This document shows, piece after piece, positions 1 to 64,000 of a stretch of DNA of 64,000 nt. The stretch covers positions 62,001-126,000 of the forward strand of contig JAOSKK010000007.1 of assembly GCA_027493615.1 (NCBI GenBank), read 5' to 3'. The notes below the pieces were generated by a model. That model was not told the DNA's origin and ran no database searches. It saw only the letters and a program-made list of their open reading frames with translations. A program made the translations under genes and the position numbers. Each line of letters starts with the position of its first letter. Position 1 is the stretch's first letter. The DNA is from Verrucomicrobiota bacterium. GTDB taxonomy: Bacteria > Verrucomicrobiota > Verrucomicrobiia > Limisphaerales > J093.

Positions 1-1687
1 CTTGAGCAGGGATTCCGCCTTCTCCCGGTCGTAGGCGGGGTCGTCTTTGACCTTCTTGAGCAACGCCCAGAAGCTCTGGTACGTGGTGTAGTGCTCCAAC
101 ACGTCGAGGATGAACTTCTCCTCGATGGCCTGCCGCATCGAATACAGGCTGAAGGGCTCGAACTTGCCGTCGGGTCGCTTGCGCCCGAACAGTTCCAGCG
201 TCTTGTTCTTCGGGGTGGCCGTGAAGGCGAAGTAGCTGACGTTCGGCAGTCGCCCCCGCCGCTTCATCTCGGCCACGATGCGGTCTTCGAGGTCGTCCTC
301 CGGACTCCCGTCCTGCACTTCGGCTTCGTCCAACGAGTCGGTGGCGAGGACCTGCTTGAGGCTCTTGGTGCTTTCGCCCGACTGGCTGGAGTGGGCCTCG
401 TCGATGATGACGGCGAACCGTTTACCTTTGAGGGCCCCCATCTGGTCGGCGATCACGGGGAACTTCTGGAGCGTGGTGACGATGATGGTCTTGCCGTCTT
501 CCAGGGCCTGCTTCAACTGCCGGGCGGTCGTGTCGATGTTCTCGACCACGCCCAAGGTCTGCTCGAACTGGCGCACCGTTCGTTGAAGCTGACGGTCGAG
601 GACACGCCGGTCGGTGATGACGATGATCGAGTCAAACACCCGCTCATCCTTGGTGTCGTGGAGCACCGACAACTGGTGGGCGAGCCAGGCGATGGTGTTG
701 CTCTTGCCGCTCCCGGCACTGTGCTGGACGAGGTAGCAGTGCCCCACCCCCCGGTCCAGGGCATCCGCCACAATCCGCCGCACACAATCCAGTTGATGGT
801 AGCGGGGGAACAGGAGTTTCCTCTCCCCGGTCTTGTTCCCCTTGTCGTCCTCGATCTCGACGATGTGGATGAAGTGCTGGAGCAGGTTCAACACGCTGTC
901 CGGTGCCCAGACCTGTTCCCACAGGTAGGCGGTCGGGAACCCCTTCCATGACGGCGGATTGCCGGCGCCGAGGTTGTGGCCCTGGTTGAAGGGCAGGAAC
1001 CGGGTCTGGCCGCCCCGCAGTTCCGTCGTGACGTAAACCAGTGACGGATCCACGGCGAAATGCGCCAGGCAACGCCCGAACCGGAACAACGGCTCCTTCG
1101 GGTCACGGTCCAACCGGTACTGCTTCACCCCGTCCTGGACCGTCTGGCCTTGGAACGGGTTCTTCAGCTCCGCCGTGAACAACGGCAGACCGTTCAGGAA
1201 GATCGCCATGTCGAGGGACTTCTCGGTCTTCGGGCTGTACCGGATCTGGCGGACGACGACGAACTGGTTGGCCCGGTAGAGCTTCTGGGCCGACTCGTTC
1301 AGCCCCGAGGCGGGACGGAAGAACACCAAGCGGAACTTGCAGCCGTTGGCCTTGATGCCCTTGCGGAGGACATGGAGCGTGCCGTGTTTCTGAATCTCCG
1401 AGGCCAGCCGCTTCAGCAGGAGCGGTTTGGCGTCTGCCCCGTGCTGGGCCAGCAGCTTCTGCCACTCCTTGGGCTGACTGGCACGGAGGAAATCGAGGAC
1501 CTCCTGCGGGATGAGGCACAGTTCCCGGTCGTAGTCCGTGGGTTCCCGGCGACGGTAGCCCCAGACAGGTACAGGCCCCGTGGTCGCTCGCCCAACGCCC
1601 CCGCCTCCCGCTCATCTCCCCGCTCAGCGGGTCACCCAATAGGGCCGACTCGATGGCGGTCTCGAAGTTCTTCTCGGTCGTGTCCAC
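1..1687 (-). CDS. hsdR: Type I restriction enzyme R subunit (HsdR), C-terminus off the left edge; apparent frameshift near 1595-1605
   Basis: Reverse-strand translation gives MDTTEKNFETAIESALLGDPLSG...VWGYRRREPTDYDRELCLIPQEVLDFLRASQPKEW...YRANQFVVVRQIRYS...HCYLVQHSAGSGKSNTIAWLAHQL (Walker A)...IIDEAHSSQSGE...YFAFTATPKNKTLELFG...EEKFILDVLEHYTTYQSFWALLKK; a G-run indel breaks the frame near the N-terminus. Confidence 0.93.
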
Positions 1688-1722
1688 GTGGCCTTAACGC
1701 AGGGCCGGAGAAGACGCCGGGC

Positions 1723-1947
1723 TTAGGCATACGCCGCCTCGAAGCGAGTCACGAACACATCGTTTCGATACCGGCGCTGGACTTCTTCCGGGGGGCGCAC
1801 TCCAGGAACAACTCCACCGCTTCCTTGAGATTCGCCAGCGCCTCCTCGACGGTCTGGCCCCTGACTGGCCACGTCCAGTTCAGGGCACAGCGAGACGAAC
1901 CCATCGTTCTCCCGCTCCAACACCGCGGTCAGGTTCAAGGTCTTCAT
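1723..1947 (-). pseudogene. HicB-family antitoxin, orphan, two apparent compensating homopolymer frameshifts
   Basis: MKTLNLTAVLERENDGFVSLCPELDVASQG / QTVEEALANLKEAVELFLECAP (adjacent frame) / PPEEVQRRYRNDVFVTRFEAAYA; HicB-type partial RNase H fold; no HicA next to it. Confidence 0.72.
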
Positions 1948-2144
1948 CGTCGTCTGCCGGCAGCGTACCCGCTTCCGGAGCCAGCCTCAAGGGCCGGGAC
2001 GGGCGGCCTTGTTCCGCACGTGGTCGTGACGAGCTCCCCGCCGAACCGTTCAAGCCACGCTCGTTTCACGGCGCTGGCGGGGATTCCGTTGGATCTTCAA
2101 GCCGTCCCGCACCACGCGCTGGAGCAGTTTCCGTTGCGCTTCCG

Positions 2145-2414
2145 TCACGGCGCGAACTTACGGTCCACACCCGTAGCCCACAAGACGCAATCACCCGCCT
2201 CGATGTCCGCCAGCCTGGACTTGCCCCTCCAATGCCGCTTCGTGGGGAAGTTGACGATGTGCCTGGGATTGCCAAGCTGGCCCGTGCGGAAGACAAACAT
2301 CCGCCCCGGTTGAACTTCCTCCGGCTCACACGCTGTCCGGTAGGCCTGGTAGTTCTCGGGATACGGCTGGCGGAACTGCAAAGCGATGCCATTGCCCATG
2401 ATCCCCACCGTGTT
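2145..2414 (-). pseudogene. Macro-domain (DarG-like) protein, internal fragment (5' part displaced to 3063-3128, C-terminal part missing)
   Basis: NTVGIMGNGIALQFRQPYPENYQAYRTACEPEEVQPGRMFVFRTGQLGNPRHIVNFPTKRHWRGKSRLADIEAG matches the macro/Appr-1''-p signature; no start codon of its own at the homology boundary. Confidence 0.82.
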
Positions 2415-2464
2415 CGATGGAAAAGGGATTCGCCTGGTGGTAGCCGGCGCGGTAGAGTCGAGAC

Positions 2465-2674
2465 ATGACGGCTGAAGAAGTCAAATCGTTGCCGATGGCC
2501 CAGAAGATCCAGATCATGGAGGCCATCTGGGAGGACCTGCGAGATCGGCTCGAGGAATCGGATCTGCCACAACGGCTCAAGGACCTGCTGGATCAGCGTC
2601 GCTCGCGAGTTCGCGACGGTTCCGCAAAGGTTATGGACTGGGATCGTGTCAAGGCGGGCATCGGCAGGCCATAA
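2465..2674 (+). CDS. Addiction-module antitoxin (Unstab_antitox-like)
   Basis: MTAEEVKSLPMAQKIQIMEAIWEDLRDRLEESDLPQRLKDLLDQRRSRVRDGSAKVMDWDRVKAGIGRP; typical length and motif, directly upstream of a RelE/ParE ORF. Confidence 0.82.
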   Translation: MTAEEVKSLPMAQKIQIMEAIWEDLRDRLEESDLPQRLKDLLDQRRSRVRDGSAKVMDWDRVKAGIGRP

Positions 2675-2973
2675 TCACGCTCAGGATATCCGCAGATGCG
2701 CTTGCGGATCTAAACGATGGCTTCCTGTTCTACGAGGCACAGCAAGCTGGGTTGGGGGACTACTTCGCGACCTGTCTACGGGCCGACATCGAGGGACTCC
2801 GCGTGTATGCTGGCATCCATCGTGTGGTTTACCGCGATTACCACCGCCTCCTGAGCCGGGTGTTTCCCTATGGGATCTTCTACACCATTGAGGGTGACAC
2901 GGCGGTGATCTGGGCGGTGATCGATCTGCGTCGCGACCCGGAGTGGATACGAGCAAGGCTGCGTGAACAATAG
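2671..2973 (+). CDS. RelE/ParE-family toxin (start codon uncertain; in-frame ATA at 2671)
   Basis: IITLRISADALADLNDGFLFYEAQQAGLGDYFATCLRADIEGLRVYAGIHRVVYRDYHRLLSRVFPYGIFYTIEGDTAVIWAVIDLRRDPEWIRARLREQ; overlaps the antitoxin stop. Confidence 0.8.
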   Translation: MITLRISADALADLNDGFLFYEAQQAGLGDYFATCLRADIEGLRVYAGIHRVVYRDYHRLLSRVFPYGIFYTIEGDTAVIWAVIDLRRDPEWIRARLREQ

Positions 2974-3056
2974 CAGCGAACCAGCCGGTCGAGCGAATGG
3001 CGGCGGGCGAATGCGCTGCGCGAGATCGTGCGTCCTGGTTCGCCGCTATCGCTCAC
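2963..3056. repeat. Imperfect palindrome, 22-nt arms (2963-2984 / 3035-3056, 19/22 complementary) with ~50 nt loop, at the 3' end of the inserted TA cassette
   Basis: GTGAACAATAGCAGCGAACCAG versus reverse complement GTGAGCGATAGCGGCGAACCAG; toxin stop codon lies inside the left arm. Confidence 0.85.
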
Positions 3057-3062
3057 CTTGTC

Positions 3063-3128
3063 GTTTACCGTGTTGACCAGGGCTTCGGCGTCCGCCTCCA
3101 GCAGGTTACCGTTGATGTGCTCGATCAT
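3063..3128 (-). pseudogene. Macro-domain (DarG-like) protein, N-terminal fragment
   Basis: MIEHINGNLLEADAEALVNTVN, which joins NTVGIMGNGIALQF at 2414 when the 648 bp between is removed. Confidence 0.82.
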
Positions 3129-3202
3129 CGCTTACATGTCAGTAATACCAACTACGCTGGGCAGTGACAACCGGATCATGCGCCGCGCCGCTTAGATCGG
3201 TG

Positions 3203-4552
3203 TCACCCTGGGGAAGTCTCGGGTTGGGCGGCATTGGGGAGATCCGAAACCTGACGCACGTCAATCTGGCCGGTGACGGCGGCGGAGATGAGCGCCGTCC
3301 GGTATTCCTGCAACCGCTCAATCGCCGTCCGCATTTTCGCCGTGAGGGCGTCCAGCTTGGCGATTTCGGCATCGAGGTAGGCGGCAATGTCCTCTTGCTC
3401 AGCAGCCGTTGGGCAGCACAGCGTCAAGTTCTTGATCTGCTCAACATTGATGCGCTTGAACGTCACCCCCAGCGCAAGGGAGTCCAGTTGGCGCATCACC
3501 ACCGGTGAGCGAAGCTGGTAAACGAGAAACCGCTGATCGTTTGAAGGTGAGCGGATCAGGCAAACATCCTGACCCATGCAAAAGACTGCGTCGGTGTTGA
3601 CGTATGCAGCCGCACCAACTGTCGCATTCCTGCTGTAAATCACATCGCCACGCTTGGGACGCCTTCCGCCCTCGATCAGGGCCAAGTACTCGTCACGGGT
3701 TGTTAGGTTCGAGTTGCTCAGGTCGAGGTTGAAACTCTGGACTTCGCCAATGCTGGCGACGGGTACACCTTCCAGAACGAAAGGCACCGTCCGGTGCTTG
3801 CAGTCAATGACTTCCCAGTTCCGCTTGAGTGCGGTTACTTCCCAATGCGCCGGGATGCGCCCCAACCACGGGATGCCGGAGTCCTTCATGGGGGCGTCGG
3901 GGTTGAGCCCTTGAGTGACGGCGTGGCTGATGAGGGCCGTGCGCTTTTCCTGCAACAACTCGATCAACCGCTCCTTCTTCGCCACCAGCGCATCAATCTT
4001 CGCCGTCTCCCGGTCGAGAAACGAGGCGATGGCCGCCTGTTCGGCATCAGGTGGGAACGCGAGCCACGCCTTTACAATGTCGGCTGGGTTCGCCCGCTGG
4101 TGACTGCGGGTTACCGACTGGACCGTTGACGAAATCAAGTCCCGGACCGGCTGGGATGCGTAGAGGTAGTACGCAAATCGAAGCTCGCACCCTCTCGCCT
4201 TCAGCGGGACGAACTCTGTGGAACAGACGACTGGCAAGTCACGTCTCCTGGAGATCAACACGCAGCCCTTGCGGGGGTTGAGTTTGGAGACGAGCAGTTC
4301 GTCCCCATTGAGGGAAATCTTGTCGCTGTCGATCTCCGCTCCATTCTCCTCTCGTCCGTCGCCCGTTTCCTGTATCGCCGGGATCGAGTAGTGGAAGACT
4401 CTTCTGCCACCAAACGACTCTCGTCGGGCCTGCTCTTTCCTGTATTCAAGGACGGCATCCGCCCGCACGACCTCCCAATGCTCCGGTATCCGTCCCAGCC
4501 ACTCGACGCCGGAGTCCTTGTAGCGGGGGTACGGTTTCCACCTCGTGCTCAT
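3203..4552 (-). CDS. hsdS: Type I restriction-modification specificity subunit HsdS
   Basis: Two target-recognition modules with repeated YKDSGVEWLGRIPEHWEV / MKDSGIPWLGRIPAHWEV and LIELLQEKRTALISHAVTQGL / AIERLQEYRTALISAAVTGQID; start overlaps hsdM stop (ATGA). Confidence 0.95.
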   Translation of the reverse strand: MSTRWKPYPRYKDSGVEWLGRIPEHWEVVRADAVLEYRKEQARRESFGGRRVFHYSIPAIQETGDGREENGAEIDSDKISLNGDELLVSKLNPRKGCVLISRRRDLPVVCSTEFVPLKARGCELRFAYYLYASQPVRDLISSTVQSVTRSHQRANPADIVKAWLAFPPDAEQAAIASFLDRETAKIDALVAKKERLIELLQEKRTALISHAVTQGLNPDAPMKDSGIPWLGRIPAHWEVTALKRNWEVIDCKHRTVPFVLEGVPVASIGEVQSFNLDLSNSNLTTRDEYLALIEGGRRPKRGDVIYSRNATVGAAAYVNTDAVFCMGQDVCLIRSPSNDQRFLVYQLRSPVVMRQLDSLALGVTFKRINVEQIKNLTLCCPTAAEQEDIAAYLDAEIAKLDALTAKMRTAIERLQEYRTALISAAVTGQIDVRQVSDLPNAAQPETSPG

Positions 4553-6588
4553 CGGGTGATTGCCTTGAGCATCGCCACGATCTCAGATTCGAGCGTCTTG
4601 ATGTCCGCCTCGATGGCGGCCAGGGGGCGGGGCGGTTGGTACTGGTAGAAGTAGCGGTTGAAGTTGATTTCGTAGCCCACCTTGCCGACCTCGTTGTCCT
4701 GGGGGTCACGGACGGTCGTGTTGATCCAGGCGTCGGGGACATGCGGCTTCACCTCCCGGTCGAAGTGCTCATGGATGTCCTGGGTGAGCGGGACGTTCTC
4801 GGTGTCCCGCAACTCGGGGTCGGGCTCTGGTTGACCGTCGTCGTCACGGCAAATCTCGGCGGTCTCGTCCCGTTCGGACAGGGCGGTGAGAATGGCCTTC
4901 CGGACCGGCGCACCGACCTTCAAGCCCGCCCGTTTCAGGGCGTCGTCCATGAGCGGCCCGAACTCCGCCCGGTCCTTCCAGAGCCTGTTCGGCAACGTCC
5001 CCAGCGCCTTGAGGATGGCGGCCTGCAACTTCCGGCCCTCGGCTTCCTCGGCGGCCTTGGCCTTGGCCTCCTTCTTCTTGCTGACGGCGAGGTTCTGGAA
5101 CCCGCTTTCCTGTTCGAGCCGGGCCAGGCGTTCGGGGGTGACCTGGAAGTTCAACCGCAGCGGTCGTTCGACCGTGATCTTGCGGTAACCGAACTCGATG
5201 CTGTCGAAGATGCGGCAGTGCTCGCCCGCCTCGAACCGGCTGTAGAGGTCCACGATCTGCCGGATCTGGTTGTCGCCGATCTCCCGGCGCTTGTTCCCGA
5301 GGCTCTTGCGCATCGGGGTCCAGAAACCCGAGGCGTCGATGAGCTGGACCTTGTTCCGGCGGCGTTTCTCCTTCCGATTGCTCAACACCCAGACGTACGT
5401 GCTGATGCCGGTGTTGTAGAACAGTTGCTCGGGGAGGGCGATGATTGCCTCGAGCCAGTCGTTTTCCAGGATCCAGCGCCGGATCTCGCTCTCGCCGCTC
5501 CCGGCATCCCCCGTGAACAGGGGCGCCCCGTTCATCACGATGGCCACCCGTCCGCCGCCATCCGCCGGTTCCTTCATCCGGGAGAGCATGTGTTGGAGGA
5601 ACAGGAGCTGGCCGTCGCTGATGCGGGGCAGGCCCGCCCCGAATCGGCCAGCATGACCCCGCTCGGCCTCGGCCTCGACGGCGGCCTGGTCCAGTTTCCA
5701 ATCCTTGCCGTAGGGCGGGTTGGCGCATTGGTAGTCGTAGCGGCGGGGGCCGAGCTGCCAGTCCGAGAGCGTGCTGCCGAACCGGATGTTGTCGGCGTCC
5801 CGCCCGTCCACCGACTTCATGTAGAGGTCGGCCTTGCAGACGGCGAAGGTCTCGGGCTGGGACTCGTGCCCGAACATGTGGACCTCGGCGTTCGGGTTGA
5901 GGGCGAGGATCTGCTCCTTGGCGGTGGTGAGCATGCCGCCGGTGCCGCAGCAGGGGTCGCACACGGTGCGGACGATGGCCTTCTGCTTGATGACCTCCCG
6001 ATCCACCGAGACCAGGAGGGTCGCCATCAGGCGGACGACCTCCCGGGGGGTGAAGTGCTCGCCGGGGTTTTCGTCGAGGGCCTCGTTGAACCGGCGGACC
6101 AGCTCCTCGAAGATGGTGCCCATCTCGTGGTTGGAGACCCGGTCGGGATGCAGGTCCACGACGTTGCTGGCGAACCGCTCCATGACCAGGAAGAGCAGGC
6201 CGTGTTCGTCGAGCTTGGCGATGGTGTTGGGGAAATCGAACTTGTCGAGGACCTCCCGCATGTTCTCGGAGAAGCCGTTCAGGTAGGTGCGGAGGTTGGC
6301 GGCGAGGTTGGGCGGGTCATCGAGGAGCTTCTCGAAGTCGTAGCGGGAGGTGTTGTAGAAGGCGAAGCCGGCGGCCTTGCGGAGCTGGGGGTCGAGGTTT
6401 TCGAGTTTGCCCTTGAGCTTGGCGTGGGTGGTCAGGACCCGCTCCTTGGTCGGGGCGAGCACGCAGTCGATGCGGCGGAGGACGGTGAAGGGGAGGATGA
6501 CGTCCTGGTACTTGCCCCGCTTGAACCGGTCACGAAGGAGCTCCGCAATGGACCACAGGAAGTTGACCTTCTCGCCAAAGTTGTTCAT
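4549..6588 (-). CDS. hsdM: Type I restriction-modification methyltransferase HsdM
   Basis: MNNFGEKVNFLWSIAELLRDRFKRGKYQDVILPFTVLRRIDCVL...GEHFTPREVVRLM...CDPCCGTGGML...ANPPYGKDWK; the listed 738 aa ORF start is too far upstream. Confidence 0.95.
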   Translation of the reverse strand: MNNFGEKVNFLWSIAELLRDRFKRGKYQDVILPFTVLRRIDCVLAPTKERVLTTHAKLKGKLENLDPQLRKAAGFAFYNTSRYDFEKLLDDPPNLAANLRTYLNGFSENMREVLDKFDFPNTIAKLDEHGLLFLVMERFASNVVDLHPDRVSNHEMGTIFEELVRRFNEALDENPGEHFTPREVVRLMATLLVSVDREVIKQKAIVRTVCDPCCGTGGMLTTAKEQILALNPNAEVHMFGHESQPETFAVCKADLYMKSVDGRDADNIRFGSTLSDWQLGPRRYDYQCANPPYGKDWKLDQAAVEAEAERGHAGRFGAGLPRISDGQLLFLQHMLSRMKEPADGGGRVAIVMNGAPLFTGDAGSGESEIRRWILENDWLEAIIALPEQLFYNTGISTYVWVLSNRKEKRRRNKVQLIDASGFWTPMRKSLGNKRREIGDNQIRQIVDLYSRFEAGEHCRIFDSIEFGYRKITVERPLRLNFQVTPERLARLEQESGFQNLAVSKKKEAKAKAAEEAEGRKLQAAILKALGTLPNRLWKDRAEFGPLMDDALKRAGLKVGAPVRKAILTALSERDETAEICRDDDGQPEPDPELRDTENVPLTQDIHEHFDREVKPHVPDAWINTTVRDPQDNEVGKVGYEINFNRYFYQYQPPRPLAAIEADIKTLESEIVAMLKAITR

Positions 6589-6690
6589 CGGCTGATTCGG
6601 GGGCGAGGGTACCGGAAGCGGGGGACCGGGGACAAAGGGTTTCGGCGGCGGCGGGACAAGGGGCGGAAGCGGTCTGACCGCGAGGGGCAT

Positions 6691-6772
6691 GGGAAGCGGC
6701 CGGTTCCTCCTGGACCTGCTCGCGGGCCGTGACCCCGGGGCGTGCAGGCGGGACGCCCGCACCACCGGTTCA
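6691..6772. repeat. Dispersed repeat (GTGCAGGC...GCCCGCACCAC family), copy A
   Basis: Aligns with 24536-24618: GGGAAGCG..CCGTTCCT.C.GGACCTGCTC..GGGCC.TGA.CC..G..G.GTGCAGGC.GGA.GCCCGCACCAC.GGTTCA. Confidence 0.75.
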
Positions 6773-6802
6773 CGGGCGGAGCCGAGATCGTCCCGCGACC
6801 AA

Positions 6803-6879
6803 TGCCCGATGTTCGAAATCTGCGGAGGATTCAGAGGGCGGGGGGGTCTCCGCCGATTACGAACATAGGGGATTGGGGG
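6803..6879. repeat. Palindromic repeat family P (TGTTCGnAATCGGCGGA...TCCGCCGATTACGAACAT), copy 1
   Basis: cccgatgttcgaaatctgcgga...tctccgccgattacgaacataggggattgggg; related copies at 28299 and 41391. Confidence 0.75.
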
Positions 6880-6885
6880 AACGGC

Positions 6886-7419
6886 TCAGAACTGGTCTTC
6901 CTTCTCCTTGAACAGGACGTTGAACGTGGTCAGCGAGCCGTAGCAGCGGGTGATGTACTGCTGCCAGTCGAACTTCTCCGCGGCGCTCAGGTTCTCGCTC
7001 GCGTTGAGCTTCTGCTCGAGCACCCGCAGGTTGTTTCTGACCATCACGATCTTGTGAAAAAACACCTCCAGCCCGACCTCTTTCGTCTGCAGCGCAGGGT
7101 CCGCCGGGTGCAGCACCAACCGGCCCCCGCGCCAGCGCGCCCCGAGTCGCTCGACCACCTGGTCCGGACGCTCCACGCCGAGCCGGGCCAACGTGGCCTC
7201 CACGGTGTCGCGGAGCAGCGTCACGAGCGGCGTCTCGAGGTAGCTCAACGTGGCGTGCGCCTCGGCAGGGGCCAGACCACTGAGGTCCGGCGCGACCTCC
7301 TGGCGCGTGCCGTTGTCGAACGCCACCGTGGCCGTGAGCTCGCACAACGCCCGGACCGTCCCCGGTCCGTACTGCGGATGCCGAACGCGTTGGCCGATGT
7401 GCATGGTTTCGATTTTCAT
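6886..7419 (-). CDS. Conserved hypothetical protein (CarD/TRCF-like N-terminal motif possible)
   Basis: MKIETMHIGQRVRHPQYGPGTVRALCELTATVAFDNGTRQEVAPDLSGLAP...CYGSLTTFNVLFKEKEDQF. Confidence 0.65.
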   Translation of the reverse strand: MKIETMHIGQRVRHPQYGPGTVRALCELTATVAFDNGTRQEVAPDLSGLAPAEAHATLSYLETPLVTLLRDTVEATLARLGVERPDQVVERLGARWRGGRLVLHPADPALQTKEVGLEVFFHKIVMVRNNLRVLEQKLNASENLSAAEKFDWQQYITRCYGSLTTFNVLFKEKEDQF

Positions 7420-7456
7420 GGCGAAAACAGGCGTGAACTGTGAACTTCTCTGGCTG

Positions 7457-8314
7457 TCAAAAAAGGATTTCCGGGTGGGCCGCCAGCCAGGTGCGCAAAC
7501 CCGGCAGCGGGAAGGACAGACGTTGCTGCGCCTTGGTACAGTCCAGGGACGTGTCCGGCGGCCGCGGAGCCCCGGCGTATTCCTGGAGCGAGGCGGCGGC
7601 AAGACGCGGGCTGAGTTCGGGGCAACGAGCAGCGACCAGTTGGCCGATCTCCCAGCGCGAGAGCCGTTCCGCACCGGCCACGTGATAGATCCCCCGCGCC
7701 TCGCGCTGGACGAGTTCCCAGACCGCTTGGGCGGTGGCCGAAGCCGGCAGGGGCGAGCGGAATTCATCCGTGAACAGGCGCAGCAACTGCCCCGCCCGCC
7801 AAGCCCGGCGCATCTGCTCGTTGAAGCCGCGATCCCCGGTGGGCGAGGTCCCGCCGTTGAGGGACGTCCGGATCACCAGGGCGTGGGGGTGAGCGAGGAT
7901 GACCTGCTCGGCGGCGTGCTTGGTCTCGGCGTAAACGCTCAGGGGGTTCGGTGTGGCCTCTTCGGTGTAGGACCCCTGGCGGCCGTCGAAGACCAGGTCG
8001 GTGGAGAACCAGACGAACGGGGCCTCCGCACCCAACTCCGCCAACTGGCGCGTGACCTCGACGTTGAGCCGTCGGGCCCACTCGGGATGGGCCTCACAGT
8101 CCGGGCTCCGACTCAAGGCGGCGCAATGAATGATCAGTTGCGGGCGGTCCTGCCGGTACAGCCGCTGCAGGGTCGTGAAGTCGGTGAGGTCGATGTCCGC
8201 CCGGCGCAATCCGCGCACCCGCCAGGCGGGGGCGTAGCGCGGGGCGAGTTGGACGAGGTAATTACCGATGAGTCCGCCGGCGCCGGTCACCCACGCCAAG
8301 GGGGAGTTGGCCAT
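7457..8314 (-). CDS. SDR-family dTDP-4-dehydrorhamnose reductase-like protein
   Basis: WVTGAGGLIGNYLVQ (NAD-binding), FVWFSTDLVFDG, NPLSVYAETKHAAEQ (YxxxK). Confidence 0.88.
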   Translation of the reverse strand: MANSPLAWVTGAGGLIGNYLVQLAPRYAPAWRVRGLRRADIDLTDFTTLQRLYRQDRPQLIIHCAALSRSPDCEAHPEWARRLNVEVTRQLAELGAEAPFVWFSTDLVFDGRQGSYTEEATPNPLSVYAETKHAAEQVILAHPHALVIRTSLNGGTSPTGDRGFNEQMRRAWRAGQLLRLFTDEFRSPLPASATAQAVWELVQREARGIYHVAGAERLSRWEIGQLVAARCPELSPRLAAASLQEYAGAPRPPDTSLDCTKAQQRLSFPLPGLRTWLAAHPEILF

Positions 8315-8326
8315 GGTGGAAGCGGG

Positions 8327-9223
8327 TTAGTCGCAGAGCCGACGGGTCAGGTCGCCATAGGCATCGATCCGGCGGTCGCGCAGGAAGGGCCAGTGCGTGC
8401 GGGTCTCGTCCACGGCGGCGAGGTCGACCGGGACGAGCAAGGTTTCCGGCCGGTCCACCGCCGCCCGGGCCAGCACGTGTCCCTGGGTGCCGGCCACGAA
8501 GCTTTGTCCCCAAAACTCGAGGCCGTCGCCGCCGTAGGGGCGTTCGTGACCGACGCGGTTGACCGCGGCGACATAACAGCCATTGGCCACGGCATGGGCT
8601 CGTTGCACCGTCTCCCAGGCCGCGTGCTGTTGGGTCCCGTGGGCGGCCTTCTCGGAGGGATGCCAGCCGATGGCGGTGGGGTAGAACAGAATCTGTGCCC
8701 CCTGCAGGGCGGTCAGCCGCGCGGCCTCCGGGTACCATTGGTCCCAGCAAATGAGCACGCCGATCTTCCCGTAGCGGGTCGGCCACGCGCAGAAGCCAAG
8801 GTCGCCCGGTGTGAAGTAGAACTTCTCGTAGAACAACGGGTCGTCCGGGATGTGCATCTTGCGGTAGCGCCCGAGGAGGGCGCCGTCCGCGTCGAACACG
8901 ACCGCCGTGTTGTGGTAAAGGCCCGGGGCCCGCCGCTCGAAGAGCGAGGCGATGACCACGACCCGCCGGCGCCGGGCCAGCTTCGCGAAGGCGGCCGTGG
9001 TCCGGCCGGGGATCGGTTCGGCGAGCGCGAAGTTCGCGTAATCCTCGGCCTGACAGAAGTAGGGCGTGCGGAAGAGCTCCTGGGTGCAGAGGATCTGCGC
9101 TCCCTGGCGGGCCGCCTGATCGGCCAACGCGAGCGTGTTGGCCACGTTCGCCGCGGGGTCGGTTCCACAGGCGGTCTGGATGAGACCGAGCGTGACCGTG
9201 GGGGCGTGCCTGGAGCGCTTCAC
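8327..9223 (-). CDS. aguB: Carbon-nitrogen hydrolase, probable N-carbamoylputrescine amidase
   Basis: VTLGLIQTACGTDPAANVANTLALADQAARQGAQILCTQELFRTPYFCQ...YRKMHIPDDPLFYEKFYFTPGD...GVLICWDQWYPEAARL; probable GTG start. Confidence 0.88.
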   Translation of the reverse strand: MKRSRHAPTVTLGLIQTACGTDPAANVANTLALADQAARQGAQILCTQELFRTPYFCQAEDYANFALAEPIPGRTTAAFAKLARRRRVVVIASLFERRAPGLYHNTAVVFDADGALLGRYRKMHIPDDPLFYEKFYFTPGDLGFCAWPTRYGKIGVLICWDQWYPEAARLTALQGAQILFYPTAIGWHPSEKAAHGTQQHAAWETVQRAHAVANGCYVAAVNRVGHERPYGGDGLEFWGQSFVAGTQGHVLARAAVDRPETLLVPVDLAAVDETRTHWPFLRDRRIDAYGDLTRRLCD

Positions 9224-9308
9224 GGGGGCAGTGTAGCGGCGGGCGGCGGCGGGAACAAGCGGCCGTCCGCCCACCGCCATGCCGGACGGCGTGGGGGAAG
9301 TGAACGCA

Positions 9309-9407
9309 AAGCGGCGCTGGAAGCGCTCGCACTCCAAACGCTTCGCGACCTCCGCGTTGATCGGCCAGCGCAGCGCGTTTGGAGTGCGAGCGCTTCCAGC
9401 GCCGCTT
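9309..9407. repeat. REPIN-like palindrome: perfect 33 bp arms 9309-9341 / 9375-9407 in the aguB / sensor-kinase divergent intergenic region
   Basis: AAGCGGCGCTGGAAGCGCTCGCACTCCAAACGC ... GCGTTTGGAGTGCGAGCGCTTCCAGCGCCGCTT. Confidence 0.92.
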
Positions 9408-9549
9408 CTTGTCCCTCGCGGGTTTGAGGTTGGAGGCGCCGTCGAGCTGAGGTACACCCACCAACGTCACGGCTCACCCCGGGAAGGGGTGGACCCGCAG
9501 GCCAGCCGTCTCCGCCTGTCATGACCGAGTCACCGCAACAGGACCATGC

Positions 9550-12637
<3,088 letters not shown>

Positions 12638-12780
12638 CCCAAACCCCGGCGCCGGGACGGGTCAGGTCCGGGCCGCCACGCCCGCGCCGCCACCCGCCGA
12701 GCGCTGGCTTCACGTCCCGATAAGATCCCTGCAAGTCGGGATTGGCGAGCCGGCGGGCCATGTGCTTCTTTCCCGCTCGC

Positions 12781-15279
12781 ATGAGAATCCGGTTTCATTG
12801 GGTCGCGGGCATCCTCTTCGCCGGCTCGGCCGCCGGGGCCGGGTCCGTCGTGGCCGTGGCGGGTGACGCCGCCGGCTTGCCCCCCGCCGCCACCCGCACG
12901 GTGGCGTTTGTGCCCGACGTCAAGCCAATGCTCGAGGCTTCGTGCATCGCCTGCCACGCCCATGGACAGACGAAGGGTCGCTACGCCCTCGATTCGCGCG
13001 AGCTGTTCTTTGCCGGGGCAGGTCCGGGACCGCGGCCGTTCCCGGTGACAGCGCCGGCAGCCTCGTCGTCCAACTGGTCGCCGGCCTCGACCCGGACCGC
13101 GTCATGCCGGCCAAGGGACCCCGCTGGTCCCCCGAGCAGGTTGGGGTGTTGCGCGCCTGGATCGATCAGGGCGCACCCTGGCCGGAAGACGTCCGCCTGG
13201 GACGCGGCGTGCAGGCCCGACTCGAACCACGCCCCGTCGAACTGCCTCCCGCCACCGGTCCTTCGTCCAACCCGGTGGACCGCCTGCTCGCCCCCTACTT
13301 CGAGCGGCATGGGTTCACCCCACCGGCACTGGTGGAGGACCGCGTGTTCGTGCGGCGGGTGTACCTCGACACGATCGGGCTGCTCCCCACGCCGGAACAA
13401 ATGCAGGCCTTCGTCGAGGACTCCCATCCGGACAAACGGGCGACCCTGGTCCGCGCGCTCCTCGACGATCACCAGCGGTATGCCGAACACTGGCTGAGCT
13501 TCTGGAACGACTGTCTGCGCAACGACTACCAGGGCACCGGCTACATCGACGGCGGGCGGAAGCAGATCACCCCTGGCTCTACGAGGCCCTCGCAAAGAAC
13601 CTCCCCTTTCGACCAGTTTGTCAGCCGGTTGGTGAACCCCGATGAGCGCACCGAGGGCTTCACCAAAGGCATCGTCTGGCGCGGCGTCGTCAACGCCAGC
13701 CAGACGCCCCCCCTGCAGGCCGCCCAGAACCTCTCGCAGGTCTTCCTCGGGCTGAATCTCAAGTGCGCCTCCTGCCATGACAGCTTCATCAGCGATTGGA
13801 CGCTCCGCGACGCCTACGGGCTGGCCAGCATCTACGCCGATCAACCCCTCGAACTCGTCCGTTGCGACGTCCCCACCGGCGTCACCGCTCAACGCCAGTT
13901 CCTCTTCCCCCAACTCGGCCCCCTCACCGACTCGACCAACCGCGCCGAACGCCTCGCCAGCCTCGCGCGCCTCCTGACCAGCCCCGGAAAATGGCCGCCT
14001 CACCCGCACCATCGTCAACCGCCTCTGGGCCCGCCTCCTCGGCCGCGGCCTCGTCGAACCCGTCGACGAAATGGATAACCCGCCGTGGCACGCCGACCTC
14101 CTCGATTGGCTGGCCGTCGACCTGGCCGGTCACCACTACGACCTCAAGCGCACCCTCACCCTCATCCTCACGTCCCAGGCCTATCAACTGCCCGCCGTGC
14201 CCGGCGAGGAACAGGCCTCGCCTGACTACGTCTTCCGCGGTCCTGTCGTCAAACGACTCAGTGCCGAGCAATACGTCGATGCCCTCTCCAGCCTCACCGG
14301 CCTCTGGCGTGAGCGCCCCGCCAACCCGGACGTCGATCTGCTCGCCGGGGACGAAGCCGCCCGCCCTCCGCTGCCGTCCACCCAGTGGATCTGGACGGAA
14401 CCCGGCGCCGCCCAGGGCGCCCCGCCGGGCACGGTCTACTTCCGCAAGACCTTCCACCTCGACACCCTGCCCGCCCAGACCCTCGTTCTCGCCACCGCCG
14501 ACAATCGCTTCCGCCTCTTCCTCAACGGCCACGAAATCGGCACCGGCGAGGATTGGAAACGGCTCCGCGTTCTCGACCTCCGCCGCCGGCTCGTGACCGG
14601 CCAAAACGTCCTCGCCGTCGAAGTCACCAACGGCCGCAGTCGCCCGGACGATGAGGCCGACGCCACGCCCAATCCCGCCGGCTTCCTGTTCGTCGCCCGC
14701 TTCACACCCGACCCGCGCCACGATGCCGGCAGCCCTCTCGCGCTCGGTTCAGACGCCTCGTGGCTCAGCTCGAGCCGGCCAGCAGACGGCTGGGAGGGTG
14801 CCGATTTCGTCCCCGACGGTTGGCAACCCGCCGTCGAGTTGGGCCCGCCCCAGACCGCGCCCTGGCATCTGGAACCTGCCCTGGCCGCCACCTGGGCCAA
14901 CGCCGCCCAATACGGCACCATCCGCGCCGTCCATGTGGCGACCGACCCGCTCCTGACCGCGCTGGGCCGGCCCAACCGCGAACAGGTCAACACCAGTCGC
15001 CCCACGGCGGCGACCACCCTGCAGGCACTCGAACTCACCAACGGTCAGACCCTCGCCCGCTGGTTGAGCCGCGCTGCGGAGCGCCTCCTCGCCAGCACCG
15101 ACACCCATGCGCCCCGCCCCTTGGCCCGCCGCCTCTACCTGCACGGCCTGGGCCGCCCGCCCAACCCCGAGGAACTTGACCTCGCCCGCGAACTCCTCGG
15201 TCAACCCGTCCAGCGCGAGGGCGTCGAAGACCTCCTCTGGGCGCTCAGCGTGCTGCCCGAATTCCAACTCATCTACTGA
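12781..15279 (+). CDS. Planctomycete-type cytochrome c / DUF1549 / DUF1553 protein; apparent frameshifts near 13015, 13580, 13990
   Basis: FVPDVKPMLEASCIACHAHGQTKGRYALDSRE (CxxCH), GLNLKCASCHDSFISDWTL, NRLWARLLGRGLVEPVDEMDN, YLHGLGRPPNPEELDLARELLGQP...EDLLWALSVLPEFQLIY. Confidence 0.9.
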
Positions 15280-15286
15280 CCCCGCG

Positions 15287-16783
15287 ATGCACCCGCTCAC
15301 CCGCCGCGACTTCCTCAAGACCGCCAGCGCCGCCACCCTGGGAGCACTGGCCTCCGGTCCCCCCCGGCGCGTCCACGCCGCCAACGCCGTGGCCCCACCG
15401 GCCACCGCCGACACCCTCATCGTCCTCTGGATGGGCGGCGGCATGGCCCACACCGAGACCTTCGACCCCAAACGATTCACCCCCTTCGAAAAGGGGCTCG
15501 ACCCCCAGGCCGTCCTCAGCACCTTCCCCTCGATCCCCACCGCGGTGGACGGCATCCGGTTCTCCCAAGGTCTCGAGAACCTGGCCCGCGTCATGGATCG
15601 CGGCACGCTCATCCGCACCTACACCGCCGGTGACCTGGGCTTCATCCTTCATTCCCGGCATCAGTTCCACTGGCACACCGGCTACGCCCCGCCCCAGACC
15701 GTGGCCTGCCCGCACATTGGCGCCTTCGTCGCCCGCACCCTCGGCCCGCTCAACTCCGTCGTCCCCGCATTCATCAACATCGGCCAGCGTTTTGACGTCG
15801 GCGAAGGCGAGGAGCTCAAGGCCTTCACCACAGCGGGTTTCCTCGGCAGCGAATACGGCCCCTTCAACATCCCGTTCCCCGACCAGGCGGCCAGCGCGGT
15901 CCGTCCGCCGCCGGGGATGACGCCCGGCCGGTTCCAGAACCGCGAGCGGTTCCTCAAGCGCCTGGTCGCCGCCAGCCCCGTCGGCCAATACGGCAGCGAG
16001 TACCAGCGCGAATCCCTGCTCCGCTCGCTCGACAGCGCCCACCGCCTGCTGAATTCGCCCGCCGCCAAGGCCTTCGACCTGGCCCTCGAACCCGTCGAGA
16101 ACGTGCGCAAGTACCTGCCCGAAGGCGTGGACCCCGGCCGCTCCTTCGACGCCAGCCAGTCGCGCGACGGCGCCTACGAGCGCGAAACCCTCGGTCGCTT
16201 CGGCCTCGGCTGCCTGCTCGCCCGCCGGCTCTGCGAGGTCGGCGCCCGCTTCATCGAGGTCACCACCGAGTACATTCCCTTCCTCAATTGGGACACCCAC
16301 GAGAACGGCCACACGCGCGTCGCCGACATGAAACGGCAGATCGACGCCCCCATCGCCCAACTCGTCCTCGACCTCGAGGAACGCGGGCTCCTCGACCGCA
16401 CCCTCATCGTCGTCGCCAGCGAGTTCAGCCGCGACATGATGACCGAGGGGAAGCCGGACAAGATCGTGCAGGACCAGGTTGAGGTGCCGGACAAGATCGA
16501 AAGCGAGAAGCACTACGGCATGCACCGCCACTTCACCGACGCCGGCTGCGTGCTCCTCTTCGGCGGCGGCATCAAGCGCGGCTTCCTCTACGGGCGCACC
16601 GCCGACGAACGCCCCGTGCGGACCGTCGAAAAACCCGTGCAGATCGAGGACCTTCATGCCACGCTCTACACCGCGCTGGGGATCTCCCCCAGACCGCGTA
16701 TGAGATCGAGCGTCGACCCTTCTACGTCACCCGCGACGGCGTGGGCCAGCCGATCCCCGACCTCTTTGCCTCGCATGGATCTT
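15287..16783 (+). CDS. DUF1501 domain TAT-exported protein; frameshift near 16690
   Basis: MHPLTRRDFLKTASAATLGALASGPPRRVHA; WMGGGMAHTETFDPK; IVVASEFSRDMM; HYGMHRHFTDAGCVLLFGGGIKRG. Confidence 0.88.
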
Positions 16784-17969
16784 GACGCGTTGATCGCCGC
16801 CGCCCAGTCCCAGGGCGCCAGTGACCTCCACCTCGAAGCCGGCCTGCCCGCCGCGTTTCGTATACGCGGCACCCTTCAGCTCACCGGCGACCCCATCCCC
16901 GCTGCCGCCCTCCAGAACCTCGCCCGCGATCTCATCGGCCCCGAACAGTGGCCGGGCTTCCTCGAACGACGTTCCCACGACTTCTCGCGCACCCTGGCCG
17001 GCGTGCGCTGTCGCCTCAACGTCTTTCACACCGCGCGCGGCATCGCCATGGCCATCCGCGTCCTCGCCGCCTTCCAGGCCACCCTCGAACGCCTCAACCT
17101 CCACCCCCGACCTCCGCCAACTCGTCACCCACACCCACGGCCTCGTCCTCATCTCTGGCCCGACCGGCAGCGGGAAGTCCTCGACCCTCGCCGCCCTCAT
17201 CCAGGAGATCAACCTCAGCGAACCCCGTCACATCCTCACCATCGAAAGCCCCATCGAGTACAGTTTCCGCCCCCGCCGCGCCTTCCTCCGCCAGCGCGAG
17301 GTCGGCCGCGACACCCCCTCCTTCGAACAGGCCCTCCTCGATGCCCTCCGCGAAGACCCGGACGTCCTCATGGTCGGCGAAATGCGCGAACCCGAGACCA
17401 TGCGGCTCACCCTCAACGCCGCCGAAACCGGCCACCTCGTCCTCGCCACCGTCCACTCCGGCACCTGCGCCGAAGCCCTCCAGCGCGTCGTCCTCGCGTT
17501 CCCTTCCGAGATCCAAAACAACATCTGCGCCCAACTCGCCGAATGCCTCGTCGCCGTGGTCTGCCAGCGGCTGCGGTTCCGTCCCGACCTCAACATCCGC
17601 GTCCCTGAATGCGAGGTCCTGCGCCCCACTGTGCCCGTCAAGGCTTTCATCCGAAATCGCGACTTCTTCAAGATCCCCCAAGTCCTGGAAATGGGCGGAG
17701 AACACGGCATGTGGACCTTCGAACGTTACCAGGCCTGGCTCGCCCGGCGCACCGACTGGCATCTCCCCAACCCGAAGGACGAGACCCCGGACGACGAACC
17801 CGCCCGCGCGCCCGACCCGGCCAACCCCAAGGCCCGCCCGCTCCCGCCGACGCCCGCTGGGACACGGCCTGCCGCCACCTCCTCGTGGACCGGCCGCTCC
17901 ACCGGGGGCCCCATCGAAATCGAGCCCGTCGAAGGCGGCCTCGACGCCGTCCTCAAGAAGCTCTCTTAG
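16775..17969 (+). CDS. PilT/PilU-type (T4P retraction-like) ATPase; frameshift near 17100
   Basis: MDLDALIAAAQSQGASDLHLEAGLPAAFRIRG; LISGPTGSGKSSTLAALIQEIN (Walker A); ILTIESPIEY; DVLMVGEMREPETMRLTLNAAETGHLVLATVHS; start overlaps the DUF1501 stop. Confidence 0.92.
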
Positions 17970-17992
17970 CCCGGACATCCCCTCCCCCTCCG

Positions 17993-18050
17993 TAGGCGCC
18001 GACGTCAGGAGGCGTTTTCAAACGGGACAGCCGCCGACCCTGACGAGGCG
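17993..18050. repeat. Degenerate copy of the GTAGGCGCCGACGTNAGGAGGCG palindrome family (Z)
   Basis: gtaggcgccgacgtcaggaggcg...cctgacgaggcgtcgtc; compare the near-perfect pair at 21256-21330. Confidence 0.6.
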
Positions 18051-18077
18051 TCGTCAACCCGGGATCTGAACCCCCTC

Positions 18078-18117
18078 CGCCCTTCGCCCTTCGCCCTTCC
18101 CCCTTCGCCCTTCGCCT
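18078..18117. repeat. Degenerate heptanucleotide array (CGCCCTT)n
   Basis: CGCCCTTCGCCCTTCGCCCTTCCCCCTTCGCCCTTCGCC, period 7. Confidence 0.85.
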
Positions 18118-18261
18118 CCACACCGCATCCAATGGCACTCGGGTAATGGTAAGGATCATTAACGTGGCAGTCTAAATTGAAAAAGCGGCCTTCCGGCCAA
18201 TTGCCCGGTAGCCAGCCAAGTGAGACGACGTGTCCCGACAGTTTGACACGGGAAGGGACAC

Positions 18262-20094
18262 ATGAAAACACGCTCACTCGCGAGCCGCTCGATCCGTCCA
18301 ACCGCCGGGGGGATCCGGTGCATCGCCTCACTGGCACTGCGGTCGCTTAACCTGGCGCTGCTGCTTGTCCTGCTCGTTGCGCCCCTGCGTCACGCCACCG
18401 CCGCGGACGTGACCCTCGCCTGGGATCCCAGTCCCGACGCCACCGTCGTCGGCTACAAACTGCACTGGGGAGGGGTAAGCCGCACATACACCTCCCATCT
18501 GGACGTCGGCAACGTGATGACCGCCACCGTGCCCAGCCTCCAAGCCGGCACCACCTACTACTTCGCTGCCACGGCCTATGACGGCGCTGGCCTCGAAAGC
18601 GATTACTCGAACGAGGTCGAGTACACCCCGCCCGCTCCGAATCAACCTCCCACCCTCGCCACCCTCGTCAACCGCACCATCGACGAGGACACCTCCACCG
18701 GCCCCATCGCCCTCACCGTCGGCGACGTCGATAACGACGTGAACTCCTGGTCCTCACCGCCACCGCCAACAACACCACCCTCGTCCCGGCCAGCGCCCTC
18801 GCCTTCGGCGGCTCCGGCGCCAACCGCACCCTCACCGTCACCCCTGCCGCCAACCAAAACGGCTCCGCCACCATCACCATCACCGTCTCCGATGGCTCCC
18901 TCACCGCCTCACGCTCCTTCACCTCACCGTCACTCCTGTCAACGACGCCCCCACCTCGCCACCCTCGTCAACCGCACCATCGACGAGGACACCTCCACCG
19001 GCCCCATCGCCTCACCGTCGGCGACGTCGATAACGACGTGAACTCCCTGGTCCTCACCGCCACCGCCAACAACACCACCCTCGTCCCGGCCAGCGCCCTC
19101 GCCTTCGGCGGCTCCGGTGCCGACCGCACCCTCACCGTCACCCCCGCCGCCAACCAAAACGGCTCCGCCACCATCACCGTCACCGTCTCCGATGGCTCCT
19201 CACCGCCTCACGCTCCTTCACCTCACCGTCACCCCCGTCAACGACGCCCCCACCTCAGCAGCCTGGCGGATCAACAAACCATCCCGGGTGGCGTGGTCGG
19301 ACCGCTGCCGCTCGCCGTGGATGACATCGACAGCCCTGCCGACAGCCTCACGCTCAGCGCCACCTCGAGTGACCCGGACAATCATACCGACGGCGAACAT
19401 CCAACTTGGCGGCAGCGGAACCTCCCGCTCCGTCACCCTGACCGCCGGCGGAAAAGCCGGTTCCTGCACCATCACCCTGACCGTTTCCGACGGGGCAGCC
19501 ACGGCCCAAACCTCGTTCTTGGTGACCGTGACGACCGGTCTTCCAGTTCCCTGGAGCAACACCGACGTCGGACTGCCCGCCCTCGCCGGAAGTGCCAGCG
19601 GCACCCTGATCGCCATCACCGCCCGCGGCAGCGGAGCCGGTATTGGCGGATCGGCCGATCAGTTCCATTACGTTCACCAGGTGATGTCGGCCGACGGTGA
19701 GATCACCGTCCGGGTGACCCAGCCCGGACCGGATCTGCCCCAGGCGAAGGCGGGCATCATGATGCGCGAGACCATGGGAAGCACGTCGCGCTACTACTTC
19801 CTCTGTGTCACCCCGTCCGGCGTCCGCCTGCTATGGCGCACGGCCGAAGGCGGTGCAACTTCGGAGCTGGACGGCGGACCCCTTTCGAACTCCGGCTATT
19901 GCTGGCTCCGCATCACCAGGTCGGGCAACCAATTCCGCGCCTTCAGATCCGACAACGGGGTGAGTTGGATCCGGGTGGGCACCTTCCTGAACCAGAAGTT
20001 CCTGACCAACCAGGGCATCGGTCTGGCCGTCACCTCCCACGAGGCCAGCAAGCTGCACGAGGCCACCTTCGATAACATGACCGTCGTGCCCTAG
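18262..20094 (+). CDS. Secreted FN3 + cadherin/Ig-like repeat protein with C-terminal LamG/DUF1349-like region; several apparent frameshifts
   Basis: DVTLAWDPSPDATVVGYKLHWGGVSRTYTSHLDVGNVMTATVPSLQAGTTYYFAATAYD (FN3); TIDEDTSTGPIALTVGDVDND repeats; GEITVRVTQPGPDLPQAKAGIMMRETMGSTSRYYFLCVTP. Confidence 0.8.
18652..19251 (+). repeat. Two tandem, nearly identical ~300 bp units inside the FN3/cadherin-like gene
   Basis: ACCCTCGTCAACCGCACCATCGACGAGGACACCTCCACCGGCCCCATCGCC begins at 18661 and again at 18961; downstream ~300 bp nearly identical. Confidence 0.93.
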
Positions 20095-20241
20095 ACCCCG
20101 TGACGCGGAAGGCTGCATCCGGAGGCCCACAGCCTCGTTGCACGAGTCGGCCCCTGTTGCTCGCGCTCGTCTCGGGCCTCCTGCTCCTGTCTGCCCTGGT
20201 ATCCTACCGCCCAAGCCCCCGCACCGTCGACCGATGGGACG

Positions 20242-21216
20242 GTGACCCTTGACAGCCCCGCGCTGTCCCCGGTTGTGGACCGGGCCCCCACCCGCCCGCC
20301 GCGACCGCATGCTGACCGCAGTTCGCCCCTTCTGGGCAGGCTCCACGCCCACCCGTCAGACCGCAATGCCCAACTCCCGTCGGACTTGAGCACGAGCGAG
20401 GAATACGCCGACCGCATCCGGCAGTGGGTCACGGATGACCCCGCTCAGGCTGCCACGTGGGCCTTCGGCCTCCCGGACCCCGAGCTCCGGCGCCAGTGCA
20501 GCGAACTCGTCGTCGTGGTCTGGGCCTCCGCGGATCCCGAAACCGCCTCGAACTGGGTGGTCAACCTCGACCCGGGCGAACTCAGGGACGTCCTCCTCTC
20601 CGCCGTGGCCCAGATCCGGACCGCGGCCGATCCCTCCTCCGCTGCCTTCCTGGCCGCGCTCATCGCTTCAGACCACGTCCGACAGGACAGCATGGCCCAG
20701 ATCGCTTTGACTTGGGGCACTCTTGCCCCGGAGACCGCCGCCGCCTGGGCCGCAAGCCTCGAGCCGGGTCCCACCCGCGACCGCGTCTGGCAGCAACTGG
20801 CCGTGGCGTTCGCCGAGCAGGACCCTCGGCTGGCTGCCAGACTGGCCCTGGAATACCTCCCCGCCGGACCGGAACAGGACGCCGCGGCCGTGGCGATCGT
20901 CCAGCGCTGGGCCCAAGCTGATCCGACATCGGCCGCGGCGTGGATCGAGAGATTCCCGGCCAGTCCGGTCCGCGCAGCCGCCACCGAGAACTTGGTGCGC
21001 ATCTGGTCACGCCAAGACCTCACGGCGGTGGCCGCCTGGATCGAGCAACTCCCGGAGGATGGCGCCCGGGATCAGGCCGCAGCAACCCTCGGTTACACCC
21101 TGAGCGCGCAGGATAACGAAGCCGCCCAAGCCTGGATCGGTCTCGTCGCCGACCCGCGCCTCCAGCACCAGTACCGCCAGGCCGCCCTCCGCAATCGGTC
21201 GTCGGCTGCGGACTGA
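20242..21216 (+). CDS. Hypothetical alpha-helical repeat protein (AAW/ASW repeats), probably membrane-anchored with the N-terminus in another frame
   Basis: Repeating motif: DDPAQAATWAFGLPD, ADPETASNWVVNLDPG, LAPETAAAWAASLEPG, ADPTSAAAWIERFPAS, QDLTAVAAWIEQLPED; upstream frame carries PLLLALVSGLLLLSALVSYRPSPRTVDR. Confidence 0.65.
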   Translation: MTLDSPALSPVVDRAPTRPPRPHADRSSPLLGRLHAHPSDRNAQLPSDLSTSEEYADRIRQWVTDDPAQAATWAFGLPDPELRRQCSELVVVVWASADPETASNWVVNLDPGELRDVLLSAVAQIRTAADPSSAAFLAALIASDHVRQDSMAQIALTWGTLAPETAAAWAASLEPGPTRDRVWQQLAVAFAEQDPRLAARLALEYLPAGPEQDAAAVAIVQRWAQADPTSAAAWIERFPASPVRAAATENLVRIWSRQDLTAVAAWIEQLPEDGARDQAAATLGYTLSAQDNEAAQAWIGLVADPRLQHQYRQAALRNRSSAAD

Positions 21217-21255
21217 ACCCGCTCCCCGTCGCCGCGACCGACTGCAGGCGACTGC

Positions 21256-21330
21256 AGGCGCCGACGTGAGGAGGCAAAGCCGCGTTGCCCCCGGCCCCCA
21301 ACGCCTCCTCACGTCGGCGCCTACCGCGGG
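21256..21330. repeat. Palindromic repeat family Z, near-perfect arms, in a convergent intergenic region
   Basis: AGGCGCCGACGTGAGGAGGC ... GCCTCCTCACGTCGGCGCCT. Confidence 0.9.
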
Positions 21331-21345
21331 GATGAAGTCTCCGGG

Positions 21346-22164
21346 TCAGCGCTCCCAGACCACCTGCCGCGCGTCAAACACCGGCCCTTCGGTGCACGCC
21401 CGCTGGTAGTCCCAGCCTTCGCCCGACCGGATTTTCACCACGCAGGTAAGGCACACGCCCACACCGCAGCACATGTGCTCGTCCAGTGACAGTTCCGCCT
21501 GGACATCCAGCTCCTCCGCCAGCTTTCCTACGGCCCGTAACATCGGCGTCGGCCCACACGCAAACAGCTTCTTCCCCACCGGATCCCGCCGCAACTCGAC
21601 CTGCAGAGGTTCGGTGACCAGACCGGCCTGGCCATGACTGCCGTCCTCCGTCGTCACCCGCACCTCCCATCCGAGTGCCCGGAAGTCCGCCTCGCAGAGG
21701 ATGTCCACCCGCCGTTTTCCCCCCACGAACACCACCCCGGGCTGCGGCGATCGCTCCGCCAACAGATACAGCGCCGCCATCCCATAACCGCCCGCGACCA
21801 GCACGGGCCGTACGCCGCTGCCTGACGGAACCGTGAACCCGTGACCCAGCGGACCCAGGGCGCTGAGGCACTCGCCCGACCGCATCCGCGCCAGCGCCTC
21901 CGTGCCTCGTCCCACCGCCTTGTACAAGATGGAGAACGTGTTCTGTGTCACCTGGAAGATGCTGAACGGCCGCCGCAACAGCGCGTCCTGGAGCGGCAGG
22001 ATCCGGAGATGGGCGAACTGCCCCGGCTGAACCTGCGGGGCGATCCGGGGCGCGCGCACCACCAACCGGTAGTAGAGGTCGGTGTCGCGGTCGTTGGCGA
22101 GGATCTGGACGGTTTCTTCGAGCATCGGCCGCGTGAGCATCCCCGGGGGTGGCGGGGTCGTCAA
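21346..22164 (-). CDS. pyrK: Dihydroorotate dehydrogenase electron-transfer subunit (PyrK-like)
   Basis: QVQPGQFAHLRILPLQDALLRRPFSIF; PVLVAGGYGMAALYLLAE; FACGPTPMLRAV; SLDEHMCCGVGVCLTCVVKI (2Fe-2S motif). Confidence 0.88.
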   Translation of the reverse strand: MTTPPPPGMLTRPMLEETVQILANDRDTDLYYRLVVRAPRIAPQVQPGQFAHLRILPLQDALLRRPFSIFQVTQNTFSILYKAVGRGTEALARMRSGECLSALGPLGHGFTVPSGSGVRPVLVAGGYGMAALYLLAERSPQPGVVFVGGKRRVDILCEADFRALGWEVRVTTEDGSHGQAGLVTEPLQVELRRDPVGKKLFACGPTPMLRAVGKLAEELDVQAELSLDEHMCCGVGVCLTCVVKIRSGEGWDYQRACTEGPVFDARQVVWER

Positions 22165-22197
22165 TGCCCCACCCCGCCCGCCACGTTAAGTAGGAAA

Positions 22198-23143
22198 TCA
22201 AGGGCTGACCCCGGAGACACCCGCTTCCTCGAACACCCGGCGCACCGCCGCCAACCGCTCCGCCGTCGGAGCGGTCACCCCGTCCAACGCGTGCGCCCTC
22301 CCCAGACGCTGGAACTTGTGCACCCCCGCCCGGTGAAACGGCAGCAAGCTCACCCGCGTCACCCGTCGCCGCCGCGCTACATACCGCGCCATCCGCCCCC
22401 AGATCCTCCAGATCATCGTTGAACCCCGGCACCACCGGCAGCCGGATCCATACAGGCGTTTCTCCCTCATCCAGAGCCTCCAGATTCGCCAGAATCCGCC
22501 GGTTCGAAACCCCCGTCAGCCGCTCATGCCGCCCCTCGTCAAACGCCTTCAGATCGTACAGCACCAGATCCGACAACCGGGCCGCCGCCAACAGCGCCTC
22601 CGTCGGCCCAAAACCCGTCGTGTCCAGCACCGCCGACACCGATGCCGCCCGGGCCGCCTCGAGCAGCGCCAGCAGGAACCGGGGTTGTGCCAGCGGTTCC
22701 CCCGAGATCGTCATTCCGCCGCCGGATTCTTCGTAGAAGACCCGATCCTGCAGCACCTCGCGCAGGACCTCTCCCGCCGTCATGGTCCGGCCAATCCACT
22801 GCCGCGCGCCGGTCGGACACGCGTCCATACAAGCCGCACACTGCCGGCAATCCGGCAACCGCGCCGGCAACGGTCCCTCCCCTTGCGAGGCGGCCGGGAG
22901 CGGACACGCGGCCCGGCACTCGCCGCACACGACACACCGGTTTTCGACCACGACCAGCTCGGGGCGCGGGTGAATCCCCTCGGGGTTGTGGCACCACGCG
23001 CAGCACAGCGGGCACCCTTTCAGGAAGACGGTCGTGCGAATGCCCGGGCCATCGTCCAGGCAGTACTTCTGCAGGTTGAAGACGAGCCCGCACGTGCTGA
23101 CGTCGCCTCCAACCGCGGGCCAGGCGCGGGGGGCCGGCGTCAT
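22198..23143 (-). CDS. Glycyl-radical enzyme activating protein (radical SAM, 4Fe-4S); frameshift near 22390
   Basis: FNLQKYCLDDGPGIRTTVFLKGCPLCCAWCHNPEG; CVVCGECRAACPL; CRQCAACMDACPTGA; GGGMTISGEPLAQP; VVPGFNDDLEDL. Confidence 0.88.
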
Positions 23144-24426
23144 CGGTTCATGAGCGACTCGATCTCGTCGGCATCGAGCGGCACGTCGGCCATCAGGTCC
23201 ACGGGGCCGTCGGCGGTGACGAGCACGGTGTTCTCGAGGCGGATGCCAAAACCCTCCTCCGGCAGGTACAGGCCCGGCTCAACGGTGAGCACCCAACCCG
23301 GCGCGAAAGGTTCGTTCATGAACCCGACGTCGTGCACATCGAGCCCGATCACGTGGCCGAGGCCGTGCATGAAGTACTTCTTCACCGCGGGCTGATCGGG
23401 GTTCTGCTTCCGCACCTGGGCGTGTTTGAGCAACCCCAGTTCGAGGCACTCCTCCGTCAGCAGCGCCTCCGCCTGCTTCTGCCAGTCGCGATGCATCGTG
23501 CCGGGCGTGGCGGCCCGGATCATCGCGCGCAAAGTGCGCAGCACGGCCTGGTACACCTGCTTCTGCCGCCGCGTGAACCGTCCGCTCACCGGCAGGGTGC
23601 GCGTGAGATCGGAGTTGTAGTTGGCGTAGGCCGCCGCCGCGTCGACCAACAGCACGTCACCGGCGCGACATTCCTGGTCGTTCTGGTTGTAATGCAGGAC
23701 GCACGAGTTGGCGCCTGCGGCGAGAATCGGGTTGTAGGCGAACCGGCCGCGGCGACGCAGAAACTCGTGCGCGAGTTCGGCCTCGACTTCGCACTCGTTC
23801 ACCCCCGGCCGCACAAAGCGCAGCAGCCGGCGAAAGCCGTGGCCGGTGATCGCGCAGGCCTGCCGGATGGCCTCGACCTCCGGTTCGGCCTTGGCCACCC
23901 GCAGCCGGTGCAGCAGCCGGGCCAGCCGGTGGTATTGATGCAGCGGGTAACGCCCCTGCACCTGGCGGATGAACCGGGCATCGCGCGTCTCGACCTCGAT
24001 GACCGCGCGCTTGTGCTCGTTCGAGTTGAGGTACACGTGCTCCACCTCGCACATGAGCTTGTGAAACTCGGCGGGGAACTCCGACAGCCACCGCACCTGT
24101 TGAATGCCGGACACGCGCCGCGCCTCCTCCTGGCTCAGCTTGTGGCCTTCCCACGTCTTGAGATGCTCGTTCGGCTGGCGGAGAAAGAGCATCTCGCGCT
24201 GCTTCTCGTCAAAGGCGTCCGGCGCCAGCACCAGGATCGACTCCTCCTGTTCCACCCCGGTCAGATAGAACAGATCCGAGTTGGGCTGCATCAGCAGCGT
24301 GCCGTCGGCGTTGGTGGGCAAGACGTCGTTGGCGTTGACCACGGCGAGCGACTGGCGATGCAGGAGCCGCGTCAGGCGCCGGCGGTTCTCGACAAACAAC
24401 TCGGGATGGATGGGGGTGTGTCTCAT
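23140..24426 (-). CDS. Xaa-Pro aminopeptidase (M24 family)
   Basis: MRHTPIHPELFVENRRRLTRLL; LLVDAAAAYANYNSDLTRTLPVSGRFT; HGLGHVIGLDVHDVG; LTVEPGLYLPEEGFGIRLENTVLVT. Confidence 0.93.
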   Translation of the reverse strand: MRHTPIHPELFVENRRRLTRLLHRQSLAVVNANDVLPTNADGTLLMQPNSDLFYLTGVEQEESILVLAPDAFDEKQREMLFLRQPNEHLKTWEGHKLSQEEARRVSGIQQVRWLSEFPAEFHKLMCEVEHVYLNSNEHKRAVIEVETRDARFIRQVQGRYPLHQYHRLARLLHRLRVAKAEPEVEAIRQACAITGHGFRRLLRFVRPGVNECEVEAELAHEFLRRRGRFAYNPILAAGANSCVLHYNQNDQECRAGDVLLVDAAAAYANYNSDLTRTLPVSGRFTRRQKQVYQAVLRTLRAMIRAATPGTMHRDWQKQAEALLTEECLELGLLKHAQVRKQNPDQPAVKKYFMHGLGHVIGLDVHDVGFMNEPFAPGWVLTVEPGLYLPEEGFGIRLENTVLVTADGPVDLMADVPLDADEIESLMNR

Positions 24427-24535
24427 GGCGTGCGGCGGACCGGAATTCGTCGCCGCAAGGTAGGACCACGGCCCCGCCGCGGGCAAGCCTTGAAGGGCCG
24501 AAGGGAAGGCTCCACCTTCAAGACCCAAAGCCCAA

Positions 24536-24618
24536 GGGAAGCGTGCCGTTCCTGCCGGACCTGCTCAGGGGCCTTGAACCGCGGAGGGTGCAGGCTGGAA
24601 GCCCGCACCACAGGTTCA
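24536..24618. repeat. Dispersed repeat (GTGCAGGC...GCCCGCACCAC family), copy B
   Basis: Aligns along its length with 6691-6772. Confidence 0.75.
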
Positions 24619-24622
24619 TCCA

Positions 24623-25260
24623 GCGCTCCCCGGCCTGCGCCTCGATGGCGGCAACGACCAGCTCAATGTGCCGGCACCCCCTGGTACCAACAGCCTCTGT
24701 CTCTTCGCCGTGTTCCGCACCAGCCAGGCCCACGACAGCGATCCCGAAGGAGGCGGCGTGGCGGGGACCTCCGGCCAACGCGACCTGTTCGGCGCGCGCC
24801 ACGGCGGCGACACCAAGGCCGACAGCCCACCCTCGATGTCCAGGGCTCCGTCGCCCGCGTCGGCAGCGTCTCAGCCCGCAGCGAGGTGACGGCTCCGCTC
24901 GAGATCGGCGCCGGGGCTTCCGGCGCGACTTCATCAACCGCTTCTGCGATCTGCTGAACACGACGTTCACCCCCGCCCACACCCTGGCCCGCATCCAGGC
25001 ATTCCCTGCCGCACTCGAACCGGAGATGGCCGAACACACGCGCCGCTGCGCGCCCCGGCCTCCCTCGGCGAGTGGCAAACCCAGGTGCGCGCCCTGCGCG
25101 ACCCTCCGATTGGCTGCCTCCCCCGACCTTGAGCATTGGGAGGAAGTCCTCCGGTTGCCCCTCGATGACCAGGGAAAGGCCGACTGGTCCATCGGTTCCG
25201 CCGCGGAAGCCCCGGCCACGTTTTACCTGCTGGAACTCACGGATCTGCCAGCCGATCAGC
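24623..25260 (+). pseudogene. Degraded exported LamG-like protein remnant
   Basis: LRLDGGNDQLNVPAPPGTNSLCLFAVFRT... and PDLEHWEEVLRLPLDDQGKADWSIGSAAEAPATFYLLELTD in different frames; no continuous ORF. Confidence 0.4.
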
Positions 25261-25454
25261 CGGCGAATCAGGAGTTGCCCCGCGCCCATGCCCCCGTTCA
25301 ACATGACCCGCAAAACCCCCAACCACCGGCCGCCCACCGCCCACCCGCCTCCAGCCCATGAACCCGAAAGCGTCGCCGCCCCTCAACACTGACCTTGGCC
25401 GTCCGGCCTTGCCCAGCAACGACGAACCCGATCGGGCGAAACACGATGGCGGAG

Positions 25455-25482
25455 GCTCAAAGCTCAAAGGTCAAAGCTCAGG
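25455..25482. repeat. Degenerate heptad array (GCTCAAA)n
   Basis: GCTCAAAGCTCAAAGGTCAAAGCTCAGG. Confidence 0.75.
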
Positions 25483-25565
25483 GGAAGTTCCAGGAAACCA
25501 GCAGACCGAACCGGCCCCACCGTGGCCGGCCTGCCAGGCGACGCGGAGGCCAGCACCGTCCGCGG

Positions 25566-25646
25566 GTCGCGCAGCGTTTGGAGTGCGCCGTCTTCCAGCG
25601 GCGCTTTGCGTGACGAGAATGCAGGCTGGAAGCCCGCACCACACAC
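25566..25646. repeat. Composite of REPIN-like half (CGTTTGGAGTGCG..CTTCCAGCGGCGCTTT) and GTGCAGGC-family repeat
   Basis: cgtttggagtgcgccgtcttccagcggcgctttgcg followed by tgcaggctggaagcccgcaccacac. Confidence 0.75.
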
Positions 25647-25648
25647 TC

Positions 25649-27403
25649 ATGGACAACCCCGGTCCCACGCCGACAAGCCACGCGCCGTCCCAACGCTCTC
25701 CCATCACGGCCAGACTCCCCACCCTTCTCCTGGCCTTGTCCGTTGCGACGTGTCTCGCGGCGAAGTCCCGTCTCCGGGCCGCCGATCCGGCCCCCAGCAC
25801 GGTCGTCGCGCCATCGACATCCGCCGGCCCGGCGGTGCTGAAGCCCGCAATGTTCCAGCACTACATCGAGGCCTTCAACCAGCAGGACCGCGAGACGGTC
25901 ATCAGCCACATCCCCAACGCCGCCGCCTGGGGGTGGTTGACCAACAACATCCCCCCTCTTCGAGTGCCCCGACCCCGACCTCGAAGAGATCTACTACTTC
26001 CGGTGGTGGACCTATCGCAAACACATCAAGCACACCCCGGACGGCTTCATCATCACCGAGTTTCTGCCGCCCGTGCCCTGGGCGGGGAAGCATAACTCCA
26101 TCAACTGCCCCGCCGGCCACCACTTCTACGAAGGCCGCTGGCTCCATGATCCACGTTACCTGGATGACTACGCCGTGTTCTGGTTCCGCAAGGGTGGTGA
26201 GCCCCGCAAGTACAGTTTCTGGGCGGCCGACGCCATCTACGCCCGCCGCCTGGTGTCGGGCGACCCGCGCCTGACGCGCGAGCTGCTGCCCGACCTGATC
26301 GCCAACTACGAGGCCTGGGAAAAAAGCCACCTCGATGCCAACGGCCTGTTCTGGCAAAACGACGGCAACGACGGCATGGAGGTCTCGATCGGGGGCAGCG
26401 GTTGCCGCGCCACCATCAACAGTTACCAGTACGGCGACGCCCTCGCCATCGCCCGCATCGCCGAGGAGAACCGCCAACCCGAGCTCGCCCGAGCCTGGCG
26501 CGGCAAGGCCAACGCTCTGCGCCAGCGCGTCGAGACCATGCTCTGGGATCCGGACGCGCGGTTCTTCAAGGTCCTGCCCCGTGGCCAGACCACGCTCGCC
26601 AACGTCCGCGAGCTGCACGGCTACACCCCCTGGTATTTCGGACTGCCCGGCCCGGACAAGTCGGTGGCGTGGCGAGAGCTCATGGACCCACAGGGCTTCT
26701 ACGCCCCATTCGGCCCCACCACGGCCGAGCAACGCCACCCTGGTTTCACCGTGGCGTATGAAGGCCATGAGTGCCAGTGGAACGGCCCGAGCTGGCCCCT
26801 CGCCACCTCCGTCACCCTCACCGCCCTGGCCAACTTCCTGAACCACGACACGCAGGACATCCTCGGCCCGGCCGATTACTGGCGCACCTTCCAATGCTAC
26901 CTCCGCAGCCACCGATTCCGGCAGCTCCCGCCCCCGTCGCTCACCAGCCCATCCGCCGCCCCGGATACCGCCTCCGTCCGCCTCGAACGGCGCGAGACCC
27001 GCCAGCCCTGGATCGACGAAAACCTCAACCCCTACAACGGCGACTGGATTGCCCGCACCCTCCTCCAACACCGCCGCCAACCCCCGATGAGCGCGGCAAG
27101 GACTACAACCACTCGACGTTCTGTGACCTGGTCATCACCGGTGTCATCGGGCTCCGCCCCCGCTCCGATGACGTCGTCGAAGTCAACCCGCTCGTCCCCG
27201 CCGGCACCTGGGACTACTTCTGCCTCGACAACATCCGCTACCACGGCCGCACACTCACCATCCTCTATGACCGGACCGGCGCCCGCTACGGGCGCGGCAG
27301 CGGTCTGCAGGTGCTGGCCGACGGCCGCCGCATCGCCCACACGGATTCGTGGCAACGCATCACGGCCTCCCTCGCCTCGCCCGCGAGCCCGCCTTCACCC
27401 TGA
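25649..27403 (+). CDS. Exported MGH1/GH63-like (alpha,alpha)6 glycoside hydrolase; apparent frameshifts near 25955 and 27080
   Basis: FNQQDRETVISHIPNAAAWGWLTNNIP; AWEKSHLDANGLFWQNDGNDGMEVSIGGSGCRATINSYQYGDALAIARIAEE; YEGHECQWNGPSWPLATSVTLTALANFL; KDYNHSTFCDLVITGVIGLRPR. Confidence 0.8.
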
Positions 27404-27455
27404 AACCCCTTTCGCCGCTCGAAACCCATCCCAGACGGCCCCGCCCCTCCTCGCC

Positions 27456-28303
27456 ATGAACCCTCGCCCCTTCCTGGCTTGCCTCCTCCTGGCCTTCACA
27501 CGCGACCCGGCCTTGGCCGGGGAATCCGCCCCGATCGACTTTCGCTATGCCCCGCCCGAGTGGCAGACGGCCATCTGCCTCCCCGACGATCCGCACAAGT
27601 CGCTCGTCGATCACCACGGCGCCCTGCTCTATCACTACCGCCAGGGCGGCCGCGAGTTCGGCACCCGCATCAGTATCGAAGTCACCGAAGACGCCGTCTG
27701 GCAGCGGCAGGAACTTCTCTCCCCCCGCGTCCCGATGGTCCGCACCTTCCGCGCTGGGGCGGACTGGCTCTGGTCGAGGAGGCCTTCGCGGTCACGGTGC
27801 TTTCGTCCCCGAAGCGCACGACGCCGATCTTGCTGCGAACGGACGGCGGCGGTGTGAACCTGGATTGGGCCGACCCACCCGCCGGCACCGACCCGTCGCT
27901 GCAACACATCGCGCTCCACCACGGCGGCAGCCTCCAGTACGAACTCGCCGTGCCGCCCGGAAAGGCGCGCCGGGTCGCACTTGCCCTGTGTGAGGGTTGG
28001 TGGAACGAACCGGGCCGGCGAGTACAGGTGCTGAGCGTCGAAGGCGCCGAACCCCAGACGGTGGATACCGTGGCCGATCTGGGCCGGACCCGGCATGGTC
28101 ACCCGCCTCGAAGGCGTCGCCACGCCCTTCGGCCCGCTCCACCTGACCGTGCGGGTGGACCGTCAAGGATCCCGCGCCACGCTCTCCGTGAAGCCGCTTG
28201 CCGCCAACTGCCGGGCGATCGTCGTGCATCTGCCGGACGGCACCACGCCACGCCTCGCCTCGACCCGTCACGCGGCGGCCGCCTCACCTTCCGCATTCCC
28301 TAA
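27456..28303 (+). CDS. Exported hypothetical protein, apparent frameshifts near 27770 and 28090
   Basis: MNPRPFLACLLLAFTRDPALAGESAPIDFRYAPPEWQTAICLPDDPHKSLVDHHGALLYHY; directly downstream of the glycosidase. Confidence 0.6.
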
Positions 28304-28376
28304 TCCCTATGTTCGGAATCGGCGGAGCCCCCCTCCCTCCGTCTTCCGCAGATTGCGAACATCGGGAATTGGGGAG
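28299..28376. repeat. Palindromic repeat family P, copy 2 (overlaps the upstream CDS stop codon)
   Basis: cctaatccctatgttcggaatcggcgga...tccgcagattgcgaacatcgggaattgggg. Confidence 0.8.
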
Positions 28377-28409
28377 GGGGGGTTTCTCGGGCGCGGAGGC
28401 GTGGCTCGG

Positions 28410-29712
28410 TCAACGGCTGGCGACCGCGGCACCCCATTCGTTCAGGGCGCGTTCGTCCTGACCATTCAGGGGCCCGCTCAGCAGCTCAAGCGCCTCCCCC
28501 ACCAGGTACAGTGAACCGGTGATCAACCGGAAGGGCTCCGGCTCGGTCACGCGTAAGGCCTCGGCCAGCGAATGACAGGCGGTGAGCCGCACGCCGGGAT
28601 GCGCTTCGGCACAAGCGGCGAGCAGTTCCTCCGGCGTGGTGGTGCGGGCGCTCGGGACGGGAACCAGCACAATGGCGTGAGCGTGGGTGCGAGGACCCGG
28701 CACATGGCCGGCCAGTCCTTGTCGCGCAGGATCCCGAGGATCAAGGTGGGTCGTTCCCGGGGAAATGTCGTTCAAGTGCCGCGGCCAGGGCCTGCGCACC
28801 GGCGCTGTTATGGGCGCCATCGAGCACGGTTCGGCGGCCGCCGGGCCCGGGCAGCACCTGGAGCCGCCCGGCGATGCGCACGTCGTGGAGACCGGCGATC
28901 AAGGCGTTGTGAGACACGGGGAAGCGGGCAGCAAGACCGCGCACCACGGCGAGGGCGAGGGCGGCGTTGAGCCGTTGGTGTTCGCCAAGCAATGGCAGGT
29001 CCAAGGTGTCGAGAGGTGGCCGCTGGGTATCCCGGTGGGTGACTTCGGTGAGGGGGGCAGCGGCCAGCGCGGCGGCGGCGCGGAACACGCTGAGGGCCTC
29101 GGGAGCCTCGGCCGCGGTGAAGACGGGCACACCGGGCTTGATGATGCCGGCCTTCTCGGCGGCGATCCGGGCGAGGGTATCGCCGAGCCATTGCTGATGA
29201 TCGAAGGCGATGTTGGTGATGACGCTGGCCAGCGGGGTGACGATGTTGGTGGCGTCCAGGCGCCCTCCCATCCCCGTCTCCCAGATCACCACGTCGCAGG
29301 CCTGGCTGGCGAAATGCCGCAGGGCCAGGACCGTGACCACCTCGAAGAACGTGGGCGAATGATCGGCCGGGAAGTCCGCCAACAGCACGCGAATCTCCGT
29401 GACCTGCCGGACCACCTCCGCCTCGGTGATGGGGAGGCGGTTGACCTGGATGCGCTCCCGAAAGCTGACCAGGTGGGGCGAGGTGAAGAGCCCGACGCGC
29501 AGACCGGCAGCCCGGTAAAGGCTCTCCAGAAAGGCGCAGGTCGAACCCTTGCCGTTGGTGCCCGCCACATGGACGAACAGGAGTCGCTCCTGGGGTTGCC
29601 CCGCCAACGCGGCCAGCCGGCGCGTGTTCTCGAGGCCCAGCTTCGTCCCGAAAAGCTGGAGATCGTATAGAAACCGGAGGGTGTCGGCGTAGGTCATCCC
29701 GGGCCATTCCAT
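28410..29712 (-). CDS. folC: Folylpolyglutamate/dihydrofolate synthase (FolC); frameshift(s) near 28690-28745
   Basis: LLFVHVAGTNGKGSTCAFLESLYRAAGLRVGLFTSPHLVSFRERIQ; VVIWETGMGGRLDATNIVTPLASVITNIAFDH; TVLDGAHNSAGAQALAAAL. Confidence 0.9.
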
Positions 29713-29921
29713 GCGGGGCGAGTGTGGCGACCCGCCGCGCGAGCCAGACTGTCCGCGGTACCCGCGGTGCCGCGGCGCCGCATTCGCCGCGGCGCCGGAC
29801 GCTACGGGCGGCGGTCCGGAGCGTCAATCCCCGAGGAAGCCCCCGCCGTCAGCCGTCAGCCAAATGGGGCTTGAGTCAGCCGCCCGAACATGCAGGATGC
29901 CCCGCACATCTCCATGCCCGT

Positions 29922-31265
29922 ATGAAGCCTACTAACGATTCGAACCTGAGCACCCGCCGCGACTTCCTGCGCACCTCGACCACGGCCGTGGCGGGTGCCG
30001 CCCTTTCCGGGGCCCTGGCGCGTCCCGGTTATGCGGCCGAACAGAACACCATCAAGATCGCCCTCGTGGGCTGCGGCGGACGCGGCAGCGGCGCGGCGGC
30101 GCAGGCCCTTTCCACCCGCGGCCCGACCAAGCTGGTGGCGCTGGCCGACGTCTTCGACCACCGCCTGCAGGGCTGTCTCGGGCAGTTGAAGGCGCGCTAC
30201 GCCAACCAGGTGGACGTGCCCAAGGAACGGCAGTTCATCGGGCTCGATGCCTTCAAGAAGGCCATCGACGCGCTGGACAAGGGGGACGTCGTCCTGCTCG
30301 CGACCGCGCCGGCCTTCCGCCCGATCCACTTCGAGTACGCCGTGCAGAAGGGGGTCAACGTGTTCATGGAGAAATCGTTCGCGGTGGACGCACCGGGCAT
30401 TCGCCGCGTGCTCCGCACCGGCGAGCTCGCGACCCAGAAGAACCTCAAGGTGGCCGGGGGCCTGATGAGCCGGCATTCCCGCCCGCTCGAGGAGGCGATG
30501 CAACAGATCCACGACGGCGCGATCGGCGACGTGATCACGGCCTGGGCCTACCGGATGCACGGCCCGGTCGGACTGGGCGGGCGCGGCAACCTGAGCGAGC
30601 TCGCCTTCCAGATCGCCAACTACAGTTGCTACACGTGGCTCAACGGCAGCTTCATCGTGGACTGGCTGATCCACAACATCGATGTCTGCTGCTGGCTCAA
30701 GAACAGTTGGCCCGTCTCCGTCCAGGGCATGGGCGGCCGGCAGGTGCGCACCGAGCGCGACCAACTGTTCGACCATTACTTCGCCGAGTACACCTTCGCC
30801 GACGGGATGCGCATGGCCGCCCAAGGCCGGCACATCAGCAACTGCTACGACTTCTTCGGCGTCACCGTCCACGGCGCCAAGGGTTCGGCAGTGCTGGGCG
30901 AAGGGCAACCCCGCCCGCGTCTGTTCAAGAGCCACAACCAGACCTCGGCCAACCTGCTCTGGAGCTACCAGGGCCCCGAAAGCGACCAGTACCAGGTCGA
31001 GCACGACCGCTTGTTTGCCGCCATCCGCGAGGATCGCCCCTACAACGAAACCGAACGCTGCGCCAAGTCATGTCTGGCCGCCATCATGGGCCGGATGGCC
31101 TGCGAATCCGGCAAGCTCATCACCTGGGAAGACGCGCTGAACTCCGACCTCGAACTCGCGCCGGGTCTCGAGCAGATCACCAGCCTCGACGCGCCGGCTC
31201 CGGTCATGCCAGACGCTCAGGGTCATTACCCCATCGGGATGCCCGGCACCACGCGGGTGATCTGA
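29922..31265 (+). CDS. Gfo/Idh/MocA family oxidoreductase with TAT signal
   Basis: STRRDFLRTSTTAVAGAALSGALARPGYAAEQNTIKIALVGCGGRGSGAAAQAL; FMEKSFAVDAPGIRRVL. Confidence 0.93.
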   Translation: MKPTNDSNLSTRRDFLRTSTTAVAGAALSGALARPGYAAEQNTIKIALVGCGGRGSGAAAQALSTRGPTKLVALADVFDHRLQGCLGQLKARYANQVDVPKERQFIGLDAFKKAIDALDKGDVVLLATAPAFRPIHFEYAVQKGVNVFMEKSFAVDAPGIRRVLRTGELATQKNLKVAGGLMSRHSRPLEEAMQQIHDGAIGDVITAWAYRMHGPVGLGGRGNLSELAFQIANYSCYTWLNGSFIVDWLIHNIDVCCWLKNSWPVSVQGMGGRQVRTERDQLFDHYFAEYTFADGMRMAAQGRHISNCYDFFGVTVHGAKGSAVLGEGQPRPRLFKSHNQTSANLLWSYQGPESDQYQVEHDRLFAAIREDRPYNETERCAKSCLAAIMGRMACESGKLITWEDALNSDLELAPGLEQITSLDAPAPVMPDAQGHYPIGMPGTTRVI

Positions 31266-31295
31266 TCCGCCCCGCGGCTTCATGGCCTTGGTGGT

Positions 31296-31355
31296 GCAGG
31301 CTGCCAGCCTGCGCTTTCCCGTTGTGCAGGCTTCCAGCCTGCGCCACTTCGTTGT
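31296..31355. repeat. GTGCAGGCT(T/G)CCAGCCTGCGC repeat, two tandem palindromic copies
   Basis: gtgcaggctgccagcctgcgctttcccgttgtgcaggcttccagcctgcgccacttcgttgtg. Confidence 0.8.
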
Positions 31356-31412
31356 GCGCATCCCCGCCGACCCGCTTGCTCACGCCCCGGGGTCGGCGCT
31401 AAGTTGCGACCC

Positions 31413-31985
31413 ATGACGGTGACAGCGGCAGCGGAACCCACGGCAGAGCGACCCCGGCTCTGGCCGATATCCGTCGAAGCCTATCATAGGCTCGGCGAAG
31501 CGGGTCTCATCCCGAAGCGCACCGAACTGCTGTACGGGCAGGTCTTCCAGAAGATGTCCAAGTCGCCGATCCATAGCGGCCTCGTGCTGCGCCTGCTCCG
31601 CTGGTTCCAAGCCGCGGTTCCGCCTGGCTGGCATGTTCGTCCCGAACAACCCCTCACGTGTGCTGATTCCGAACCCGAGCCGGACCTCGCCGTGGTCCAG
31701 GGGCGGGAGGAGGAGTTCTGGCAGGCCCATCCTCAAACGGCGGCCCTGGTCGTGGAGGTTTGCGTGAACACGCACGAGCATGACTGCTCGAAGCTCCGCG
31801 CCTACGCGGCCGCGGGGGTCAACGAGGTGTGGTTTGTGCTCGGACCGGAGCAGCAGGTCGAGGTGCACCGGCGACTTCGCGAAGGAAGCTACGCCGAGCG
31901 CATCCGCCGCGGCCCGGGCGACGTGCTGATCAGCGAAGCCGTGCCGACGATCCAGGTGGACCTCAACGCGCTGTTTGGGAAGTAG
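31413..31985 (+). CDS. Uma2-family (DUF820) putative endonuclease
   Basis: LIPKRTELLYGQVFQKMSKSPIHSGLVLRLLRWF...VRPEQPLTCADSEPEPDLAVVQGR...ALVVEVCVNTHEHDCSKLRAYAAAGVNEVWFV. Confidence 0.9.
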   Translation: MTVTAAAEPTAERPRLWPISVEAYHRLGEAGLIPKRTELLYGQVFQKMSKSPIHSGLVLRLLRWFQAAVPPGWHVRPEQPLTCADSEPEPDLAVVQGREEEFWQAHPQTAALVVEVCVNTHEHDCSKLRAYAAAGVNEVWFVLGPEQQVEVHRRLREGSYAERIRRGPGDVLISEAVPTIQVDLNALFGK

Positions 31986-32000
31986 CCGGGGTCGCGCGCG

Positions 32001-33177
32001 CTACTTCACCAACCGGCGGACGAACTGCTCCATGCGGTCGAGGCCCTTCTGGATGTTCGTCAGGCTGGTGGCGTAGCTGAGGCGAATGTAAGCGTCCGCC
32101 CCGAACGCGATGCCGGGGACCGCCGCCACCTTTTTCCTCCTCGAGGAGGCGGGCGCAGAACTCGGTGCTCTTGAGGCCGGTGCGGCTGATGTTCGGGAAC
32201 AGATAGAATGCGCCCTTGGCGTTGACGCAGCTCACGCCGGGCATGGCGTTGAGCCGTTGGTGCGCGTAGCTCCGGCGCTTGGCGTATTCGGCCAGCCAGA
32301 CCTTGAGGTGGTCCTGCGGACCCGTGAGGGCGGCCACCGCGCCCTTTTGGGCGAAGGAAGTCGGGTTGCTCGTGCTGTGGCTCTGGATGGCATCGACCGC
32401 CTTGGCCACCGGTTCGGGTGCGGCCATAAAGCCCAGCCGCCAACCGGTCATGCTCCAGGCCTTGGCAAAGCCGTGGACGATGATCGTGTGTTCCTGGTGA
32501 GCCGGGCTGAAGCTGGCCACGCTCCGGTGGACGGCCCCGTCGTACAGAAGGTGCTCGTAGATCTCGTCGCTCATGATGAGGACGCCGCGCTGGACGCAGA
32601 GATTGCCCAAGGCCTCGAGTTCGGCCGGCGTGTAAACACAGCCGGTCGGGTTGCTGGGCGAATTGAGCACCAGCAGGCGGGTCCGGTCCGTGAACGCGCC
32701 ACGCAGTTGCTCGGGCGTGAGCTTGAACTCCGTGGCGTCCGTGGTTTCGAGGATCACGGGCTTGGCACCGGCGAGCTTGACCATCTCCGGGTAGCTGAGC
32801 CAGTAGGGCGACGGGATCAGGACCTCATCGCCGGGCTGGCAGGTGGCCATGATGACGTTGAAGCACGAGTGCTTGCCGCCGCAGGAGACGATGATCTGGC
32901 CGGGCTTGTAGGTCAGGCCGTTGTCCCGCTTGAACTTGTCCGCAATGGCCTGGCGCAGTTCGAGGATGCCGCTGCTGGGGGTGTACTTCGTGAAGCCGTC
33001 GTCCAACGCCTTCTTGGCGGCGTCCTTGATGTGCTGCGGCGTGTCAAAATCCGGTTCGCCGGCGCCAAACCCCACGACATCCAGGCCCTCGGCCTTCATC
33101 TGCTTGGCCTTGGCATCGATGGCCAACGTGAGCGAGGGGGAGAGGGAAGCCGCCTGCTGGGAAATGCGATAGTTCAT
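32001..33177 (-). CDS. Pyridoxal-phosphate aspartate aminotransferase (class I/II); A-run frameshift near 32133
   Basis: [80 protein letters not shown]; other frame after 32133 gives [42 protein letters not shown]. Confidence 0.92.
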
Positions 33178-33298
33178 GGTTTTTGGAGAAGCGAGGCTAA
33201 GGCGCCGTCCGCCCAGTGCAAGGCGGAACTGGCCGTGCTCCCGCGCCCCGCTGCCGGGGCGGAGGTGCGAACGTGCGGACGCCAGGGAGCGGAGGGGA

Positions 33299-33442
33299 TC
33301 AGTGCCGTTGGCGCGGCACCGGTTTCTTGGCGGCCGTGGCGCTCTTCCTCTCGGCGGCCAGCCAGGCCACGACCATCGGGCCAAAGCAGATCATGAGCCC
33401 GATGGGCATGGCGAAGATGCTCCAGAATTGATCCCAACTCAT
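33299..33442 (-). CDS. Small hydrophobic protein (47 aa)
   Basis: MSWDQFWSIFAMPIGLMICFGPMVVAWLAAERKSATAAKKPVPRQRH; one TM segment plus basic tail. Confidence 0.5.
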   Translation of the reverse strand: MSWDQFWSIFAMPIGLMICFGPMVVAWLAAERKSATAAKKPVPRQRH

Positions 33443-33542
33443 ACGCGGACGGGATGTTGCCGCCCCACACGGCGCTTGCCAAGTGCGGAACCTTGCGTCG
33501 AACATCCGCGCGCCCGGCCCGGTGAGGCCACGGCTTTGCCCC

Positions 33543-35060
33543 ATGCCCAACTTGCCCGCCTCCGATCCGCCTCCGGCTTGCGCCCCCGATGCGTCCGCAC
33601 CCAGGCTGGTGCGCGGCCTGGGTCTCCTGGACTCAGCCATGCTCGTGGCGGGGTCCATGATCGGTTCGGGCATCTTCATTGTCTCGGCCGACATGGCACG
33701 TCAGGTGGGCAGCGCCGGCTGGCTCCTGATGGTCTGGCTCCTGACGGGCGGGCTGACGCTGATCGCGGCCCTGAGCTACGGTGAACTGGCGGCGATGATG
33801 CCGCGGGCCGGAGGCCAGTACGTGTATCTGCGCGAGGCCTACGGACCGCTGTGGGGCTTTCTCTACGGCTGGACGCTGTTTCTGGTGATCCAGACCGGGA
33901 CCATCGCCGCTGTGGCGGTGGCGTTCGCCAAGTTCCTGGGTGTGCTCCTGCCGCAGTTGTCCGAAACGCACGTGCTGATCCAGGCCGGGCGCTTCAAGCT
34001 CACGCCGGCCACGCTGGTCGCCATCGGGGTGTTGATCCTGCTCACGTGGTCCAACACCACCGGCTTGCGGACGGGGAAGATCGTGCAAAACGTGTTCACC
34101 CTCACCAAGATCGTCGCCCTCGCGGCCTTGATCACGGTCGGGTTGGTCCTCGGCTCGAACCAACCGGCGATCGAGGCGAATTTCCGGGACTGGTGGACGG
34201 CGACCGCGGCCCAGACCGTCCCCGGTAATGACGGCACGTTCGTGAAGTCCGTGGTGCCCCTGGGTGCCCTCGGCTTGTTGATCGCCCTGGGGACCGCCAT
34301 GGTGGGCTCCCTGTTCTCCGCCGATGCCTGGAACAACCTCACCTTCACGGCCGGGGAGGTGAAGGATCCCCGGCGCACGCTGCCGCTCAGCCTCGTCGTG
34401 GGCGTGGGGTTGGTTTGCGCGCTCTACTTCCTGGCCAACCTCGCCTACCTGGTCACGTTGCCGCTGGCCGGGGATCCGGCGGGAGCCACCGCCTTGGAAC
34501 GGGGCATTCAGTTCGCCAGGAACGACCGGGTGGCGACGGCCGCCATGGAGGTGATTCTCGGGAACAAGGCAGCCGTCGTCATGGCGGTGCTGGTCCTGAT
34601 CTCAACCTTCGGCTGCATCAACGGCATGGTGCTGGCGGGGGCCCGCGTCTACTACGCCATGGCACAGGATGGCCTGTTCTTCCGACGGGTCGGAGCGCTG
34701 AATGCGCAGGGCGTTCCCCGGAACGGCCTGGTGGTCCAGTGCATCTGGGCGTCTGCGCTCACGTTGTCCGGCACTTACGGCGATCTCCTGGATTACGTCA
34801 TCTTCGCGGTCCTGATCTTCTACGGCCTGACCATCGCGGGTCTGTTCGTGCTGCGGCACAAGCGACCGGACGCGGATCGACCCTATCGCGCGGTGGGCTA
34901 TCCCGTGTTGCCCGCGCTCTACGTGGTGGCGGCGAGCCTGATCGCGCTGGATCTCCTGGTGGCTGCCAAGACACGCGGCAATACCTGGCCGGGCATGCTG
35001 ATCGTCCTGGCCGGAGTGCCGGTTTACTGGCTCTGGCGCTGGCGAACCAAGGCGGGTTAA
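33543..35060 (+). CDS. APC-family amino acid permease
   Basis: GLLDSAMLVAGSMIGSGIFIVSADMARQVGSAGWLLMVWLLTGGLTLIAALSYGELAAMMPRAGGQYVYLREAYGPLWGFLYGW; multiple TM segments. Confidence 0.94.
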   Translation: MPNLPASDPPPACAPDASAPRLVRGLGLLDSAMLVAGSMIGSGIFIVSADMARQVGSAGWLLMVWLLTGGLTLIAALSYGELAAMMPRAGGQYVYLREAYGPLWGFLYGWTLFLVIQTGTIAAVAVAFAKFLGVLLPQLSETHVLIQAGRFKLTPATLVAIGVLILLTWSNTTGLRTGKIVQNVFTLTKIVALAALITVGLVLGSNQPAIEANFRDWWTATAAQTVPGNDGTFVKSVVPLGALGLLIALGTAMVGSLFSADAWNNLTFTAGEVKDPRRTLPLSLVVGVGLVCALYFLANLAYLVTLPLAGDPAGATALERGIQFARNDRVATAAMEVILGNKAAVVMAVLVLISTFGCINGMVLAGARVYYAMAQDGLFFRRVGALNAQGVPRNGLVVQCIWASALTLSGTYGDLLDYVIFAVLIFYGLTIAGLFVLRHKRPDADRPYRAVGYPVLPALYVVAASLIALDLLVAAKTRGNTWPGMLIVLAGVPVYWLWRWRTKAG

Positions 35061-35084
35061 CGCGGCGGCTCCGAAGGGCCCGCG

Positions 35085-35598
35085 TCATGGGGGGGGCACT
35101 CCCGGCGGCGGACCCGGAGGCACACCCGGGGGCTGCCTGGTTCCTGGCCGCGACGAGACCGGGGTCCCTGGCCATCGCCCCAACGTCCCGGGGACGTTCG
35201 CCCGGAGGCCCAAGATGGCGCTCGTTCTGAATGAGCTCGGCTTTCTGGCGCTGTTCCGGGGTGAGCTCAGAGTCGATGGCCTGGCGCACGCGCTCCATTT
35301 CCTCCTTGAACTTCGGCGCCAGCGGATCCCAGAGCTCGCGCATCCGCTGCTGGCTCTCGCGCAGATGCTGGTCAATGCGCTGCTTTTGCTCGTCGCTGAG
35401 CCCGAGCCGGTCGCCGATGCGCCGCATGAAATCCATGCGCGGCCCGACCCAGGGGCCGGGCGGTCCCCCCGGGGCACGCTGGGGAGGCCGGAGCTCGGTC
35501 TTGGCCCGGTAGAGCTGCACCCCCATCGCACCGGAGAGAACGCCCGCGGCGAAGATGACGACGGCCGCACTGATGGCTTTCCAAGGGAACAACGTCAA
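35085..35598 (-). CDS. Spy/CpxP-like periplasmic protein, possible C-terminal frameshift
   Basis: AISAAVVIFAAGVLSGAMGVQLYRAKTEL...MDFMRRIGDRLGLSDEQKQRIDQHLRESQQRMRELWDPLAPKFKEEMERVRQAIDSELTPEQRQKAELIQ; Pro-rich tail GVPPGPPPGVPPP in the alternate frame. Confidence 0.75.
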
Positions 35599-35858
35599 TC
35601 TCCCGGTTCAGTGAGCGCGGCGTAGACCGTGCTCTCGAGGGCCTCGCCCAACGGTGCCTCCTGCTTCCCCAGGCTGCCGGAAGCGAACGTGAGCACGCTC
35701 AGCACCAGGGTGATGCCCAAACACGGCGCCGCGGCGCGCCACAACATGCCCGCCCAGGCCGTCCAGGAATCCGTCGCCGGCAGATCGGCCAGCCGGGCCA
35801 TGATCCGCCGCTCGAAGGCGTAAGGCACGTGATCATTCGGCGGCGTCGCCCGCGCCAC
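35595..35858 (-). CDS. Small single-TM protein between sigma factor and Spy-like gene (possible anti-sigma)
   Basis: MARATPPNDHVPYAFERRIMARLADLPATDSWTAWAGMLWRAAAPCLGITLVLSVLTFASGSLG...; overlaps the next CDS start. Confidence 0.6.
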   Translation of the reverse strand: MARATPPNDHVPYAFERRIMARLADLPATDSWTAWAGMLWRAAAPCLGITLVLSVLTFASGSLGKQEAPLGEALESTVYAALTEPGD

Positions 35859-35934
35859 GGCGATCAGCTTTTTTCTGGAGTTGGTCCACTTTCATAGCGC
35901 CTGGGCAAGGAGACGAGGTCCCTCCCGGGACGGG

Positions 35935-36510
35935 TTACACGTATTCATCCGGCTTCAGCCGCTGGAGGCACTTTCGCATCTCCTGCCGCGCCCGGAAAGC
36001 CCGGACTTTGACCAGGGGCACCGACCACCCGGTCAGCGCGGCGATCTCTTTCACACTGCGCTCCTCGATCTCGAGGAGCGTGATGATGAGCCGGGCCTTG
36101 GGGGACAGCATCTCGAGGAGCCGCTGCACGAGCGCCCGCGCCGCGTCAGCGTCTTCCGGAGCACTGGCCGGCTCGGCCACGAACCGGTCCAGCCAGTCCT
36201 CCTCCGCGTCGGTGAGATCCGCGAAGCGGTGTTCCCGGCTCCGGCGATGGGCCCGCAGGAAGTCGTAGCACGTCCGCACACCCAGCCGCATCAACCAGTG
36301 TTCGAACGGGGCCTCCCCGCGATAGGTTTCCAGCCGCTGGTACGCCTTGATAAAGATCTCCTGGACGATGTCCTCGACCTCCTCTTCGCGGCGGGCGTAA
36401 CGGCGCGCCATGGCGAACACGCGGGGCTGGTACTCACGCACCAGTTCCTCGAACGCCGCCGTGTCGCCCGCGCGAACGGCCGCCACCAGCTCGCTGTCCG
36501 TACGTTCCAC
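35935..36510 (-). CDS. ECF-type RNA polymerase sigma factor
   Basis: ERTDSELVAAVRAGDTAAFEELVREYQPRVFAMARRYARREEEVEDIVQEIFIKAYQRLETYRGEAPFEHWLMRLGVRTCYDFLR...LEIEERSVKEIAALTGWSVPLVKVRAFRARQEMRKCLQ; GTG start likely. Confidence 0.92.
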   Translation of the reverse strand: MERTDSELVAAVRAGDTAAFEELVREYQPRVFAMARRYARREEEVEDIVQEIFIKAYQRLETYRGEAPFEHWLMRLGVRTCYDFLRAHRRSREHRFADLTDAEEDWLDRFVAEPASAPEDADAARALVQRLLEMLSPKARLIITLLEIEERSVKEIAALTGWSVPLVKVRAFRARQEMRKCLQRLKPDEYV

Positions 36511-36840
36511 CGCGCGGAATCTGCCAGCGAACCGTCCCGGCCAAAGGGAAAGCCGCCGCTCTCCGGCGGCGGCCTTCCTTGTCCTTAACCCATTAACAAC
36601 TGAACCGAAAGCCTGGAGTCCCGCACCATTCGCTCGCAGCGCGACCCCAACCCGACCCGAAGCCTTGGATGGGACCATCGCCTGCGGCCGTTCCCGTCCT
36701 GCCCGAGGAAGGACGTTCGGCGGTTTCTGTTGGAGCGCTCAGACGTCGGCCGTTCCCAGCCGGTTACGCCCCTTTTCCTATACCTGTGGCGCAGGCTTCC
36801 CGCCTGGCGGGAACTCGCCCCCAGGAAATTTGGAACCCTG

Positions 36841-36886
36841 GAACTTCCTTTGAACTTTGAACTTTGAACTTTGCGCTTTGCGCTTC
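36841..36886. repeat. Degenerate heptad array (GAACTTT)n / (GCGCTTT)n
   Basis: CTTTGAACTTTGAACTTTGAACTTTGCGCTTTGCGCTTCC. Confidence 0.85.
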
Positions 36887-37002
36887 CCCGCAATGGAGTC
36901 GCCACTTAGCCTGCGCGCACCGCGCGGCAGCCCCGGACGCCCCGCAGACGGGAGCCGGTCCCCTTTGCAGCTCGGCGCCCAGGGCCCGGCGGTCCACAAA
37001 CC

Positions 37003-37630
37003 GTGAACCAAGCCACTCTTCGTCCTTCCCGGCCCGGCGACGAGCCGGGTGCCTACTACGTCTGCCTCAAGACCGGCGACCACGGCCGGGACGGCGAACC
37101 GTTCTACCGCGAGGACCCGGATGCACTCGGGCGCTTGTTCGTCGGCCCCTACCTCGCGTTCGAGCCGGATCTGGCCCGGATCCTGGAAGACCCGGAAGGC
37201 ATCTGCGGCTACGCGCTGGGGGCGTTCGATTCCCGCGAGTTCTACGCCCGCTACGAGCGGGAATGGCGCCCCCTCTGCACTCGATTCCCCGCGCCCGCCG
37301 GCGATCCCGCCACCTGGACCCGGAGTACAACAGGTGTATGACTGGTATCATCACCCGGACTATTTCTGCCCTGAACCCTACGACCGCTACCCGTCCCACC
37401 TGCACATCGACCTGCTCGAACGCGCTCAAGGCAGGGGTTACGGGCGACGCCTGCTCGAGGCGGTGATGGACCGGCTGCGGGAACGCGGTTCGCCCGGCGC
37501 GCATCTCGGGGTCAGCCTGCGCAACCAGCGCGCCCTGGGCTTCTACGAGCGGCTCGGCTTTCGTGAACTGGTGCGGGTGGGATCCGGACAGGATGGTTGC
37601 ATCTACCTCGGGAAGGAGCTGCAGTCATGA
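37003..37630 (+). CDS. GNAT N-acetyltransferase; frameshift near 37320
   Basis: ATLRPSRPGDEPGAYYVCLKTGDHGRDGEPFYREDPDALGRLFVGPYL... then LHIDLLERAQGRGYGRRLLEAVMDRLRERGSPGAHLGVSLRNQRALGFYERLGFREL. Confidence 0.88.
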
Positions 37631-38878
37631 CGGCCGTCCCGGCGTTTCTCCACCGCTGGGTGGTGCCCGCCCTGACGGCGCTGAGCGAGAACCCCTACCT
37701 CGCGGCCATCCGCGCCGGGATGGTGTCGGTGGTGCCGCTGACGATCATCGGCGGGCTGTTCATGGTGGTGGCGAACCTGCCGGTGCCCGGCTGGGAGGAA
37801 CGGCTGGGACCGCGTTGGTCGCAACTGCTGCAGGTGCCGGTGTCCGCCACGTTCGGTCTGCTGGCGGTCTTTGTCTGCTTTGCCATCGGCTATGACCTGG
37901 GCCGGCGGCGGCATCAGGAAGCCGTGGTCAGCGCGACGATGGCCACGCTGGTGTTTCTGCTCATCCAGGTGGACCTCGAGTCCCAAACCCTCGTGATGGA
38001 CGGCTTGGGGTCGCAAGGTCTGTTCACCGCCATCCTCATCGCGCTGATCACCGTCCGGACCCAGGAGTACTTCACGGCGCACGCGTTCGTGATCCGGCTG
38101 CCCCGGAACGTACCGCCGATCGTCTACGAATCGTTTGTGTCGCTGAGCCCGATGGCCTTCCTGGTCGCGGTGTTCTGGGGCATCCGGTTCGGCCTGGGGG
38201 TGGACATCAATCACCACGTGCAAACGGCGCTGAGCCCGCTGGTCTTCGCCCTGAACACGCTGCCCGGAATCCTGGTGTACGCGTTCCTGGTGACGCTGCT
38301 GTGGTCGGTGGGGATCAACGGCGACAACGCGATGGATGCGCTGGTGGCCGGCTTCTTCCTGCAGTATCTGGCCGCGAACGTGACGGCCCTGAGCCAGGGC
38401 CAACCACTCCCGTACATCACTGCCTACGGCTTCTTCACCGTATTCGTCAATGTCGGCGGGACCGGTGCCACGCTCGCGCTGGCCCTGATCATGTGGAACT
38501 CGAAGGAACCGGGCTTTCGCCAGGTGAGCCGGCTGTCCCTGCCCACCCAGGTCTTCCAGATCAACGAGCCCATCTTCTACGGCTTCCCCATCGTCCTGAA
38601 CCCGATCTTCATGGTCCCGTACATCCTGAATGCGCTCCTGCTGACGACGGGCACCTATCTGCTGATGGCCGCCGGCCTCCTGCAGAAACCCTTTATCAAC
38701 GTGCCCTGGACGACCCCGCCCATCCTCGGCCATTACCTGGTGACGGGCGGCGACTGGCGGGCGCCGGTTTGGGGAGTGGCGTCGATCGCCCTGGCCATGG
38801 CCGTCTATTACCCTTTTGCCAAGGTGGCCGAGCGCCAGCGACCTCCAGGCCGAGGCCGCCGGCCAGGCCCACGAATAG
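37627..38878 (+). CDS. PTS EIIC-like permease (cellobiose/lactose type), possible C-terminal frameshift
   Basis: LTALSENPYLAAIRAGMVSVVPLTIIGGLFMVVANLPV...LVTLLWSVGINGDNAMDALVAGFFLQYLAANVTA...FQINEPIFYGFPIVLNPIFMVPYI; ATGA overlap with the GNAT stop. Confidence 0.88.
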
Positions 38879-38933
38879 TCGCGGGCCCGCTCGCCAACGA
38901 AAACCCACGGTCCTTGGCGACTCGACCCGCGAC

Positions 38934-39908
38934 TCAAGCCATCCACCCCCGCGAACGATTCTGAATGGCCGGGTCCGCCAGGAGCGACCGTGTCAGCGCC
39001 ACGTTGGCTTCCACCTGAAAGTCGAACATCCCCACGCAGAGGAAATCAGCGCCACTCTCCAACGCATACCGGAAGCCGGACTCGGGCCGGATGGCACCCG
39101 CCGCCAGGATCTTGAAGGCGATCCACGGCTTCTCGACCGCGGACATCACGCGGACGGTGCGGACCGGGTCCATGTCCCAGTAGTTGTCCGCCGGGTTGTC
39201 GATCACCGGCAAATCCTGATCTGGCCGCCGGGCGGACCAGTACCGGCTGTGGTGACAGGTCTTCACGTAGAAATCCGGGTGGAAACCGCGCTGCTCGGAT
39301 TCGGTGACCACTTCGATCTGGTGCGCCCCAATCCCGCCCGGCACCCCCTGCGACTTGATGAACTCGACGCAACGACCCAACAGATCCAACCGCCCCTCCT
39401 TGAGCCAGCGGTCGCCGATCACGCCCTGCACATAAACCGCGCGGGCGCCGAACTCGATCGATTTGCGGATGTTTGTCTGCCAGTCCTCCGCGTCCGGGTG
39501 ACCTTCGGCGATCCACTGGATCCGGCCGCCGCGCTCCTTCCAGTAGCGGGCGAGGAGGTCCATGACATTCTTGCGCGGATCGGCGATGAGGGCGTTGACC
39601 CCCTGCTGTTCGAGCTTCTCCAGCGTGTCGAGCACCTTGTCCGGCGTGTTGTAGGCGCGCATCAGGCTGGGGACATAGTGGAGGTCGCGTGCGTGCGCCC
39701 AGCCGCTGAGAAGGTTGCCGCCGGAAATCAGCCGGCTCAGCGTCAGGGAGCCAATCTTCGCCGTGGGCAGCGTGCTCGCCGGCCGGGACGCTGCGGCCGT
39801 GGCCGCCCGGCCGGGGCGGCGAACGCCGGAGCGGCCGCGAGAGTGGCAACGGCCCCGGCGGCAGCGGGAGTGCGAGAGGAATTGGCGACGCGAGACGGTG
39901 TCTTTCAT
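38934..39908 (-). CDS. Exported hypothetical protein, TIM-barrel/aldo-keto-like
   Basis: MKDTVSRRQFLSHS (TAT-like); PTAKIGSLTLSRLISGGNLLSGWAHARDLHYVPSLMRAYNTPDKVLDTLEKLEQQGVNALIADPR. Confidence 0.7.
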   Translation of the reverse strand: MKDTVSRRQFLSHSRCRRGRCHSRGRSGVRRPGRAATAAASRPASTLPTAKIGSLTLSRLISGGNLLSGWAHARDLHYVPSLMRAYNTPDKVLDTLEKLEQQGVNALIADPRKNVMDLLARYWKERGGRIQWIAEGHPDAEDWQTNIRKSIEFGARAVYVQGVIGDRWLKEGRLDLLGRCVEFIKSQGVPGGIGAHQIEVVTESEQRGFHPDFYVKTCHHSRYWSARRPDQDLPVIDNPADNYWDMDPVRTVRVMSAVEKPWIAFKILAAGAIRPESGFRYALESGADFLCVGMFDFQVEANVALTRSLLADPAIQNRSRGWMA

Positions 39909-40055
39909 AGGCAGGCTCCAGGGGACCCTGATAGCGCGGGTCACAGGCCGAGTTAATCGAACTCGGGATCAACCGGCAAGCAGCTTACGCAGCGCCCGGA
40001 GGCCACGGACGCGGCCATTGCCTTCCGACCCGGTTCTCCGGTTGAATCCCGCGCC

Positions 40056-41360
40056 GTGAAGATCCTGGTCATCGGCGGGGGCGGCCGCGAACACGCCCTG
40101 GTGTGGAAGCTGGCGCAGTCCGCGCATGTCACCCGAATGTGGTGCGCCCCCGGCAACGCCGGCATCGCGGACGAACGCCTCGCCCGGAACCACGCTCCGG
40201 TCGAATGCGTGCCCACGGGCGCCGAGGACCTCGAAGGCTTGCTCGCCTTCGCGCGGGAACAGCGTCCGGACCTGACCGTGGTGGGCCCGGACAATCCCCT
40301 CGCCCTCGGCGTGGTCGACCAGTTCGCGGCGGAAGGCTTGCGGGCGTGGGGGCCGACGCAGCAGGCGGCCCGGTTCGAATCTTCGAAGGCCTTTGCCCAG
40401 GAGTTCATGGAGCGCCACCACATCCCGGCGCCGAAGGGCGGCGTCTTCACGGACGCGCGGGCGGCTTCACGGTTCGCCGCCACGTTCGGCGGACGTTGCG
40501 CGGTGAAGGCCGACGGGCTGGCGCTGGGCAAGGGGGTGTTGATCTGCCGCGACATGGCGCAGGCCGACAGCGCCATCGAGGACCTGCTCGTGAACCGAAC
40601 CCTCGGCCCCGCGGGCGCGCGGATCGTGATCCAGGAACTGCTCGAGGGCACCGAGGTCTCGCTGCATGCGCTGTGCGATGGCCGCACGGCCAAGCTCTTC
40701 CCCACGTCGCAAGATCACAAGCGGGCTCGGGACCAGGATCAAGGTCCCAACACGGGCGGCATGGGGACGTATTCGCCCACGCCGTTTCTGACCGATGCCC
40801 ACCTGGGAATGGCGTATCGAGACATCCTCGAACCCTGGCTGCGGGGGTGCGCGGCGGAGGGGATCGATTTCCGCGGGCTGTTGTACCCGGGGCTGATGCT
40901 GACCAAGGACGGTCCCAAGGTGCTCGAGTTTAACGCGCGGTTTGGCGACCCTGAGACCCAGGTCTACCTGCCGCGGCTCGAGAACGACCTCGCCGAACTA
41001 CTCGAAGCGAGCGCGACCGGCCAGTTGGGTCCCCTGGTCCTCCGGTGGCGCGACGTGGCTTCGGTCTGCGTGGTGATGGCCTCCGCGGGTTATCCGGGGC
41101 CGTACGCCAAAGGCAAGTTGATCACCGGACTGGTCGAGGCGGCACGACTGCCCAATGTGAAGGTGTTCCATGCGGGCACCCATCGGGCCGCGGATGGGGT
41201 GGTGACCAGCGGGGGGCGCGTACTGGGGGTCACGGCCTGGGCGGCAGACCTGCGCCAGGCCCGGGAAGCGGCCTATGCGGCAGTGGAATGCATCCGCTTC
41301 GAAGGCGCCCATTACCGCCGCGACATCGGACACAAGGCGCTGCGAAACCCGGGGCCGTAA
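40056..41360 (+). CDS. purD: Phosphoribosylamine-glycine ligase
   Basis: MKILVIGGGGREHALVWKLAQSAHVTRMWCAPGNAGIADE; DQDQGPNTGGMGTYSPTPFLTD; LNARFGDPETQVYLPRLENDL. Confidence 0.97.
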   Translation: MKILVIGGGGREHALVWKLAQSAHVTRMWCAPGNAGIADERLARNHAPVECVPTGAEDLEGLLAFAREQRPDLTVVGPDNPLALGVVDQFAAEGLRAWGPTQQAARFESSKAFAQEFMERHHIPAPKGGVFTDARAASRFAATFGGRCAVKADGLALGKGVLICRDMAQADSAIEDLLVNRTLGPAGARIVIQELLEGTEVSLHALCDGRTAKLFPTSQDHKRARDQDQGPNTGGMGTYSPTPFLTDAHLGMAYRDILEPWLRGCAAEGIDFRGLLYPGLMLTKDGPKVLEFNARFGDPETQVYLPRLENDLAELLEASATGQLGPLVLRWRDVASVCVVMASAGYPGPYAKGKLITGLVEAARLPNVKVFHAGTHRAADGVVTSGGRVLGVTAWAADLRQAREAAYAAVECIRFEGAHYRRDIGHKALRNPGP

Positions 41361-41390
41361 GGTCCTGCCCATGAACCGCCCGACCCGTCA

Positions 41391-41465
41391 CTCCCCAATC
41401 CCCGATGTTCGTAATCGGTGGAGGGACGCCCCGTCTTGGATTCTCCGCCGATTACGAATACTGGC
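41391..41465. repeat. Palindromic repeat family P, copy 3, ~30 bp after the purD stop
   Basis: ctccccaatccccgatgttcgtaatcggtggaggg...tctccgccgattacgaata. Confidence 0.8.
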
Positions 41466-41662
41466 AAATTGTTCCAAAGAGCCAATGTTTTGGCCATGTG
41501 CCTGGAAGTGGTGCCTTTTGGTGCCCGATTTCCAGTCCCGTCAGAGGGCCGCTTAGAGCCTGAAAGCCGTCTGCTCGCTAACCTTGCGTCTGCTTTCTGG
41601 TCGGGTCTGAACGACCCAGGTGAGCGCCTGCTCCGGGGTGAGCAGAGGAGGGTGTCGTGCCC

Positions 41663-41713
41663 TTCAGGCTCATAACCTGAAGGTCGTAGGTTCAAATCCT
41701 ACCCCCGCAACCA
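41663..41713 (+). tRNA. 3' half of a tRNA-Met (CAT anticodon arm + T arm + CCA); no matching 5' half
   Basis: TTCAGG-CTCATAA-CCTGAA, GTAGG-TTCAAAT-CCTAC, CCCCGCA-ACCA; upstream lacks TGCGGGG acceptor strand and D-arm spacing. Confidence 0.65.
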
Positions 41714-41718
41714 ATTTC

Positions 41719-41749
41719 AAGCCCCTGCAAGCCTGGCTCGCAGGGGCTT
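41719..41749 (+). terminator. Hairpin immediately after the tRNA 3' half
   Basis: AAGCCCCTGC-aagcctggctc-GCAGGGGCTT, then TAGTTGTTTTCG. Confidence 0.75.
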
Positions 41750-42175
41750 AGTTGTTTTCGTCGCCGAAGTCGCAATCCCCTGCAATCCCCGGTGATTTCG
41801 GGCATTCCTATGCTCGATTACCAAACATTTGCCAAACAGTTTGGCGCCCGGAGACGGCCGGACGAGGGCGGGTTCAAGTCCGCCCGCGAGAACAGGTCGA
41901 GAAGCCGGCCGACCTGTAGGAACGAGGAAACGCCGCCAACAAGGCGCTGCGGCAGCGTCTCGCCTGGTGCCTCGGCGCGAGGAGCAGGTTTCCAGGGTTG
42001 CCTCCCCTCCCGGGAGTCTTCACAGCCCCCGTCCGGCAACGAAGCCCAGAAGAGTTCGATCTCATTCTTCCCTATGGAACTCGACCGCGCGCCCCGGACT
42101 GTTGACCAGGGTGGCGGGCCTGCCGTTGGGAAGGGACCCGCATCCGGCTCGCCACGGATTTGTGGTTCTACCCGT

Positions 42176-43096
42176 CTAGCGCCGCAGCCGGAAGAAGGCT
42201 GGAGCATCACTGCGTGGCAGGCGGATGGCATTGGCGCTCACGCCCGGCACCGCTTCCCACGTGGGTTGACCCAAGGCCGGACTGCGTTCCAGCGTGTAGC
42301 CGGTCCAGACCGTGGCCCAACTCAGGACAATTTCCTCCCCCTCGCGCCGCGTCGCCAGCTCCGGCCGCGCCGGCTCGCCCGCCTGAATTGCTTTCTCCGG
42401 CTCCGGATGAATGGCCACTCCCAGCAACTCCAACCTGCCCCAAGGAGGATCCCACTCAAACTCCCATGTCCATTTCAGCCTAATCCACCCCAAGTGCCAG
42501 CCGTCGGCGCGTTGCAGCCGCATGCCGAAGAAGCCTTCTTGGGGCTGCGCAAAGACATCAGGTTTCAAGAACCCCATTGTCCCACCGCCCCAGCAGATAC
42601 CATCGTCCGGCGGGCAGGGGTAGCTCCGGCTGATGCGAGACACAATCCCCACGCCCAAGGCTTCCAAGGCAAACGTGGAACAGGCGCCGCCCCAGCACCA
42701 GTAGGGCTTGGCGAGAGCCGGCGGGTCCGGCTCGATGATCTGCCCGACCGCCAGCTTCGGGTCGAGCATGGAGATGTTGCCCGGCCCCCAAGTCCGCACG
42801 TACAACTGCACATGCGCCTCCGGGTAGTACGCCTCAATCTCGTCGTCCTGGTAGTACCAACCCCCAGGTCTCCCCTCGAAATCCGGGTAGTCTATGCGGT
42901 GCTCCGCCCGATTCCGTTCGTGGCTGAACTCCGCCACGCCGTCCCCGTCCAAGTCCACCGGTTGCGCCCAGTAGTTTGTGACAAAACAGGTGGCGTACGG
43001 CGGGGTATAGATCGGCAACGGGGCACAGGGCCGGTCGGCGGCGGACGTGGCCCAAGCCAGCATCAGCGCTGCGGTGATGAGGATTCGCGTCTTCAT
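42176..43096 (-). CDS. Secreted hypothetical protein
   Basis: MKTRILITAALMLAWATSAADRPCAPLPIYTPPYATCFVTNYWAQPVDLDGDGVAEF...; signal peptide. Confidence 0.7.
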   Translation of the reverse strand: MKTRILITAALMLAWATSAADRPCAPLPIYTPPYATCFVTNYWAQPVDLDGDGVAEFSHERNRAEHRIDYPDFEGRPGGWYYQDDEIEAYYPEAHVQLYVRTWGPGNISMLDPKLAVGQIIEPDPPALAKPYWCWGGACSTFALEALGVGIVSRISRSYPCPPDDGICWGGGTMGFLKPDVFAQPQEGFFGMRLQRADGWHLGWIRLKWTWEFEWDPPWGRLELLGVAIHPEPEKAIQAGEPARPELATRREGEEIVLSWATVWTGYTLERSPALGQPTWEAVPGVSANAIRLPRSDAPAFFRLRR

Positions 43097-43118
43097 AGCT
43101 TCGCTCCTTTCGAACTGA

Positions 43119-46100
43119 CTATTGCCCCACGGCGGACTGGGGTACCAGCACATAGCCCCGGATGTTGCCGTTGCGCGTCCCATTGCCCACGATCCACCCT
43201 TGGTCGTTCACGTCCTCCGCCGTGCTCAAGACCCAGCAACTGCCCGAAGGGGAACATTCTTCGATGTAGGTCAGGTGCGGATCACTCAGGTTGATCATGT
43301 GACTGAGCAACGGATCCTTGTCTGGATGCGTCTTCTCGGCGGAGAGCAGCCACGCCCTTGGATATCCTGTCGGCGTGATCCATCCCGTGCCAACAACAGT
43401 GCTCTTGAGGCCAGCGGTGCTGATCGCCAAAGCTTCACTGCGGCCGGGCGGGTTGGTATAGGCGTCGGCGCCCTCCGGGAAGATGGTGCCCAGCACAGTT
43501 GGTTCATTCGTCCCGATCCACCAGATCGCGGCGCGCGTCTGGATGTTGGTACCAACCTTACGAATGATTACGGCATCGGTCGCGCCGACCGCGTTCCCCG
43601 CCTCGTCCACCCCGTTGGCTGTGCTCTTGGCGGGAATGAACGTGTCCAGGGACGGAGGCAGGGCCAGCGCGGTCATCAGGCCGCCGTCCTTGCGAAAGGC
43701 CCGCCAGTTCACGCCCACTTGCCCCTTCCCAACGGCCACGCCGTTGTTGTTCACGGAATACGCGTAGCCCGCCTTGCCCGTCTCAAGATCGCCCAAATCG
43801 TTGGCGGTCCAGTTTGCGCCCGAGCCCGTCCACAATGTGGGACGGGTCACGGAGGCGGCGTTCTTCGACCACCCGACAATCTTGCCGCCATTGCGCGCAA
43901 TGGCCAGCGCCTCGCTGGACAGGTTGGTTGACAGCGTGGGCAGCAGCCACACAGGGCTCGCTCCGTTGAGGGCCACACAGGCCTGCGTGCCCCAAACCCC
44001 CGCGAGATCGTTGGCCGTGCTGACGCCATAACAGCGGAATGAATTCGTCGCGCTGCCCACGTGCAAGAGGTCCGCGTAATTGGGCGGAATCCAACGACCA
44101 CCCGGATTGTAGTAGGTGGAAAGATAGGATTGCCAGTACGTGACGTACCCGGCGATGGAAGGCAGGGTGTTGGTGTTCACCGCGTAGCCGTAGCTGTAGA
44201 GAAAGACCGTGTCGTAGGGCGAGCTGGACGCGACATTCTGCTCCGGACTCGCGCTGTCCCCGACAGCAGCCGGCGCAGCAAACTCGCTCAGCGCTTCCGG
44301 ATCGCCAAACCATTCGTCGTCGAACTGGACCCGGCTGAACCGGGCCACCGGCCAGTCAACCGATTCCGGTGGCGGTTCCTCCGCTGCCTCATCGGCCACC
44401 TCAACGCCTTCTGGGGACACTTCGGTGTCGGCTTCCTCGGCGTCCGCCTCGCTGGGATCCGTCGCCATAGCGGCTATGCCTCCGCCCCCTGGCCAGGAGT
44501 CGGCAAGTTCGTAAAGCTTGTACTGGGGACCGTCCCAGAGGGCGACCACCCCCTCGCCGCCGGGTCCGCGCGTGGCCCAGGGCGCCGGGGGTGCGACCGC
44601 GTAGTTGGCGTTCGTGACCAACCGGAAGTACGCCGCTTCTTCCTCGATCCAGTCCTGGTTGGTGCTGCCCGAAACCGGTTTGACGCGCACGGTCACCTCG
44701 CGGGCGCCGTCCGGAATACCGATCGTCCATTGCCCATTGGCGGCAGGGAAGCACTTTGCCCCAGGTGTTGGTGCTGCTCCAGGCGTTGGTGTGCAGGTCG
44801 TAATCGTAGTTCGGGTAGGCCTCGGGCAACGCCGGCCGCGTTACGCCGTTGGTCACGGACGCCAGCGTCAGGCTCAGCAGGCCTGTCGCCGTGCTGCGGC
44901 TGATCCGCAGCAGACCGGGATAGAGCCGCCGGTCGTCCGCCACGTCCGCCGTCCGCTCGAACCGGACGGTGGTGCCCCGCAGCACCTCCCCTATGGTCCA
45001 CGCCGTGTCCGCCGTTTCCAAATCCCAGCCGGGCGGTACGGGATTGGAGGGGTTAGCAACCGGCGCGTCGAACAGCGTCAGTTCATCCCGGCCAGGCCCC
45101 GGAGCGGGCTGGTATTCGAAGACGCATTGCGGCTCTGTCCATGAAAAGGAAACGGGAGCGAGGTCCGTCACCGCCCCCGAAGCTGAACGGACCCGGAGCC
45201 GCAAGCTGTAAGGGCCGTACCACACGGCACTCGAACCACCCTGGCTGACGCTCGTGTGGGTTATCCAGCGTCCACGCACTCGAACCAAACCATTGATCAA
45301 GATTTCGGGCTGGCTAATCTGAACTTCCCCAACCGCGATGAGCCCACTGTACGAGTCAGCGACCACCACAGCCCGCATGGTCCGTCCGTGGGGTATGAAG
45401 TCGGCCGGGGGTGAAGGCAGTGCCGCTAAGGCACTAGTGGCGTTGGTGGGCATGGCGGGTAATGCCACCAGGGCCGTAATATCCATGCTTGACGAGGAGA
45501 GCCAGTTGGTTGCGGCATACAGGTGTGGCCCGTGATAGCAGGCTTGCCCGATCACCGGATGGTAATCCGGTTTGTGCAAGGGCCGCCAGATGGCCAGCGC
45601 CGTGTTGGTGGGGTTCGGCTCGTAAAACTGGCTCCGGGGCCAGGTCGTGAACCGGTTGTGCTCAAACCGGATGCGGTCGGCCCCACCAATCAGCAGGCCG
45701 GAGGCGTAGCCGGGAATCAGCCGGCCCACGGGCAGCGAGGGATCGCTCACCGGCAACCAGTTCGTGTAGGTGCCTACCGCCGTGGCCCGCCATTCGTAGC
45801 TGCCGTACTCCTGCCGCCACGGGACCGAGCGCAACCGGGTGGTGTTCGCCGACACCGTGATGTTGGTGAAGAGGTAGTTGCCGGAACCGTCCGCCCCCCT
45901 CCCGGACATGCCCACGTTCGCCAACAGGTTCACATCCAGAACGACATTGTTCGTGAGGTCAATGTTCCGCACAGGCGTGGCCTCGGTGGCGGTGTCGGTG
46001 TTCATGCCCAGCGCGGCGCCCACCACCACGTTGTCGCAAAACGTGATGCCCGCCGAGTCCGCCGTGGCAAAGGCGATCCCGTTGCCAATGCCCCGCACCT

Positions 46101-46982
46101 GGCAGCGTCGGACTACGGCCACGCGGTTGGTGTAAAAATGCCCCGGGCCGAATTCACCAGGTGGATTCGGCGTTCGGACGAGAATCGCGGAGCAATAGCC
46201 GCCGCGCACGGAGTGAAAGTCGCTCACCTCGCAATTCTCGATGAACCACACGGGCTGGGCATTCGCGCCGAAAGTGAACTCCGGCACCTTGACCGACAGC
46301 GGGAAGCACTCGACTTGCACGGCGAAGTAGCGCGCCAAGGGCGCGATACCGTTGGCCCCGAAATTGCGCACGTGAACATTGGAGAGGGTTCCGCTGTTGG
46401 CCACCACCTTCAAGGCGCCGATCTTGAACCCCCGGTGTAGGCTGCGCTGGCGCAGGTCCGGTTGGTGGCCCACGCCGACCAGTTGGCGTCCAGCACCAGG
46501 TTGCGAGCCTCAAACCGGCCCAGTGCCTCTGTGAGATTCAGCATCGTGGATTCCCAGCTTGGCCCCCAAAACCGACCGGTGCCGTTGGTGGGCGCCTGGT
46601 AGCGCAGGATTGGCCGCATGTCCGCGTCCGCCGCCTGGATCGTCAAGCTGCGGCTGGCGTTGTTGGGGAGGCCAGCAGCGTGAGTTGACCAATTGAATAG
46701 ACGTTGGTGAAACCGCTGGTGCGCAGGTTGAGGACCACGCTGGTGTCGCTCGTGGCTTTGGGGTTGTCCCTGATGATGAGTTGGACCGTGGCATTGGTCC
46801 ACGGCAGCGGATTCGCGTACGAGTTGTTGCTCACGGTGGCGCCGCCAAGATTGGGGGAACCCGGCGGCGAAAGCCAGTACTCCCGCGCCGCGCACGGCAC
46901 TCGGCGCCGACGCCAACCCGATGATGAGGATTGAAGCAAGAACCGGTTTCCCGGTCTTCCGGGGTGAATTCGGGACGTTCAT
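43119..46982 (-). CDS. Large secreted right-handed beta-helix + HAF-repeat-like protein; several apparent frameshifts (near 46860, 46690, 46450, 44720)
   Basis: MNVPNSPRKTGKPVLASILIIGLASAPSAVRGAG; beta-helix-like VVRRCQVRGIGNGIAFATADSAGITFCDNVVVGAALGMN...; C-terminal ALAIARNGGKIVGWSKNAASVTRPTLWTGSG, AYSVNNNGVAVGKGQVG, DVNDQGWIVGNGTRNG (HAF-like). Confidence 0.65.
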
Positions 46983-47374
46983 CCGACCTCCTTGTTGGTC
47001 CACAATGTGATTGCTGCTGACGGTGCAGAATAGCCCCCCTGAAATGCAAGTGCAGAGTGCGGATGCCAGCATGGTTTCAGTGTCCTGCATGCCTTCCATT
47101 AAACCAACGCACTGAATCCCCAACCGGCCCTGCCGCAGCAGGGGACCGCATGCCGCTTCGCAGACCTTCACGCTATACCAGCAGCCGCTGCCTGTCGTCT
47201 TTCCAAGTTGTTAACCGAGATTGCTCACGGAGAAGTCCCGGATATGGCAAGCCCGCCCCGTTCTATCGGACTCCCGTTGAGCGTTGCGGCCCTAGCGGAG
47301 ACCGGCAGCCTGTTGACGACTCGGTCCCGGGGGGCTTCCAGATGAGATGGATTTGCGGGGTGGTCTTCAGGGAA

Positions 47375-47399
47375 CCCGCATTTCCGTGAGAAATGCGGG
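47375..47399. terminator. Hairpin directly 3' of the 47400-47783 stop codon
   Basis: CCCGCATTT-ccgtgag-AAATGCGGG. Confidence 0.45.
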
Positions 47400-47783
47400 C
47401 TAGACCTCCGGCACCTCCCACACGTAGCCGCCGGTGTGGCGCTTGATGTGGCCAGTGGTGACGTTCAGGATGAGGTAACCGGCCGAGATCGTTCCGCTCG
47501 ATGGGTCAGTCGTCACCGCCGCCGGCCGGATCTGAAGCCAGGTCCCGGGCGTCCCGGCCCCGGTACAGCGCCACTCTCCGCCCAGAGCATCCCGCCAGAA
47601 CTCATTTTGGACCCGGGTGCCGGAGGTCGGTGGCCCGATGATCGTGGTCGGGCTGCCGTTCTGGTACGCGGCGACCCGTTTCGCGATGTCCTCGGCCAGG
47701 AGGGTGAAGTTGTCGGCGGTCAGTTCGCGGAACAGGGCCGCGTTGCTGACGTCATGGAGTCGGCTCGGGGTGATGGTGCTCAT
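47400..47783 (-). CDS. Small phage-like hypothetical protein
   Basis: MSTITPSRLHDVSNAALFRELTADNFTLLAEDIAKRVAAYQNGSPTTIIGPPTSGTRVQNEFWRDALGGEWRCTGAGTPGTW...; downstream of the tail-hub gene. Confidence 0.55.
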   Translation of the reverse strand: MSTITPSRLHDVSNAALFRELTADNFTLLAEDIAKRVAAYQNGSPTTIIGPPTSGTRVQNEFWRDALGGEWRCTGAGTPGTWLQIRPAAVTTDPSSGTISAGYLILNVTTGHIKRHTGGYVWEVPEV

Positions 47784-47788
47784 GTCAT

Positions 47789-47823
47789 GGGCAAAGGGCT
47801 AAGGGCGAAGAGGTAAGGGGCAG
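47789..47823. repeat. Degenerate heptad array (GGGCNAA)n
   Basis: GGGCAAA GGGCTAA GGGCGAA GAGGTAA GGGGCAG. Confidence 0.7.
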
Positions 47824-47826
47824 AAG

Positions 47827-50079
47827 TCAGCTCTTCCAGATGGTCACGGAGTCGTAATCCAGGCTGCGGTGCCCGCCCAGGGCGAGGTAGGCCCGGACGG
47901 TGAAGTCGGTCTCGGCGCCCAGCGCGGCGACCAGGGCGGCGTTCGTGAGGGTGTAGGGACCGGCCCGGTTCACGTAGAGCGTCCCCATCAGGACCGCGCC
48001 GGCCCACAGCTCGAGAACCGCCTGGTCCGCGCGGCATTCGAGGTCCACTTCGGGCTCGGCTTCGTCCCGGCCCTCGCTGGTCAGGTCCCAGTCAGGGACA
48101 ACGTCCTGGCCGGTCGAGTAGGTCGGGGCCACGCCATCCCCGTTGGCCGTCAAGTTGGCAGGGCCGAGGGCCGGAGCGCCCGCAGCAGGATGGGATGGGG
48201 GATCTTGGCCACGTCCGCCAAGCTCACCTCGAGGTGGAGCATTCGGGGCTGGACCTTCAGACCCACCGCCAGCGCCCACTTCGGCGCGTCCCATTCGAAC
48301 AAGGGCTGATCCCCGAGCTGGACGCACCAGCACTCCGCCCCGAGGGCATGGGTCCGGCGCACAGTTCCGAACTGGCCACGGACCACGCTCAGGGTGTAGC
48401 GGCCGGCCGACACCAACGCCGGGGACCAGCCAAGCAGGATCTCGTCGCCGAGGAAGATCAGGAACCGCCGGGCGCTCACGCCCTCTTCAAAGGGCATGTC
48501 CTCGAGGTCGTCATCCGGGCTGGTGAACGTCACGTCGAGGCCCCCCTCGAGGTAGAACAGGCCCGTCGAGGACAGGCCGGCTTTCAACTCACCCCGGCGT
48601 CCGAACAGGCCGCTCTCCCCCACGGCCGAGAAGCTGTTCGTGGACCGCTCCCACCAGAGGGTCCAGGCGCTGGAGAGCGTCTCGCCCCTGGCCGGCAGCA
48701 CGAGCAGCCGGGCAGCCGTCTTGCCGGTCCAGGCCAGGGGCAGCTCGAAGACAAGCACGTCATGGCTTGGCAGCGGAGTGTAGATGATCGGCTGAAGCGC
48801 CGAATCGGCCGGGACCGGGTAGTCATTGACCATCAGGTGGGCCGAGTCCTCGCGGACGGTCAAGAGCACGTCCGGCGCCTCCGGCCCGGGCACCTCGACG
48901 CCGAGAACCCGGAAGCGCACGTCCTCGATTCCGGCCATCGGATACGTCAGGGCGACCACGTCCCCAGGCCGAAGACCGGCCGCCACCGACCGCCTGGCCC
49001 GGAGCTGGCCTTCCAGCCAGGGCAGGCTGTGACTCTTGCCGTAGGCCATGGCGACCTTCCAAGCCACGGCCGGGTCGGTGATCCAATCGCACTCGATGGC
49101 CTGGGTCAGCGGCCGACCCGTGACGTTGAACGCCGCCGGGTTCCGCCACGTCATCGCATCCGTCTGCCAGTTGCGGTCCCGGTTCTTGAACCGGACCACC
49201 ACCTCATTGACGACCTCGGTCCACCCGTGCGCCGTCAGGTCGGGCAGTTCGAGTAGGCTGCCGGGGTTCAGGGCGACGGGCGTGACGTTGTCACGCAACA
49301 GTCGCAGGCTCAGCTTCCCGGCCGGGGGTGTGGTACAGCGCGGCGTCGAGGTACTCGAGGAAGTCGTTGAGCAGGCCGTCCAGGCGGGTGACCTGATCCA
49401 GGAACACCGAGAGGCTGAAGCCGTCGTTGAACAACTGGGTCGCCACCGTGTTCCAGCCCACCGTGTCCAAGGCCGATGAGGGCAGGCCGGCGCCAAAGCG
49501 GGTGTCGGTCATCAGCTCGCCCAGCGAGGCGATCGGGTTGACCTCGCCGTTCAGGCCGGCCGACACCGTGAGCCAGCTCACCACCGGAAGCCGGGTCAGC
49601 TCGAATTGGATGCCGGGCACCTGGTTTCGGTTCTCGCCGAGCAACCAGTCATTGAAGACCACGTAACACTGGCCCCGATAGGCCGGATGCTCGACCCCGC
49701 TGCCGGCCAGTTCGGCATCCGCCGTCTGCGTGGCCGTGCCCCAGTAGAGGGTGAGGCTCCCGCGGCCCTCGACGGTAATCTCGGCCGAATCGTTGCTCCC
49801 GGCGTTCAGCGGGCCTTCCCAGGCCGTCTCATCGTCCACGATGATGGCGTGCAAGGTCTGGACCGGCCCGACGCAGAGCATCCCGGCGAAGCTCGCAAAG
49901 TAGTTGTAGCCGACCGTCTGCCGCTTCTTGCCGACCTCTTTGCGCACGGGGACCGACCGGACGCCCCAGGGTTCACTGATCCAGGTCAGGCCCAGCCGGG
50001 CGCCGCCGGCCAGGTACGGGACGGGTGGGACCGTCGCGGTGTTGCCCGGCCGGTTCGCCCGCAGGACCGTAGTAGATTC
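47827..50079 (-). pseudogene. Phage/GTA-type tail hub (putative phage tail protein), 5'-truncated at the 157 bp element; internal frameshifts
   Basis: VLRANRPGNTATVPPVPYLAGGARLGLTWISEPWGVRSVPVRKEVGKKRQTVGYNYFASFAGMLCVGPVQTLHAIIVDDETAWEG...VNEVVVRFKNRDRNWQTDAMTWRNPAAFNVTGRPLTQAIECDWITDPAVAWKVA...GDVVALTYPMAGIEDVRFRVLGVE. Confidence 0.75.
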
Positions 50080-50236
50080 GGGTCACATCTCGACATTCGA
50101 CATCTGACAGCCCTGTTCGATTGAAAGACCGCTTTCGTCGCCCGCCGACGCGCTCGATCGTCAACGGTTTTAGAACGGCCCGAGACCTTTTCGCGCATCT
50201 GCGCGTCGTCAATTGTCGAATGTCGAGATGTGACCC
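50080..50236. mobile_element. 157 bp MITE/REPIN-like element with perfect 23 bp terminal inverted repeats
   Basis: GGGTCACATCTCGACATTCGACA (50080-50102) ... TGTCGAATGTCGAGATGTGACCC (50214-50236). Confidence 0.88.
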
Positions 50237-50408
50237 TACCATCTTCCAATTCCTCCGCCTCTACACCCCCCATTGGATCACCTCTCCTGAGCACCCCAGG
50301 GTCAATGTCCGTGGGCGGGATCACTTTTCAGAACGCCCTGGATTTCCAATGGAAAGCACGGGACGCAGCGGGGATTTGCCGCGCCTGTGGGACGCCAGTG
50401 AACCATTT

Positions 50409-51168
50409 CTATTTTCGCTGCCGGTAATAGATAAGAAGCCACGCAAATCCCAGACAAGCAACGAAAGCCGCTGCTAGGACCAGCCACTGACCGAATAGGC
50501 ACGACGTGGATGTATTAGATTCGACTTTCGGCTCGTGATAAACTTCTGACTGGTGATTGACACTGGCAACGGGAACCGATCGCGGGATCGCACGCCCGGT
50601 ATCCGGCGATATCGGCGGCAGACGCAGTTCCATGGAAGGGAATTCTACGAGCTCCGCCCTTCTACCGTCCTCCGTGACTCTGTAAAGCCGCGGCTTCAAT
50701 CGAAGAATGTACGCTCCACGGAGGTCTGTTTTGAATAGTGTGGAAAGATTGAAATCAACACACGGAGCTCTCTCGTGTGAATGGAACCTCAGCCAGAGCA
50801 TTCCCCGGCTTGACCGGGGTCTGGCCATCTCGAACACCTCTTTGACATCTACTTCCTTGGGAGGTGCCGGTTCTTTCTGGAGCGTCCGAAGTCATCCGAA
50901 CCTCGTCAGCCACCTCCGTACTCAACTCAACTGGAATGCCTATGCCGCCGGGCACTTTAAACCATCTATGGCGCAGACTCTCGATGGAGACTGCCCGCGG
51001 TATGAATCCGATTTCAACGGCCCAATCCCCACCACTCCGCATCGCGAACACATGCGGCTGCAATCCATGAAGAGCCGTGCCATAAGTCTCTACTATTGTT
51101 GGCGTATCCGCAGAAATCACCCCGCAGAAGGCGATAGCCACAAATTCTGGCCGAACCCGGCGTTTCAT
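50409..51168 (-). CDS. Hypothetical exported protein with C-terminal TM anchor; frameshift near 50840
   Basis: MKRRVRPEFVAIAFCGVISADTPTIVETYGTALHGLQPHVFAMRSGGDWAVEIGFIP...LFGQWLVLAAAFVACLGFAWLLIYYRQRK. Confidence 0.55.
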
Positions 51169-51218
51169 ACCCGCAACAATACTTGCGATGAAATAGAATA
51201 ACATGAATCCCTCAGCGG

Positions 51219-54200
51219 TCATTCTTGACCCGAGTAGAGATTGGGCCACTCTGGGAAATCGTCTGTTGCGTCGGGTGGGGTCGGTCGCACCACATTCGTT
51301 CCTTGCGGTGGGGACCATGCACCTCCACTCCAATCCGTGTATGCCTTCCAACTCCAAGTACCTTTGCCTAAGGAAACGTAGATGTTCTCGGTCGGACCGC
51401 CTGCATCGGGTCTAAACATAACATAGTACTTGAAGTCATCATCAATCGACGTCCTAGTCCAGCCAAAGTGGTGTAGGCACTGGATCTCCGGAGCGTCCGA
51501 GAAGATCAATGATCGCGGGCTATTCGGAGTCACGGGCTTGGCAAGATCTGGATCTGAATGCTTGCTGGTGTAAAAACAATACTTATCAAGCCAGTAGGCC
51601 CCATGAGTTCCGTCAGAATCGGCCCCGGAAACGTACTCGCGCCTGACAAGCTGGAGGATGTCAGATCTCCCCGCGTACCGGGAAACGAATCGAATGGTGA
51701 AGTCCATACTCTCGGTGTCGCCCTCCGTAGCCAGTTGAAGGTAAGTCGTACCGCCACGCGGCACGACGTGGACGGTTGCCGGTGGATCATCGATAAGTTG
51801 GGGCTGTTCGGGGCGATAGATGGAGATCTCGCCCTTCCCGGTGACGACGACATATTGACCGTTCGCAAGATGAAGTCCGGCGCCAAGTTGTACGATTCCC
51901 ACTGGCTGGTTCACGCCTGGTCGATTCACATACCAACAAAACGTCTGCCAAGGCGGATCTCCCGTCAGGTGGAGCAGGGCATCATTTCGCCGATAGTTCA
52001 GCGAGCCGGTCGGAGTTGCCTGCCACGCCTCATTGACGAACTTTGCGGGCAAAACCCAGAGTGCTGATGCAGTATTCAGTGATCCTTCGGGAAGCGGGGG
52101 AGCGAACCGAGCCGAGAAGTCCACCTTCACCCCAACGCAGAACTCCGGCGTCTCCTCGGCCAGGTCATGACCGTCCGCGGTCAGGACCAGGCTGTGCTTG
52201 GTGGCCAAGACGTCGAAGTAATAGAAACGCCCCGCCGCACGCGGCGTCACGTCCACTTCTATGCCGTCGGGCAGAGCGACGAACAGATAACCATCGCTCC
52301 CCACCGAGGCGCCCAGCACCTTGACGGGAGTCGGGGGATCGACCGGGGTCATCAGGTGCATCCGTTGCACTGCGTCCGGATAGGGCGGCACCGTCCGGGG
52401 ACTGTTGAGCGCGTAGGCGGCGGCGTAGATGGCGAAGAGATTCCGCCGCTTCCTCAGGGCCTTGCCGCCGGTGTTCAGGACCATCGTCGTATCGGCGGAA
52501 CGGATGTAAACGTCCGGACGCAAACAACTGCCCATCTGGAGGTCGGTCACGGCGCAATGTTCCGGGGGCAGGGCCCACCAGTAAGCGTACCCTTCGGGCA
52601 TGCATTCCGGGCAATCTCCCCGCGGGCGGCAGGCAACCAATGCCGATGCCTTCGTCGGTGTACGCCGGCCAAAGCTGCAAGGTCTCGCTCGTGCCGTAGG
52701 TTGGGTCCCGAGTGATCAGGTGCCGGCGGCCATCCTCCGACCCCCAGCGCACCGTCATGTAGGTGAACTCGGTGCGCGTTTGCTCACAGCGGGGTATCAG
52801 GTGCCAGCAGACCTCGAAGTATCGCCCGACGTAGGTCCGCGCCGGCCGGTCCCATTGTCTTTGCGCATCCCGCGCCTGTTCGGCGGCCGGATTCCCCAGT
52901 GACACGGGATCAAACGGCGGCGGCGCACCGTGCGGAGCCCCCACCGGAATCGCCCGCGCCTGGATCACCGCGGTGCCGCCGTCCCCTAACGGCACACTGT
53001 CCGCCTGCCAGGCATAGACCCCACCCTCGGGAATCAAAGCCGCCGCCGGCACGCGCACGCCGTTGACCCAGACGTCATGCTGGTTGTCGGTGATGGTACC
53101 GAACACGGTGACCAACGGCGCGGCAAGCTGCTCTTCGGTGGGTTCACTGATCGTGACCGTCAATGCCGTCGCGCGGGTGAGGGTGAGCGCCTGGCTCCTG
53201 GCGTTGCCGGCCGCGTCGGTGGCGACCACGGTCAGGGTGTTGATCCCCGGGGCGAGCGGCAACCCTTCCACCCAGAAGAGGCCGTTGCGCTCGACCAGGC
53301 CCGCGACAGGTTCTGCGGTCAAACCAGTCACTGTCACCGTGGCGCAAGGATCGTCCAATTGGCCGCGCAGGTCAAAGGTGTCGGTGGCCAACTGCGCGTT
53401 GTTCTGCGGCCAATGGAGTGTGATGACCGGGGCGGTGTGGTCGGTCGTCAGGTCGAGGGTGTAGTTGAGCGGCACCGTGGCGGTGTTCCCCGCCCGGTCC
53501 GTCGCCCGCAGCGTGAGGGCGTTGGCGCCGTCCGCCAATTCGACGTCGAAGAGCTGGAAGGGCCAGGCGATCGGCTGCGGGGGCGGAGCCTCGCCCTCCG
53601 GCGGCTCTTGCAGGAACGCGTTTTCATCGTAGGTCTCCCCAAGGAGCAGGCCAGGTTCGTCGCTGAGCGTGCCGTTGCCATTAACCAGGTCGAATGTCAC
53701 TGCGGTCAACGGTTCGTTGGCCGAACCTTTCACCTGGACGAAGGGCTGCGAAGTGGTTCCGCTTAGAGGTTCGGTGAGGGTCAGCACCGGCGGCGTGGTA
53801 TCCAGGATGACTTGGTGTTTCTGCCAGGTTTGGACGCCGGAGAAGTCCATGAAGCCGATCCAGACATCGCGCGCCCCATCGCCCGGGCCAAGATTCACCG
53901 AGAAAGGGGAGTGGAACGCTTCCCAGGTGGCTGATGCGAAGTCCTCGCTGTTCACGAGGAACGCCATGCCGGCCGGAAGCCGGCCCTCGACGGTTCCGGA
54001 GATCGTGGTGGTATTGACCCAAAGGCTAGGGATGATGACGATGGGTTGCTGCCAAGCCGCGGCGAGGTCCGCCATTTCCGCGGCGGTGAGGGCGCGGTCG
54101 TAGAGGCGCACGTCGTCCAGGGCGCCGTTGAGATAGGTGTGGAAGCCTGCGTAGCCGAACGTCACCGGGTGATTTGAGGTTCGCGGGGTCACCCCGCTCA

Positions 54201-56612
54201 TCGTCAGTTGGCCGGCCGGGGTCCCGTTGATGTAGATCCGCGCGGTCGCCCCGTCGTAGGTGCAGCCGACATGGTACCAGACGCCCACTTCGAGATTCAC
54301 GGTGCTGTAGAGGTTGAGGTAGGCGCCAGAGGTCATGTAGATCTGGAAGAGAATGCGTTTGTCGGCTCCAGCCTCTTCCCAGACGTTGTAGTTGCGAGAG
54401 GTGGAGTTCCCTTTGCCCACCAGCCGCGTCCGGTCGCCCGGTTCGCCCTGTTTCTTGAACCAACAGGCGAGGGTGAGGTTTGTCCCCAGCCGGAGATCGG
54501 CTTGATCCGGCACGGTGACCGAGTCGTTCGCCCCGTCGAAACTGAGGGCGCCGGCGCCCACGCGGCCGTTGATCCAGGCCGGCCCGTTGAGCAACGTGCC
54601 GGTGTGTCCACCGCCGGAACTGTCGAACGCCACGCTGCCGTCGCCTTCGTCGAGCTTCCACCAACCCACCGGACCCCGCCCGAGGAGGACAAACGGGGCG
54701 CTAGTGGTGGTGACGCTGTCCGCCATGCCGCTCTTGAAGGCTTTGGCCTTCACGGTCGCGTTCTGGGTCAGGAGGAAGGGCGCGGTGTAGAGGGTCGAGC
54801 CGCTGGTCGGTTCGCTGCCGTTGGTCGTGTAACGGATCGTGGCCCCGCTGGTGCTCGTGCTCAGGGTTACCGAGACGGATCCTGTGAAAACCCCGCCGTA
54901 GGGGGAGATGATCGGCGCCGCGACCTCGAGGCGCTTGCCGGAGCCTCGGGCGCTGGCGATCGCCTGGATCTCAGGCGCCGACAGCGCGCGATTGTACACG
55001 GCGAACTCGTCCATGAGGCCAAAAAAGCTCGCATCGAGGTTGTCGCCCCGCGCCCCGATGGCAATGTCGGAGTTGAACGTGAACGTTGAGGTGTAGGCCG
55101 GCGCCGCGTTGGCCACCCCCGTCCATGTAGAATATGACGGTGGTTCCGGTCTTGGTCACCGCCACGTGATGCCACGCGGTATCGGTGAATCCCATGGTTG
55201 AACTTACGCTGTCAATCCCCACCTTGGTCAGGAACAACCGGCCGTCTTGCCAGATGCCGAAACCGTAACCGGCCCAGCCATAACACACCAGCCCGGCGGT
55301 ACCGCCGGTGTATGTGACGATCGAGCCACTCGAGCGGCGGATCCACCCTTCCACCGTGAAATCCTGCAGGCGCAGGCTCACCCCGGTGCTTAGGCCGACG
55401 CCATCCCCGCTGCCGTCGAGGCCGAAGCCTTGCCCGACCCGCCCGGGCAGGTAGCCGACGTTGCCGGCCAGCGTGCCCGGGTTGTTGCCGAGGCTATCCA
55501 GGGCGTTGTCTTGGGCGGACCACCAGGACACCGCCCCGCTGGGCAGCGGCACCGTGCCGGGGAAATCGTGCAGCGTCGGGTTGGTGCCGCCCTGATACTC
55601 TTGCAGGTTGGTCAGCCCGTCTCCGTCGTAGTCGCCGGCGGCGGTCTGGCTGAGGTTGCCGAAGTACGGGAGCTCCCAGGCATCCGGCAAGCCATCGCCG
55701 TCGCTGTCCGACGGAGGCGGGCCGCCTTCGTTGAACTCCCCGGTGCCGGCGATCTTCCAGTTCAGATCGCTCTGGCCATCCAGGTAGGTGGAGCCGATCT
55801 GCGCCGCGTTGTTCATGAACCAGACCACATTCGCCCCGCTCACCCGGTTACGCCAGAGAATGTCCAGGAGACCATCGGCGTTGAAAGAGCCGGTGCCGAC
55901 GATTTCCCAGGTCGTGTCTGCGCAGGGGTTGATCGTGGCGGAGGACACGTAGGAAGTCCCGTTCATGTACCAGATGGCGTTCTGGCCGGTGACTTGGTGA
56001 CGCCAGAGGATGTCGCGGTGGCCGTCCCCGTTGAAGTCGCCCGTGCCCACGATCCGCCAATTGAGGTCGGTCTGGCTCTGAATGTACGTCCACCCCAGAT
56101 AGGTGGTGTTGTTCATGTACCAAACGACGTTGCCACCGCTCAGGTGGGCGTCGCGCCACAGCAGGTCCAGGTGCCCGTCGCCGTTGAAGTCGCCGGTGCC
56201 CACGATTTCCCCAGTTCAGGTCGGTGCAAGCTTGAAAGGACACCCAAGTGACGTACGCCGGGCCGTTCATGTACCAGAGCACGTTCTGGCCGGTGCCGTA
56301 ATGCCGCCAGACCACGTCGGTGTGCCCATCGCCGTTGAAGTCGCCGGTCGCGACCGCTCGCCAAGCGACCGTCGGTTCGGTCGGCAGGGCGACCGAGGAA
56401 GCGTAGGCGGCACAGCCCTGGAGGTTGCAGGGGCTGCCTTGCATGAGCCAGAGCGAATTGGCGCCCGTGCTGGAGTTGCGCCAGAAGATATCCGTGGTAG
56501 CAGCCGTGCCGGAAGCGACGGTCGAAAAGCCGGCCAGCGCCACGAGGGTCGAGTACAGACCCAACTGCCGGGTTCCCCAGCCGAACGGGCTTCTTCCCGA
56601 AAGTGCTCTCAT
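51219..56612 (-). CDS. Giant secreted protein: FG-GAP/VCBS-like repeats + two LamG + chitobiase/CHB-like + Ig-like + unassigned C-terminal region; frameshifts near 56215, 55125, 52640
   Basis: IVGTGDFNGDGHLDLLWRDAHLSGGNVVWYMNNTTYLGWTYIQSQTDLNWR repeats; SDSDGDGLPDAWELPYFGNLSQTAAGDYDGDGLTNLQEYQ; LamG GFGLDGSGDGVGLSTGVSLRLQDFTVEGWIRRSSG; IRYTTNGSEPTSGSTLYTAPF; second LamG. Confidence 0.8.
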
Positions 56613-56656
56613 CGCCTTTTCCTGGTTCGAAGGGCTTTCTCCGGGTTTGGCTCGCG

Positions 56657-57242
56657 TCAGCGACGCGCGCGTGGGGGTTCGCTCGGGATCATGGCCGGCG
56701 GGAGAAGCTGACTTTCCAAGTCGGCCATGGCGGCCAAGGCCTCGGCCTGCCGCTGCGGTGCCTCGGGGTCGGATACGGCCCCGGCGCGCCCTGCAAAGCC
56801 GGTGAGGCCGGCGAGGCCGGTGACTTGGTTCGTCGCCGCCTGCGGCTCGAAGCCGTCCGCCTCCATCTTGGCCAACAACCCCTCCATCGTTGGCTGGGAT
56901 CGTGGGTTCTGCATGCTGAACTCGGCCGGACGCAGAATCGCAAGCTCGGCCATGGCCTCGATTTCCTTCTCCTCAGGACTTTTGAGCGGAGCCAACTCAC
57001 GTTCCAGTTCCAGCGGGAATTCGATAGCCAGCGCGCTAAGTTCGTCAGCCGCGACCAACGCCCTGAGCCGGTCGTACGCCCGCGCCGCGGTGGGGGGTGG
57101 GGATTTCGCCCCGTCGTCATCCGCCGGCGATTGTGACCAACTTCGCCAAGCGAAGTTAATCGCCAGGCTCGTCAGGAGCATGGACGTAGCCAGGCCGGTG
57201 TAACAAAGGACTGTATGTCCGCGGGGGTGATGCCGTTCATAG
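56657..57242 (-). CDS. Hypothetical single-TM protein, N-terminus frame-uncertain
   Basis: HTVLCYTGLATSMLLTSLAINFAWRSWSQSPADDD...LRALVAADELSALAIEFPLELERELAPLKSPEEKEIEAMAELAILRP. Confidence 0.5.
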
Positions 57243-57937
57243 CGGGGAGAGCTGATCGGAGGTTGAATCTCGGAACGAAAGCGGCGCCCGCCCACGCACC
57301 CGGCCGGAAGCGTGCCCGGCAGGGGTCCTGAAAGCTCGCGATCTGCAGCCTCTTGCGGCAGACCGTCCGCGGTGGTCTGCGTGCGGGGGAAAATCTCCGG
57401 CACTCCTCGCAGGCGCCGGTTCGCCGCCGACGGGAGGCACGTTACGAAGCAAGCGAGAGAGAGACGGGGCAGCGAGTACCGACGTCCTTCTCCCAGCCTC
57501 CATGACGGTTCGAATACTCGCATCGGATCAGGTCGAGTCAATAAGAAAACGCGTATGAAGTGAATCGTACAGGGCGTGTCAAAGAATGATTCAAGAGCAA
57601 TCACTCCGTGGCCAACGCGGCGAGCGCTTGGAGTCGGCGGACGCGCGTTGGCCCAGGCTGGCACGCGGCTGCTCACGTCGGGCGGTGCGAGGGCGCAGGG
57701 GTGCCCGTGCCACGGTGCAGAGGCCGCCCGAACGAGTCCGCCACCCCGACCGCAGCCGGCAGGGGGGAGATCCACCCCAGCGGTGGAGAAGGGGTCCGCA
57801 GCCATTGCATTTGACCTGAGGTTCCACCGCCGAGACTCGGCCGCTGAAGCGGTTGGGCGTCGGGCGGGTTGCCGACGCGAGTCTTGGCCATTGACAACTC
57901 GGAGTACTCAGGGCAGGGAAACCGTTCGTCGTCATCT

Positions 57938-60900
57938 ATGAAACCACATTGTGTCACAAGGATCATCGCATGGGGTCTCCTTCTGGGCACCGTCGTGGCA
58001 AGGGGTGCACCTGTCGCCGAACCACTCTACACGGTTCCCTACGAATACTCCGCGCTTCTCTTCGATGCCGACCGGGCGAGCCTCTATGTGGCTTGGCCTG
58101 GACGTCGGGTGCTGGCCCGACACGACCTGGTCACCGGGGTAGAGGGAGATGCGCTTGCTCTAAGTCTGACCCCGACCGACGTGGCGATGACGCCGAATGG
58201 CCGGTGGCTATTCGTAGGCGAAACTCAGGTCACCGCAGACGGTTATCCGACCGAGCAGCCGGGGAAGATCGCGGAGATCGACCTCGAGACGTTCACCCTG
58301 GTGCGCGAGATCGAGTACGCTTACAGCCCGCGTCACCTGCTGGCGCGGGACGACCGCATCCTGGTCGTCGTGAACCCCAACCCGGTCAACCTGGAGAACG
58401 AGGTGCGGCTTTTCCATGCGGTCACCGGAGCCAGCGCGGGCCGGTTGGTGGTGTCGGGCTACCCGCTGACGCTGGACCCCTCGCAGCAGTCCATCATCGG
58501 CTATGGGCTGGGCAACATCTCGGACCCGAACGTCCGTGTTTTTCTCGTCGCGGAACCGTTGGGGTTCGGGGTGCACTGGAAGAGTCCCGGGACCGACATG
58601 GGCTCGCCTGTCTATGCCTCGCCGGATGGCCAGTTGCTGGTCACGGAGGGGAGCTTTTATCGGGGAGCGGCGAACCAAGCGGCGGAGGACATGACGTTGA
58701 TCCGGACCCCGGAGACGGCGCTGGGCTTCAACCAGGTAGCGCGCTTCGAGCCACCGGAGGGTCGGACGTTTCTCATTGTGGGGGTGGACGGGTTGGCGTT
58801 CTTCCGGCGCGACACGCTGGAACCATTTGCGACCGCTACGGTGGGGAACGCGATGGACGCGGCCTACGATGGCGCATGGGTCTATGCGCTCGCCTTGCAG
58901 GACTGGACGACGGTTCAAATCAGCCGTCTGGCCAATCCGGGGCTAGGAATGGAGGGCAACCAGGCACCGGTGGCCAGCTTCTCGTGGAGCCCGGTCAACC
59001 CCACGGACCGGGACGATGTCCGCTTCGATGCGAGCACGAGCCGCGACGAAGACGGGGCACCGGGCGACCTCCGGTTCCGCTGGGATTTCAACAGCGATGG
59101 CCGTTTCGAGACGGAGCTCAACCCAGACCCCGTGACGTTCCATCGGTTCCGCGCCGCCGGGCCGCAGGGCGTGACGCTGGAAGTGCGCGATCGCCTGGGG
59201 GCGACCACGCGGGTGACGAACCAGTTCACGGTGACGGCTTTGCCCGACCCCGGGGAACCGGGGGTGGCGCACGCGCCCTGGCGAATCCCGTTGCCCTCCA
59301 CGAGTCTGGTCTTTGACCCCGTTCGTCCGGTTCTCTACGCCGCCAACCTGACGAATCGGTCGTTGGTGACGCTGGATCTCCGCACCGGTCAGATGCGGCG
59401 GCAATGGCAGCTCGATGCGCTGGTGAGTGGTCTTGCGGTTCGCCCGGATGGCAGCCGGCTCTACGTCGGACTCACTCTCAGCGACCCAACTATCTATGAT
59501 GCGCAAGGGAGCGGCTGGATCGCGGAGTTCGATTTGGAGCAAGGTAGGAAGGAACGGGCCTTTGCCGTTGAGCTCGGTCCGCTGAGTCTGGTGGCCACCG
59601 ACGCTGGGCGGATTGTGGTCTTCGGAGAATCGACTCCCGAGCGCGAAATCCAGCTTTATGAGGCTGCCAGCGGGGCCCTGCTTTCGAGGCAGCGTCTACA
59701 GGACGCCTCCGCGTTGGCGCTGCATCCGGGGCAAGCGGTCATGTACGCGGCGACCGCCGAGGCGCCGCTGGGGTTGCGGCGCTACTGGCTGGACCCGGAC
59801 ACGGGTTTATTGGGGGCCGGCCAACGCGGGAGTCGTGACGGCCGGCAAGGTGTTTCCCCTGCCGGACGGCCAGCATCTGCTCACGGCCCGGGGGGTGCTG
59901 CTAACCGCTTCACCCGCGCCCCAGGCCGTGGATGATCTGCGACCGGTTCGGGATCTGGGCCTCGGGGCTGTGGTAGCCGCGCTGTCGATGCCAGACCGCG
60001 GATTGCATGGGTTGATTCAATGGACGGGGTGGCTGACCAACAGCCTGGTGTTCTTGCGTGAGGATTGGCAGACCGAGCTGGTGCGGCTGTCCGTCGACCA
60101 TGAAGCACGCGAGCTGGCGCGGTATGACGATCGGTTCTTCTTGGCGGGGTCGACGAAGACCCATACCTGGGTGGAGCAACACCGGATTCCGGCCCGGTTT
60201 GCGGAGGAGGACCTGGCGCCCGAGGTGTCGCTACTCGCGCCCGAAGCAGGCACGGTCGTGTTGCTGGGCAGCACGGTTGAGCTTCGGGCGGAGGTCCGCG
60301 ACGAGGACGGCATCGTGACCCGGGTCAGGTTCCTCAGCGCGAATGAGGAGCTGGGCGAATTGCTGGTGCCACCCTACGTGCTGAACTGGCAGCCGGCTGC
60401 GCCGGGCGAGTACCTGATCTCCGCGATCGCCACCGACAATCTGGGGGTCAGCACCCGGACGGCCCCGGCCCGGCTCATCGTCAATGCGCCGCCAACCATC
60501 AGTCTCAGCGATCCGAACGCGGGTGGTCCGCTGGTTTCCCCGGCGAGCTTCATACTCGAAGCCGAGGCGCACGATCCGGAGGGAGCGATTGGCGAGGTCG
60601 AGTTCCGCTATCTACCTCACCGGGAGGCGCCCGTGCGGCTGGGGGTGGTCAGCACGGCGCCCTACCGCTGGGAGTTGGTGGACTTCATGGGCACAGACGG
60701 TCACGTGGAAGCCGTGGTGCGCGACGACTACGGAGCGAGCGCCGAGGCAACGCGCCCCCTGCGCCTCCTGGGGCCAGTGGGCGATGACTTGCGCCGTCCG
60801 CTTGCGCTGCCGCCCCTCGGGGGCGTGGTTCAGACGAACAACGTAACGGCGACCAAACAGCTTGAGGAGACGCAACGGTTCTGGTTCGACCCGGCGCCGG

Positions 60901-62226
60901 AGCATTCGCTGTGGTGGGCGTGGACCTCCCCGGGCGATGGGGTGCTGCGCTGCTCGACGCGGGGCAGCTCGTTCGATGCCCAGTTACTCATCTTCATGGG
61001 GACCAATGCACCGACCCTCGAGCTCGTCGCCTGGAGCCGCGACCTGATCCCGCACAGCCTCACGAAGGAGCTCAAGGTGGCTGTCAGCGCACAGACCTCG
61101 TACTTGATCGGGGTGGCCAGCGCCCGAGCCGACGCGGCGGGTCTGATCCGGCTCGAAGCGGCCTTCCTGCCAGTCGTCTCCGAGCCGGGGCCGGCACCCC
61201 CAACGATCGGTGGACGAATGCCATTCCCTGACCGGCTCCCCGGTCTCGGCGACCGGCACCAACAGGGGGCCACGGGCGCGGCCAGCCACCCGGGTTCAGG
61301 GTCGGTGATCGCAGACCCCTGGCCCGCGGTGTGGTGGACCTGGACCGCGCCGCGTGCGGGATCCTACCGTCTGTCCACCCGTGGTAGCGACTTTGACACT
61401 CGGCTGGGAGTCGCCTACGAGGTCCGGCCGGGGGTGCTCACCAACTTGGGAGGGAACGACGACGAGCATCCGGCGACCCTCACGAGCCAGTACCGCCTCC
61501 AAGCGGTTCAGGGCCGTGCGTATTACCTCGTCGTGGACGGATTCGCCGGCGCCACGGGCAACATCACGCTGAGCATCGAGCGGCCCGACGAGTTGGGCGC
61601 CCCTGGCAACGATGATTTTGCCAACCGGGGGCAGCTCCAAGGTTCCTTGGCGCTGGTGGCCGGCACGACGTTCGGTGCGACCTTCGAAGCGGGTGAGCCC
61701 ACCCAAATCCTGACCAACACCCCCGCCGGGAGGCTACACGGTCTGGTACTCCTGGACCGCCCCGCGCGACGGCTGGGTGCAGGCGACGGCCCGGCCCGAT
61801 GGTCCCTCGTTGCCGATGAACCTCATGGTGCACCGCGGCCGTGTGCTCGAGGCGCTCTTGCCGGTCGTGCGCGGGCGGCTCGGTTCCCTGGAGTGGTCCT
61901 TCGATGTGGTCGCGCGCTGGTGGGCGTCCGCCGGGGAGACGTACTCCCTGCAGTTGAATTCCAGCAGCGACACCGACTTCCTCGTGGCGGTCAACGCCAC
62001 GTACGATGAGGAACTCCCCCAACTCGGCTGGCGGCGCACGGGCAACCCGCCCGCGCTGGAGCTCCTGCTCACCAGCCCGGGGCGGCGGCGCCTGGAGTTG
62101 GAGGCGACGTCGGATTGGGCCGCCTGGCATCGGGTGGCGGGGTTCTGGCTGGAAGGCACCACCAACCTAGTGGGCGGCTTCGATGGAGCGGCGACCGCGC
62201 GGTTTATCCGCATCCTGGCCTATTGA
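57938..62226 (+). CDS. Giant secreted beta-propeller (YVTN/PQQ-like) + PKD + Ig-like + pre-peptidase-like repeats; frameshifts near 59820 and 61735
   Basis: MKPHCVTRIIAWGLLLGTVVARGAPVAEPLYTVPYEYSALLFDADRASLYVAWPGRRVLARHDL; PVASFSWSPVNPTDRDDVRFDASTSRDEDG (PKD); GNDDFANRGQLQGSLALVAGTTFGATFEAGEP; YLISAIATDNLGVSTRTAP. Confidence 0.85.
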
Positions 62227-62260
62227 GTGTGGGTCGGTGGGCGGTCCGGCGGCGCAGAAA

Positions 62261-62283
62261 GCCCCTCGGGACTGCCGAGGGGC
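62261..62283. terminator. Hairpin after the giant propeller gene
   Basis: GCCCCTCGG-gactg-CCGAGGGGC, perfect 9 bp stem. Confidence 0.7.
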
Positions 62284-62827
62284 GGGGTGGCGGATCGAGG
62301 GCTGGTTCGCGGCTTTCAGCGCAGACCGGCCTCTTGGCTTGAATCGCGCGTGAGCTGCGGACCACTTCAGGCACCAGACCGGGCTAACCGCCCCTTGATT
62401 TACCCGACTGGAGAGTGGGATCGCGGCTGACGCAACCTCAGTGGCCGTTCCCCATTCGACCCGGATGCCAAATGACTTCGGGATGTCCGTTTCTTGTGAT
62501 TTCCGGAGATGCAGCCGGTCGGACTGAGCCGTAGACAGCCGGTTTCACCGTTACCTCGCGCTCGGCTCCTCGCCCACCGTGTGTCACTGCTCCAGGATCT
62601 CCTCCCTCTCCTTGAGCGGCCCTCGGCCGTCGCTGAGTAGGGGGCGGACCCCGTGCTGGTGCGAGTTGTCATTTTGCGGGGGGCGGCCAAGACTGCGGTG
62701 CCCGCGAGTGTTGCCGGACAAGAAGTCCTTGGTGCCGACAGCGGGAGATTGGATCAGGATTTCCCTTGACGCGTGTTCAAGCTGTGAATCAATTTGACAC
62801 AGCATTGTGAACATTTCATCAAATCTG

Positions 62828-64000
62828 ATGACTGCTCTCGCGACCTCACCCACGTTTCGTCTGGCGCTCCTGCTGGTTGCCGGGTGCCATAGCCCGACAT
62901 CAACCGCGCAGCCGGCGAAGCACCTGATCAGTTGGGGTTCGACCAACTACGGCTTGGGCAGCCTACCCGCCCCCACGACGGATGTTGCGCAACTGGCGGC
63001 GGGCGGGAGCCATGCCTTGCTGCTTACGGCGCAGGGCACAGTCCTGGCCTGGGGTGAGACGATGTCCGGACAAAGCGAAGTGCCCGCCGACCTCGGGCTG
63101 GTGCGCGCCGTGGCAGCGGGCGGTAATCACAGCCTGGCGCTGCTTGAAGGCGGTGCGGTTCGCGCCTGGGGCGACAATACTTACGGCCAATGCACAGTGC
63201 CGGCGGACTTGCGGGCGACGGCCATCGCCGGCGGGGGGGCATTCAGCGCTGCGATCCGAACCGACGGAACGCTGGAAGTCTGGGGCTACACGGCCGCCAA
63301 CCCTCCGGTTCCCAGTGAATTCACCAACCTCATTCGCATCGCCGCAGGCGAAATGCACGTGATCGCCCAGCGCCAGGATGGCCAGATCCTGGTCTGGGGC
63401 GGCCACCCCCCGATGCCCGTCCCGGAGGCAGCGACCAACGTCACCGCGCTGGCCGCCGGATCGGTTCACAACCTGGTCTTGCGGGCCGATGGAGTCGTTA
63501 TCACCTGGGGAGTTGACAGTCACGGACAAGTACAGGTGCCTCCGGACCTGACGGAGGTCGTGGCTGTGGCGGCGGGCGGTTACCGGAGCGCGGTCGTACG
63601 ACAGGATGGCAGCGTGGCCGAATGGGGGGATACCCAGTGGTTCCCGATGCCGGGCGGCGTCACCCAGGTAAGCCACCTTGCCCTGGGCGGCATTCATACG
63701 GTGGCCTTCGGTGCCCAGAAGCCATGGGTGACCGTGCAACCCCTCAGCCAACCAGCCTTCAGCGGTCACCCCGTCACCTTCGAGGTCACGGTCTCCGGCA
63801 CTCCGCCGCTGTCGTTTCAGTGGCAGTACGAAGCGACAGATCTACCCGGCGCCACCGAAGCGGTCCTCACGCTGCCGGCCGTGGAACTCACCGACTCGGG
63901 CGCCTATCGCCTCGTGGTCCGCAATGAACTCGGGACCGCGACCAGTGCGGACGCGGTGCTTACGGTCAGCGATGCCCCACCCACGATCCCGGCCCAATCT
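62828..64000 (+). CDS. RCC1-repeat secreted protein with Ig-like domain, truncated by window end
   Basis: DVAQLAAGGSHALLLTAQGTVLAWGETMSGQSEVPADLGLVRAVAAGGNHSLALLEGGAVRAWGDNTYGQCTVP repeats; QPLSQPAFSGHPVTFEVTVSGTPPLSFQWQYEATDLPGATEAVLTLPAVELTDSGAYRLVV. Confidence 0.88.
   Translation, partial: MTALATSPTFRLALLLVAGCHSPTSTAQPAKHLISWGSTNYGLGSLPAPTTDVAQLAAGGSHALLLTAQGTVLAWGETMSGQSEVPADLGLVRAVAAGGNHSLALLEGGAVRAWGDNTYGQCTVPADLRATAIAGGGAFSAAIRTDGTLEVWGYTAANPPVPSEFTNLIRIAAGEMHVIAQRQDGQILVWGGHPPMPVPEAATNVTALAAGSVHNLVLRADGVVITWGVDSHGQVQVPPDLTEVVAVAAGGYRSAVVRQDGSVAEWGDTQWFPMPGGVTQVSHLALGGIHTVAFGAQKPWVTVQPLSQPAFSGHPVTFEVTVSGTPPLSFQWQYEATDLPGATEAVLTLPAVELTDSGAYRLVVRNELGTATSADAVLTVSDAPPTIPAQS

Follow-up and report, generated by a model that had tools for sequence, protein, structure and literature searches.

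In the window analysed here, a stretch of 64,000 nucleotides from a Verrucomicrobiota bacterium, darG lies within a type I restriction-modification (RM) locus and is interrupted at codon 22. The interrupting block carries, on the strand opposite to darG, an Unstab_antitox/ParE pair. The initial annotation regarded this block as a discrete mobile toxin-antitoxin (TA) unit with identifiable ends, which raises the question of what kind of unit it is, and by what route it arrived inside darG.

The interrupted gene and its surroundings

1..1687, minus strand: 5' part of hsdR, running off the window
2145..2414, minus strand: 3' fragment of darG, codon 22 to about codon 100 (NF048014), the rest of the gene missing
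3063..3128, minus strand: 5' fragment of darG, codons 1-22 (tblastn to intact DarG residues 1-22)
3203..4552, minus strand: hsdS, type I RM specificity subunit (PF01420, 8e-19)
4549..6765, minus strand: hsdM, up to 61% identical to HsdM beside intact darG loci

Both darG fragments and the TA pair are present as first described, inside a macro-domain gene of a type I RM locus and with exact boundaries, and the GTT reported on both sides of the insert is there as well. The 3' fragment matches Pfam Macro (6e-10) and the NCBIfam DarG model NF048014 (6.7e-37, profile positions 21-94 of 338), and in tblastn comparisons with intact DarG the 5' fragment covers residues 1-22 and the 3' fragment residue 22 onward, with no gap between them. 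The reading frame runs through the site in 79 darG homologues, on which the two fragments abut exactly. Where the two fragments meet, intact homologues carry just one Asn (NTV-N-CVGVMG). The insert therefore measures 651 bp (2413-3063), three bases above the 648 bp (2415-3062) originally proposed, the removal of which leaves one Asn too many. The GTT on both flanks represents a single ancestral GTT, the shared crossover core. An ancestral presence of the TA pair at this place is contradicted by the 79 uninterrupted homologues and by the attC described below, which has no such counterpart in any of 82 darG loci.

In relatives from several phyla the gene order is hsdM-hsdS-darG-hsdR, with darT located between hsdS and darG in all three relatives examined (one confirmed with PF14487, 1.7e-65). 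The window resembles these DarTG loci beside type I RM genes in its gene order; however, darT has been lost, and darG is truncated as well as interrupted. No darT is present between hsdS and darG in the window, and no DarT was found in the whole assembly, which is about 81% complete. The window match to DarG stops at about residue 95-100, while the homologues are about 345-360 amino acids long, and a search of 1500-2145 for the lost 3' part returned nothing at E 0.01 or better. Neither a full-length DarG nor a DarT partner, the two components of an intact DarTG, is found at this locus. The gene darG, which encodes the antitoxin of DarTG, is decayed here. As darT is gone and darG truncated, the target was probably neutral for insertion, and selection need not have played a part, as an antitoxin is presumably dispensable once its toxin is absent. 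No sister genome was found in which this RM locus has an uninterrupted site, and three genomes of the same genus do not have this darG.

The N-terminal region of hsdR (1330-1690) contains an apparent frameshift between about 1330 and 1620, which may mean that the RM system is inactive, or that the base calls in this region are wrong. Between darG and hsdR, at 1723-1947, a HicB-like antitoxin remnant with broken frames was recognised by eye (its Pfam support is marginal), and no toxin partner was seen with it.

Cassette anatomy and the integrons of the genome

2413..3063, plus strand: insert, read as an integron gene cassette, 651 bp, between G2412 and T3064
2412..2414, plus strand: left crossover core (G^TT), at a distance of exactly 651 bases from the right one; cassette start GTTCGATGG
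2465..2674, plus strand: antitoxin gene (PF09720 Unstab_antitox, 2e-11)
2671..2973, plus strand: RelE/ParE-type toxin frame (PF05016, 5e-6)
2975..3065, plus strand: attC site, covariance-model match of 75.3 bits, all modelled pairs standard
2975-2981, plus strand: attC R'', AGCGAAC
2991-3006, plus strand: attC L'', with extrahelical A2997
3007-3039, plus strand: attC loop
3040-3054, plus strand: attC L'
3063-3065, plus strand: attC GTT, right crossover core
C38:26181-27109, C39:498161-499093, C23:870672-871604 and C38:405089-405739: integron integrase loci elsewhere in the genome

When the insert with its edges was used as a query in a DNA search of its own genome (G000; a draft of 39 contigs), only itself and two partial matches were found, both to the last ~90 bases of the insert (83% and 78%), about 510 bp apart on contig C38. 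There is no second copy of the TA cassette in the assembly. The C38 matches point to an array (L004, minus strand) of repeated sites of ~90-130 bases beside an integron-integrase gene, which by their sequence are attC sites. A covariance model built from three sites of this array only, with the window left out, matches window 2973-3067 with 75.3 bits. The E-value is 1.8e-19 for the whole genome and 3.4e-21 for 138 kb, and among the 16 matches in the genome the window site ranks fifth. The 3' end of the insert shows the R''-L''-L'-R' pairing of an attC, all modelled stem pairs being standard, and an extrahelical A on the L'' side, as expected. To judge from this comparison, the window site belongs to the attC family of the genome's own integrons. 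No Rfam family matches these attC sites, and DNA folding of the 3' end of the insert taken alone was not significant (z -1.25), hence the case for an attC rests on comparison rather than on folding energy. A terminal hairpin formed by an imperfect 22-nt inverted repeat (2963-2984/3035-3056) was also considered, and the attC pairing explains the region better.

The genome contains four integron integrase (IntI) loci, two of them full-length (TIGR02249, 427 bits on C23 and 394 bits on C39), one frameshifted and one in pieces. The IntI beside the C38 array matches TIGR02249 with 7.2e-72 for its main part and is frameshifted after residue ~49, while the IntI at C38:405 kb is broken. All four have attC sites within about 10 kb. 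The attC sites most similar to that of the window are those of the array with the frameshifted IntI, and the full-length IntI on C39 has one similar attC nearby. The remaining matches to the model lie within about 10 kb of IntI on C39, C23 and at C38:405 kb, form a cluster at C38:1058-1060 kb, or are single. In a genome search with TIGR02249 and the covariance model, the contig of the window (C7) contained no IntI and no other attC.

Within the C38 array, the two cassettes nearest to IntI (L004 10945-11540) carry an attC type unlike that of the next three. Two attC sites away from any integrase, lone-looking at C38:67008 (in L053, C38:64001-70000, at 2605-3133) and C2:116196 (in L056, C2:113001-119000, at 3196-3321), were also seen. 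The one at C38:67008 follows a MazF/PemK-type toxin gene and may mark another TA cassette outside an integron, or may be part of a small array.

The 5' end of the insert is that of a cassette as well. From the R'' region GCAGCGAAC the start of the circular cassette is expected to be GTTCGCTGC, and the start observed at the darG break is GTTCGATGG, so that seven of the first nine bases agree with the reverse complement of R'' in this cassette, a match that reads as the signature of a circular cassette. The cassettes checked in the C38 array agree with their own R'' in 7-9 of 9 bases, starting with GTT followed by complementary bases (GTTCGGG/CCCGAAC, GTTGGGT/ACCCAAC, GTTCGGC/GCCGAAC). Strictly, the window start does not conform to GTTRRRY, but GTTCG also opens several of the array cassettes. 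As one chance GTT within the antitoxin gene also reaches 7/9, the end could not be placed by the imperfect complementarity without the darG break; the two combined do place it. The ends at 2413 and 3063 are thereby determined in three ways, by the darG break, by the 3' end of attC and by the match between R'' and the start, and they enclose a compact unit of 651 bp with the TA pair on the plus strand, attC after it and a 5' boundary exactly at the crossover.

Origin of the insertion

With high confidence, I interpret the 651-bp block as a single integron TA cassette with its attC, located at a secondary (attG-like) site. In this reading, a cassette had been excised as a circle, and IntI recombined its folded attC with a G^TT core that darG contains by chance, namely G^TTTACC on the plus strand, which is the Asn22 codon of darG on the minus strand, and the cassette would thereby have been placed outside any integron. 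The position between G2412 and T3064 lies within the darG coding sequence, and is neither an attI nor an attC site. IntI is known to act at low frequency on secondary sites, where the inserted cassette has a single attC and is difficult to excise (PMC2426708), and secondary sites in genomes are now named attG (PMC12444791, PMC12901181). With only one flanking attC, the window cassette would likewise be hard to excise and effectively fixed. IntI probably catalysed the insertion, and the cassette presumably originated in one of the integrons of this genome. The earlier view of a mobile TA unit therefore needs to be divided: the unit is discrete, has exact ends and is inserted in darG, but it is a non-autonomous integron cassette rather than an element mobile in its own right, the GTT triplets being the crossover core of the integrase.

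Alternatively, the block could be a self-standing transposon-like or MITE-like TA element, as two copies of GTT are formally indistinguishable from a 3-bp target duplication. However, the block lacks a transposase frame, and its ends show no terminal inverted repeats. An attC of the same family as those in the genome's integrons forms the 3' end, and the relatives of the TA pair are array cassettes. I consider this explanation scarcely credible and reject it, and the GTT on both sides is best read as the G^TT crossover of an integron integrase. Base-level errors are possible in a draft of 39 contigs with several frameshifted genes, and part of a cassette could have been joined from an integron array to darG by chimeric assembly. 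This is nevertheless very unlikely, as both junctions lie exactly on G^TT, obey the rules for cassettes and independently match the darG break, neither half of darG is missing and the two meet perfectly, and the assembly has no second copy of the TA cassette. There is a small chance, too, that homologous or illegitimate recombination rather than IntI put an array fragment into darG, since darTG has undergone other deletions. Against this, the insert comprises exactly one cassette from crossover to crossover, without array DNA beyond it and without the loss of a single darG base.

The preferred reading, a cassette inserted at a secondary site, makes the window a new instance of a known process. 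As in the cassettes described at secondary or attG sites (Recchia 1994; Loot 2024), a single cassette with a single flanking attC is found at a G^TT core that is neither attI nor attC, and the host gene is interrupted. In contrast to those, the genome here is a natural one carrying several chromosomal integrons, a TA pair forms the cargo, and the target is a darG that is decayed and belongs to a type I RM locus. A natural precedent is dfrA14 in strA on pUK1329, pCERC1 and related plasmids, also a one-cassette insertion at a secondary site inside a gene (PMC4500777), although with drug-resistance cargo on plasmids instead of a TA pair in an environmental genome. It is a natural example that allows the ends of the cassette, the integrons sharing its attC type and the disrupted target gene to be read from a single genome. 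To my knowledge, most documented cases of cassettes inserted outside integrons come from laboratory strains and resistance plasmids. A far-reaching generalisation would be that IntI in this integron-rich lineage regularly seeds the chromosome with hard-to-excise single TA cassettes, and that the one in the window took over from DarTG the role of stabilising the RM locus; I regard this as doubtful.

The toxin-antitoxin cargo

TA pairs are common integron cargo, and insertions of this kind would offer them a route to become ordinary chromosomal genes. The pair in the window is presumed to be an active toxin-antitoxin system. Unlike the frames of related toxins, which start with ATG, the toxin frame in the window starts with ATA. 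The start codon may thus have been lost, in which case little or no functional toxin may be produced; alternatively, the base may be an error, as several nearby genes are frameshifted.

Of 196 genomes from the order, half encode homologues of the toxin. In G138 a toxin of 75% identity is located in a cassette directly before an attC, with the start GTTCGATCC and the R'' GGATCGAAC in full agreement (9/9). The same cassette anatomy was recognised by eye around a TA pair of 76% identity in G081, which was not scored by the covariance model, and toxin relatives in G064, G102 and other genomes adjoin attC sites, while the relative in G080 (77%) has no clear attC. A plasmid reservoir for the toxin was not found, the best matches being distant relatives with 34% identity.

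Like the TA cassettes of chromosomal integrons, such as the Vibrio cholerae superintegron, which are reported to carry their own promoter, the window cassette consists of a TA pair for which an own promoter is expected (PMC11023631). It differs from these by its location outside any array and antisense to the gene it interrupts. Since the cassette is antisense to the hsd genes, the TA pair must use its own promoter. A TAnnnT hexamer, read by eye shortly upstream of the antitoxin ATG in the window and in several relatives, is compatible with such a putative promoter.
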